Virus record (IMG/VR): IMGVR_UViG_3300027800_000031
Location: 1-36,771 of that record
Origin: a virus
Length of the DNA: 36,771 nt
Direction: 5' to 3' (one strand)
Part shown: positions 1-36,771 of the stretch, one piece after another
Position numbering within the stretch: position 1 is the stretch's first letter
Layout of the letters: every line of letters begins with the position of its first letter
Translations under genes and position numbers: made by a program
The notes under the pieces: model-generated
Database searches by the model: none
Told to the model about the DNA's origin: nothing
Seen by the model: the letters and a program-made list of their open reading frames with translations, nothing else

Positions 1-216
1 GGAGTCGTCGCGGTCTCGATCGATGACAACCGCGGCGACCTCGAATTCCTCCAGGAAAAGCAAAACGCAGGGGAGCCCGGTCCGCTATCGATCACGCTCG
101 CCTCCGGAATTAGTTATTCTGGAAACATGATCCTTACCGGCGAGCTCGTCAAGGCGACCGGAGACGGAACGGCGTCCTGTACTTGGGAAGGCGCGAAGCT
201 GGAAAAAATTTCTTGA
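1..216 (+). CDS. Phage tail tube protein, C-terminal part (gene continues from 36468)
   Basis: This is the 3' part of the tail tube gene. It is open in frame 1 from the first base to a TGA at 214-216, and its 5' part is at the other end of the window (36468-36771). Joining the two through the 133-base terminal repeat gives a protein of about 128 residues, close to phage Mu gpM (about 118). The order sheath, tube, assembly chaperone, tape measure is the standard one for contractile tails. The product would form the inner tube through which DNA passes. Two codons in the duplicated stretch differ between the two window ends (Asp to Val, Leu to Ile). The family call rests on position, size and the downstream neighbours. 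Confidence 0.8.
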   Translation, partial: GVVAVSIDDNRGDLEFLQEKQNAGEPGPLSITLASGISYSGNMILTGELVKATGDGTASCTWEGAKLEKIS

Positions 217-220
217 TTAC

Positions 221-246
221 GCCGGAGCCTACGGGCTCCGGTTTTC
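221..246 (+). terminator. Rho-independent terminator after the tail tube gene
   Basis: An 8-bp GC-rich stem (222-229 with 234-241, CCGGAGCC pairing GGCTCCGG) with a very short loop is followed by TTTTC. It lies 5 bases after the tail tube stop codon, so it probably lowers transcription into the tail-assembly genes relative to the abundant sheath and tube genes. Confidence 0.75.
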
Positions 247-247
247 T

Positions 248-317
248 GGTCCGTCGGCGCAATGGGCGCCGCTCGAGTTATCCTTCTCGGGCGCAGGTTC
301 GATCCCTGGTCGGTCCA
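248..317 (+). other. tRNA-like element (degenerate or atypical tRNA)
   Basis: These 70 bases have much of a tRNA fold. The T-arm has a TTCGATC loop on a CAGG/CCTG stem, spaced correctly from a 3' acceptor strand TCGGTCC plus A. The 5' strand GGTCCGT pairs with it at five of seven positions, with two T-T mismatches. A D-arm GCGC/GCGC carries a short GG-containing loop (AATGG). The anticodon arm is wrong for a normal tRNA: the best fold is a 7-bp stem (271-277 with 286-292) with an 8-base loop TTATCCTT. No CCA is encoded. It may be a decayed tRNA or a structured leader ahead of the tail-assembly gene. Confidence 0.4.
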
Positions 318-343
318 TAGTTCACTAAAAGGAGAAAAGGAAC

Positions 344-745
344 ATGAAACAGGTAATCGAAGATGAAGCGGCGACGATCGAGCTCGATCGAATAATCGAG
401 TTCTACGAGGTCGACCCGGAGGGAAAAGACTGGGAGGACAGCAAAAAACGCCTATTATCCGCGATCATGAAAGGGCGGATCACTCTCGACGAGGAGTCCG
501 GAGTCGTTATCATGGAACTAGTGTCACCGATCAAACTGCAAAACGACGATATCGTCAAGTCGCTCGAGTTCAGGGAGCCGACAGCGGGAGACCTCAAGGT
601 TCTCGACAAGTACAAGGAATCCGAGTCGATGGCGAAAACGATACACCTCGCGAGCAAAATCACCAGTAAATCCATTGCAATAATCGAGAAAATGATCGGG
701 CGCGATTTGTCGACCATGGGGGCGATAACGTCGCTTTTTTTCTGA
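344..745 (+). CDS. Tail assembly chaperone, short (0-frame) product
   Basis: This 133-residue protein lies between tail tube and tape measure, the invariant place of tail assembly chaperones (lambda G, P2 E, Mu gp41). A good Shine-Dalgarno sequence (AAAGGAGAAAAGG) precedes the ATG at 344. The last codons are CTT TTT TTC TGA, so the frame stops directly after a canonical -1 slippery heptamer T TTT TTC (736-742). The protein is acidic and has no transmembrane segment. Chaperones of this type coat the tape measure during tail assembly and are absent from the mature virion. The role is inferred from position and from the frameshift layout. Confidence 0.8.
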   Translation: MKQVIEDEAATIELDRIIEFYEVDPEGKDWEDSKKRLLSAIMKGRITLDEESGVVIMELVSPIKLQNDDIVKSLEFREPTAGDLKVLDKYKESESMAKTIHLASKITSKSIAIIEKMIGRDLSTMGAITSLFF

Positions 746-906
746 TCCTGCCCGCACCGCTCGAGCGGACGCTCTGGGCGGTCGCGAACCGATTCGGGTT
801 CGACGGGCATGAAATGAAGCTCGGACGCCTGGCGTTCTGGTATCGCGGACATGAAGCAATATGCAAGGAAGAGGCCGCGGAGGTCGCTCGAGCATCCGGA
901 GGGTAA
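344..906 (+). CDS. Tail assembly chaperone, -1 frameshift fusion product
   Basis: Slippage of one base back at T TTT TTC (736-742) joins 344-742 to 742-906 and gives a 187-residue protein. The extension adds 54 residues (LILPAPLERTLWAVANRF and onward, with FDGHEMKLGRLAFWYRGHE), ending at TAA 904-906, four bases before the tape measure ATG. The extension frame has ordinary codon use and no start of its own, so it makes sense only as a fusion. This is the conserved G/GT (lambda), E/E' (P2) and gp41/gp41' (Mu) arrangement. I did not find a strong pseudoknot downstream by eye. Confidence 0.72.
736..742 (+). promoter_or_regulatory. Programmed -1 ribosomal frameshift site
   Basis: The heptamer T TTT TTC lies in frame across codons 734-742 and fits the X XXY YYZ rule. 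The 0-frame stop TGA follows at once (743-745), which favours pausing. The -1 frame is open to 904-906. Confidence 0.75.
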
Positions 907-909
907 TAA

Positions 910-2490
910 ATGGCTAACACGTTCACCATAAAAACAGTTTTTCAAGCCGTCGACAAATTCACCGGAACGACGAACGCGATAAAGAAAAAAATTGACGAGA
1001 TCGGCGGATCAGCAGATAAGGCGAAGGCATCGCTCGGCGAGTCGTTTGGAAAACTTGGTTCCGGGATAAAAAAAACCGCGTTAATTCTAACCGCCTCCGC
1101 TGCGATCGCCGCAGGCGTCGGGGCTCAATTTGTAAGCGCCGCGGCCGAAGTTCAACAGTATAAAACGACGCTCGTCACCATGCTGGGGAGCCAGGAAGCG
1201 GCGAACGCGCGATTCGAAGAAATGTCGAAATTCGCCGCCTCGACTCCGTTCGAAATGAAAGACGTCGTTCAGTTAGGAAATCAACTACAGGCGCTCGGTC
1301 GCTATAGTAAAGAAAATATGACGATTCTCGGAGACCTGGCGGCAGCCTCCGGAAAACCGATAGACCAGGCGACGCGCGCGTTCTCGAAACTCGCGAGCGG
1401 ACAAAAGGGCGTTGCGGTCGATATGTTCCGAGACTTGCTAATCTCGACGGACGACTGGGTCAAGGCAACGGGGAAGGGCGTTGCTAAATCCGGCGAGCTC
1501 ATGGCGTCGACGGAGGAAATGCTCGCGGTCCTCCCTGCGATTCTCAAGTCGAAGGGATTCTCGGGAATGATGGCGGAACAGTCTAAAACATTTAATGGGC
1601 GCGTTTCAAATATGAACGACGCACTTTTTCAGTTTAAGGCAGCCATGGGGCAAGCGATGCTAGGTCCGATCGGGAAAGTAGTCGAGCTCTTAACTCCGTT
1701 AATCCAGAAATTTACCGATTGGGCAAACGCGAATCAAGAAGTTATCGGGACGAAAGTCGAGTCGTTTGTCAATGGACTCATAGAAGGGATTCGAACGCTC
1801 GTTTCGGTGGTCGGCGGAATTATGAAAGTACTCGGGCCGTTTACGCCGCTTATAGTCGCGATAGTCGCAGCCATTGCCGCGTATAATGCCGTAATGGTTA
1901 TATATGAAATAGTAACGACCGCCGCTGCGGTCGCGCAAATGATACTAAATGGCGCAATGCTCCTAAATCCGGTCGGGCTCGTCGTCGCGGGAATCATTTT
2001 ATTGATTGGCGTCATCGCGTTACTGGTAAAGAATTTCGATCATGTAAAAGCCGCGATGCTTGCCGCTTGGGAAATTGTAAAGGGACTCGGACAGGCGTTC
2101 ATGAAATATCTTTTATTGCCGGTCAATTTGGTTATGGAAGCGATTGGCGGACTGCTCCGTCTTTTGTCTAAGCTCCCGTTTGTGGGCGACAAGATCGCGC
2201 CGGCGGTCGACGCGCTCGACAATTTCCAGGCGAATATGAATAAAACGCTCACCGGGACCGAAGGGGCGCTCGATTTTAAGGGAGTAGCAGAAAACGCAAT
2301 GGGAAACGCATCCGCCGCAATGAGTGGCGGGGCGCCTATGTCGACACAAACGCAAACGATTAACCGAAATAACAACAGTACGGTTGACGTAAATTTCAAC
2401 AATACGCCGCCAGGGACTCGCGTCGCAGCGACGGGACCGTCGGCGCCTGGCGTGACGCTTAATACCGGTTCAATGTTTGGGGGTCGCTAA
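910..2490 (+). CDS. Tail tape measure protein
   Basis: This 526-residue protein follows the frameshifted chaperone and sets tail length. The N-terminal region (about 1-60) is helical and polar, with a repeated KIDEIGGSADKAKASLGESFG style. Hydrophobic helices occur at about residues 55-80 and 295-375, and the C-terminus is rich in Asn, Thr and Gly. Membrane-active segments of this kind are typical of tape measures. At 526 residues it predicts a rather short contractile tail, since tape measures of long-tailed phages often exceed 700. The start has GGAGGG upstream inside the end of the chaperone extension. The stop overlaps the next ATG (TAATG). Confidence 0.88.
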   Translation: MANTFTIKTVFQAVDKFTGTTNAIKKKIDEIGGSADKAKASLGESFGKLGSGIKKTALILTASAAIAAGVGAQFVSAAAEVQQYKTTLVTMLGSQEAANARFEEMSKFAASTPFEMKDVVQLGNQLQALGRYSKENMTILGDLAAASGKPIDQATRAFSKLASGQKGVAVDMFRDLLISTDDWVKATGKGVAKSGELMASTEEMLAVLPAILKSKGFSGMMAEQSKTFNGRVSNMNDALFQFKAAMGQAMLGPIGKVVELLTPLIQKFTDWANANQEVIGTKVESFVNGLIEGIRTLVSVVGGIMKVLGPFTPLIVAIVAAIAAYNAVMVIYEIVTTAAAVAQMILNGAMLLNPVGLVVAGIILLIGVIALLVKNFDHVKAAMLAAWEIVKGLGQAFMKYLLLPVNLVMEAIGGLLRLLSKLPFVGDKIAPAVDALDNFQANMNKTLTGTEGALDFKGVAENAMGNASAAMSGGAPMSTQTQTINRNNNSTVDVNFNNTPPGTRVAATGPSAPGVTLNTGSMFGGR

Positions 2491-3722
2491 TGGCATATGA
2501 TAATATTCGCGAGGCGAAATATATCGCTCCGTCGGGCGCGACGTTCGTCCTACAATTTGACGAGGTCGAGCGATCGGGCGGGAAAAAATCGTCAGTTCAT
2601 GAACTCCCGCAACAAAACGATCCGATCGTCCAGGACTTGGGAAACCAGGCGTCGAAATATCCGCTAAACATTTATTTTACGGGGGCGGACTGCTATACAC
2701 TGGCCGACGCGCTATACGATGCACTATCAGAAATCGGTCCGGGAACGCTCGAGCATCCGACGTTTGGAAATCTAGAAGTCCTCGCGACAAATTGGAACGA
2801 ATCCAGGAAGTTAGTCGACGGGCTCGGGCGCGTTGATTTTAAGATTGATTTTGTACGCGCTCCTAAACTCGATTCGCTTTCCGTATCGACTCCGACGTCA
2901 ATCGATAGTACGATACTCGAAAAGGCACAAACGACCGTATCGGCGTCCGTTGCGAAGTCGGCGGGAAAATATGCTCCGGAAACGGCCGCAGAAACATCAT
3001 GGATAAAAGAAAAAGTATCGGCGATCGTTTCGACATATAAAACGACCTTCGAAGGAGTGACGTCATTCGCTAAAGAGGCACAAACCGAAATAAATAAAAT
3101 AGTTCGGGAAGTCTCATCGACGATCGACACGCTCGTAACGAAGCCGCTCGAATTATATACCGAATGCGCAGCGATCGCGCAAATTCCTGCGCAGGTATCG
3201 ACAAAAGTCCTCCGTAAAATCGAAGGCTATCGCGAGCAAATTTTATTTATTGCCGGGCAGGTCGCCGAGACCTACACGGAGGCGCTAACGCTCGGAGAGT
3301 CACTTTTCTACGCACTGGCAGGAACAGCGGCGGCGACGGTCGAAGGGACGATTTCAAGTAGGACAGAAGCGATCACGGTCGCGAGTACGGTCGAGGAAGC
3401 GACGAACGCGGTCATACAAGCGATTGAAAAACTCGAGGAAACGGTTCCGGAATATCGCGCCGATCCGGAAACTTTCTCTGCGCTCGTTTCGATCGCGATA
3501 CTCGCGCGGGATAATCTGGTTGAAAAGGCTTACAGCCTGCGGGCGGAGCGCCGCTTAACACTTGCGACGGAACGGACACCGCTCGACCTTCTCGTCGAAT
3601 TTTACGGAGACGGAATATCGGACCTCGACGCGGCGCTCGACGAATTTGTCGAAATAAACGTCCTCGTCGGCGACGAGATAATTTTAATTCCCGCAGGTCG
3701 CGAGGTCGTTTACTATGCCTGA
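2490..3722 (+). CDS. DNA circularisation / baseplate-proximal protein, Mu gpN-like
   Basis: The N-terminus (REAKYIAPSGATFVLQFDEV, then KKSSVHELPQQNDPIVQDLG and YPLNIYFTGADCY) matches the DNA-circularisation protein N-terminal family seen in Mu gpN. Structural work on Mu-like phages places these proteins at the tail tip next to the hub, so the older name may mislead. Residues 130-350 are long, Ala/Thr/Glu-rich helices. The C-terminal NVLVGDEIILIPAGREVVYYA resembles a short LysM-like or hub-contact ending. It starts by TAATG overlap with the tape measure gene and overlaps the next gene by 8 bases, so translation is probably coupled. Length of 410 residues is near that expected for the family. 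Confidence 0.8.
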   Translation: MAYDNIREAKYIAPSGATFVLQFDEVERSGGKKSSVHELPQQNDPIVQDLGNQASKYPLNIYFTGADCYTLADALYDALSEIGPGTLEHPTFGNLEVLATNWNESRKLVDGLGRVDFKIDFVRAPKLDSLSVSTPTSIDSTILEKAQTTVSASVAKSAGKYAPETAAETSWIKEKVSAIVSTYKTTFEGVTSFAKEAQTEINKIVREVSSTIDTLVTKPLELYTECAAIAQIPAQVSTKVLRKIEGYREQILFIAGQVAETYTEALTLGESLFYALAGTAAATVEGTISSRTEAITVASTVEEATNAVIQAIEKLEETVPEYRADPETFSALVSIAILARDNLVEKAYSLRAERRLTLATERTPLDLLVEFYGDGISDLDAALDEFVEINVLVGDEIILIPAGREVVYYA

Positions 3723-4776
3723 AAAAGAAATCTCCGGACTAAATGATCCCAACCGCGATATTGTAAAACTACTAATAAACGGGCGCGAGTATACGGGCTG
3801 GACTGCGGCGACGATCACCATGGCGATCGATAACTGTTCCGACGCGTTCAGTTTAACCGCTCCGTTCGATCCTGGCGATCCGGTCATAATGGCTGCATTT
3901 AAGCCTATGGAATATCAGGGAGTAAAACTCTTAATTGGAAATGACGTAGTTCTGACGGGAACCGTTGACAAGGTCGATCCAAAAGTCGACGCTGGAAGTA
4001 GAACTATAACTGTCCAGGGGCGCAGCTTAACTGGTCCGCTCGTCGACTGCTCGATTGACGGAAACCTCGAATTTAACGGTTTAACGCTCGCGGATATCGC
4101 TCGTACACTCTGCAAGCCGTTCGGGGTCCGCGTTCGATCCGACTATAATACAGGAAAGATCGCCGCTGCGAGTGCTAAATTTGGTCAAGGAGCCTACGAT
4201 TTTTTGTCGAAGGTCGGCGGGCCGCATAATATGTTGTTGAACTCGTCGTATACTGGGGAACTAGTTATTACCGACGGGAAGGCGCTCGCGGCGAAAGCTC
4301 CGATCGCGACGCTCGTCGAGGGGAAAAAACCGCTTTTGTCGGTCGCCGCTTCGTTCGATTCGACGGCGCGTTTTTCGGTATACAAGATCAGCGCACAGCA
4401 GGACGGATCGGCGAACGTATCGGGGAAAGTAACTGACGCGACGATCAAAAAAAACCGACCGCGACTGATCGAGCAGGACGACACGGGAACCGATCCGTCT
4501 CTTGCCGCAGCATGGGAACGGTCGAAGGCGTTCGCCGCGTCTATGTCGGTATCGGCGACCATTGCAGGATGGCGACGACCTGACGGCGCGCGCTGGGCCG
4601 AACGCCAGATCGTCACGCTCAAGGCTCCCGGGGCGATGATTGTACGAGAATCGAGGTGGTTAATCGCCGGAGTAACTCATAAATTGGACTCTGGCGGAGG
4701 ATGCACGACAGACCTTCGCCTGATATTACCGGAAACGTATGCGGGAACCGTCCCGAAGGTATTACCGTGGGAATGA
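3715..4776 (+). CDS. Baseplate hub protein, Mu gpP / late-control D-like
   Basis: This 353-residue protein lies in the slot of Mu gpP (about 379 residues). Features of the hub family include an N-terminal beta region with INGREYTGWTAATITMAIDN, a two-domain gp27-like layout, and the segment LADIARTLCKPFGVRVR, which is typical of late-control/hub proteins. The trimeric hub links the tube to the spike. The start ATG at 3715 lies 8 bases inside the upstream gene. The stop TGA (4774-4776) overlaps the next start in ATGA. Family assignment is secure from motif style and synteny, although the residue-level function is inferred. Confidence 0.83.
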   Translation: MPEKEISGLNDPNRDIVKLLINGREYTGWTAATITMAIDNCSDAFSLTAPFDPGDPVIMAAFKPMEYQGVKLLIGNDVVLTGTVDKVDPKVDAGSRTITVQGRSLTGPLVDCSIDGNLEFNGLTLADIARTLCKPFGVRVRSDYNTGKIAAASAKFGQGAYDFLSKVGGPHNMLLNSSYTGELVITDGKALAAKAPIATLVEGKKPLLSVAASFDSTARFSVYKISAQQDGSANVSGKVTDATIKKNRPRLIEQDDTGTDPSLAAAWERSKAFAASMSVSATIAGWRRPDGARWAERQIVTLKAPGAMIVRESRWLIAGVTHKLDSGGGCTTDLRLILPETYAGTVPKVLPWE

Positions 4777-5294
4777 TCGAGTTAATCGAGGTCGCGAGCG
4801 CAGCGATCAAACAGTTTAGAAATGCGCCGGGGGAATCCGTCGTCGCTAAAGGGACGGGGCTCGGAGGGGCGACGCGCGAGGCTCAAGTTTATCAACAGCA
4901 CGGACTCCGCTCTCGTCCGGTCAAGGGAACGCGCGGGCTATTCGTTGGGCTCGGGTCAGGATCGCGCGAGGGCGTCGTTATCGCGCTCGAGAATTACACG
5001 CTCGAAATAACGATCGGCGAGGGCGAAACGGCGATATATTCGACAGATACCGCCGGATCGGTCAAGGCAACGGCGAAATTTAAGGCCGACGGATCGATCG
5101 AATTTAATGGAGATGGTAAACGCCTCGTAACCTGGCAGGAATTACAGGACGCGCTATCGGCGCAGGCTAACACGATAAAAACTCATACGCATCCCGACCC
5201 GACGAGCGGATCGACTGGGCCGTCGGCGGAGCTTGTGACGCTTGCCTGCGATATATCGTCCGCGAAAACGTCGACGCTGAAAACTGGCGGTTGA
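4773..5294 (+). CDS. Baseplate spike assembly protein, Mu gp45-like
   Basis: This 173-residue protein begins with a helical segment, continues with GSREGVVIALENYTLEITIGEGETAIYSTD style beta repeats, and ends with a His-containing THTHPDPTSGSTGP segment. That layout suits the trimeric membrane-piercing spike (gpV/gp45 type): an OB-fold, then a beta-helix, then a metal-binding tip of His residues. I chose ATG 4773 because it gives an ATGA overlap with the hub gene. GTG 4767 is an alternative with better spacing to GAAGG (4755-4759). The same frame is open further upstream to 4701, but that would overlap the hub gene heavily. Confidence 0.8.
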   Translation: MIELIEVASAAIKQFRNAPGESVVAKGTGLGGATREAQVYQQHGLRSRPVKGTRGLFVGLGSGSREGVVIALENYTLEITIGEGETAIYSTDTAGSVKATAKFKADGSIEFNGDGKRLVTWQELQDALSAQANTIKTHTHPDPTSGSTGPSAELVTLACDISSAKTSTLKTGG

Positions 5295-5326
5295 CGTTGC
5301 GCGCGGCGTTAATCTTATGATATAAT
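5291..5326 (+). promoter_or_regulatory. Possible promoter inside the baseplate operon
   Basis: TATAAT lies at 5321-5326 in a 13-base string (ATGATATAATACG, 5317-5329) identical to the one in the strong promoter at 28178. The -35 is weaker: TTGCGC (5297-5302) with an 18-base spacer, or TTGACG (5291-5296) with a 19-base spacer to TATGAT. The predicted transcript would start within the Shine-Dalgarno region of the next gene, which lowers confidence. Confidence 0.4.
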
Positions 5327-5340
5327 ACGCGGGGGACTTA

Positions 5341-5763
5341 ATGGAAACCGAAGGCGATCCGAAATTATACGAAACCGGAGCAGGCCCGATTTTATCAATA
5401 AACGGCGGACAGCCGGAAATGAACGAAGGCCTCGAAAACGCCGTATACTTGTCTATTTTTACGGATTCCGGATACTGGGGAAACGTCCTCGCCGACACTC
5501 CGGAAAAGTTCTCGAGCAATTTCGGCGAGATATACCGCAGGACGTTGAATAATCAAACTAGGATCGACGCCGAAAAATACGCCTCCGCCTCCCTTGCGTG
5601 GATCGTTTCCTCGGGGATCGCGAAGTCGGTCGCCGTTTCCGCATCGATCCCGGGCATCGGGATTCTCGGGTTAATCGTTATTATTGAACAGCCGAACAAA
5701 ACCGTGACGTTAAAATATCAAATAAATTGGTCCACCATGGCCGTAAGGGTAGGGGCAGCATGA
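5341..5763 (+). CDS. Baseplate wedge protein, Mu gp46-like
   Basis: This 140-residue protein lies between the spike and the baseplate J-like protein, the position of Mu gp46 (gp25/W-like lysozyme-fold wedge component). It contains NAVYLSIFTDSGYWGN, common in gp46 homologues, and a C-terminal ISWSTM-like ending (VTLKYQINWSTMAVRVG) that recurs in the family. Its role is to start sheath polymerisation at the baseplate. GGGGGA at 5331-5336 serves the ATG at 5341. The stop overlaps the next gene in ATGA. Confidence 0.78.
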   Translation: METEGDPKLYETGAGPILSINGGQPEMNEGLENAVYLSIFTDSGYWGNVLADTPEKFSSNFGEIYRRTLNNQTRIDAEKYASASLAWIVSSGIAKSVAVSASIPGIGILGLIVIIEQPNKTVTLKYQINWSTMAVRVGAA

Positions 5764-6848
5764 TAACGATTCCAAAAGTGGCAGATAATCGCGACCAGAT
5801 AATCGCGGACATAGAAGGGAAAATCGGCCAGACTATACCATCCTTACCGAAAGCATTTTTTCGCGTTATCGCGACCGCATACGCCGGAGCGATCGCGCTT
5901 TTATATCGTTTCGGCGTATGGGTATACGACCAGATACTTCCGCAAACTGCGGACGCCGAGGCGCTCGAGCGTATCGGGAGTCAGTACGGAGTTTATCGCG
6001 GAGCACCGGTCTCCGCTAAACTGACGGCGACCGCAACGGGAACAAACAGTTCCGCGATAGCCGCCGGGACGCTCTGGCAAAAAAACGGGATCGTATACGA
6101 ACAGGAAGTTCTCGCCGAAATTACCGCCGGGGTCGTGACGATCACCGTCGAGGCGCTAACACCTGGGTCCGATTCGAATATTGAAAACGGCGAAAAGATC
6201 AGCCTAGTATCTCCGATCGCTGGTATCGATTCGGACGCGACGATAGCGTCAACTATAATCCATGGCGAGGACGAGGAAACGATCGAGTCCTATCGATCAG
6301 AAATAATGGACAGACTGGCGAACCGTCCGCAGGGAGGAGCCGCTCCTGACTATATCTCTTGGGCGCTCGAGGTTCCGGGGATCGCGAAGGCGTTCGCGTT
6401 CCGAACAGCTCCCGGGACCGTGACAGTTTATCCGCTAATCGCGACGACCGGAACGCGATTACCTGACGCGCCGAAAATTGCCGAGGTTCTCGCATATGTT
6501 CAAGATACACACCGGAGGCCGCTCTGCGCTGACGTCGCGGTCGCTGCGCTGACGGAGCGCGTCGTTAATATCACCGTGACGAGCGTCACGCCGTCGAGTC
6601 TCGATTCTTGGGAAGCGATTGCCGCAGCATGGACGGCGCATTTATTCAAACGCTATCCTGCGCAATATGACGATGAAGCAAACAAAACTGATTTTATCAG
6701 CAAATCGGCCATGTATGGCGAAGCGGCCGGAGCTGGCGCGACAATTATAGAATTCGAAATGTATCTCGACGCATCGCCTACGCCGTTCGATTATCACGAT
6801 TTGACGACGTCAGAAATTTGCAAATTAGGGGTCGTTACATGGCCATAA
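5760..6848 (+). CDS. Baseplate J-like wedge protein, Mu gp47-like
   Basis: This 362-residue protein matches the baseplate J family: an N-terminal helical region with ALERIGSQYGVYRGAP, a beta domain with TGTNSSAIAAGTLWQKNGIVYEQE, the segment GSDSNIENGEKISLVSPIAGID, and EETIESYRSEIMDRLANRPQGGAAPDY. All are strongly typical of P2 J and Mu gp47. It forms the wedge arms that drive baseplate opening. The chosen ATG at 5760 overlaps the previous stop (ATGA). The frame is open to an earlier ATG at 5727, but that start has no advantage and would overlap gp46. Confidence 0.9.
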   Translation: MITIPKVADNRDQIIADIEGKIGQTIPSLPKAFFRVIATAYAGAIALLYRFGVWVYDQILPQTADAEALERIGSQYGVYRGAPVSAKLTATATGTNSSAIAAGTLWQKNGIVYEQEVLAEITAGVVTITVEALTPGSDSNIENGEKISLVSPIAGIDSDATIASTIIHGEDEETIESYRSEIMDRLANRPQGGAAPDYISWALEVPGIAKAFAFRTAPGTVTVYPLIATTGTRLPDAPKIAEVLAYVQDTHRRPLCADVAVAALTERVVNITVTSVTPSSLDSWEAIAAAWTAHLFKRYPAQYDDEANKTDFISKSAMYGEAAGAGATIIEFEMYLDASPTPFDYHDLTTSEICKLGVVTWP

Positions 6849-7384
6849 TGGAAAAAACGCTCCGGCGTTTATTACCGAACGGACAGGCTTGGCGATTGAC
6901 CGGAAACGTCGGCGAACTGATCGACGCGTTCGGGCTGTCGCTCGAGCGCGCGCGCGAATTCTTGGAAAACGTGCAGAACGAAGCGATCCCTGGGCGCGCG
7001 ACGTACCTTCTCGAGGCATGGCATGAAACTCTAGGTCTGGCGTTCGATAATACATTAACGCCACACGATCAGCGTATGCGCGTAAATTCCGCGTATACGT
7101 CGACCGGAGGATCGTCGCTCGATTATGTTGTCGCGCAGGTAAAAAAAGAATTCCCTCGCGTTATGATACGGGAGCCCGCATCTCCCGGGATGGCCTATTC
7201 CGTTACCGGCGACGTCAATACGACGCGTGAACTCGTAAGACTCCGAGGGCTTATAGTTCGTCTAGTATTGCTACACTTGACGCCTAATTATACAATAAGA
7301 ATATTGGAGACGCTCGATTCCGCGTATACGGGCGCCTGCATTACTGGGAAAGCACGTTGCGGACGAACCATATCGTCGTTATAA
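6839..7384 (+). CDS. Baseplate/tail protein, Mu gp48-like (DUF2313, YmfQ)
   Basis: This 181-residue protein starts MAIMEKTLRRLLPNGQAWRL, close to the 'LLPpG.aw' N-terminus of the YmfQ/DUF2313 family (Mu gp48, P2 I position). The segment RATYLLEAWHETLGL with PHDQRMRV is also typical. It connects the baseplate wedge to the fibres. ATG 6839 has AGGGG eight bases upstream and overlaps the stop of gp47. ATG 6848 is an in-frame alternative. Confidence 0.82.
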   Translation: MAIMEKTLRRLLPNGQAWRLTGNVGELIDAFGLSLERAREFLENVQNEAIPGRATYLLEAWHETLGLAFDNTLTPHDQRMRVNSAYTSTGGSSLDYVVAQVKKEFPRVMIREPASPGMAYSVTGDVNTTRELVRLRGLIVRLVLLHLTPNYTIRILETLDSAYTGACITGKARCGRTISSL

Positions 7385-7396
7385 AAGGGGTAAAAA

Positions 7397-8953
7397 ATGG
7401 ATAGGACAAACGCATCCGGAAGCATCGACGGAGCATACGTCGACGATGATCCTGTAAATGAAATAACCGGAACGCTCCTCGTCGCTCATGATCGGAACGC
7501 AATTCAAGAGGAATTACTTGCCGTCATAGAGGCCGCGGGAATTACTCCGAATGGAAATAATTGGGCGCAGATACTAGCCGCGCTCCGATCAAGCGCCGCG
7601 AACCTGGTCGACGCTAACAAACTGAACGGACAGCTCGCCGAATTTTATCGCGACGCCGGGAATTTGAACGCTGGCACCGTACCAGAGGCGCGACTCCCGC
7701 TCGCAGCGATCGCGGCCGCGATAAACTATACCGCCGCCGACGTACTCTTAAAACTATTGACCGTAGACGGCGCTGAATCGGGACTCGTTTCGGAAGATTC
7801 GACGAAACTAGGAGGAGTCGCCGCCGCGAATTTTATACACGGAAACGAGAACGGGGCAATTTTAGCAAATAGTGGATCGTTTTCATCTAATGCTACAAGG
7901 TCAGGATTTTATATATTTAACGGAATAACCGTTTCAGACTTGCCGGACGCAGAATTTTATTCCGGATATATAACAAAATATGATAATAATACCGGAAACG
8001 CGGAGATTGTAGCAACATCGGGGAAAAAATATGCGCGAAGTTTAGGCGGAGGAGTTTGGTCCTCATGGATTCTTATCTCCGACAATGGAGTCGCGCCTAA
8101 TTCCGCAGATTCTAAGATGCTAAATTCTGCGGCGAAGGCTTTTAAGTTCCAATTATATAACGCAGGAAATACTTTATTAAAAAGAATTTGTATTTTGCCG
8201 AATGGAACAAATAGCACCGATTCGGCAAGAATAAACCTTTCATTACACGACTGGACTTTTATGTACGGAACGGGTGAATTTGTATTTAAAAACAGAAATG
8301 GATTTAAATACATCGCGCATCATGATGGCTCTGTTTCTGTCAGTACTTGTGGTATTGCTTGCTATAATCGTTCAGACGGAGGAATTGACGTTTGCATATA
8401 TGCACACGCCGGACAATTTATTGAAGCCTCCGTTTTGGTCGACGGCGAAGATATTATTTTTTCGAATGGGGAGGACTTTGTTCCGTCTGGTAGTTTGTGC
8501 TTTGACTCTGCGGACACAACGACATATCCAATAAATAGAAAAACATGGAACTCGAATTCGCATCCGACGACGCTCACCGGATATGGCATAACCGACGCGC
8601 TAAAAGATTCGGTAATCGTTACGGGAACCGCACGAACGATTTATAATCAAGGTATCGTTTCATATACGCGACGAGAATTTATATCGTTCGTTCGTGGTTC
8701 GCTCAAGCTCGATTTCGTTCATGATAATTTAGCTGGTTTAATAACTGTCACCTCGGCCGGTAAAACTGTATATCAATACAATCATCCCGACAATACCGCT
8801 ATAAATATAACCGTCGACGTACCGGTTTATCATTCGCAGCCGGTTGTTTTGACCTGTTCCGCTGGAAATATAACGCGGTTTATGGTAAAAGACGATGGAA
8901 CCTGTTCCGGTGCGTTATACGACGAGACGGTCGCTTTTCTGAATCTTGGTTAA
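7397..8953 (+). CDS. Tail fibre protein
   Basis: This 518-residue protein is the last of the tail genes and should carry host-receptor recognition. The N-terminal part (1-150) is ordered like other fibre attachment regions (ALRSSAANLVDANKLNGQLAEFY, LGGVAAANFIHGNENG). A later TLTGYGITDA motif (near residue 395) is the short repeat found in many phage fibres. The middle (about residues 155-380, bases 7860-8530) is much richer in A and T than the flanks and in Asn, Ser and Tyr, as if exchanged separately. No chaperone gene follows directly. The Shine-Dalgarno is AAAAGGGG. Confidence 0.85.
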   Translation: MDRTNASGSIDGAYVDDDPVNEITGTLLVAHDRNAIQEELLAVIEAAGITPNGNNWAQILAALRSSAANLVDANKLNGQLAEFYRDAGNLNAGTVPEARLPLAAIAAAINYTAADVLLKLLTVDGAESGLVSEDSTKLGGVAAANFIHGNENGAILANSGSFSSNATRSGFYIFNGITVSDLPDAEFYSGYITKYDNNTGNAEIVATSGKKYARSLGGGVWSSWILISDNGVAPNSADSKMLNSAAKAFKFQLYNAGNTLLKRICILPNGTNSTDSARINLSLHDWTFMYGTGEFVFKNRNGFKYIAHHDGSVSVSTCGIACYNRSDGGIDVCIYAHAGQFIEASVLVDGEDIIFSNGEDFVPSGSLCFDSADTTTYPINRKTWNSNSHPTTLTGYGITDALKDSVIVTGTARTIYNQGIVSYTRREFISFVRGSLKLDFVHDNLAGLITVTSAGKTVYQYNHPDNTAINITVDVPVYHSQPVVLTCSAGNITRFMVKDDGTCSGALYDETVAFLNLG

Positions 8954-8969
8954 TGGCGGGAGTTATATA

Positions 8970-9266
8970 ATGAAATTCGGAATAATTATGTCGGCGATTT
9001 TACTCGCGATGATCGTCGCGCTTTACTTGGTCAATAAGTCGCGCGAGCGACAAAAGGAACGCGCCGACGAAGCCGAAGCGCGCGCGAAAACCGAACGCGC
9101 TGAACTCGCAAAACGCGAAAAATTCAACGCACAAATGGAGACGATCGAAAATGAACGACAAGCGAAAACCGGGAAAGTTACTACTGGCCGTGCTCTTACT
9201 GATTTCGACAATTCTCTTGACGTCCTGTCAGATATTGCCGGAACCAAAAGTCGAGTATCGAAATAG
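8970..9266 (+). CDS. Inner-membrane spanin (Rz-like)
   Basis: This 98-residue protein has one N-terminal transmembrane helix (about residues 2-20, GIIMSAILLAMIVALYLV) and then a highly charged coiled coil (RERQKERADEAEARAKTERA). That is the layout of i-spanins. The gene for the outer-membrane partner starts inside it in another frame at 9151, the classical Rz/Rz1 nesting. The pair spans the periplasm and fuses the two membranes at the end of lysis, which implies a Gram-negative host. I chose ATG 8970 because GGGAG lies 7 bases upstream. An in-frame ATG at 8946 overlaps the fibre gene and would precede the membrane helix. Confidence 0.82.
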   Translation: MKFGIIMSAILLAMIVALYLVNKSRERQKERADEAEARAKTERAELAKREKFNAQMETIENERQAKTGKVTTGRALTDFDNSLDVLSDIAGTKSRVSK

Positions 9267-9444
9267 ACCGATCCCTGTCGTCGCATGGCCGACGTTTCCT
9301 GATCCGTCCGGTATCGTCACTCGAACCGATGACGGGTCCGTCGTTATGCCGACGGAATATTGGCTCGCCTTGACGCGCTATATTATCGACGTAGAATTCG
9401 GAATCGAAAAAATCGAGACCTACCGGAAAACTGATAATGAGTAA
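9151..9444 (+). CDS. Outer-membrane lipoprotein spanin (Rz1-like)
   Basis: This 97-residue protein has a lipoprotein signal peptide: a basic N-terminus MNDKRKPGK, a hydrophobic run LLLAVLLLISTILLTSC, and a lipobox LLTSC with the acylated Cys at about residue 26. The mature part starts with Pro-rich sequence (ILPEP, NRPIPVVAWPTFPDP), a hallmark of Rz1 proteins. It overlaps the i-spanin gene by 116 bases in a different frame and its stop overlaps the next start. At about 70 mature residues it is longer than lambda Rz1 (about 40). Confidence 0.82.
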   Translation: MNDKRKPGKLLLAVLLLISTILLTSCQILPEPKVEYRNRPIPVVAWPTFPDPSGIVTRTDDGSVVMPTEYWLALTRYIIDVEFGIEKIETYRKTDNE

Positions 9445-10057
9445 CGAATTTCGTGAGTATAATCGCGCGCTGACGTCGCTCGTCAATAATGGAATCCCGC
9501 GCGCCGTCGCTGAAACCTTGACGACGGTCGGAGGCTGGGCGCACTATGCGACAGCGAAAAACGTCCGTCAACGGTTCACGCTCCGAAATCAATACACGGA
9601 GCGAAGCCTGCGATTCTATAAGGCGAGCCCGAAAACACAGCTTTCAAAAATAAACGCCGTCACGGGATCAATAAGTCCATATATGGAAGCGCAGGACGCC
9701 GGAGGCGAACGTCTCCCGAAGCAGGGCTCGCGCGCTCCTGTCGCTACTATCGCGGCGCGCGGAGGAAACCCTTCGAAGGTCATACGAAAAAAATACTATG
9801 CCGGAACTATGTCGCCAGATATGTTCGTTGGCCGGCCAGGACGCGGAGGCGATCAGCCGTTTGGCGTTTGGGAGCGATATCGACAAGGAAAAACGACGCG
9901 GGTCCGCATGATCCGCAGCCTCGAGAATACCAGCGTCGAGATCAAGGCGACGCGCTGGCACCGCGACGGAGTGACACCATATGCGCGCGAGAACGTATTC
10001 GCCGAAGAATACGCGCGCGTAGCATCCCGAATTCTGCAAGAATTCGGCGCTAAATAA
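9437..10057 (+). CDS. Minor tail / tail-completion-like protein (tentative)
   Basis: This basic protein of 206 residues has segments reminiscent of phage minor tail protein Z and tail-completion proteins. The N-terminal helix has AVAETLTTVGGWAHYATAKNV, a segment that looks like the 'A..lt.ta..a...' start of that family. Later parts are KKYYAGTMSPDMFVGRPG and PFGVWERYRQGKTTRVRMIR, with a conserved-looking Gly-rich 'fvgrp' strand. It begins 8 bases inside the Rz1 gene and is the last gene before the early promoter. Its position after lysis genes is unusual for a structural gene. The function is inferred with low certainty. Confidence 0.42.
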   Translation: MSNEFREYNRALTSLVNNGIPRAVAETLTTVGGWAHYATAKNVRQRFTLRNQYTERSLRFYKASPKTQLSKINAVTGSISPYMEAQDAGGERLPKQGSRAPVATIAARGGNPSKVIRKKYYAGTMSPDMFVGRPGRGGDQPFGVWERYRQGKTTRVRMIRSLENTSVEIKATRWHRDGVTPYARENVFAEEYARVASRILQEFGAK

Positions 10058-10068
10058 AAAAAAGATCA

Positions 10069-10126
10069 TTTACACTAAAAAAACACTGTAAAAAGATTGA
10101 CGCATGGTGTAAAAGGGTGCTAATAT
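10069..10126 (+). promoter_or_regulatory. Early promoter with operator half-sites
   Basis: The -35 is TTGACG (10097-10102), the spacer 18 bases, and the -10 TAATAT (10121-10126). Around it lie TTTACAC (10069-10075) and its exact inverse GTGTAAA (10107-10113, inside the spacer), with a partial copy ctGTAAA at 10086-10092. These look like operator sites for the Arc-like repressor made by the first gene, which would autoregulate the replication operon. Confidence 0.65.
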
Positions 10127-10148
10127 AACCGCATCGACAGGGGGTTAT

Positions 10149-10343
10149 ATGCCGAAAAAATTAACTAAATGGTCAATAAGCTGGCCGACTTCTTTACACG
10201 AACGGGCAACGAGGATCGCCGAGGCGAATCGCCGCAGTCTAAACGCGCAGGTTCTTTACTGGCTCGAGAATGGCGGAATTCCCGCCGACCTTCTCGACGA
10301 GTCGCGGGCCGATATTGCCGAGGGAATGGAGTCAAAAAAATGA
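10149..10343 (+). CDS. Arc-like ribbon-helix-helix transcriptional repressor
   Basis: This 64-residue protein has the Arc family pattern: a short basic beta strand (LTKWSISWP), then helix A (SLHERATRIAEANRRSLNAQ) and helix B (AQVLYWLENGG). 'R...A..n.rSlNa.....le' is the classic Arc/Mnt signature. Arc-type proteins bind as dimer pairs to short palindromes, and suitable sites overlap the promoter immediately upstream. GGGGG at 10140-10144 is the ribosome site. The gene overlaps the next one in ATGA, so it heads the early operon. Confidence 0.82.
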   Translation: MPKKLTKWSISWPTSLHERATRIAEANRRSLNAQVLYWLENGGIPADLLDESRADIAEGMESKK

Positions 10344-10567
10344 CAGTATATGAAAAACTCATGAACGACGCCGATCGCCTGATCGCTGACGGAGTCGCAT
10401 CATCGACTGGCATCCGCGAGATTAAGTTCCGCGAAGCCGAGGATATCCGCGAGCGCGCCGAGTCAATGGAAGTCGGCGAAGCTGAACGCATTATTACCGC
10501 CTGCAAGGGCCTTTCTTGTAAGGTTCGCGCCTGTAAGTCCTGCGAATCCGCTGGGGTTTATTCATGA
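10340..10567 (+). CDS. Small Cys-rich protein of unknown function
   Basis: This 75-residue protein starts by ATGA overlap with the repressor gene and ends by overlap with the next gene. The first 55 residues are charged and helical. The end holds four cysteines spaced CX4CX4CX2C (CKGLSCKVRACKSC), which could bind a metal ion. I do not recognise the family. The same frame is open further upstream but inside the repressor gene, so ATG 10340 is preferred. Confidence 0.62.
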   Translation: MTVYEKLMNDADRLIADGVASSTGIREIKFREAEDIRERAESMEVGEAERIITACKGLSCKVRACKSCESAGVYS

Positions 10568-10926
10568 AAGTATACATCTCCGGGCCGATCACCGGGCATC
10601 CGAATTTGAATCGCTCCGCGTTCGACCAGGCAGTCGCGGAGATAGTCGCGCTCGGTGTCGAGGCAGTCAATCCGCATACAATAGCAGGGCCGACTCCAGA
10701 AATAATTGCATCATGGCAAACCGAAAACGAAAAATGGGAATGGTTTATGCGGAACGATATAAAGACGCTCGTCGACTGCGACGCGCTTTTTATGCTCGAT
10801 GGCTGGCAATTTTCACGCGGAGCGTCAATCGAGGCTATGCTCGCGCGTGATGTCGGGCTACGAGTTTTTTATTCTCTCGACGCGCTGCGCGCTTACCGCG
10901 AAATGATCCTCGAGGTATCACGATGA
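10564..10926 (+). CDS. DUF4406 protein, nucleoside 2-deoxyribosyltransferase-like
   Basis: This 120-residue protein begins MKVYISGPITGHPNLNRSAF, the signature of DUF4406 proteins, which have the fold of nucleoside 2-deoxyribosyltransferases. Further family features are AVNPHTI, MRNDIKTLVDCDALFMLDGW and SRGASIEAMLARDVG. Relatives bind or cleave nucleoside/nucleotide bonds, but most phage members are untested, so a nucleotide-metabolism role is only inferred. The gene overlaps both neighbours by 4 bases. Confidence 0.85.
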   Translation: MKVYISGPITGHPNLNRSAFDQAVAEIVALGVEAVNPHTIAGPTPEIIASWQTENEKWEWFMRNDIKTLVDCDALFMLDGWQFSRGASIEAMLARDVGLRVFYSLDALRAYREMILEVSR

Positions 10927-11426
10927 ACGCCGAACGGATCGTTCTAATCGCCGTATTTTGTAGTTTATTCAATAGTACCGGCGTTCATGCCGAGGATCGA
11001 TCAGCGGGCATCGACGGAGTCCCTCGGGAGTATCGCGAACTAATCTTTCGCGAATCGGCGTTCGCATGGGTTCCAATTAAGGTATCCTCCGCGCTGCTCC
11101 GCGAAGAATCTCAATGGGACGCGCTGGCCGTCAACGTAAATAGAAACGCCGCGGGAGCGATCGTATCATATGACATCGGACTCGGACAGATCAACACGAA
11201 ATATCTCGATTACTTTTCCCGCGAGTATAACGAAGGGAGACGAATTGATTTAACTGATCCGCGGGAAAACGTCCGGACGTCGCTCCGTCACCTGGCGAAA
11301 ATGTACCGGGCGACGGGCGACTGGCGATCTGCGGTCGCGTCGTATAATTGCGGATTAACACGATTCAGATCGGGGATACCGCTCCCGCAAGTAACGAAAA
11401 ATTTAACGCATAGAGTATTTGGCTAA
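10923..11426 (+). CDS. Lytic transglycosylase, secreted (endolysin candidate)
   Basis: This 167-residue protein has a signal peptide or signal-anchor (residues 1-23, ending GVHAED) and then an SLT-type lysozyme domain. The catalytic Glu lies in EESQWDA (Glu62), followed by the family segments GLGQIN (86-91) and AVASYNCG near the end. It would cleave peptidoglycan in the periplasm without a murein hydrolase of its own being injected. With a removable or slowly released signal it could act as the endolysin, or it may help DNA entry. The early-operon position is odd for a late lysis gene. Confidence 0.78.
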   Translation: MNAERIVLIAVFCSLFNSTGVHAEDRSAGIDGVPREYRELIFRESAFAWVPIKVSSALLREESQWDALAVNVNRNAAGAIVSYDIGLGQINTKYLDYFSREYNEGRRIDLTDPRENVRTSLRHLAKMYRATGDWRSAVASYNCGLTRFRSGIPLPQVTKNLTHRVFG

Positions 11427-11459
11427 ACTTACGAGTTACTAAAAAAGGAAAGCGTCGTT

Positions 11460-14126
11460 ATGAAATCAATATTTGACGAGGCGCGGTCCGCCGTCTCCGC
11501 GTCGCTTATACAGCAAATGCTCGAAACAAATGGCGCATATTGGGACGCTGGCGAATACTGGACGCGGAATCCGCTACGCGCTGACGGAACCGTCGGATCG
11601 TTCTCGATCAGTGAAACTGGGGTTTGGCACGACTTCGCCGACGATACCGGAGGAGACCTGATCGACCTGATCGTCGATATGCGAAAATGCTCAAAAAAAG
11701 AAGCCGCCGAGGAAATAGTCCGCATGGGTGGACATTACGTCGCAGAAGACACTCGACAAAGTCGCGAGACGTCGAAAAAGGAAAAACAGCGCGACAAGTT
11801 TCCGCCGCAAATTCCCGCTCCGGAGGCCGCGCTCAAGAGTCTAAACCAGGCAATGCGGGCAGACTGGGCGCGCGATCGATACGGCGAACCGCTCAAGGGG
11901 TGGACGTATCGCGACGCCGACGCTCGCGTCGTATTTTGCGTCGTCCGGTATGAAAAGAAAAAACCTGACGGAACTATCGCGAAGGACGTCGTTCCGTTCT
12001 ATTATGGTATTGACGAACGCTGGCACAACGGGAGCCCGCTCGACACTGGCCGACCGCTATTCAAGCTCGACCAGGTCTCCCGCGCTGATCGTTCGGTTCC
12101 GGTTCTCGTCGTCGAGGGTGAAAAATGCGCGTCCGTCGAGGTTCCCGGATATCTCGTCGTCACCTGGTCGCAGGGGACAGCGTCGGTTCTAAAAACCGAC
12201 TGGTCTCCGCTCGAGGGTCGCGAAATTATAATTTGGCCCGACGCCGATCATCAATACGACAAGGCCGGTAAACTTATTCCATGGCATGAACAGCCAGGCA
12301 TGAAGGCCGCGCTTACGATCGCAAAACGATTACCAGGGGCGCGAATTCTCGACGTTCAGAGTAAAGCCGCGCAAAAAAACGGCTGGGATATTGCCGACGC
12401 CGTTTCCGACGGAGTCGATCCCGTTGCATTTATTGCCGACACGCTGCCGCAGGTTGCCGGGGAAACAGGACGATCGGACGACGCGCTCCCGTTCGTAGTT
12501 CTCGGGCATGATACCGCAAGCCATTATTTTATGAGACGCGATTCCCGCGTCATTTTCGCAGTAGGTCGCGGATCGTTCAACGCGATTAAGGCGCTCGAGA
12601 TCGCTCCGCTTTCATACTGGGCGATCGACTTCTCCTCGAAAACTGACGGAATCCGCGCTGTCGATATTTATGATTTTTTGATTAACCTATCGGCGGACGC
12701 TGGATCGTTCGATCATACAAAAGTAAGGGGCGCCGGAGTGTGGCGTGATAAAGACGGAATAGTTCTTAATGACGGGCAGCGCTTAATTATGCCTGACGGC
12801 ACGGTTCGCGCATATGACGAACACCGGTCGGAATTTGTGTATATAAAATCATCGGTAAAGTTTGGGGCAATGGCAGGACCGGAGGCGACAGACGAGGACG
12901 GAGCACAGCTCGAGGAGCTATTCAAGGCGCAATCTTGGACCGATCCCGCGATGGCTACGCTGGCTATGGGCTGGGCGCTGATAGCTCCGTTCGGTGGTAT
13001 GCTAAAATGGAGGCCGCATATTTGGCTAACTGGACGAAAGGGGTCTGGTAAATCGTATATGCTCGAAAACCTGATCGCGCCGCTCTGCGGGCCGTTTGCT
13101 CATCGCGGATCAGGAAAAGACACGGAGGCCGGAATTCGCCGTTCGTTGAACATGGACGCGCGGCCGGTAATCCTTGACGAAATGGAGCCGAAATCCGCGA
13201 AGGCGCGCGAAAAAATCGGGAGCCTGCTCGAGCTCGCAAGAAACGCCTCGAGCGACGGTTCCGGCGTTATAACGATCGGAGGCGGAGTCGATGGCGGAGC
13301 CGTTACGTTCGTTATTCGATCGTGTTTCGCGTTCGCGTCCGTACAAGTTCCAGACGAGGACGCCGCCGTCGCGTCACGTATTATACGAATGGAACTACGC
13401 GCAGAGACCGACCAGGCCGCTAAATTCCGACGCTGCGCGGAGCTTTACGCCGAATGTATGCAGGACCCTAGTCGGTACACTCGCCGAATGTATCGGGCCT
13501 TGCCGCGGATACTTTCCGACGTCGAGTTTATACGATCGGCATATCTCGGTATATTTGGAGAACAGCGCAGAGTCGACCAGGTTGCGCCGCTATTCGCCGC
13601 AGCATGGGCCGCGCAGTCGTCGTCAACGATACGCGACTCGGACGCCGGACGCGAATGGCTCTCGGGATGGCTCGATCGCCTGGTCGCGTCCTCCGGAGAA
13701 TCCGTCGAGGACGAGGACGCGGTCGTCCGTCATTTAATCGCCGCGCAAGTAAGAAACGACGACGGGAAAACGCGAACCGTAGCGGAGTGGATGAACGGGG
13801 TAATCTTGAACGGCGAGGAGGGCGCCGAGGCGAACCTGCTCTCGCGCAATGGTATCCGGCTTATGGACTACGAAGGAAAGCGCGTCGTCGCGATCGCGGC
13901 CGATAATCAACACGTTCGGAAAATTCTAACGGGGACAGCTTACGAATCGGGATACGGCGCACAGCTCCGGCGAAATAAACTATGCGTCAAGGATTCGCAT
14001 ACCGTCCGTTTCGCCTGCGGTTGCCTGCGGGCCTGTCTGATCGATTGGACAGGGTTCAAAAAACAATATATCGGCGAGACCGTCATCGCACAGCCTGCGC
14101 TCGCGGACGACACGATTCCGTTCTAA
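11460..14126 (+). CDS. Primase-helicase fusion (TOPRIM plus DUF927 ATPase)
   Basis: This 888-residue protein is the main replication enzyme. The N-terminal region (30-95) resembles primase-associated domains (WTRNPLRADGTVGSFSI, WHDFADDTGGDLIDLI). A TOPRIM-like domain follows, with VVEGEK at 218-222 and IIIWPDAD at 256-263, giving the Glu and Asp pair that bind metal. The C-terminal half is a DUF927-type hexameric helicase: Walker A GRKGSGKS at about 523-530, Walker B RPVILDEME near 566, and WLTGRKG and GDGSGVITIGGG segments typical of the family. AAAAAAGGAAAG precedes the ATG. Primase-helicase fusions of this kind start lagging-strand synthesis and unwind the fork. Confidence 0.85.
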   Translation: MKSIFDEARSAVSASLIQQMLETNGAYWDAGEYWTRNPLRADGTVGSFSISETGVWHDFADDTGGDLIDLIVDMRKCSKKEAAEEIVRMGGHYVAEDTRQSRETSKKEKQRDKFPPQIPAPEAALKSLNQAMRADWARDRYGEPLKGWTYRDADARVVFCVVRYEKKKPDGTIAKDVVPFYYGIDERWHNGSPLDTGRPLFKLDQVSRADRSVPVLVVEGEKCASVEVPGYLVVTWSQGTASVLKTDWSPLEGREIIIWPDADHQYDKAGKLIPWHEQPGMKAALTIAKRLPGARILDVQSKAAQKNGWDIADAVSDGVDPVAFIADTLPQVAGETGRSDDALPFVVLGHDTASHYFMRRDSRVIFAVGRGSFNAIKALEIAPLSYWAIDFSSKTDGIRAVDIYDFLINLSADAGSFDHTKVRGAGVWRDKDGIVLNDGQRLIMPDGTVRAYDEHRSEFVYIKSSVKFGAMAGPEATDEDGAQLEELFKAQSWTDPAMATLAMGWALIAPFGGMLKWRPHIWLTGRKGSGKSYMLENLIAPLCGPFAHRGSGKDTEAGIRRSLNMDARPVILDEMEPKSAKAREKIGSLLELARNASSDGSGVITIGGGVDGGAVTFVIRSCFAFASVQVPDEDAAVASRIIRMELRAETDQAAKFRRCAELYAECMQDPSRYTRRMYRALPRILSDVEFIRSAYLGIFGEQRRVDQVAPLFAAAWAAQSSSTIRDSDAGREWLSGWLDRLVASSGESVEDEDAVVRHLIAAQVRNDDGKTRTVAEWMNGVILNGEEGAEANLLSRNGIRLMDYEGKRVVAIAADNQHVRKILTGTAYESGYGAQLRRNKLCVKDSHTVRFACGCLRACLIDWTGFKKQYIGETVIAQPALADDTIPF

Positions 14127-14137
14127 TGGGGGATAAA

Positions 14138-14373
14138 ATGATTTTAATGAAAAACTGCGATTGTATGGACTACATGGCGACGTTGCCGGACAAATCGTTT
14201 GCCGTAGCGATTGTCACGACCTCGGATTCGACCTCGTTTGGATGGAAAAAGATCCCGAATATTATGCCGCTGCGCTCAAGCGATACCAGGAACACGCGGC
14301 GCAGGCGACGCTATTCGCTCCGCAGGAATTACGCGCAGGAAATTACGCGCAGCTCGACCTCGGGGGGTTATAA
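14138..14373 (+). pseudogene. Remnant of a DNA adenine methyltransferase (internal deletion)
   Basis: The start, MILMKNCDCMDYMATLPDKSFAVAIV, is the N-terminus of phage DNA N6-adenine methylases, in the frame of ATG 14138 with GGGGGAT upstream. From about 14206 the homologous sequence continues in another frame with FDLVWMEKDPEYYAAALKRY and AQATLFAPQEL, the C-terminal end of the same family. The central part, including the DPPY catalytic motif, is missing, so the gene cannot make an active enzyme. The C-terminal frame ends at TAA 14371-14373, which overlaps the start of the next gene. This is an internal deletion with frame change and not an ordinary small gene. Confidence 0.75.
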
Positions 14374-14807
14374 TGGGACGAAATAACGAGGCCGCTATTA
14401 TCGCGCAGGTACTAATCGAGGCGACGCGCAAGGGCTGGCGATTATTTCGGAATTCCGTCGGTCTCGCGTTTATGGGCGGGCAGATAACGGAGGAACGGAC
14501 GATCACAGACAAAGCAGGAAAGCCGGTTCACCTGGTCGAGCTCGTTAATCCGCGGCGCGTCGCTGTCGGGCTCTGCAAGGGATCGAGCGACCTCGTCGGA
14601 TGGCGTCCGGTCGAAATCACTAACGCCATGATAGGGAAAACGATCGCGCAATTCGCAGCCGTCGAGTGTAAAACGCAAGGGTATAAACGCACGACGAGCG
14701 AACAGGACAATTTTATCGGCCAGGTAGTAAAAAATGGCGGATTCGCGGCGATCGCTCGCGAGCAGTCCGACGGTTCCGTCGTATACGAGGAAATAAAAAC
14801 GGAGTAA
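14373..14807 (+). CDS. VRR-NUC domain nuclease
   Basis: This 144-residue protein matches stand-alone phage VRR-NUC nucleases: an RN.vG pattern (FRNSVGLAFMG, 25-35), SDLVGWRPV (72-80), FAAVECKT (94-101, the E-x-K metal-binding pair) and YKRTTSEQDNFI (104-115). The fold is the PD-(D/E)XK type, and such proteins cut branched DNA. Its place between primase-helicase and DEAD-box helicase suits a replication or recombination role. The start ATG overlaps the stop of the degraded methylase (TAATG), and its ribosome site CGGGGGG lies inside that relic. Confidence 0.85.
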   Translation: MGRNNEAAIIAQVLIEATRKGWRLFRNSVGLAFMGGQITEERTITDKAGKPVHLVELVNPRRVAVGLCKGSSDLVGWRPVEITNAMIGKTIAQFAAVECKTQGYKRTTSEQDNFIGQVVKNGGFAAIAREQSDGSVVYEEIKTE

Positions 14808-14823
14808 AAAACACGTTCTGGAC

Positions 14824-14866
14824 TTGTGTTTTATGTAACTATGATATACTATGATATACATATAAT
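14824..14866 (+). promoter_or_regulatory. Promoter region with repeated box (copy 1)
   Basis: Bases 14824-14849 match 18122-18147 at 24 of 26 positions. Within and after them lie two tandem copies of ATGATATAC (14841-14849, 14851-14859), extended -10-like TGATATACT, and TATAAT at 14861-14866. This is the first clear gap after the VRR-NUC gene, so a secondary promoter for the helicase and recombination genes is likely. Confidence 0.55.
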
Positions 14867-14877
14867 GAGGCGTACTA

Positions 14878-14922
14878 ATGACATATTTTAGTTTATGTTC
14901 TGGAATCGAGGCGGCGCGATGA
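14878..14922 (+). pseudogene. Remnant N-terminus of a cytosine-5 DNA methyltransferase, now a 14-codon leader ORF
   Basis: ATG 14878, with GAGG 8 bases upstream, encodes MTYFSLCSGIEAAR and stops at TGA 14920-14922. FSLCSGIEAA is the motif I start of Dcm-type C5 methylases found in phages. The rest of that gene is gone. The stop overlaps the helicase ATG (ATGA), so the relic now acts as a leader peptide that could couple translation of the helicase. Confidence 0.65.
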
Positions 14923-16478
14923 TAGTTCTGCGAAACTACCAACGCGCGATCCTGAACGATCCCGCGATCGTCGACATACTTTACTGGCTCGAGGGTAAAC
15001 GGCCGGAACCAACAAAAAAACGGCCGGTCGTCGTATCACCTACCGGTTCGGGAAAAACTGCCATGTTCTGCGCAATAGCAGAATATTGCAAGGCGCGACG
15101 ACTCCGCGTCCTGATCCTGGTACACCGACAGGAAATACTTGAACAAACGCTCCGCGCCATGCAAAAAATCGGCGTTACCTGCGGGCAAATTCGCGCGGGA
15201 AAGCCGATGACAAGCGATTTAATACAAGTCTGCATGGTCGGGACGCTCGTCCGCAGGCTCGACCGCGTCGCTCGTCCTGATATAATTATCACCGACGAAT
15301 GTCATCATACGCCGTCGCCGACATACCGACGAATTCGCGAATACTGGTCGTCGGTCCCGGCTCCTGGATTTACGGCGACGCCGTCGAGACTCGACGGCGA
15401 AGGACTCGGGAAAGATTACGATTCGATTATACTCGGGCCGTCAGTCTCCGAACTAGTCCGCGATGGATGGCTCGCCGTTCCGGTTCTTTACAGGCCGCCG
15501 GAGGAAGTAACAGCACAATTTCATGTAACGCGCGGAGACTTTGATTCGAAGGAACAGCAAACCGTTATGTCAGGACGGAAAATCGTCGGAGACGTCATCG
15601 CGCACTATCGGAAACACCTCGACGGACAGCCCGTAATCGTTTCATGCGTATCCGTTGAACACGCTAAAATGATGGCGGGAGTATTCTCCGGAGCAGGATA
15701 TACCGCGCGGGCCGTATGGGGAGACATGAAAACGGAGGATCGCGAGTCGGCGCTCGGAGGGCTCGGAGACGGATCAGTCCAGGTAGTCACGTTCGCGGAC
15801 CTTATCGGGGAGGGAGTCGATATCCCGGCCGTCTCCGGGGTTATAATGCTGCGCCGAACGCTTTCGCTTTCGCTTTATTTACAAATTGTCGGCCGCGCTC
15901 TCCGGCCTATTTACGCCGAAGATATGCCGCTCGAAACAGCAGAACAGCGTCGCGCCGCGCAACTTGCTGGACCGAAGCCACGCGCTATCATTCTGGACCA
16001 TGCCGGAAATTATCAATTACACGGGCACGTTCTGGCAGATAGAGAATGGACGCTCGACGCTAAAAAACGAGCAGGAAAAAACCAGCCGGCTCCGACGACG
16101 ACAAGCTGTCCGCGCTGCTATGGAATTTGGCCCGGGAAGCCGCGCGAGTGTCCCGCCTGCGGGTGGTCGTTTGTCAAGGCCGAGGCCGCAAAAAAAGCCG
16201 CTGACATTAAGGTAATCGAGGGCGAGCTCGTCGAAGCGGGGATCGCGGAGGCTGACGCCGAATCGACTGCGCAGTTTATCTCCGCGGCGCTCAAGGCAAA
16301 TCCAAAAAACCGACAAAAAATACTTCTCGGCCGCGCGTTCGCGCTCGCGGTCGATGGCGAACATGGAAAGAATACGCTCGGCGCGCTCGCGAAGGCGGTC
16401 GGATATTCCGACCAGTGGACGCGCTGGGCTTGGGACTATGTCAAGGCGAAGCATCCGGCCGAGGCCGGATCGAGATAA
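14919..16478 (+). CDS. DEAD/DEAH-box helicase (superfamily 2) with zinc ribbon
   Basis: This 519-residue protein has the full SF2 set: motif I SPTGSGKT (40-47), motif II DECH (about 126-129), motif III TATPS (about 152), motif VI QIVGRALRP (about 322). A four-Cys zinc ribbon (CPRC and CPAC, near 397-415) follows, and the C-terminal helical domain (430-519) has an RNA/DNA-binding look. Phage helicases of this architecture are usual in operons with primase and recombination genes. I chose ATG 14919 since it overlaps the leader ORF stop. An in-frame ATG at 14895 would add eight residues out of the methylase relic. Confidence 0.88.
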   Translation: MIVLRNYQRAILNDPAIVDILYWLEGKRPEPTKKRPVVVSPTGSGKTAMFCAIAEYCKARRLRVLILVHRQEILEQTLRAMQKIGVTCGQIRAGKPMTSDLIQVCMVGTLVRRLDRVARPDIIITDECHHTPSPTYRRIREYWSSVPAPGFTATPSRLDGEGLGKDYDSIILGPSVSELVRDGWLAVPVLYRPPEEVTAQFHVTRGDFDSKEQQTVMSGRKIVGDVIAHYRKHLDGQPVIVSCVSVEHAKMMAGVFSGAGYTARAVWGDMKTEDRESALGGLGDGSVQVVTFADLIGEGVDIPAVSGVIMLRRTLSLSLYLQIVGRALRPIYAEDMPLETAEQRRAAQLAGPKPRAIILDHAGNYQLHGHVLADREWTLDAKKRAGKNQPAPTTTSCPRCYGIWPGKPRECPACGWSFVKAEAAKKAADIKVIEGELVEAGIAEADAESTAQFISAALKANPKNRQKILLGRAFALAVDGEHGKNTLGALAKAVGYSDQWTRWAWDYVKAKHPAEAGSR

Positions 16479-16496
16479 AAAGGAGGATCGAAGGAA

Positions 16497-16769
16497 ATGG
16501 AAAAATGCGTAACGATTGAATTTAAGGGCGTCGAGCTTGAAATCTCGGGGGATTATACGCCGTATACGCCGGCGAAAATTACCGCCGATCCGTATGATTC
16601 AGCGCCGGCTGATGGAGGGACGTTCGAAAATATCGCGGTCTTTGTCGGGGAAGTCGACATAACAGACCTACTTGGACAGGACGTCGTCGAGGAAATCGAA
16701 AACGAGGCCGCGGTCAATGCTGCGGAAAATGACGAACCAGATTATCCGGAGGACTATAACGATGAATAA
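16497..16769 (+). CDS. Small acidic protein of unknown function
   Basis: This 90-residue protein is strongly acidic at the C-terminus (VVEEIENEAAVNAAENDEPDYPEDYNDE). The N-terminal part has an EISGDYTPYTPAKITADPYDSAPADGGTFEN style that I have seen in small phage proteins beside recombination genes. AGGAGG lies upstream, and its stop overlaps the start of the next gene by 8 bases. No known catalytic motif is visible. Confidence 0.65.
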   Translation: MEKCVTIEFKGVELEISGDYTPYTPAKITADPYDSAPADGGTFENIAVFVGEVDITDLLGQDVVEEIENEAAVNAAENDEPDYPEDYNDE

Positions 16770-17886
16770 ATATACAAGGATACGCGATTTTGACGGCGCG
16801 CTCGCGAGCGGGGTCGGGTCGTCCGACATTCCGATACTCGCAGGACTCCATCGTCATTATGGATCGACGACGCTCAAGCTATGGGAGCAAAAAACCGGAC
16901 GCGGCGAAAAATGGAACGGAAACGAGCGGACACGCGTCGGTCACGACCTCGAGGCCTATGTCGTTTTTCGGTTTGTCGAGGAGAAATTCGGCGAAGATAT
17001 TGCCGCCGACGTATACAAGGCGAAGCTACGCGACAGATCATCGGGGCCGTTTAAGGCGATGACGGAGGCCAGAAGCCCGGAAAAACCGTTCTGCATTGCT
17101 CACGCCGACGTTCTGGTCGATGGACAGATTTTAGTCGACCGCGGCGATGACGGACCGGTCGACCTGCCCGACGCGCCGTTTATAATCGAGGCGAAAACGG
17201 TCGGCGCATATGCTGGCAAGCGTCGCGAAGGACGGATTTTTACCGGATACGACCAGGACGATCGGACCGCTCAAGGAATCCCGGACGCCGTTTTTCTCCA
17301 GGTCCAGTGGCAATTATTATGCTATGGAGTCGAATTCGCATACGTCGCGGCGCTAATCGATAATCAATACAGCTCTTGGGGTCCGATCGAGGCCGATACG
17401 CGCGTACAAGCGAAATGCTTAGCGCTCGCGGAACGATTTTGGAGACTCGTTTCGACAGATACCGCACCGACGCCGGAAACATGGGACGACGTTCAGAGAC
17501 TTTTCCCGGAGCAAACAGACACTACCGTTATGATAGCCGGAGATCAGGAGGCCGACGTCCGCGAAATGATCGCGCGCGACAAGTCCCTCGCCGATCGAGC
17601 GAAGGCGATCGACGAGGAACGCGACGACATAAAAAACGCGATTGGCGTCCTCTTGGGCGAGAGCTCCGTCCTCTCCTCCGGGTCGGGCGATATACTGGCG
17701 AAATCGAGCGAAACGACGCGCGAGTCGGTCGTCATAATGGCTCGAGAAAAAGATATAAAAAAGGCGCAGGCGAGAAAATCTCCTCCGCCGCTGACCGAAG
17801 AAGAAGGGCAGATTCTCGAGCTTGCCGCAGCCGTCCGCGAACTCGGACTCGTTACGAAATCATCATTCCGACAGGTAAGGTTCTAA
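16762..17886 (+). CDS. YqaJ-type recombinase exonuclease
   Basis: This 374-residue protein belongs to the YqaJ/lambda exonuclease family of PD-(D/E)XK nucleases. Visible motifs are GVGSSDIPILAG (17-28), GHDLEAYV with Glu64, AHADVLVDG (metal-binding Asp), FIIEAKTV (E-x-K) and VFLQVQWQLLCYGVEFAYVAALI. It resects double-stranded ends 5' to 3' to give single strands for the RecT-type annealing protein encoded at 18528. GGAGGAC lies 8 bases before ATG 16762. The frame is open upstream to 16672, but only inside the previous gene. Confidence 0.88.
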   Translation: MNKYTRIRDFDGALASGVGSSDIPILAGLHRHYGSTTLKLWEQKTGRGEKWNGNERTRVGHDLEAYVVFRFVEEKFGEDIAADVYKAKLRDRSSGPFKAMTEARSPEKPFCIAHADVLVDGQILVDRGDDGPVDLPDAPFIIEAKTVGAYAGKRREGRIFTGYDQDDRTAQGIPDAVFLQVQWQLLCYGVEFAYVAALIDNQYSSWGPIEADTRVQAKCLALAERFWRLVSTDTAPTPETWDDVQRLFPEQTDTTVMIAGDQEADVREMIARDKSLADRAKAIDEERDDIKNAIGVLLGESSVLSSGSGDILAKSSETTRESVVIMAREKDIKKAQARKSPPPLTEEEGQILELAAAVRELGLVTKSSFRQVRF

Positions 17887-17887
17887 A

Positions 17888-18121
17888 ATGGGAAAAGCAA
17901 AAAGAAACCGAAGCGTCCGCCGACAGATCGACATGATCGCGACCGAAACAGCGCACAGCGAAGCGCCGAAAATACCGCGGGTAAAGTGGTATCATAAAAT
18001 ACCTATTTTCGGGACAATGGCGTACCGAAAAAAACACCGGGAATATGTTTCAGCGCTCGTCATGTTCTCGGCGACGCTCGTCGCAGCGTCAAAAAAAACG
18101 TACCGCGGGAGTAAAAAATAG
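17888..18121 (+). CDS. Small basic protein of unknown function
   Basis: This 77-residue, Lys/Arg-rich protein has a single weakly hydrophobic stretch near the C-terminus (YVSALVMFSATLVAAS) that could be a membrane-contact helix. I do not recognise it. It starts one base after the exonuclease stop and is followed at once by the second copy of the promoter-like repeat. Low complexity and small size leave real doubt. Confidence 0.5.
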   Translation: MGKAKRNRSVRRQIDMIATETAHSEAPKIPRVKWYHKIPIFGTMAYRKKHREYVSALVMFSATLVAASKKTYRGSKK

Positions 18122-18147
18122 TTGTGTTTTATATAACTATGGTATAC
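18122..18147 (+). promoter_or_regulatory. Promoter-like repeated box (copy 2)
   Basis: It is 24/26 identical to 14824-14849. It includes an extended -10-like TGGTATACA. It follows the small basic gene and precedes the decayed ORF region before recT, so it probably drives recT and the SSB genes. Confidence 0.5.
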
Positions 18148-18156
18148 AATGAGTAA

Positions 18157-18537
18157 CAAACAGCCGGGAAACCGGACGAATTAACTTCCGAATTCGTCCG
18201 CGCCGCCGTTGGCGTCAACGCGGACACCTGGGGGCGCAAGGCTAAGCAGGCGACGGAGCTATGGCCGGAAACAGCTGTGCGGCTCCTTGGCGGGTTCGAC
18301 TCCCGCCGCTCCCGATCGTTCCGCGTATGCGGGACATAACTCCCGGCGGGGATAAACGCGAAAGTCTTATAGGTATTGATTGACGGTTTACCCTTCGCCG
18401 CCGTCGGCGATACGAAGGGAGTCGCGTCGCCGGTCCGTTACACAGCGGACGACCGCGAACTCCGATATCTTACCGGAAACGGTCGGAGCGAAATCGCAAG
18501 GCGGCATTTTTATTTATGGGGGATTATATGGCAATAA
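18157..18537 (+). pseudogene. Decayed gene or ORF fragments upstream of recT
   Basis: One reading frame (18157-18537) looks coding throughout but has two internal stops, TAA 18337-18339 and TAG 18370-18372, and no usable start at its 5' end. The first part reads SEFVRAAVGVNADTWGRKAK and the last part VRYTADDRELRYLTGNGR. A 12-codon ORF starting at ATG 18149 precedes it in another frame. The last part could be translated from TTG 18376 (53 residues). Its stop overlaps the start of recT. A 10-bp perfect inverted repeat (18173-18182 with 18191-18200) lies at the 5' end. I do not recognise the protein. Confidence 0.4.
18173..18200. promoter_or_regulatory. Perfect 10-bp inverted repeat (hairpin or operator)
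   Basis: CGGACGAATT (18173-18182) and AATTCGTCCG (18191-18200) are separated by 8 bases. It lies 25 bases after the promoter-like box at 18122, so it could be a transcript hairpin or a protein-binding site. No T-run follows, so it is not a terminator. Confidence 0.5.
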
Positions 18538-19457
18538 ACCAGAAACCGGACGAGGAAAAACAGGTCGCGCGCATCGGGCGACGCGGGCTCGAGACGGCCG
18601 TCGAAAAAATGACGCCAGAAATTATGGCGATTGCAGCGCCGTCGGTACGCTCTGCGGGGTCGACATGGCTCAAACGGGCGATTGTATCGATCGCGAACGA
18701 CGACAAGCTCCGCGACGTTTTACAATCCGAGGCGGGTATTTTTTCCGTAATAAAAGGATTTGAGAAAGCCGCTACAATGGGACTACAGCTCGGAGGGCAA
18801 TTCCCGCAGGCGTATATGACGGGATTCGACGGGAAAGCCGAATTGATCGTTTCCGCAGAGGGATTCAAACACACCGCAATTCACGGGCCTGGCGCCGTTC
18901 TGTCTGATATGCTAATTCGCCGCGTTTACGAGGGTGAAAATTTTGCTGTCGACTTTGCTGGAAACACCGTCGCGCACTCTTACGACGGGAAAACAGAACG
19001 CGGGAAAGTTATCGGCGTTTATTGCATTATGACGCGAACCGACGGAGTCAAGATCATAGACTATATGACACGCTCCGAGGCGCTCCGGGTTCGCGACGGT
19101 CACTCGAAAGCATGGCGCGCTTTCCAGGCTAAAAAAGTCTCCTCCTGTCCGTGGAACACCGACGAGGACGCAATGATCGAGAAAACAGCCGCTAAAAAGT
19201 TTCTCCGAAAATTTGCCGCCGAAGCCGAGGGACTCGCGATGCTATTTGGTCAGGACGCCGACGATTTCGACGATCAGTCTACGACCACTCCCGAACCGGC
19301 TCCTCGAGACGTTTCGGACCGCATGGCCGATCACCTGGACCGCAGAACAGAACGCACGGCGGCCGCTCCTGTCGTTCCGCAGGCGGATACCGTCGAGGCT
19401 GAAGTCGTCGCCGATACTGAACCGGTGCAGGAATCGAAGCCGGTGGAGTTGTTTTAA
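18528..19457 (+). CDS. RecT-type single-strand annealing protein
   Basis: This 309-residue protein has the RecT family pattern: LRDVLQSEAGIFSVIKGFEKAATMGLQLG (the conserved 'a...gL.lg' helix), AYMTGFDGKAELIVSAEGFKHTAIHGP, and the C-terminal SCPWNTDEDAMIEKTAAKKFLRKF. RecT proteins anneal complementary single strands made by the exonuclease (16762). The C-terminal 60 residues are acidic and Pro/Glu-rich. GGGGGA serves ATG 18528. An ATG 12 bases upstream is in frame but lies in the ribosome site. The pair YqaJ and RecT is a standard phage recombination module. Confidence 0.9.
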   Translation: MAINQKPDEEKQVARIGRRGLETAVEKMTPEIMAIAAPSVRSAGSTWLKRAIVSIANDDKLRDVLQSEAGIFSVIKGFEKAATMGLQLGGQFPQAYMTGFDGKAELIVSAEGFKHTAIHGPGAVLSDMLIRRVYEGENFAVDFAGNTVAHSYDGKTERGKVIGVYCIMTRTDGVKIIDYMTRSEALRVRDGHSKAWRAFQAKKVSSCPWNTDEDAMIEKTAAKKFLRKFAAEAEGLAMLFGQDADDFDDQSTTTPEPAPRDVSDRMADHLDRRTERTAAAPVVPQADTVEAEVVADTEPVQESKPVELF

Positions 19458-19458
19458 T

Positions 19459-19791
19459 ATGACAGAAACCGACCTCGTCACCATAAAAAACGCGGCGAAG
19501 ATGCTCGACTGCTCGGAAATGACGATTCGTCGGCGTATGAACGAGGGCGCGTTCGGCCCGATCGTCAAGCGCGGACGGAAATTCCTGCGACTATATCGCG
19601 AAAATGTCGAGGCATTCGCGCGCTCAGTCGAGGAAATTCGCTCGATCGTTCCGATTCAGCCCGCAGGATACGTCCATGAATCGGGGAGCGCTCCGGGTCG
19701 CCGTACCTGCGACGCCTGCGGGATCGTATGGGCTCCGACAGAAATCGTCACGCCGAACACCTGTCCGGAATGCGGCGAGGCGCTAAAGTGA
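19459..19791 (+). CDS. HTH (excisionase-type) protein with zinc ribbon
   Basis: This 110-residue protein begins with a MerR/excisionase-type helix-turn-helix (VTIKNAAKMLDCSEMTIRRR, then MNEGAFGPIVKRGRKFL), and ends with two CX2C pairs (CDAC and CPEC) forming a zinc ribbon. It is likely a DNA-binding regulator. The ATG lies two bases after recT's stop and the stop overlaps the next GTG. The same frame is open upstream within recT but the ATG chosen starts the HTH domain. Confidence 0.75.
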   Translation: MTETDLVTIKNAAKMLDCSEMTIRRRMNEGAFGPIVKRGRKFLRLYRENVEAFARSVEEIRSIVPIQPAGYVHESGSAPGRRTCDACGIVWAPTEIVTPNTCPECGEALK

Positions 19792-20042
19792 CGCCGCGAA
19801 AAGTATTACATCATGGGAAAGTATATGACAGCGTCGTTTCGGCGGCCGATGGGATCGGTGTACACAAAAACACGATTCTCCGCGCGCTCAAGTCAGGGAA
19901 CATACTACACGGCGACCGCGTTACCTATTTTTACGAACCGGAAAAACGGAACGAACCACAAATCGCCGTAAAAGTATCGCGAGGCGATGGTCCGTTAATT
20001 AGAAAACCGATCACGCACGGGATCGGAATTTTGCGAAGGTAG
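19788..20042 (+). CDS. NUMOD1-like DNA-binding protein
   Basis: This 84-residue protein starts at a GTG that overlaps the previous stop (GTGA). KVYDSVVSAADGIGVHKNTI followed by LRALKSGNILHGDRVTYF is the NUMOD1 pattern: 'vyd S...Aa...gv...tI.ral..g..' found as a DNA-contact module of homing endonucleases. No GIY-YIG or HNH nuclease domain is attached, so it is probably a stand-alone DNA-binding protein, or a relic of a larger enzyme. The start is unusual, but no ATG exists in the early part of the frame outside the upstream gene. Confidence 0.6.
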   Translation: MTPRKVLHHGKVYDSVVSAADGIGVHKNTILRALKSGNILHGDRVTYFYEPEKRNEPQIAVKVSRGDGPLIRKPITHGIGILRR

Positions 20043-20049
20043 GGGAAAA

Positions 20050-20454
20050 ATGCAAGATATCAACAACTGGACAGGAACGGGGCGCCTCACTCGAGACGCC
20101 GAACTAAAGTATACCAGCGGAGGAATGGCCGTCGCGAAATTCTCGATCGCCGTGAATCGCAGCGTTAAAAAGGGCGACGCATACGAGGAAACAGCGTCGT
20201 TTTTCGACTGCATTTTATGGGGAAAATTCGCCGAGGCAATGAATCAACACCTTACAAAAGGAAAACAGGTTATGATTTCCGGAGAGCTAAACCAAACCCG
20301 TTGGGAACAGGACGGGCAGGCTCGGAGCCGCGTCGAAATAACCATTGATCGCCTTATGCTCGGAGGATCACCGCAGGCAAACGGATACCATGCGGGACAA
20401 ACGGACGCATCAGCGGGTGTTCCTGGTGCAATAGACGAGGATATTCCGTACTAA
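20050..20454 (+). CDS. ssb: Single-stranded DNA-binding protein
   Basis: This 134-residue protein is a clear SSB: MQDINNWTGTGRLTRDAELKY, AVAKFSIAVNRSVKK, SFFDCILWGKFAEAMNQHLTKGKQVMISGEL and WEQDGQARSRVEITIDRL form the OB fold. The tail ends DEDIPY, close to the usual DDDIPF protein-interaction tip. It protects single strands in replication and loads partners. It follows the NUMOD1 gene by 7 bases with AGGGGAAAA upstream, and the next gene starts 1 base after its stop. Confidence 0.93.
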   Translation: MQDINNWTGTGRLTRDAELKYTSGGMAVAKFSIAVNRSVKKGDAYEETASFFDCILWGKFAEAMNQHLTKGKQVMISGELNQTRWEQDGQARSRVEITIDRLMLGGSPQANGYHAGQTDASAGVPGAIDEDIPY

Positions 20455-20455
20455 T

Positions 20456-20683
20456 ATGAAACGCGCGCGCGAAAAAGTAAACGAATGGGCCGACCTCGCA
20501 TACGAACGCCGGCTCGGGTCTCACGCTGCGCAATTCTGGACGATCCGCGATATCCTCGAGGGGAAACTCGCCGTCGATCCGGGGCGCGCTGCGATCGCCG
20601 TTCAATTTATACGGGAAAAATGCAAGGAGTCCGAGGATCGAGCTCACCTGCTAGCGATCCTCGAGGGAATGGGGTACAAATGA
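20456..20683 (+). CDS. Small protein of unknown function
   Basis: This 75-residue, charged, mostly helical protein (VNEWADLAYERRLGSHAAQFW, PGRAAIAVQFIREKCKESEDRA) starts right after ssb and ends by ATGA overlap with the next gene. I do not recognise a family. Its place in a tight operon and its codon use match its neighbours, so it is probably real. Confidence 0.62.
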   Translation: MKRAREKVNEWADLAYERRLGSHAAQFWTIRDILEGKLAVDPGRAAIAVQFIREKCKESEDRAHLLAILEGMGYK

Positions 20684-20856
20684 CGACCGATCAGATAATC
20701 AAGGAACTCGACGAAATCGCAATGCGGAATCCTACGGAACGCGACGTCGTCGAGCAACTAAAAACCGAAGCGCGAGACCGAAACATTAGAACGATCGCCG
20801 TCGAGGGCTCACTTCACGAAGCAATTAAGATAATCGAAACGAGGAGAAAATCATGA
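20680..20856 (+). CDS. Small helical protein of unknown function
   Basis: This 58-residue protein starts by ATGA overlap and ends by overlap with the following gene. It is helical and charged (MTTDQIIKELDEIAMRNPTE, LHEAIKIIETRRKS). No family is recognised. The longer upstream frame runs inside the previous gene and is not used. Confidence 0.55.
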   Translation: MTTDQIIKELDEIAMRNPTERDVVEQLKTEARDRNIRTIAVEGSLHEAIKIIETRRKS

Positions 20857-21101
20857 ATATGTTTTTTCTTGGGTTTATTTTGGGAATTGTTTCTTTCGGG
20901 ATCGCGGGAATATTTTGCAGCTTGCCGAAAATAGGCCGACGCGATGCTCCGCAACTATGGGACGTCGTCGCGCTGGTACAATCCGACGGGAAATGGAACG
21001 TCGTAAAATGGTTGGGCGATAAAGGCGAACCAGGTCGGCGCGTCGTTCTCATGCGTCGCGAATCCGTTTCAGCCATAATCGAGGAAACGAAACCATGCTG
21101 A
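20853..21101 (+). CDS. Small membrane protein of unknown function
   Basis: This 82-residue protein has an N-terminal transmembrane helix (FFLGFILGIVSFGIAGIFCSL, about residues 4-24, of which FLGFILGIVSFGIAGIF is the core) followed by a soluble SH3-like or beta domain (VVALVQSDGKWNVVKWLGDK). It overlaps both neighbours. The helix could be an anchor, or a signal sequence, for a periplasmic or cytoplasmic domain. Function unknown. Confidence 0.6.
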   Translation: MNMFFLGFILGIVSFGIAGIFCSLPKIGRRDAPQLWDVVALVQSDGKWNVVKWLGDKGEPGRRVVLMRRESVSAIIEETKPC

Positions 21102-21700
21102 TAACGCTCCCGCGCGCTCTCGATCCTGACGCCTATTATTCACAAACGAACAACGTCGTCGAGACAATCCTCGCGAAATGCAAGGCAGACCGGAAACTCG
21201 AAACCTGCGGTCCGACAGCCGCTACGATCATCGTCGACGCGCTCGGGAAGCTCCTCCCGATCGTCGCTCCTGGCGGGTGGAAACCACAGCCGGAGGACGT
21301 ACTCGCCGCATGGTTTAATGATCCGCGAAATTATGACGCCATGCGGCGCGCTCGCGACGGGATCGATCCGGCGTCGATTATGGGGAACGAGGTGCCGCAA
21401 TGGTATCCGCCTGCGCTGGCGGCCGTTTTCGGGGTCCGCTCGACGTTCGCCTGGGGATTTTCGTTCGACCTGGTCCGCGAGGAGATAGAACGAGGGCTCG
21501 GAGTCCTCGCGACGATAAAGAATCCGGGACATTATATCGCGATTGTCGGTGTCGACATTGATCGCCGGGAACTATTGTACCATGATCCATGGCCGGGCGA
21601 TCCATGGCCGGGACGATATAAAGGATTTGGCGGGCAATGCCGTAGACTTTACGAGCTCGAGCTCGTAAATATACAGCCGTACCGGGTCGAAATAGGATAA
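21095..21700 (+). CDS. C39-like cysteine peptidase
   Basis: This 201-residue protein has the papain-like C39 family triad pattern: CGPTAATIIVDAL with nucleophile Cys38, GHYIAIVG with His near residue 146, and YHDPWPGDPWPG with Asp. C39-type domains in phages act as endolysin or virion-associated peptidases, or as processing enzymes. No signal peptide is seen, so a holin would be needed if it is the endolysin. It is the last gene of the early operon before the cassette array. Confidence 0.75.
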   Translation: MLITLPRALDPDAYYSQTNNVVETILAKCKADRKLETCGPTAATIIVDALGKLLPIVAPGGWKPQPEDVLAAWFNDPRNYDAMRRARDGIDPASIMGNEVPQWYPPALAAVFGVRSTFAWGFSFDLVREEIERGLGVLATIKNPGHYIAIVGVDIDRRELLYHDPWPGDPWPGRYKGFGGQCRRLYELELVNIQPYRVEIG

Positions 21701-21711
21701 TAGGGGTTTAT

Positions 21712-21746
21712 ACTGAACATTGCATAATGGATTTATGCTGTTCAGT
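21712..21746 (+). other. Hairpin at the left edge of the cassette array
   Basis: ACTGAACA (21712-21719) and TGTTCAGT (21739-21746) form an 8-bp stem. After a two-base bulge, GCATAA (21722-21727) pairs with TTATGC (21733-21738), with loop TGGAT. It stands 10 bases before the recombination point and could be the end of the early operon's transcript or part of the site that received the cassettes. There is no T-run. Confidence 0.5.
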
Positions 21747-21756
21747 CTAATTTATG

Positions 21757-24083
21757 TTAGGCCGACGCCTTCGGCGCCAATAAGGAGAAAAAATGAATAT
21801 CGATGATAGAAGCCATTTAATAATTCCAATTGAAAGTATAAAAAAACAGGAATATGAGAAATCTGGTTTTGGTGAAGTTTTTAATAGACAAAATATTCCT
21901 GAACATAGTCAGAAGCTGAAAAGAAATTTTTCTGCTATTACTTCTCGATTACAGCAAAGTAAAGATTTTGAATATATTGACACCTTAACAGTTTCAATTG
22001 TTACTCCTAAAGAATGGGATGCAAAAAAAGAAAAGGGACATCTCAATGACCTTGGATTCACAATACTGGATTATAGTCGGAAATATCCAAATATCGTGAC
22101 CGTCTCCATTCCTAAAAACAAATGGCCTGAAGTAGAAAAGAAAATTAGTCTATATGCAGAAAAAGGTGGGGTCGGAAAAACAAACTTACAGGCAATCAAT
22201 GGCTTTATTCCTCGATTAGCAAGTGATTCACTTAATATTACTACAGATGAAAGTGATAAATTAATAGATGTGAATATTACTTTTTTTAGTATACTTACTA
22301 AAAAAGAAGTAATAAATATAAGTGAACACTTGATTACTGAACTTAAAAAAAATAATAGGTCTGTTAAGGTTATCCAATTATCAGATGATGATGTTATTGT
22401 TTCTTGTTCAGCATCGATTAATGAATTAAAAGGTATTGTAAAAGACTATATATCTGTAAAATCAATTGTGAATGATGATATTGTATTTATTGAGAAAGCA
22501 TCAATCCGGACTAATTCTCATAAAACTGTTTTGGTTTCGAGGCCATTAACAAATCAAATCATTGCTGTCATTGATGATGGTATTTCTCCGCGTGAGGATT
22601 TAGCACCTCTAGTTACAGAGCGATTGTCTCCACAGGTTGCAAATGCAGTTACTGTTCCAGCAATACATGGAACGTATGTTGCAAGTAGATGCGTATTCGG
22701 AGATCTAGACCTTGATTCATTAGGTTCTGAAGTCGAACCTTGCTGTTGGCTTGATGATATTCCCGTTTTCGGTATAGATAGTTCAGGTAATAAATTAAGT
22801 CCAAGAGAATCAGATTTAATAAATGCAATTGATGCTTTTGTGAGCAAAAACTATAAAACAGTTAAGATTTACAATTTATCATTAGGATTTGGCGCCCCAC
22901 TGATTTATCAAAAGTTTTCAGAGACCGCAAAGCGTTTGGACCTGTTAAGTAAAAAATATGACGTTTTATTTGTTATTGCATCTGGAAATAATAATTCTTT
23001 ATTAGGCCTCTTCCCTGAAGATCATTTCAAAAATCCATATGCAAGCATATCATCACCTTCTGAATCATTAACTTGTTTATCTGTTGGCTCAATTGCAAAA
23101 AAAGAATCAGCAATTTCAATGTCAAAGTATAATGAAATATCTCCTTTCTCAAAAATCGGACCTGGACTATTCGGTAGTATTAAACCAGATCTTGTTGCGC
23201 ATGGCGGGAATCTAGTAAATGGATATAAACCTGATGCTGATATCTCAACGTGTGGATTTTCTGTAGCTAATGGATTAATTGAAAATGATATTGGTACGAG
23301 CTTTTCGGCCCCAATCGTCTCAAATATTGCTGCTCAATTATTTGACTACTATCCAATGTATGGATCAAACATGATACGGGCATTGCTTATCCATGGTGCA
23401 GAGGAACGCATTTTTCCACAAAAACTGAATATTGAATCTCATCTAGGTTGTGGCTATGGTGAACCAGATTTGCAAAAATGTTTGCAAAGCGATAACTTTT
23501 CTTGTGTGTTTCTAACTGAAGGAGAGCTGGATACTAGTAATTATGATCTTGTGCCATTTTATATTCCTAAAATACTTGCAGATGGAAAACAGTCACTACG
23601 TATAAAAATAACAATAACGTTTAATCCAGAAGTAAATAAAAATAATGATGAAGAGTATTCATGTTCAAGAATATCAAGTAACTTACAACGGCTTAAAGAT
23701 AATTGTCTTACAAAAAAAAATCCTGAAGAAATAAATCTATCAGCACCATATAGCACAGTGATTAGGTATAGTTGCTCAATGAAACGCAATATTGAGCCCG
23801 GAGAATGGGCAGTAAAATTACGTTTATACTCACGTAATGTTGATCAAGCAATCTATAAACAGAAATATGCTTTGGTTATTGAGATACGCGATGAACTTAG
23901 TAAAATAGATTTGCGAGAACAAGTTATCAACGAAACAGGTGAAATGTATATCAAAAAGCTGAAAGAAAGAAAAATGGCCTAACAACTGCTTCAACCTGAC
24001 TCGGCTATGTCACGATTCTTGCTAGTCGTCGCTACGCTCCTCGGCAAGAATCGCGCCATTACGCCTCGCAGGTTAAGCAAATG
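21757..24083 (+). mobile_element. Integron gene cassette 1 (S8 protease)
   Basis: The cassette starts at the crossover point of GTTAGGC (G at 21756, TTAGGC 21757-21762) and runs to the G before the next GTTATAC (24083). Its own attC starts with GCCTAAC (23977-23983), the exact reverse complement of GTTAGGC at its start. This match between start and R'' box is what a cassette excised and integrated as a circle must show. It carries one gene in the array's direction. Base composition is much more AT-rich than the phage around it. Confidence 0.85.
21793..23982 (+). CDS. Subtilisin-like (S8) serine protease, IetS-like anti-phage type
   Basis: This 729-residue protein has an intact subtilase core. 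The catalytic Asp lies in AVIDDGI (about 261-262), His292 in HGTYVAS, the oxyanion Asn399 in ASGNNN and Ser503 in GTSFSAPIVS. An N-terminal region of about 250 residues and a C-terminal beta-rich region of about 170 residues flank the core, and there is no signal peptide, so it acts in the cytoplasm. The three-part layout matches IetS, the protease of the IetAS anti-phage system (protease plus AAA ATPase). No ATPase gene is nearby. AAGGAG at 21782-21787 is the ribosome site. The gene sits alone in an integron cassette. Confidence 0.75.
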   Translation: MNIDDRSHLIIPIESIKKQEYEKSGFGEVFNRQNIPEHSQKLKRNFSAITSRLQQSKDFEYIDTLTVSIVTPKEWDAKKEKGHLNDLGFTILDYSRKYPNIVTVSIPKNKWPEVEKKISLYAEKGGVGKTNLQAINGFIPRLASDSLNITTDESDKLIDVNITFFSILTKKEVINISEHLITELKKNNRSVKVIQLSDDDVIVSCSASINELKGIVKDYISVKSIVNDDIVFIEKASIRTNSHKTVLVSRPLTNQIIAVIDDGISPREDLAPLVTERLSPQVANAVTVPAIHGTYVASRCVFGDLDLDSLGSEVEPCCWLDDIPVFGIDSSGNKLSPRESDLINAIDAFVSKNYKTVKIYNLSLGFGAPLIYQKFSETAKRLDLLSKKYDVLFVIASGNNNSLLGLFPEDHFKNPYASISSPSESLTCLSVGSIAKKESAISMSKYNEISPFSKIGPGLFGSIKPDLVAHGGNLVNGYKPDADISTCGFSVANGLIENDIGTSFSAPIVSNIAAQLFDYYPMYGSNMIRALLIHGAEERIFPQKLNIESHLGCGYGEPDLQKCLQSDNFSCVFLTEGELDTSNYDLVPFYIPKILADGKQSLRIKITITFNPEVNKNNDEEYSCSRISSNLQRLKDNCLTKKNPEEINLSAPYSTVIRYSCSMKRNIEPGEWAVKLRLYSRNVDQAIYKQKYALVIEIRDELSKIDLREQVINETGEMYIKKLKERKMA

Positions 24084-24089
24084 TTATAC
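23977..24089 (+). mobile_element. attC recombination site 1
   Basis: R'' is GCCTAAC (23977-23983) and R' is GTTATAC (24083-24089). L'' GCTTCAACCTG pairs with L' CAGGTTAAGC except for one unpaired C, the extrahelical base that IntI uses to choose the bottom strand. Crossover lies at G24083 / T24084. The stop codon of the S8 gene lies inside R''. The variable central part is about 70 bases and self-complementary (GATTCTTGC pairs with GCAAGAATC). Confidence 0.85.
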
Positions 24090-24099
24090 GGACGGCAAA

Positions 24100-24119
24100 A
24101 GGCATAACAAGTTATGCCT
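24100..24119. repeat. Short palindrome near cassette 2 start (possible collapsed attC)
   Basis: AGGCATAA-CAAG-TTATGCCT is a perfect 8-bp inverted repeat starting 16 bases after the cassette's crossover point. It reads as GCATAAC-AA-GTTATGC, that is, an R'' box joined to an R' box with the L boxes and centre deleted. Confidence 0.5.
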
Positions 24120-24140
24120 ACAAGCCGCAAAGGAGAAAAG

Positions 24141-24407
24141 ATGAATATATTCGAGTTTGCGGACATTATCGATAAAAGCATTGTTATTACTCGGTACGCA
24201 AATCAAGACGGACGATTCTCTGCATCGTTTGATTACTGCGAAACAAAACAAGGTGCATGCCTTTGCGGCGAATATGGAAACGGAAAAACTCCGCAAGAAG
24301 CATTAAACAACTATAAAAACAAGATAATCGGGAAGACTCTTGTTTTTAATGCAATGAGCGATGATTATCGGCAAGAATACGTCGCTCCGAAAATGGAAGA
24401 CGTATAA
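24141..24407 (+). CDS. Cassette-borne protein of unknown function (88 residues)
   Basis: The ATG at 24141 has AAGGAG upstream. The protein (MNIFEFADIIDKSIVITRY, DGRFSASFDYCETKQGACL, TPQEALNNYKNKIIGKTLV) resembles small uncharacterised proteins that occur widely in phages and bacteria, with a mixed alpha/beta sequence and an N-terminal 'mnifefa..i....vi.ry.nq' start. No enzyme motif is seen. Its stop codon lies inside R'' of attC2, as in many cassettes. Function unknown. Confidence 0.75.
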   Translation: MNIFEFADIIDKSIVITRYANQDGRFSASFDYCETKQGACLCGEYGNGKTPQEALNNYKNKIIGKTLVFNAMSDDYRQEYVAPKMEDV

Positions 24408-24461
24408 CAACGAGTTCGACCTGACAACTTAGTAAAGTTGCAGGTCAACTCAATGTTGGAT
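24402..24461 (+). mobile_element. attC recombination site 2
   Basis: A complete 60-base attC. R'' GTATAAC (24402-24408), L'' GAGTTCGACCTG, an inner stem CAACTT-AGTA-AAGTTG, L' CAGGTCAACTC, R' GTTGGAT (24455-24461). L'' and L' pair except for a single extra C, the extrahelical base. The crossover is G24455 / T24456. It is the shortest and cleanest attC in the window. Confidence 0.88.
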
Positions 24462-24472
24462 GGATTCTTTAG

Positions 24473-24492
24473 CGGTATAACAAGTTATACCG
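24473..24492. repeat. Short palindrome near cassette 3 start (possible collapsed attC)
   Basis: CGGTATAA-CAAG-TTATACCG is a perfect 8-bp inverted repeat starting 17 bases after the crossover point. The loop CAAG and position match the palindrome of cassette 2, although the stem differs. It reads GTATAAC-AA-GTTATAC. Confidence 0.5.
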
Positions 24493-24518
24493 ACACGAAC
24501 TAAACCGGAGGAAGTAAT

Positions 24519-24674
24519 ATGCGAAAGAAGCCTATTGATGCCAATGAATACGATTTCGATATGTTTGAAAATTGGTTAGATGAAAACGGCGTTGGAGAAC
24601 TGTTTGACGATTGGTCGCAATGGTGGGAATGTTGGAAAACCGCCTATCATTGGGGACAAGAAAATGGCATCTAA
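24519..24674 (+). CDS. Cassette-borne small acidic protein (51 residues)
   Basis: The ATG at 24519 has GGAGGAAG (24508-24514 region) upstream. The product, from MRKKPIDANEYDFDMFENWL to ENGI, is acidic and Trp-rich (WSQWWECWKTAYHW). It has no recognised family. Stop codon TAA lies within R'' (ATCTAAC). Small Trp-rich acidic proteins include inhibitors and DNA mimics, but nothing here shows that role. Confidence 0.65.
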   Translation: MRKKPIDANEYDFDMFENWLDENGVGELFDDWSQWWECWKTAYHWGQENGI

Positions 24675-24698
24675 CAACTGATTCCACCTGACTCAATG
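24669..24698 (+). mobile_element. Truncated attC site 3
   Basis: R'' ATCTAAC and the left arm AACTGATTCCACCTGA are present and align with attC1 and attC2. No L' partner (expected CAGGTG...) follows. The sequence ends in ACTCAATG, the same last bases as attC2 before its crossover, but CAG follows where TTRRRY is required, so it cannot recombine normally. Confidence 0.65.
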
Positions 24699-24701
24699 CA
24701 G

Positions 24702-24734
24702 AAGGCCGTCGTTTATGCGACGTCCTTTCTATTA
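24702..24734 (+). terminator. Terminator between the array and the minus-strand gene
   Basis: AAGGCCGTCG (24702-24711) and CGACGTCCTT (24718-24727) form a 10-bp stem with one mismatch and loop TTTATG, then TTCTATT. It lies between convergent genes, just past the cassettes, so it would stop transcripts coming through the array. Confidence 0.55.
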
Positions 24735-24941
24735 AAAAAACTGTTCTACTTTCTCAATAAGTCCGTCGCGCGCGAGTTTTTCTCGGACCGCCTCGCGGAT
24801 ATACTCGCACCGATTACACGGAATAATATCTTTCCATGTATCCGGAACACGAATCGGAATAACGTACTTTTTTCCATAAACCGTTGGTCGGCCTGCTCCC
24901 TTACGCACTCCGCCATGATCGGATAATCGTTTTTTTTCCAT
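24732..24941 (-). CDS. Small basic protein, 'GGvRkGAGRP' type, minus strand
   Basis: This 69-residue protein is the only convincing minus-strand gene in the window. It begins MEKKRLSDHGGVRKGAGRPT, a start found in many small phage and plasmid proteins that look like DNA-binding or copy-control factors, and continues YVIPIRVPDTWKDII and CEYIREAVREKLARDGL, a ribbon-helix-helix-like pattern. An AGG lies 8 bases before its ATG. It runs towards the cassette array and away from the repeat region (25035-25457), so it could be a repressor acting on sites there. Function inferred only from this pattern. Confidence 0.65.
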   Translation of the reverse strand: MEKKRLSDHGGVRKGAGRPTVYGKKYVIPIRVPDTWKDIIPCNRCEYIREAVREKLARDGLIEKVEQFF

Positions 24942-25034
24942 GTTTCATACCTATTTTGTCGGGAGCTGATCCCAACATTCCCGGATTATTCTTGAAATAA
25001 ACATACACCAACCATGTAACATAATCAATTAGTT

Positions 25035-25126
25035 TATACAACAATCAAGTTTTGCAAAACCGACAAACTTGATTTATGTTATACAACAATCAAGTGGTAG
25101 TTTTTATGAAACTTGATTATTGTATA
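25035..25126. repeat. 16-bp operator-like repeats in alternating orientation
   Basis: TATACAACAATCAAGT occurs at 25035-25050 and 25080-25095 (direct). Its inverse with one mismatch lies at 25111-25126 (ACTTGATTATTGTATA), and a more diverged inverse at 25067-25083. The order is forward, reverse, forward, reverse. Such sites suit a dimeric regulator, possibly the product of the minus-strand gene at 24732. Confidence 0.7.
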
Positions 25127-25151
25127 AAAAGAATATCACTGATAGCTATTC

Positions 25152-25457
25152 TGTTGCGCTGGAAAAATATGCGCAACAACAGCGCAACAGAACACGACAC
25201 ACGAACACGAATAGCTAATTCCTTATTATATATATATTTCTTTTAAATAATATATATAAAAAAGTAGGCCTGTTGCGCTGTTGCGCTTGTTGCGCAGAAT
25301 TCAGTCCTCACGCGGAGTAAAAAAAATTGATTGCAATATAATAATCAAACTATGTATATGGTGAAAGTAAGCGCAACAAGCGCAACAGCGTTACATCGTT
25401 ATCCTGTAAGGAATTAGGGTGCAACAGTAGCGCAACAAGGCGCAACAAGGCGCAACA
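25152..25457. repeat. Iteron array of GCGCAACA octamers with AT-rich core (origin or packaging site)
   Basis: GCGCAACA occurs forward at 25171, 25182, 25371, 25380, 25430, 25440 and 25450, and inverted (TGTTGCGC) at 25152, 25271, 25279 and 25288. Eleven copies lie in 306 bases. Between the second and third groups lies a run of alternating A and T (about 25216-25260). Iterons beside an AT-rich unwinding region are typical of replication origins. The position just before the terminase small-subunit gene equally suits a cosB/pac site bound by that protein. Confidence 0.75.
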
Positions 25458-25617
25458 GACCAGCACACAAAGCGACGTAAATCTATACACTGTATGAAAT
25501 TAAGGTACTGTCTAGCCGATAAAATCGCTCACGGGTACTGCAAGGCGCCGAGAATACCTACTTTCTCCATTTTCGGGGTCAGTTTACAATTTTACAAATA
25601 AGGGATAAAATATATAA

Positions 25618-26292
25618 ATGATTGTAAACCTCACGACCTTCGCTGACCTGGCCGGAGTCGGAAAGCCTTGCGTAACTTTGTCAGTACAACGGGGAAAGCT
25701 CGTCACGAACTCCGCCGGGTTTATTGACACGACCGATCCGATAAACTCCGCATACCTGCAAAAGCGAAAAAATAAGCTCGAGGGCAAAAAAACACCAAAT
25801 GATAAAAAAGCGCCGGAGCAGCGAATGGCGACGAAGGACAAGCCGTGCAAAACGAAACCGTTAAAAAAGACAGCGACTCCGAAACCTGCAAAAAAGGCGA
25901 CGACGAAGCTCGAGCACCTGGACGGCGTCGAAATGTCGATACCGGACACAGACCTCGACGATGACGGAGAAAAGATCGACGAACCGCTCGATCAGCTCGA
26001 CAAGCTCGCGGCCGACGTCCGCTTGAAAAATGCGCAGGCTAAACGGCACGAATTGAAATTCGAACAGGATAAAGGAAACGTCGTCAAGGTCGAGATAGTC
26101 GAGCGCATGGCGTCGAAAATAAACAACGAAATAAAAACGAGACTGCAAGACTTACCGCGGCGAGTTACTCCGCGGATTATGGCCATGGCTCGATCAGTGT
26201 CCGATGATAAAGAAGTACAGCTTGCGCTCGAGCGTGAAATAGACGACAGCCTCGAGGCGATATCCGTCGCGCTGGGGGCTTCTCTTGTCTGA
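25618..26292 (+). CDS. Terminase small subunit (Nu1-like)
   Basis: This 224-residue protein precedes the large terminase. It has an N-terminal helix-turn-helix (LTTFADLAGVGKPCVTLSVQ, residues about 5-30), as in lambda gpNu1. A Lys-rich linker (residues 50-100, KKTPNDKKAPEQ to KPAKKATTK) follows, then a long helical part with QLDKLAADVRLKNAQAKRHE. It should recognise the packaging site, perhaps the octamer repeats just upstream. AAGGGA lies 12 bases before ATG 25618. Its stop overlaps the start of the large subunit. Confidence 0.8.
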   Translation: MIVNLTTFADLAGVGKPCVTLSVQRGKLVTNSAGFIDTTDPINSAYLQKRKNKLEGKKTPNDKKAPEQRMATKDKPCKTKPLKKTATPKPAKKATTKLEHLDGVEMSIPDTDLDDDGEKIDEPLDQLDKLAADVRLKNAQAKRHELKFEQDKGNVVKVEIVERMASKINNEIKTRLQDLPRRVTPRIMAMARSVSDDKEVQLALEREIDDSLEAISVALGASLV

Positions 26293-28171
26293 ATTATTCA
26301 CCGAGGCAGATATCGCGGAAATGACGAGCAGGGTCGCGAATATATTCCGGAGCGCGATCCCGGAGCGGATAACGACAATGCTCGTTTCCGAATGGGCCGA
26401 AAGGCGGCGCATTTTACCGAAGGGATTAACGAGCAGGCCGGGGCCGTTCCGTTTTTCAGAAACTCCGTATATGCGCGAGATAGCCGACTGTCTATCCGAG
26501 TCGTCGCCGGTCCGAGAGGTCGCGCTTATGAAGGGCGCACAGCTTGGAGGAACAGTCGCCGTCGAGGAAAATTTCATCGGATACGCTATCGACGTTTGTC
26601 CCGGGCCTATGATGGCATTAACTGGCGACAAGGATATGGCCGACGTATGGATGGAAAAGCGCGTCGATCCTATGATCGAATCGGCCGGTCTCCGTCCGAA
26701 GATATTCTCGCAGGTAAAAAAACATCATGGACATAATACAGGCGACACGAAAAACGCGAAGGAATTCCCGGGAGGATTCCTGCTTGCCTATGGTCCGCGC
26801 TCCGGGTCTAAATTACGATCGAATGCTATCCAGTATTTAATGCTCGACGAGGAGGACGCCTATCCGCTCGAGTTAGGGAATGAAGGCGATCCGATTGCGC
26901 TCGCGATCCGCAGGACAGACACGTTCGAAACGTCACGGAAAATTTTGCATATTTCGACGCCGCTCGAAATGGAGACGTCAAGGATAAACGCCGCATACCT
27001 CGGAGGGGATCAGCGGAAATACTTTGTCCCGTGCAAAAAATGCGGGACGATGCAAGTTCTCGAATGGTCAAACATGAAATATCTTACCGACGATCGGGGC
27101 CGGCTTGTGTATAACTCGGTTAGGTATAAATGCGCAAATTCAGACTGCGGGGCGGAGTGGACGAATTCCGACAAGGCGTTTTTTTTACCGCGCGGAGAAT
27201 GGCGTCCTACGGCCGAGTCATCGCGCCGAAATTTTCGGTCGTATCACCTGTCGAGCCTGTACTCGTCTCCGGGGGCGCGATCATGGGAATCGATCGCAGA
27301 GGAATGGCTCGTGTCGAAGGACGAGCCCGCGAAACTGCGCACGTTCGTTAATACGGTTCTCGGGGAACCATGGCAGGAACGCGGGGACGCGCCGGATCAT
27401 GCGCGTATAATGATCCGGCGCGACCTCGAGCCATATTCCTCGGGGGAAACGCCGATCGGATCAGCTCCGCTCCTCGTTACACTTGGCGCCGACGTCCAGG
27501 AGGATCGCATCGAAGCGGAGATCGTTGCATGGTCGGTTGGAAAGGAATCGCACAGTATCGGGTATTATGTTCTCGAGGGCGATACATCGGACCTACAAGG
27601 CAAGGCATGGCGCGGCCTTGACGACCTGATATCGAACGAACACGCGGGGCTATCGATAACGCTCGCGCTCATCGATGCAGGATTCCGGACGTCGGTCGTA
27701 TATCAATTTTGCGAACAGTACGAATCCGGCGTCATGCCATGTATGGGAGAATCCTCGCAGTCATATGGTCGGAGACTATTCGCGCTCCGCGACTGTCCAG
27801 GATATGCGACGCAGCGCGTAGACATACAAACCGGACAGCTCAAGGGCGAGCTATACGGATACCTGCAAAAGCCGTTTCCGTCCGAAGGACAGAATTTCCC
27901 GCCGGGGTTCTGTCATTTCCCAGCCGATTATCCGGAGCGATATTTTTTACAGCTCACCGCGGAAAAGCGGATCAGGGAGAAAACGCGCTCCGGGGCCGTT
28001 CGCTATATTTGGAAAACGATCCGCGATCGAAACGAGTCGCTCGACTGTCGCGTTTATGCGATGGCTGCGCTTTACGTTCTCGCCGCGAGGATCGGCGAGG
28101 AAGTAAGTCCCGATGAGCCGATCGCATGGGATCAATTTTGGACGATGGTTCTCGCGTCAACAGCCGAATAA
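26285..28171 (+). CDS. Terminase large subunit, lambda gpA-like
   Basis: This 628-residue protein belongs to the gpA family of terminases. Features are a P-loop-like KGAQLGGT (83-90), Walker B LMLDEEDAY (185-193), two Cys pairs (CKKCG near 254 and CANSDCG near 285) and a nuclease Asp in VTLGADVQEDRIE. It packages DNA into proheads and cuts it. The start is TTG 26285, overlapping the small-subunit stop, with GGGGG at 26274-26278. No ATG lies nearer the start of the aligned region. The lambda-type motor contrasts with the Mu-type tail and capsid genes. Confidence 0.88.
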   Translation: MSELFTEADIAEMTSRVANIFRSAIPERITTMLVSEWAERRRILPKGLTSRPGPFRFSETPYMREIADCLSESSPVREVALMKGAQLGGTVAVEENFIGYAIDVCPGPMMALTGDKDMADVWMEKRVDPMIESAGLRPKIFSQVKKHHGHNTGDTKNAKEFPGGFLLAYGPRSGSKLRSNAIQYLMLDEEDAYPLELGNEGDPIALAIRRTDTFETSRKILHISTPLEMETSRINAAYLGGDQRKYFVPCKKCGTMQVLEWSNMKYLTDDRGRLVYNSVRYKCANSDCGAEWTNSDKAFFLPRGEWRPTAESSRRNFRSYHLSSLYSSPGARSWESIAEEWLVSKDEPAKLRTFVNTVLGEPWQERGDAPDHARIMIRRDLEPYSSGETPIGSAPLLVTLGADVQEDRIEAEIVAWSVGKESHSIGYYVLEGDTSDLQGKAWRGLDDLISNEHAGLSITLALIDAGFRTSVVYQFCEQYESGVMPCMGESSQSYGRRLFALRDCPGYATQRVDIQTGQLKGELYGYLQKPFPSEGQNFPPGFCHFPADYPERYFLQLTAEKRIREKTRSGAVRYIWKTIRDRNESLDCRVYAMAALYVLAARIGEEVSPDEPIAWDQFWTMVLASTAE

Positions 28172-28177
28172 AAGCTA

Positions 28178-28206
28178 TTGACCGCTTGTCATCGCCATGA
28201 TATAAT
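28178..28206 (+). promoter_or_regulatory. Strong late promoter
   Basis: TTGACC (28178-28183), a 17-base spacer and TATAAT (28201-28206) give a near-consensus sigma-70 promoter. TTGACCG (28178-28184) and CGGTCAA (28208-28214) are exact inverse repeats flanking it, which suggests an operator. It drives the gpW and portal genes onward. Confidence 0.85.
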
Positions 28207-28249
28207 ACGGTCAACGATAAACTATTTTTATTTATATACGGGGGCTGGT

Positions 28250-28486
28250 ATGCGGACAAGCTCGGAAATACAGGCCGATTTAACCGAAGCGCGAACGGCG
28301 CTCCGGTCCGCTTTGTCCGCGCAATCATACTCCCTTGACACCGGCCAGGGTAAACAAACCGTAAGCCGGGCTAATCTATCCGAAATAAAAAATTATATTC
28401 ACGACCTCGAGATCGAGCTCGATCAGTCGACGGCCTCGGAAAACGGTTGCGGAGGGCTCGTCGCTGGCGAGTTACGTCGTCGCTAA
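28250..28486 (+). CDS. gpW-like head-to-tail joining protein
   Basis: This 78-residue protein fits the gpW family (lambda gpW is 68 residues) in length, position directly before the portal, and sequence style (EIQADLTEARTALRSALSAQ, SEIKNYIHDLEIELDQ). gpW closes the DNA-filled head and connects to the tail. GGGGG precedes ATG 28250. An in-frame ATG at 28178 lies inside the promoter, so it is not used. The stop overlaps the portal ATG (TAATG). Confidence 0.8.
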   Translation: MRTSSEIQADLTEARTALRSALSAQSYSLDTGQGKQTVSRANLSEIKNYIHDLEIELDQSTASENGCGGLVAGELRRR

Positions 28487-30099
28487 TGGCTGGCATATTT
28501 GACCGAGTAAAACTTGCCGCCGACGCCATAGCTGGCCGCGTTTCCGCCGTTGCGCGTTGGGACTATCGTTCCGGAACGAAGTCCGGCTACATGATGGACG
28601 GATCGAAATTCCGCGGAGGGATGCTTTATCCGTCCGCGTTCGATTTCGATCATAACGCTTTACGAGATCGGAGTCGTGTCACATATTGGGAGACGTCGCA
28701 GGCCGCAGGGATTTTGAATAGTCTCGTCGATTCTGTCGTCGGGACAGGGCTTTCCGTCGAATGCTCTCCGCTCTGGTCGCTTATTGGCGACCATGGTCTC
28801 GACGAAAAAGCGCAGCACAAATTCGCGCGCGATATTGAAACACGATTTGATTTATATATGCGATCGCATGAACTCGACGCGACAGGCCGTCTCACGGGAT
28901 ACGAATTCCAGGGGTTCGAACAGCTAAATCGTTTTCGTGATGGCGAGATCGTCGCGATCCTTCGCTACTCCGGCGACGCGAAAAGAATGTCGCCGCTATC
29001 CGTGCAGTTTATTCTCCCGGAGCAGGTCGTCGATCCGGCCGACGCCTCCGTACTCGCCGCGGTCAAGGCGCGCGGGAATCGAGTTATTAATGGGATCGAA
29101 GTCGACGACGTCGGAAAAGAGATCGCGTTCCATATCGCCGATATCGACGATCGCGGGAATATCGTCCCGACACGGACGACGCGCGTCCCGGTCTCCGGAC
29201 CTTCTGGCCGTCGGTTCGTTCTCCATCCAATAATCGCCGACACGCTCGGCGCCGTTCGCGGGACTCCTCTCCTCGGGTCTGTCGTTCATGAACTCCAAAA
29301 AATTACCGACGGAACCGTCGCCGAACTCGAGGCAATGGTTCTGAACGCGACACTCGCCGTTTGGATCGAGCCAGGACAGGAACACGACTCGTCAAATGCG
29401 CTCACCGGAATAAAAAAACGCGGAACGACAGAAGCAGGAGCGCCGGCATATGACGACAAAACCGGAGCCGTGACGTTCGACCGGCCGGGCGTTATAATTC
29501 AAACGCTCAAGCGTGGTGAAAAAGTAAATTCGTTCGATTCTAAACGGCCGAACATAAATTTCCCAGAATTTGTTCGCCAGATTCTAACGCCGGTCGCAGC
29601 GTCGAAAGGCTGCCCGATCGAAGTACTCGAGAAAAAATTCGGGCAGAACTACAGCGCGAGCCGCGCGACGTTGCTTCTTTATTGGAATACCGTAAACCGC
29701 TGGCGCGAGGCCAATGCGTCGCAATTTACCGGCCAGATATTCGAAACATGGTTTGCGGAGGAAGTCACTGCCGGTCGCATCGCTGCGACTAATTTCGATA
29801 CCACTCCGTTAATTCGTGCAGCATGGTTGAACTATAACCTCGTCGGCGATAAAATGCCGTCGATCAATCCGCTCGACGAGGCTCGGGCCGACGCTGAACG
29901 TATCGCGCAGGGCGCGAAAACGCGCGAGCGTAACGCGATGGAATATAACGCGACCGACTTCTCGGATAATGTAAAACGCCTAAAAATCGAGAACGATTCC
30001 CTCGCCGACGCGCAGGAAAAAATTATGAAATTACAAAACGGGCAAACTGCGCCAGAGACCGCGGACCCGGAAAAAACAAAAAACGAGGAAAATAAATGA
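28486..30099 (+). CDS. Portal protein, lambda gpB family
   Basis: This 537-residue protein matches the lambda portal family: N-terminal GYMMDGSKFRGGM, ALRDRSRVTYWETSQAAGIL, and the region VSGPSGRRFVLHPIIADT; later SPLSVQFILPEQVVDPADAS and GCPIEVLEKKFGQNYSASRA are strongly typical ('YSs.R' motif). The ring of 12 forms the DNA gateway. The start ATG 28486 overlaps the gpW stop. The frame is open to 28447, inside gpW, and that extension is not favoured. Confidence 0.92.
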   Translation: MAGIFDRVKLAADAIAGRVSAVARWDYRSGTKSGYMMDGSKFRGGMLYPSAFDFDHNALRDRSRVTYWETSQAAGILNSLVDSVVGTGLSVECSPLWSLIGDHGLDEKAQHKFARDIETRFDLYMRSHELDATGRLTGYEFQGFEQLNRFRDGEIVAILRYSGDAKRMSPLSVQFILPEQVVDPADASVLAAVKARGNRVINGIEVDDVGKEIAFHIADIDDRGNIVPTRTTRVPVSGPSGRRFVLHPIIADTLGAVRGTPLLGSVVHELQKITDGTVAELEAMVLNATLAVWIEPGQEHDSSNALTGIKKRGTTEAGAPAYDDKTGAVTFDRPGVIIQTLKRGEKVNSFDSKRPNINFPEFVRQILTPVAASKGCPIEVLEKKFGQNYSASRATLLLYWNTVNRWREANASQFTGQIFETWFAEEVTAGRIAATNFDTTPLIRAAWLNYNLVGDKMPSINPLDEARADAERIAQGAKTRERNAMEYNATDFSDNVKRLKIENDSLADAQEKIMKLQNGQTAPETADPEKTKNEENK

Positions 30100-30371
30100 C
30101 GATCGAAGTCGGAATTCTGGTCGCGGTTGTTGGGGTGGTCGTATCGGTCGCGGCGTTTTTTATCGCACGACTCAAGGACGCCGAGGAGCGCGGGGCGCTG
30201 AAACAGCGCGTCGCAGATTTGGAAAAACGGGCTGACGCGACCGACGCGAAATTTGACGTCGTATTAAAAAAACTTGACGAGATCGCCGCTAAACTCGGAA
30301 CGCTCGTAACGGAGCATCGAATTCGCGGGGACGGTCGTTCATGTTTTGAACATGAAGGAATCGAAGGATAA
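30096..30371 (+). CDS. Small membrane-anchored coiled-coil protein
   Basis: This 91-residue protein has an N-terminal transmembrane helix (about residues 4-24, VGILVAVVGVVVSVAAFFIA) followed by a coiled coil (KDAEERGALKQRVADLEKRA, FDVVLKKLDEIAAKLG). That is the layout of XhlA-like hemolysin/holin-accessory proteins and of some head-vertex proteins. It overlaps the portal gene by ATGA. Function unknown, with lysis accessory one possibility. Confidence 0.65.
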   Translation: MTIEVGILVAVVGVVVSVAAFFIARLKDAEERGALKQRVADLEKRADATDAKFDVVLKKLDEIAAKLGTLVTEHRIRGDGRSCFEHEGIEG

Positions 30372-30382
30372 TCGGAGGCATT

Positions 30383-30793
30383 ATGACAGATTTTAGGACC
30401 GAAAAAAACGAGAACGTCGAGGCGCTAGTCGACAAGGTCTCGGAGTCCGCAGTCTCGACTCCCGAAGAAAATCACCGCATCAATGCGGGTAAACAATATT
30501 ATGCACTTTATAGGGCTCGAGGAAGCGCCACGACACGATCGGAGCTCATAAAAACCGGTCCGAAGTTCTTACACTTGGCAATAGTACTATCGTCCGGGCT
30601 CGCAACGGAGGCGGAAATTTATGAAGGCGCGACCGTTACGGACAACGGAACCGCGCTCGACAGGCGGAACTATAATCGCAATTTTGGCGATAATGACACC
30701 GGGGCGTTATTTTTTACAGGGCCGGCGTTTTCTGGCGGATTGTCAATCCGTCCGAACCAGTCAGGATTCGGGAGCAATCCCGGCGGGGCGTAG
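30383..30793 (+). CDS. Head-region protein of unknown function, ending at an in-frame amber codon
   Basis: This 136-residue protein ends at TAG 30791-30793, but the same frame carries on with clear coding character to TGA 30923-30925, whose ATGA overlaps the next gene. The original gene was therefore probably 30383-30925 (180 residues plus the amber position). The sequence is beta-rich and polar (ALYRARGSATTRSELIKTGP, SLAIVLSSGLATEA-like strand, GGLSIRPNQSGFGS). Similar proteins lie beside portal genes in other phages. The product could be a truncated or read-through form. Confidence 0.65.
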   Translation: MTDFRTEKNENVEALVDKVSESAVSTPEENHRINAGKQYYALYRARGSATTRSELIKTGPKFLHLAIVLSSGLATEAEIYEGATVTDNGTALDRRNYNRNFGDNDTGALFFTGPAFSGGLSIRPNQSGFGSNPGGA

Positions 30794-30925
30794 TCGGGCG
30801 CATCGCATGGATCGGCCGAGTATATTTTAAGGCCGAATACGAACTATATTTTTACACAAAAACCGGACGCATTAACCGACACGGTTTTACTCTTTGATTT
30901 TTATGAAACGGAGGTATCGGAATGA
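30794..30925 (+). other. In-frame continuation after the amber codon
   Basis: After TAG 30791-30793 the frame reads SGASHGSAEYILRPNTNYIF and ends ETEVSE at TGA 30923-30925, 43 sense codons later. Its codon use matches the upstream part, and it has no start codon or ribosome site of its own. It is either a C-terminal extension made by read-through, or the tail of a gene broken by one stop. Confidence 0.6.
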
Positions 30926-31203
30926 ACATCGACTGGCAGGTCGTCCTCTCCGCAGCGTTCGCCGCGATTGGAGTACTCGAGTATATAAAAGGATTTTTTA
31001 AGGAAGCTCCGGCGAATGTATGGCGCATTTTACAGCCGGTTTTATGCGTCGCGTTTGCGGCGACCGCGTCGCTCTTACCGTCATGGGTCATGGTCGGGAT
31101 TCTCGCGCTATCGCTTTCTCAAGTCGGATACCAGACAATCATCGACACCGTGAAAAATCTGATCGCGTCTCGCGGACAGAAAAACGCGGAGGAAGGAAAG
31201 TGA
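30922..31203 (+). CDS. Holin-like small membrane protein
   Basis: This 93-residue protein has two or three hydrophobic helices (VVLSAAFAAIGVLEYIKG, ILQPVLCVAFAATASLLP, VMVGILALSLSQVGYQTI) and a charged tail (SRGQKNAEEGK), typical of phage holins. Holins set the time of lysis. It starts by ATGA overlap and its stop overlaps the protease start (GTGA). The head location is unusual but known in other phages. A non-lysis membrane role is possible. Confidence 0.6.
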   Translation: MNIDWQVVLSAAFAAIGVLEYIKGFFKEAPANVWRILQPVLCVAFAATASLLPSWVMVGILALSLSQVGYQTIIDTVKNLIASRGQKNAEEGK

Positions 31204-32294
31204 AAACGATCAGCATCGATGGCGTTATCGGTTGGGACGTATTCGCCGCAGATATCCGCGCGCAGATCAGGGACGCCGCTGGCGACGACTTGACGATCGA
31301 GCTCAATTCACCTGGCGGATCAGTGACGGAAGGGATCGCAATTTTTAACGCGATAAAAAACGCATCGGGTAAAAAAACCGCGAGACTCGTCGGGCTTGCC
31401 GCATCGATGGGGTCATATATCCCGCTTGCCTGCGACGAGGTCGTCGCCGAGAAAAACGCGGTTTATATGATTCATAACGTACAAATGATTGCGGTCGGCG
31501 ATCATAACGCTTTACGAAAATCGGCCGACGTTGGCGAAGGTCTGACGAAGATTCTCGCCTCCGCATATGTCGCCAAAACGGGTAAAACGGCCGAGGAAAT
31601 TCGCGCGCTCATGGACGGAGACAAGGGCGCCGACGGTTCATATTTTTACGGCGACGAGATAAAGGAGGCGGGATTCGCTGACTCTGTCGACGGAGAAAAA
31701 TCGGGAGATGACAAGGCGACCGCAGTCATCAAGACTCGGGCCGCCGTTGCTCTAGCCGACGACCTTATAAAAAGGTTGTCAACAGAAAAAGATATCGATA
31801 ACGCCGCCGCAATGGTCGCAGAGTTCGCTCCGCGTTCCGTTGCGCAGCATAACGAGAAAAACGCCGGCGTTGCCGGCGCGCAGGCCGCAGGGCCAAAAGA
31901 AAAAGAGGGGGTCAAAAAAATGACTACCGAAAACGTAAAAGCCGAAGCGCCGGAAGTGGCCGAAGCTCTGCGGAACGAAGGCGTTCAGGTTGAACGCCGG
32001 CGCGTCGCGGGCCTTACCGCCTGGAAGGGGATCAGCGCCGAGGCTGACAAGATCGTCGAGGAGACGGTCGCAAACGGGAAAACCTACGAGGACGTAGCAT
32101 CGCAGCTCGCCGCCGCCGCCGCGAAGGGAAAGTCCGCGGAGCCCGCAGGGGGCGACAATCCTCCCGCGGTTCCGTCCGCAAATGCGCAAACCGCATCGGG
32201 GGCGACCGGGCTCGACGAGCTCGATCGCGAGGCCATGGCTATCTACGGGACCGCTCCCGCTGATTATCAGAAATTCAAGAAGGAGGCCGTCTAA
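31200..32294 (+). CDS. ClpP-like prohead protease with fused scaffold (lambda gpC / Mu gpI type)
   Basis: This 364-residue protein starts at GTG 31200, overlapping the holin-like stop, with GGAAGGA upstream. The ClpP fold shows LNSPGGSVTEGIAIFNAI (36-53), the nucleophile Ser69 in GLAASMGS, His92 in MIHNVQ, and the C-terminal part of the protease domain (ILASAYVAKTGKTAEEIRAL). Residues 241-364 form a scaffold-like, Glu/Ala-rich tail. Proteases of this type mature the capsid by degrading the scaffold. The next gene starts by TAATG overlap. Confidence 0.88.
   Translation: MKTISIDGVIGWDVFAADIRAQIRDAAGDDLTIELNSPGGSVTEGIAIFNAIKNASGKKTARLVGLAASMGSYIPLACDEVVAEKNAVYMIHNVQMIAVGDHNALRKSADVGEGLTKILASAYVAKTGKTAEEIRALMDGDKGADGSYFYGDEIKEAGFADSVDGEKSGDDKATAVIKTRAAVALADDLIKRLSTEKDIDNAAAMVAEFAPRSVAQHNEKNAGVAGAQAAGPKEKEGVKKMTTENVKAEAPEVAEALRNEGVQVERRRVAGLTAWKGISAEADKIVEETVANGKTYEDVASQLAAAAAKGKSAEPAGGDNPPAVPSANAQTASGATGLDELDREAMAIYGTAPADYQKFKKEAV
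31920..32294 (+). CDS. Internal scaffold protein (nested start in protease gene)
   Basis: ATG 31920 is in frame with the protease gene, and AGAGGGGG (31904-31911) lies 8 bases upstream, a much better ribosome site than expected by chance in coding sequence. Translation from it gives a 124-residue protein, helical and rich in Glu/Ala/Lys (PEVAEALRNEGVQVERRRVA, VASQLAAAAAKGKSAEPAGG). This is the same arrangement as lambda C/Nu3 and Mu I/Z. It serves as the assembly scaffold and would be degraded by the protease. The role is inferred from that arrangement. Confidence 0.72.
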   Translation: MTTENVKAEAPEVAEALRNEGVQVERRRVAGLTAWKGISAEADKIVEETVANGKTYEDVASQLAAAAAKGKSAEPAGGDNPPAVPSANAQTASGATGLDELDREAMAIYGTAPADYQKFKKEAV

Positions 32295-32725
32295 TGGCAG
32301 CATTAACCGCTCCGCGCGTTCTCGAGTTCGTCGGGAACCAGGACGAAATTTCGCCGAAGGTTGCCGCGTCCGACACTTATTACAAGGGAATGCTCCTTTG
32401 TTATGACGCGAACGGATTCGCCGCCGAACCGACCGACGCCGCCGCCTTAATTCCTGCGGGAATTGTTTCCGGCGTATTCGAAGGCGGGGAACGCGACGAC
32501 GCTCTCGCCGTCGGAACTACCGCAGCCCGCGCAGTCCTCAAGCGTGGAAAAGTTTGGCTCCCGTTCACGGGCGCCGCGCAGTCGAATGTGGGCGAGATTT
32601 TTTACATCGCCGACGATCAGACCCTAACGCAGACCGCCGGATCGAAAACCGTCGGCCTGGTCGCTCTCGATTTCAAGGCCGGATACCTGCTCTTTGACCT
32701 CCGGACCTATGATCGCATCGCGTAA
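32294..32725 (+). CDS. Capsid decoration (cement) protein, DUF2190-like
   Basis: This 143-residue protein lies between the protease/scaffold gene and the major capsid gene, the usual place of decoration proteins. The sequence (YKGMLLCYDANGFAAEPTDA, RGKVWLPFTGAAQSNVGEIF, KTVGLVALDFKAGYLLFDLR) fits the DUF2190 style of small beta-barrel cement proteins that stabilise the expanded capsid. The start overlaps the protease stop (TAATG) with AAGGAGG. Family assignment from memory, without a search. Confidence 0.7.
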   Translation: MAALTAPRVLEFVGNQDEISPKVAASDTYYKGMLLCYDANGFAAEPTDAAALIPAGIVSGVFEGGERDDALAVGTTAARAVLKRGKVWLPFTGAAQSNVGEIFYIADDQTLTQTAGSKTVGLVALDFKAGYLLFDLRTYDRIA

Positions 32726-32741
32726 AAGGAGACCATAGAAA

Positions 32742-33647
32742 ATGGCACTTAATCCCGTAGTAATCGAACGCGGCCTCCGGGTCGAGTTCGCGCGTCAAAT
32801 GGCAGCTTTCCAGGCTGCGCGCGAGATCAATCCCGGCCTTATGGGAGCCGCGACTGTCATCCAGTCGAATGGCGCATATGAAAAAATGGGCTGGCTCGGC
32901 GCTATGCCGCAGGTAAAGGAGTGGCTCGGGGAGCTGTCCGCGAAGGAGCTCAACGATTACGACTATACCATCAAAAACAAAGACTGGGCCGCGGCCGTTC
33001 CTGTAAACCAGAACGACCTCGACGACGACCAGACCGGAACGATCGCGATGATCCCGGAGTTTTTGGTTAATCGCGTGATGGCGCATCCGGAAAAACTCAT
33101 GATCGAGCTGCTAACAGGCGGAACCACCGGCCTCGCATATGATGGCGTTGCGTTTTTCTCGGACGCCTCGGGCGTTCGCGTAAATGATAACCTGCTCGGC
33201 GGAACCGGAACGACTCTCGCGCAGATCGAGGCCGACCTGAACGCCGCGCTCGTCGCGATGGCGAAGTTCGTCGACGACCAGGGCGAAGTTATGAACGTCA
33301 AGGGAAACATGATCGTTTGTCCGAAGGCGCTCGAAAATAAGTTTAACCGCTTGGTGAATTCCGACTCCGATCCGACCTCCTCCGCACAGGGGACGTTCAA
33401 TCCCTACGCCGGAAAATTCACGGTCTTCGGAGACGCTCGTCTCGACGCGACCGACGCAAACGACTGGTATCTCCTTGGGGCTGGCGAAGTCGTGAAACCG
33501 TTCGTTTTCTCCATGAGACAGGCCGGAAAGCCTCGGTTCTTTCAGCCCGGAAACGGAGTGACAAAACAGTGGCTGGCCTCGGCTGACTACCGCGGAAACG
33601 CTGGCTATGGGCTCCCGCAGCTCGCAGTCAAGACCGTCAACAGCTAA
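32742..33647 (+). CDS. Major capsid protein, Mu gpT-like
   Basis: This 301-residue protein closely follows Mu gpT (about 305 residues) in length and sequence: MPQVKEWLGELSAKELNDYD, NKDWAAAVPVNQNDLDDDQT, VNRVMAHPEKLMIELLTGG, ALENKFNRLVNSDSDP and VKPFVFSMRQAGKPRFFQPG are all characteristic. It forms the icosahedral shell with the HK97 fold. It has a strong ribosome site (AAAGGAGA), and a terminator follows at 33652. Unlike lambda-type phages, this capsid sits with a lambda-type motor. Confidence 0.93.
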   Translation: MALNPVVIERGLRVEFARQMAAFQAAREINPGLMGAATVIQSNGAYEKMGWLGAMPQVKEWLGELSAKELNDYDYTIKNKDWAAAVPVNQNDLDDDQTGTIAMIPEFLVNRVMAHPEKLMIELLTGGTTGLAYDGVAFFSDASGVRVNDNLLGGTGTTLAQIEADLNAALVAMAKFVDDQGEVMNVKGNMIVCPKALENKFNRLVNSDSDPTSSAQGTFNPYAGKFTVFGDARLDATDANDWYLLGAGEVVKPFVFSMRQAGKPRFFQPGNGVTKQWLASADYRGNAGYGLPQLAVKTVNS

Positions 33648-33651
33648 ACCG

Positions 33652-33683
33652 ACGGCGGGGTCGATAACGGTCCCGCCGTTTTT
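33652..33683 (+). terminator. Rho-independent terminator after the capsid gene
   Basis: ACGGCGGG (33652-33659) pairs with CCCGCCGT (33672-33679), then TTTT C follows. It lies 5 bases after the capsid stop and would help keep capsid transcripts more abundant than those of the connector genes. Confidence 0.8.
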
Positions 33684-33700
33684 CAAAAGGAGAAACGACC

Positions 33701-33856
33701 ATGAGTAAGAAAATCAAGTATACGAACGGATTTGTCGGCGTCGCGAACGACACGGTCGCCGCGATTCTCGAGAAAAAGTGCGCCGCGAAGATTCTCGGCG
33801 ACTCTGCTCCGAAGGGCGACGACAAGAAGTCCGACGACAAGAAGGGCGACAAGTAA
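33701..33856 (+). CDS. Small Lys/Asp-rich protein of unknown function (51 residues)
   Basis: ATG 33701 has AAAGGAGA 10 bases upstream. The product (MSKKIKYTNGFVGVANDTVA, then ILEKKCAAKILGDSAP) ends in a repetitive charged tail of Lys, Asp and Gly. In Mu-like phages one or two small genes of this kind follow the capsid gene. The stop is followed directly by ATG of the next gene. Confidence 0.65.
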   Translation: MSKKIKYTNGFVGVANDTVAAILEKKCAAKILGDSAPKGDDKKSDDKKGDK

Positions 33857-34015
33857 ATGGCCGAGATCGTAGCTCCTGGACGCGAGGTCAGTATAAACGG
33901 CCGCCGATATCGCGCCGGCGACAAGCTGCCCGACGTTAAAAAAGACGTTCGCGAACAGCTCGAAAAGTCGAAGGCGATTCTCGGCGACGAAAAAAAGCAG
34001 GAGCCGAAAAAATGA
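33857..34015 (+). CDS. Small charged protein of unknown function (52 residues)
   Basis: This basic protein (MAEIVAPGREVSINGRRYRA, GDKLPDVKKDVREQLEKSKA) starts directly after the previous stop and ends by ATGA overlap with the next gene. It has a head-tail-connector look by position (Mu gp35 slot), and is rich in Lys. Function unknown. Confidence 0.65.
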   Translation: MAEIVAPGREVSINGRRYRAGDKLPDVKKDVREQLEKSKAILGDEKKQEPKK

Positions 34016-34371
34016 ACCTGCGAATACTGGCCGAAGCGGATAACGCGATCATTCTCGAGGACGATATAAACGGGTTCGCCGTATCGATTAAATTAACCGA
34101 CACGGAAACACCTGCGCACGTTTACGAGGTAAAAGGCCAGTATTCTCGAGTCGGGGTCGACATTGATCCGGGAACGGGCTTGCTTATCCCGGGAGATAAA
34201 TCGGCCGTGACGGTTCGGCTTTCAAGGTTTTCTCTTGCAAACTTACCCGACGAGGACTGGACGGTCGAAACGACCGACGTCAACGGCGGGACGTTCAAGG
34301 GAAAGGCGACCTATGTCATGCTCGACCGGACCGCAGGGCGCGCGACTATTTTATTTAAGAGGGCGAACTAA
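34012..34371 (+). CDS. Head-tail connector protein (Mu gp36 position), tentative
   Basis: This 119-residue beta-rich protein (MNLRILAEADNAIILEDDIN, VYEVKGQYSRVGVDIDPGTG, SLANLPDEDWTVETTD) lies between the capsid and the tail terminator. Contractile-tail phages have an adaptor or stopper here. I do not recognise its family directly. The start overlaps the previous stop (ATGA), the stop overlaps the next start (TAATG). Confidence 0.6.
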   Translation: MNLRILAEADNAIILEDDINGFAVSIKLTDTETPAHVYEVKGQYSRVGVDIDPGTGLLIPGDKSAVTVRLSRFSLANLPDEDWTVETTDVNGGTFKGKATYVMLDRTAGRATILFKRAN

Positions 34372-34964
34372 TGGCAACGATCCCGCGAAGCACCGACGAT
34401 ATACTACTCGACAATATGGTCGCGGAGCTCGCCGAGTTCGCCGCCGAACAGGTCGCAGGGGCATCCGAAGGCGAGACCGTGGGATTCTCCGTCGAGCGCG
34501 ATCGAATTCGGCCGCCGTCGAAAAAGAAAATTCCACTAGTCAATGTATGGCTTGCGAGTATCGAACCACAGCGAACAGGGGCGAGCGCGAAAACAAACGC
34601 GAGCGTAATCGCGCGGATCAATGTTGATTGCTACGCGCGAGGAATGGACGATTCGACCGACGACGAGGACGATGCAGCGATGGCAAGGCTTTACTATCTA
34701 AAGGAACAAGTAAAGCATGGACTATTTCGGCTCAAGTTCGCCGACTGCGGGCTCACAGCCGGGACCGTATCGCGCAAGGGATGGCCGTCGTGGGCTCTTT
34801 TCCAGAGTGAAATAAAACTCCCGGAGATCGCCGTCGTCGCTGGTCGCTGGTCGCTCGAGGTAGAATTCGAATGGAAGCCGGAGGACATAACCGGAACGGC
34901 CTTGGACAGCTTCTCCGTCAACGCGGGACGCTGGGCAGCTTTATACAATTACGGAGGGGACTAA
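34371..34964 (+). CDS. Tail terminator / DUF1834-like protein (Mu gp37 position)
   Basis: This 197-residue protein sits immediately before the sheath gene, as Mu gp37 does. The sequence begins with a helix (DDILLDNMVAELAEFAAEQV), then beta strands (KIPLVNVWLASIEPQRTGAS, NASVIARINVDCYARGM), in keeping with tail terminators, which cap the tube and sheath. It starts by TAATG overlap. Function inferred from position. Confidence 0.62.
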   Translation: MATIPRSTDDILLDNMVAELAEFAAEQVAGASEGETVGFSVERDRIRPPSKKKIPLVNVWLASIEPQRTGASAKTNASVIARINVDCYARGMDDSTDDEDDAAMARLYYLKEQVKHGLFRLKFADCGLTAGTVSRKGWPSWALFQSEIKLPEIAVVAGRWSLEVEFEWKPEDITGTALDSFSVNAGRWAALYNYGGD

Positions 34965-36455
34965 ATGGACAATATTGCATTTTCTGCCGTACCTGCCGGC
35001 GCGATCGCGTCGGGGGTTTTTATTGAACAGGAGTATAAACGGAACGGGACTCCCGGTCCGATCCCGCAACGGATCGCGCTCCTCGGACAGCACAACAGTG
35101 ACAAAACGCTTACGGAGAACGTCGCGCTCGCCGTAACATCCGCCGACGAGGTCGCGCAGTATGCCGGGCGCGGTTCAATGCTGCATCTTTTGGCGAGGAA
35201 ACTGTTCTCGGCGATTGGCTCGGGTTCGGTTGCGGTCGATATGATACCGCTCGGATCAGGAACCGGAGCGGCAACCGGAACGATCACTATCGCCGGACCT
35301 GCGACGAGCTCGGGAACGATCGCGCTTTACGTCGCCGGAAAAGTCGTTCCTGTCGCAGTTACGAACGAACAAACTGCGGAAAATATCGCCACCGCGATAC
35401 GGAACGCGATAAACGCCGACCTCGACCTCCCGATCACCGCGACGGCGCTCGCCGGTGTCGTTACCGTAACACCGCGATGGGTAGGGCTTTCCGCGAACGG
35501 AATCACTATTCGCCAGGATATCCAGGCGGCCGACGCATCCGCGGAGCCCGCTGGCGTTACCGTGACGATAGTCGATATTGCCGGCGGATCGGCTGATCCG
35601 TCGATCGCGACCGCGCTCGAGAATTTCGGTGGAACCTGGTACACTTGGGTTGTTTGTCCATATAATGCGGATACGTCGCTCGACCTCCTCGAAACCGCTG
35701 GTGAGGCCCGGGTCGCTCCCGGAGTGAAACGGCCGTTCGCCGGAATCGTCGGATATAACGACACGCGCGCAAATTTCTTGACATGGCTCTCGGCGCGAAA
35801 TTCTCCCTGGACGACCTGCATTCCTGTTGAAGGCTCGCCGAACATGGCCGGCGAGATTGCAGCGTCCGCCGTTGGTTACTGCGCCGTTTCAGCCTCGGCG
35901 AATCCTGCGCGTCCGTTTAAGACGCTCCCGCTCGTCGGTATCGTATCCGGAGACTACGCGCCTTGGACGTATGCACAGCGCGACGCGGTCGAAGCGGCCG
36001 GCGGATCATCGACATATCTTGACGCATCGGGAGTTGTCAGGATTCACGACCTCGTTACGACATACACGACGAATCCTCTCGGGGCAGTCGACGAGGCATG
36101 GCGATTCACGGTCACGATAACAAATATACAGGCGAAGCTATACAGCCTCGACAATTTGTTTTCGACCGCTCCTTTCGATCGCGGAATCGTGGTCGATGAT
36201 AACGCCGTGACGTCGCTCGAGTATGCTATCAGCCCGAAGCGCGTGAAAGCGTTCATAATCAAACTGATCGACGATCAATGGATTCCGAACGCATGGTCGA
36301 AGAATCGGGATGATATTGTCGCGGGAATCATATGCGCGATCGATAGCACGAATCAGGGTCGGATCAATGTACTCGTCCCGGACGTTATCGCGGCCGGACT
36401 GCGCATCGTTGCCGTGAAATACCAGTGGTCGTTCAGCGCGACCGCTGCGGCCTAA
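34965..36455 (+). CDS. Tail sheath protein, Mu gpL-like
   Basis: This 496-residue protein (Mu gpL is 495) is a contractile-tail sheath subunit. Recognisable parts are FIEQEYKRNGTPGPIPQRIA, ALLGQHNSDKTLTENVALAV-like N-terminal beta domain, GGTWYTWVVCPYNADTSLD, SRNSPWTTCIPVEGSPNMA-type strand, and the C-terminal IFSDPNLFSTAPFDRGIVVDD-like handle (here LYSLDNLFSTAPFDRGIVVD). It contracts to drive the tube through the envelope. The gene starts directly after the previous stop. AAGGAGG for the tail tube lies over its stop. Confidence 0.92.
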   Translation: MDNIAFSAVPAGAIASGVFIEQEYKRNGTPGPIPQRIALLGQHNSDKTLTENVALAVTSADEVAQYAGRGSMLHLLARKLFSAIGSGSVAVDMIPLGSGTGAATGTITIAGPATSSGTIALYVAGKVVPVAVTNEQTAENIATAIRNAINADLDLPITATALAGVVTVTPRWVGLSANGITIRQDIQAADASAEPAGVTVTIVDIAGGSADPSIATALENFGGTWYTWVVCPYNADTSLDLLETAGEARVAPGVKRPFAGIVGYNDTRANFLTWLSARNSPWTTCIPVEGSPNMAGEIAASAVGYCAVSASANPARPFKTLPLVGIVSGDYAPWTYAQRDAVEAAGGSSTYLDASGVVRIHDLVTTYTTNPLGAVDEAWRFTVTITNIQAKLYSLDNLFSTAPFDRGIVVDDNAVTSLEYAISPKRVKAFIIKLIDDQWIPNAWSKNRDDIVAGIICAIDSTNQGRINVLVPDVIAAGLRIVAVKYQWSFSATAAA

Positions 36456-36467
36456 GGAGGGCAAAAA

Positions 36468-36771
36468 ATGGGAGTACGCGCAGGCGATATTCGACAGCTT
36501 ACATGGTTTGGACGCGAGCTAGACGTCAAGGGCGAGGATGCAAACGTAAACATCGACCTCGGCGGATTCACGGTCGAGGCTGGCATCAATGGAAACGGGT
36601 CGATCCCGACGACGCAGCGACGAAAAAAGGCGAAAGTCGGAGACGTCGCGGTCTCGATCGATGACAACCGCGGCGACCTCGAATTCCTCCAGGAAAAGCA
36701 AAACGCAGGGGAGCCCGGTCCGCTATCGATCACGCTCGCCTCCGGAATTAGTTATTCTGGAAACATGCTCC
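36468..36771 (+). CDS. Phage tail tube protein, N-terminal part (continues at 1-216)
   Basis: ATG 36468 has AAGGAGG (36454-36460). The start MGVRAGDIRQLTWFGRELDV, then GGFTVEAGINGNGSIPTTQR, is typical of the tail tube family of Mu gpM. The frame is open to the window end and matches frame 1 at the window start through the terminal repeat, giving about 128 residues. The tube follows the sheath directly, as in all contractile-tail phages. Confidence 0.82.
   Translation, partial: MGVRAGDIRQLTWFGRELDVKGEDANVNIDLGGFTVEAGINGNGSIPTTQRRKKAKVGDVAVSIDDNRGDLEFLQEKQNAGEPGPLSITLASGISYSGNML
36639..36771 (+). repeat. Terminal direct repeat with 1-133 (window closes on itself)
   Basis: Bases 36639-36771 equal 1-133 except at positions 5 (T against A) and 130 (A against C). 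The repeat lies inside the tail tube gene and keeps its reading frame. The simplest reading is a circular or circularly permuted molecule assembled with overlapping ends. Confidence 0.85.

Follow-up and report, generated by a model that had tools for sequence, protein, structure and literature searches.

The window, that is, the whole of IMG/VR virus record IMGVR_UViG_3300027800_000031 (36771 bases), certainly holds an integron cassette array, and it is likely, although not proven, that this array is an integrase-less phage integron served by the IntI of a host. The contig ends share a 133-base overlap with 2 mismatches, and the window is therefore very probably a complete, circularly assembled phage genome of ~36.6 kb, with the reservation that there are no junction-read data. 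The phage is a myovirus; it carries genes for a lambda-type large terminase, portal, Mu-gpT-like capsid, sheath, baseplate, primase and helicase, together with RecE- and RecT-like genes at 16672-17886 and 18516-19457. A tRNA scan of the window found none, and Rfam gave no match in it at gathering score.

Three single-gene units lie head to tail in one orientation (+ strand). The sequence-only reading had taken them for a cassette array in a phage genome, and this was confirmed by attC models and by the match between R' and R'' at each unit's own ends, which is exact in unit 1 (GTTAGGC/GCCTAAC) and unit 2 (GTTATAC/GTATAAC) and reaches 6/7, with one G-T pair, in unit 3 (GTTGGAT/ATCTAAC). Among the phage cassettes with both ends readable, the own R' was the exact reverse complement of the own R'' in 60 of 72, while R'' matched the R' of the next cassette in only 2 of 48 phage cases; the own-end match is therefore far beyond chance. 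Two further claims of that reading were borne out: base composition is unlike that of the flanking phage (GC of 33% in the cassette 1 gene, 40% in cassette 2 and 42% in cassette 3 vs. 54% in the phage), and no integrase gene is present, as the window record contains no match to the integron integrase model TIGR02249. The intI cut-off was likewise reached by none of the 38 phage records searched.

Detection by an attC model, the check proposed at the outset, succeeded for two sites and failed in part for the third. The covariance model R1, trained on other phages' contigs only and on no window sequence, recognized a complete attC1 with a long central hairpin (23977..24089, + strand; 60.5 bits, E=2.6e-12; bottom-strand fold z -4.6) and a complete, short attC2 (24402..24461, + strand; 69.6 bits, E=1.8e-14; bottom-strand fold z -7.6). 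The bottom strands of both fold as ssDNA hairpins. The third site (24669..24701, + strand) is a half attC consisting of R'', L'' and only the beginning of L', and it scored only E=0.38 because the rest of L' and R' are missing. The features that mark an integron cassette array were met: R''-L''-L'-R' boxes with a hairpin by the two full sites, with the third as a half, and one-gene units of single orientation with circle-derived ends by all. The array also qualifies as a CALIN (>=2 attC, no nearby intI); the window record does not qualify as a complete integron, which requires an intI gene. A simple ungapped L''/L' scanner for attC failed because the site has an extrahelical base.

Often only the 5' half of the last attC is present at the right end of an array, as seen in the window (24669-24701) and in L024, L026, L037 and L053, and in several cases the half site runs straight into the RBS of the next phage gene. 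The notion of a dedicated mechanism that always cuts the terminal attC at one set point was considered and dropped, since array ends mix full, half and absent attCs and the pattern with which half sites had first been detected itself ended at that very point. Directly right of the window array lies a terminator-like hairpin of the phage (24707..24722, + strand), found by a consensus scan that is not above chance (1 found vs. 2.1 expected in shuffles).

All three units are cassettes, as the sequence-only reading had it, but they are not alike. Cassette 1 (21757..24083, + strand) is of bacterial type, with the short leader GACGCCTTCGGCGC, one gene and attC1; it gave no significant match to the phage-leader model (15 bits), and its Treponema-type attC core is that of the Treponema MAG contig L134. 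Cassettes 2 (24084..24455, + strand) and 3 (24456..24701, + strand, end truncated) are of phage type and bear a structured leader, recognized by the leader model R2 (for cassette 3 at 24455-24502, E=8.3e-9).

The phage-type cassettes start with R'-NGA-P1-P2 hairpin-ACA-P1', directly upstream of the RBS. In cassette 2 this leader occupies 24083..24129 on the + strand, with P1 formed by CGGC/GCCG and P2 by AGGCATAAC/GTTATGCCT (R2 48.8 bits, E=2.7e-10; fold z -4.0). Most phage cassettes bear such a covarying 5' leader, which is essentially missing from bacterial arrays. All 12 pairs vary on both sides somewhere in the alignment, and 98 compensatory cells were counted, compared with 32 under shuffling and no more than 43 in slid controls; yet the structure was derived from the very sequences tested, which biases these counts in its favor. 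RNAalifold overlooked stem P1 on the first leader alignment, and P1 was revealed with a trimmed alignment and a given structure. Rfam gave no credible match to the leader in four phage loci. R2 detected about 100 leaders (E<1e-4) in viral loci. Among 76 bacterial loci with the attC pattern, only L072 and L094 were positive at this threshold; L072 is a viral contig itself, and L094, presumably a prophage, has sequence in common with the viral contig L030. Genome scans with R2 were positive in 1 of 393 spirochaete genomes and in 0 of 200 genomes of another phylum. The R2 scans recover known positives, and the large ones were run with stricter filters.

Leaders that are at least 90% identical front unrelated genes in 54 of 59 pairs, and their attCs mostly differ too. 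As far as comparison of sequences can tell, a cassette is modular, its leader, gene and attC each behaving as a separate unit, and a leader common to unrelated genes gives a starting point for learning how new cassettes arise. Examples of such leaders among phage cassettes are found in L026, L033, L036, L037 and L062.

At the left edge of the array the sequence-only reading, correct about the three units, had overlooked an attI-like element, TTTATGC-TGTTCA-GTCTAAT-TTAT|G (21732..21756, + strand), made up of palindromic boxes 1 and 2, then a spacer and the G at the G|TT crossover. This conserved element of ~24 nt adjoins the window's first cassette and likewise that of about 20 further phage arrays, and its ungapped consensus, nTTAkRC-nGAnnn-GnnTAA-nnnnT|GTT, stands left of the first cassette in most arrays. 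A PWM of 22 phage left boundaries scored the window element at 34.5 bits, or 32.9 bits with the window left out of training, and leave-one-out scores of the 22 boundaries ranged from 18 to 33 bits. Shuffled sequence gave a maximum of 20.1 bits in 775 kb, and attC boundaries gave a median of -14.7 and a maximum of 4.7 bits. A scan of IMG/VR by the motif only returned nine new contigs. Five of them, at 29.9 bits or above, were all cassette-bearing phages, and the motif directly abuts a cassette leader in L192, L195, L196 and L197; the remaining four scored 16.8-27.7 bits and had no cassette adjoining. Scores of true and chance sites overlap at about 22-28 bits, so the test depends on what follows the site.

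Several single loci deserve mention. In L200, the fifth of the high-scoring contigs, one element (at 886, within 863-892; 31.6 bits) has no recognizable leader behind it and, judged by its sequence, may be an empty site, while a second (4365-4389, 26.3 bits) runs directly into a leader of phage type at 4389. Phage L053 has two attI-like sites (13074-13104 and 11678-11708) with the same flank, two cassettes each and similar following genes, and it looks as if the module of site and cassettes was duplicated within this phage. An empty site could not be shown in G652, a close relative of the window phage. This relative is syntenic with the window phage and holds a remnant phage-type cassette (L206:2245-2530) at a different genome position, beside the helicase gene, a spot that is free of cassettes in the window.

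Related sequence occurs at chromosomal integrons. At the first-cassette boundary of six spirochaete integrons, namely those with a readable first cassette, the PWM gave 5.5, 6.4, 11.0, 14.9, 16.7 and 22.7 bits. The boundary site is located 151-176 nt past intI in five of them and about 415 nt past it in the spirochaete G426, and intI is oriented toward it, as in Treponema integrons, where intI points toward attI (PMC3607928). The PWM was trained on phage sites and chromosomal attI sites match it only partly; the two lowest scores barely exceed the attC-boundary maximum (5.5 and 6.4 vs. 4.7 bits), and an unrelated sequence close to the G426 intI reached 14.7 bits, not far below the 16.7 bits of that genome's attI. 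The palindrome GTTATACTGATCAGCATAA, which follows right after the host intI of G426 (L188:1423-1452), looks like the phage element's first two boxes. That the window element acts as attI is thus an inference from a motif it has in common with spirochaete attI, with no recombination data behind it.

The window array belongs to a wider family. The R''-L'' half pattern was found in 50 stretches of IMG/VR contigs, most of which are attCs of one family, often arrayed. Among these contigs are some whose terminases, portals, helicases and polymerases belong to different families, and the arrays are therefore not confined to a single phage lineage; the same design was present in about 30 other phage records and in the isolate phage TJE1. 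In bacterial genomes the pattern occurred, mostly as long attCs, in many contigs of Treponema and other spirochaetes, although some bacterial matches fall in other phyla or arose by chance. In G426, intI is full. A prophage region of this genome, marked by genes for terminase, portal and capsid, contains an attI-like site (24.9 bits) and two cassettes of phage type; at a separate place, a single phage-type cassette stands among bacterial ones within a large array of the chromosome. In the window, the bacterial-type cassette 1 with its Treponema attC core lies directly behind the attI-like site. These arrangements suggest that cassettes move between phage and host, the direction of movement being inferred.

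We propose that the phage has no intI but does have an attI-like docking site of its own, with cassettes behind it each of which was formerly an attC circle. Whenever the phage infects or resides in a host whose chromosome carries an integron (most likely a spirochaete), host IntI would act in trans, excising cassettes as circles at attC and inserting them at the phage site, so that newcomers land directly behind it. Cassette 1 would then be the newest, acquired from the integron of a host; the other two cassettes would stem from a pool of structured-leader, phage-type cassettes circulating among phages, and the broken last attC would lock the last cassette in place. Taken as a whole, we consider this explanation probable. 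It builds on attC sites, a circle signature, a conserved element, a leader and a single phage-type cassette within a host's integron, all of which can be read in the sequences, as can the absence of intI from the records searched. Placement of the cassettes by host IntI, already assumed in the sequence-only reading, gains support from the attI-like left edge, the Treponema-type attC1 core next to it and G426; the working of the element as attI, the action of IntI itself, in which direction and order cassettes were transferred, and which host the window phage has are inferred only. A spirochaete host is also put in question by TJE1, which has the same cassette ends and was grown on an actinobacterium.

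The array might instead be passive cargo without a docking site, a plain CALIN that entered once by off-target insertion of IntI at an attG-like secondary site or by illegitimate recombination. The lack of intI and the broken attC at the right array end agree with such an origin, and events of this kind are what Qi et al. (2023) propose for phage CALINs. Secondary sites should, however, vary between phages, whereas one and the same 24-nt element, free of gaps, stands before the first cassette of about 20 different phage arrays, a scan by the motif alone revealed further cassette-bearing phages, and in the window a bacterial-type cassette stands directly behind the element; we therefore regard this origin as unlikely. 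It is more doubtful still that the element is not a recombination site but a cassette promoter (Pc) or an operator. Box 2 is like a -10 hexamer (GTATAAT), and this ATAAT-like box could be a promoter, which cassettes require; a palindrome can also serve as an operator. Nevertheless, the spacing to the crossover base is fixed and gapless in 22 sites, related sequence lies at the first-cassette boundary of intI-bearing integrons, and promoter-like sites here were not above chance (8 found vs. 12.8 in shuffles, in a scan limited to the sigma-70 consensus). Moreover, attI may itself contain Pc.

Shuffling of the arrays by phage homologous recombination of the RecE/RecT type, with leaders and attCs as short homology and without IntI, would fit the RecE- and RecT-like genes of the window phage, the near-identical leaders before unrelated genes and the array ends that lack a full attC. 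It would not yield the match of R' to the cassette's own R'' rather than to its neighbor's, and we find it improbable as the sole process, slightly less so than a promoter or operator role for the element; both homologous recombination and IntI may be acting. An assembly chimera, in which spirochaete integron cassettes were joined to a phage contig, is very hard to sustain. The GC contents of cassettes and phage differ and there is no read mapping, but the contig closes on itself, cassettes 2 and 3 are of phage type, and the many other phage records and TJE1 have the same design.

We thus return to a phage integron that depends on host IntI. In its broadest form, in which phages keep a dedicated integrase-less integron, with an attI mimic that hijacks host IntI, a phage-only pool of cassettes under a structured leader, swapping of genes, often anti-restriction ones, and two-way exchange with host chromosomal integrons, we lean toward it only slightly. 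If true, phage-borne cassettes would be a recurring phage strategy and not captured debris, the docking site would borrow host integron machinery to gather and trade counter-defense genes, and there would be a concrete route by which phages and chromosomal integrons exchange cassettes.

The cargo was examined for known functions. The cassette 1 gene (21793..23982, + strand) encodes a 729-aa IetS-like S8 subtilase (Pfam Peptidase_S8 1e-31) with the catalytic motifs DDG, HGT and GTSFSAP. Its match to the PADLOC IetS model (3e-79) meets the requirement of the IetAS defense system for an IetS-type S8 subtilase; it differs from that system in lacking an IetA ATPase partner, none being adjacent, as cassette 1 is single-gene and the products of cassettes 2 and 3 have no family match. 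It may be a defense or exclusion gene, which is a guess. No IetS homologs were found in 393 spirochaete genomes at the strict cut-off of E<=1e-40, and the source genome of the gene was not found. Cassettes 2 and 3 each contain an ORF with an RBS, of 88 aa (24141..24407, + strand; no family match in Pfam or PHROGs) and 51 aa (24519..24674, + strand; no Pfam match), respectively. The 86 phage-type cassette proteins include several DNA methyltransferases (N6_N4, Dam, D12), Lar anti-restriction proteins and Mom; the majority are small and without known function.

Cassettes as phage cargo, correctly recognized in the sequence-only reading, are known in kind: according to Qi et al. (2023; PMC9892861), phages carry gene cassettes and IntI1 uses phage attCs. 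The CALINs described there for virulent phages, Tetrasphaera phage TJE1 and others, are likewise attC arrays without intI in phage genomes, and TJE1 has methyltransferase cargo like the phage cassettes studied here. Vibrio anguillarum phages, with a complete integron or a lone intIA, also carry integron parts, but as described in the same source they captured a piece of host chromosome including intI, while here an attI-like site and cassettes without intI recur in many phages. Chromosomal integrons of Treponema and other spirochaetes (PMC3607928) resemble the phage arrays in attC family, in the attC core of cassette 1 and in attI position and partial sequence. What sets them apart is the presence of intI, a short cassette leader with a single hairpin and attCs that are mostly long, in contrast to phage arrays with no intI, a two-stem leader and mostly short attCs. 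Four features seem to be new, namely the recurrent attI-like site, the phage-type leader, gene swapping under near-identical leaders and exchange with host integrons; they were not found in the available part of Qi et al. (2023), nor do the titles and abstracts of further papers mention them, in a search that did not extend to preprints or to most subscription journals. Cassette 2 links the window to a described phage, as its leader and attC2 are 97.6% identical to those of a TJE1 methylase cassette (L002:287-1075) with a different gene. The accessible text of Qi et al. (PMC9892861) reports no attI in virulent phages and calls the left palindrome of TJE1 a terminator. This palindrome, GTTAGACCGATCGGTCCAAC, fits the attI-like consensus determined here, with a spacer 1 nt shorter.
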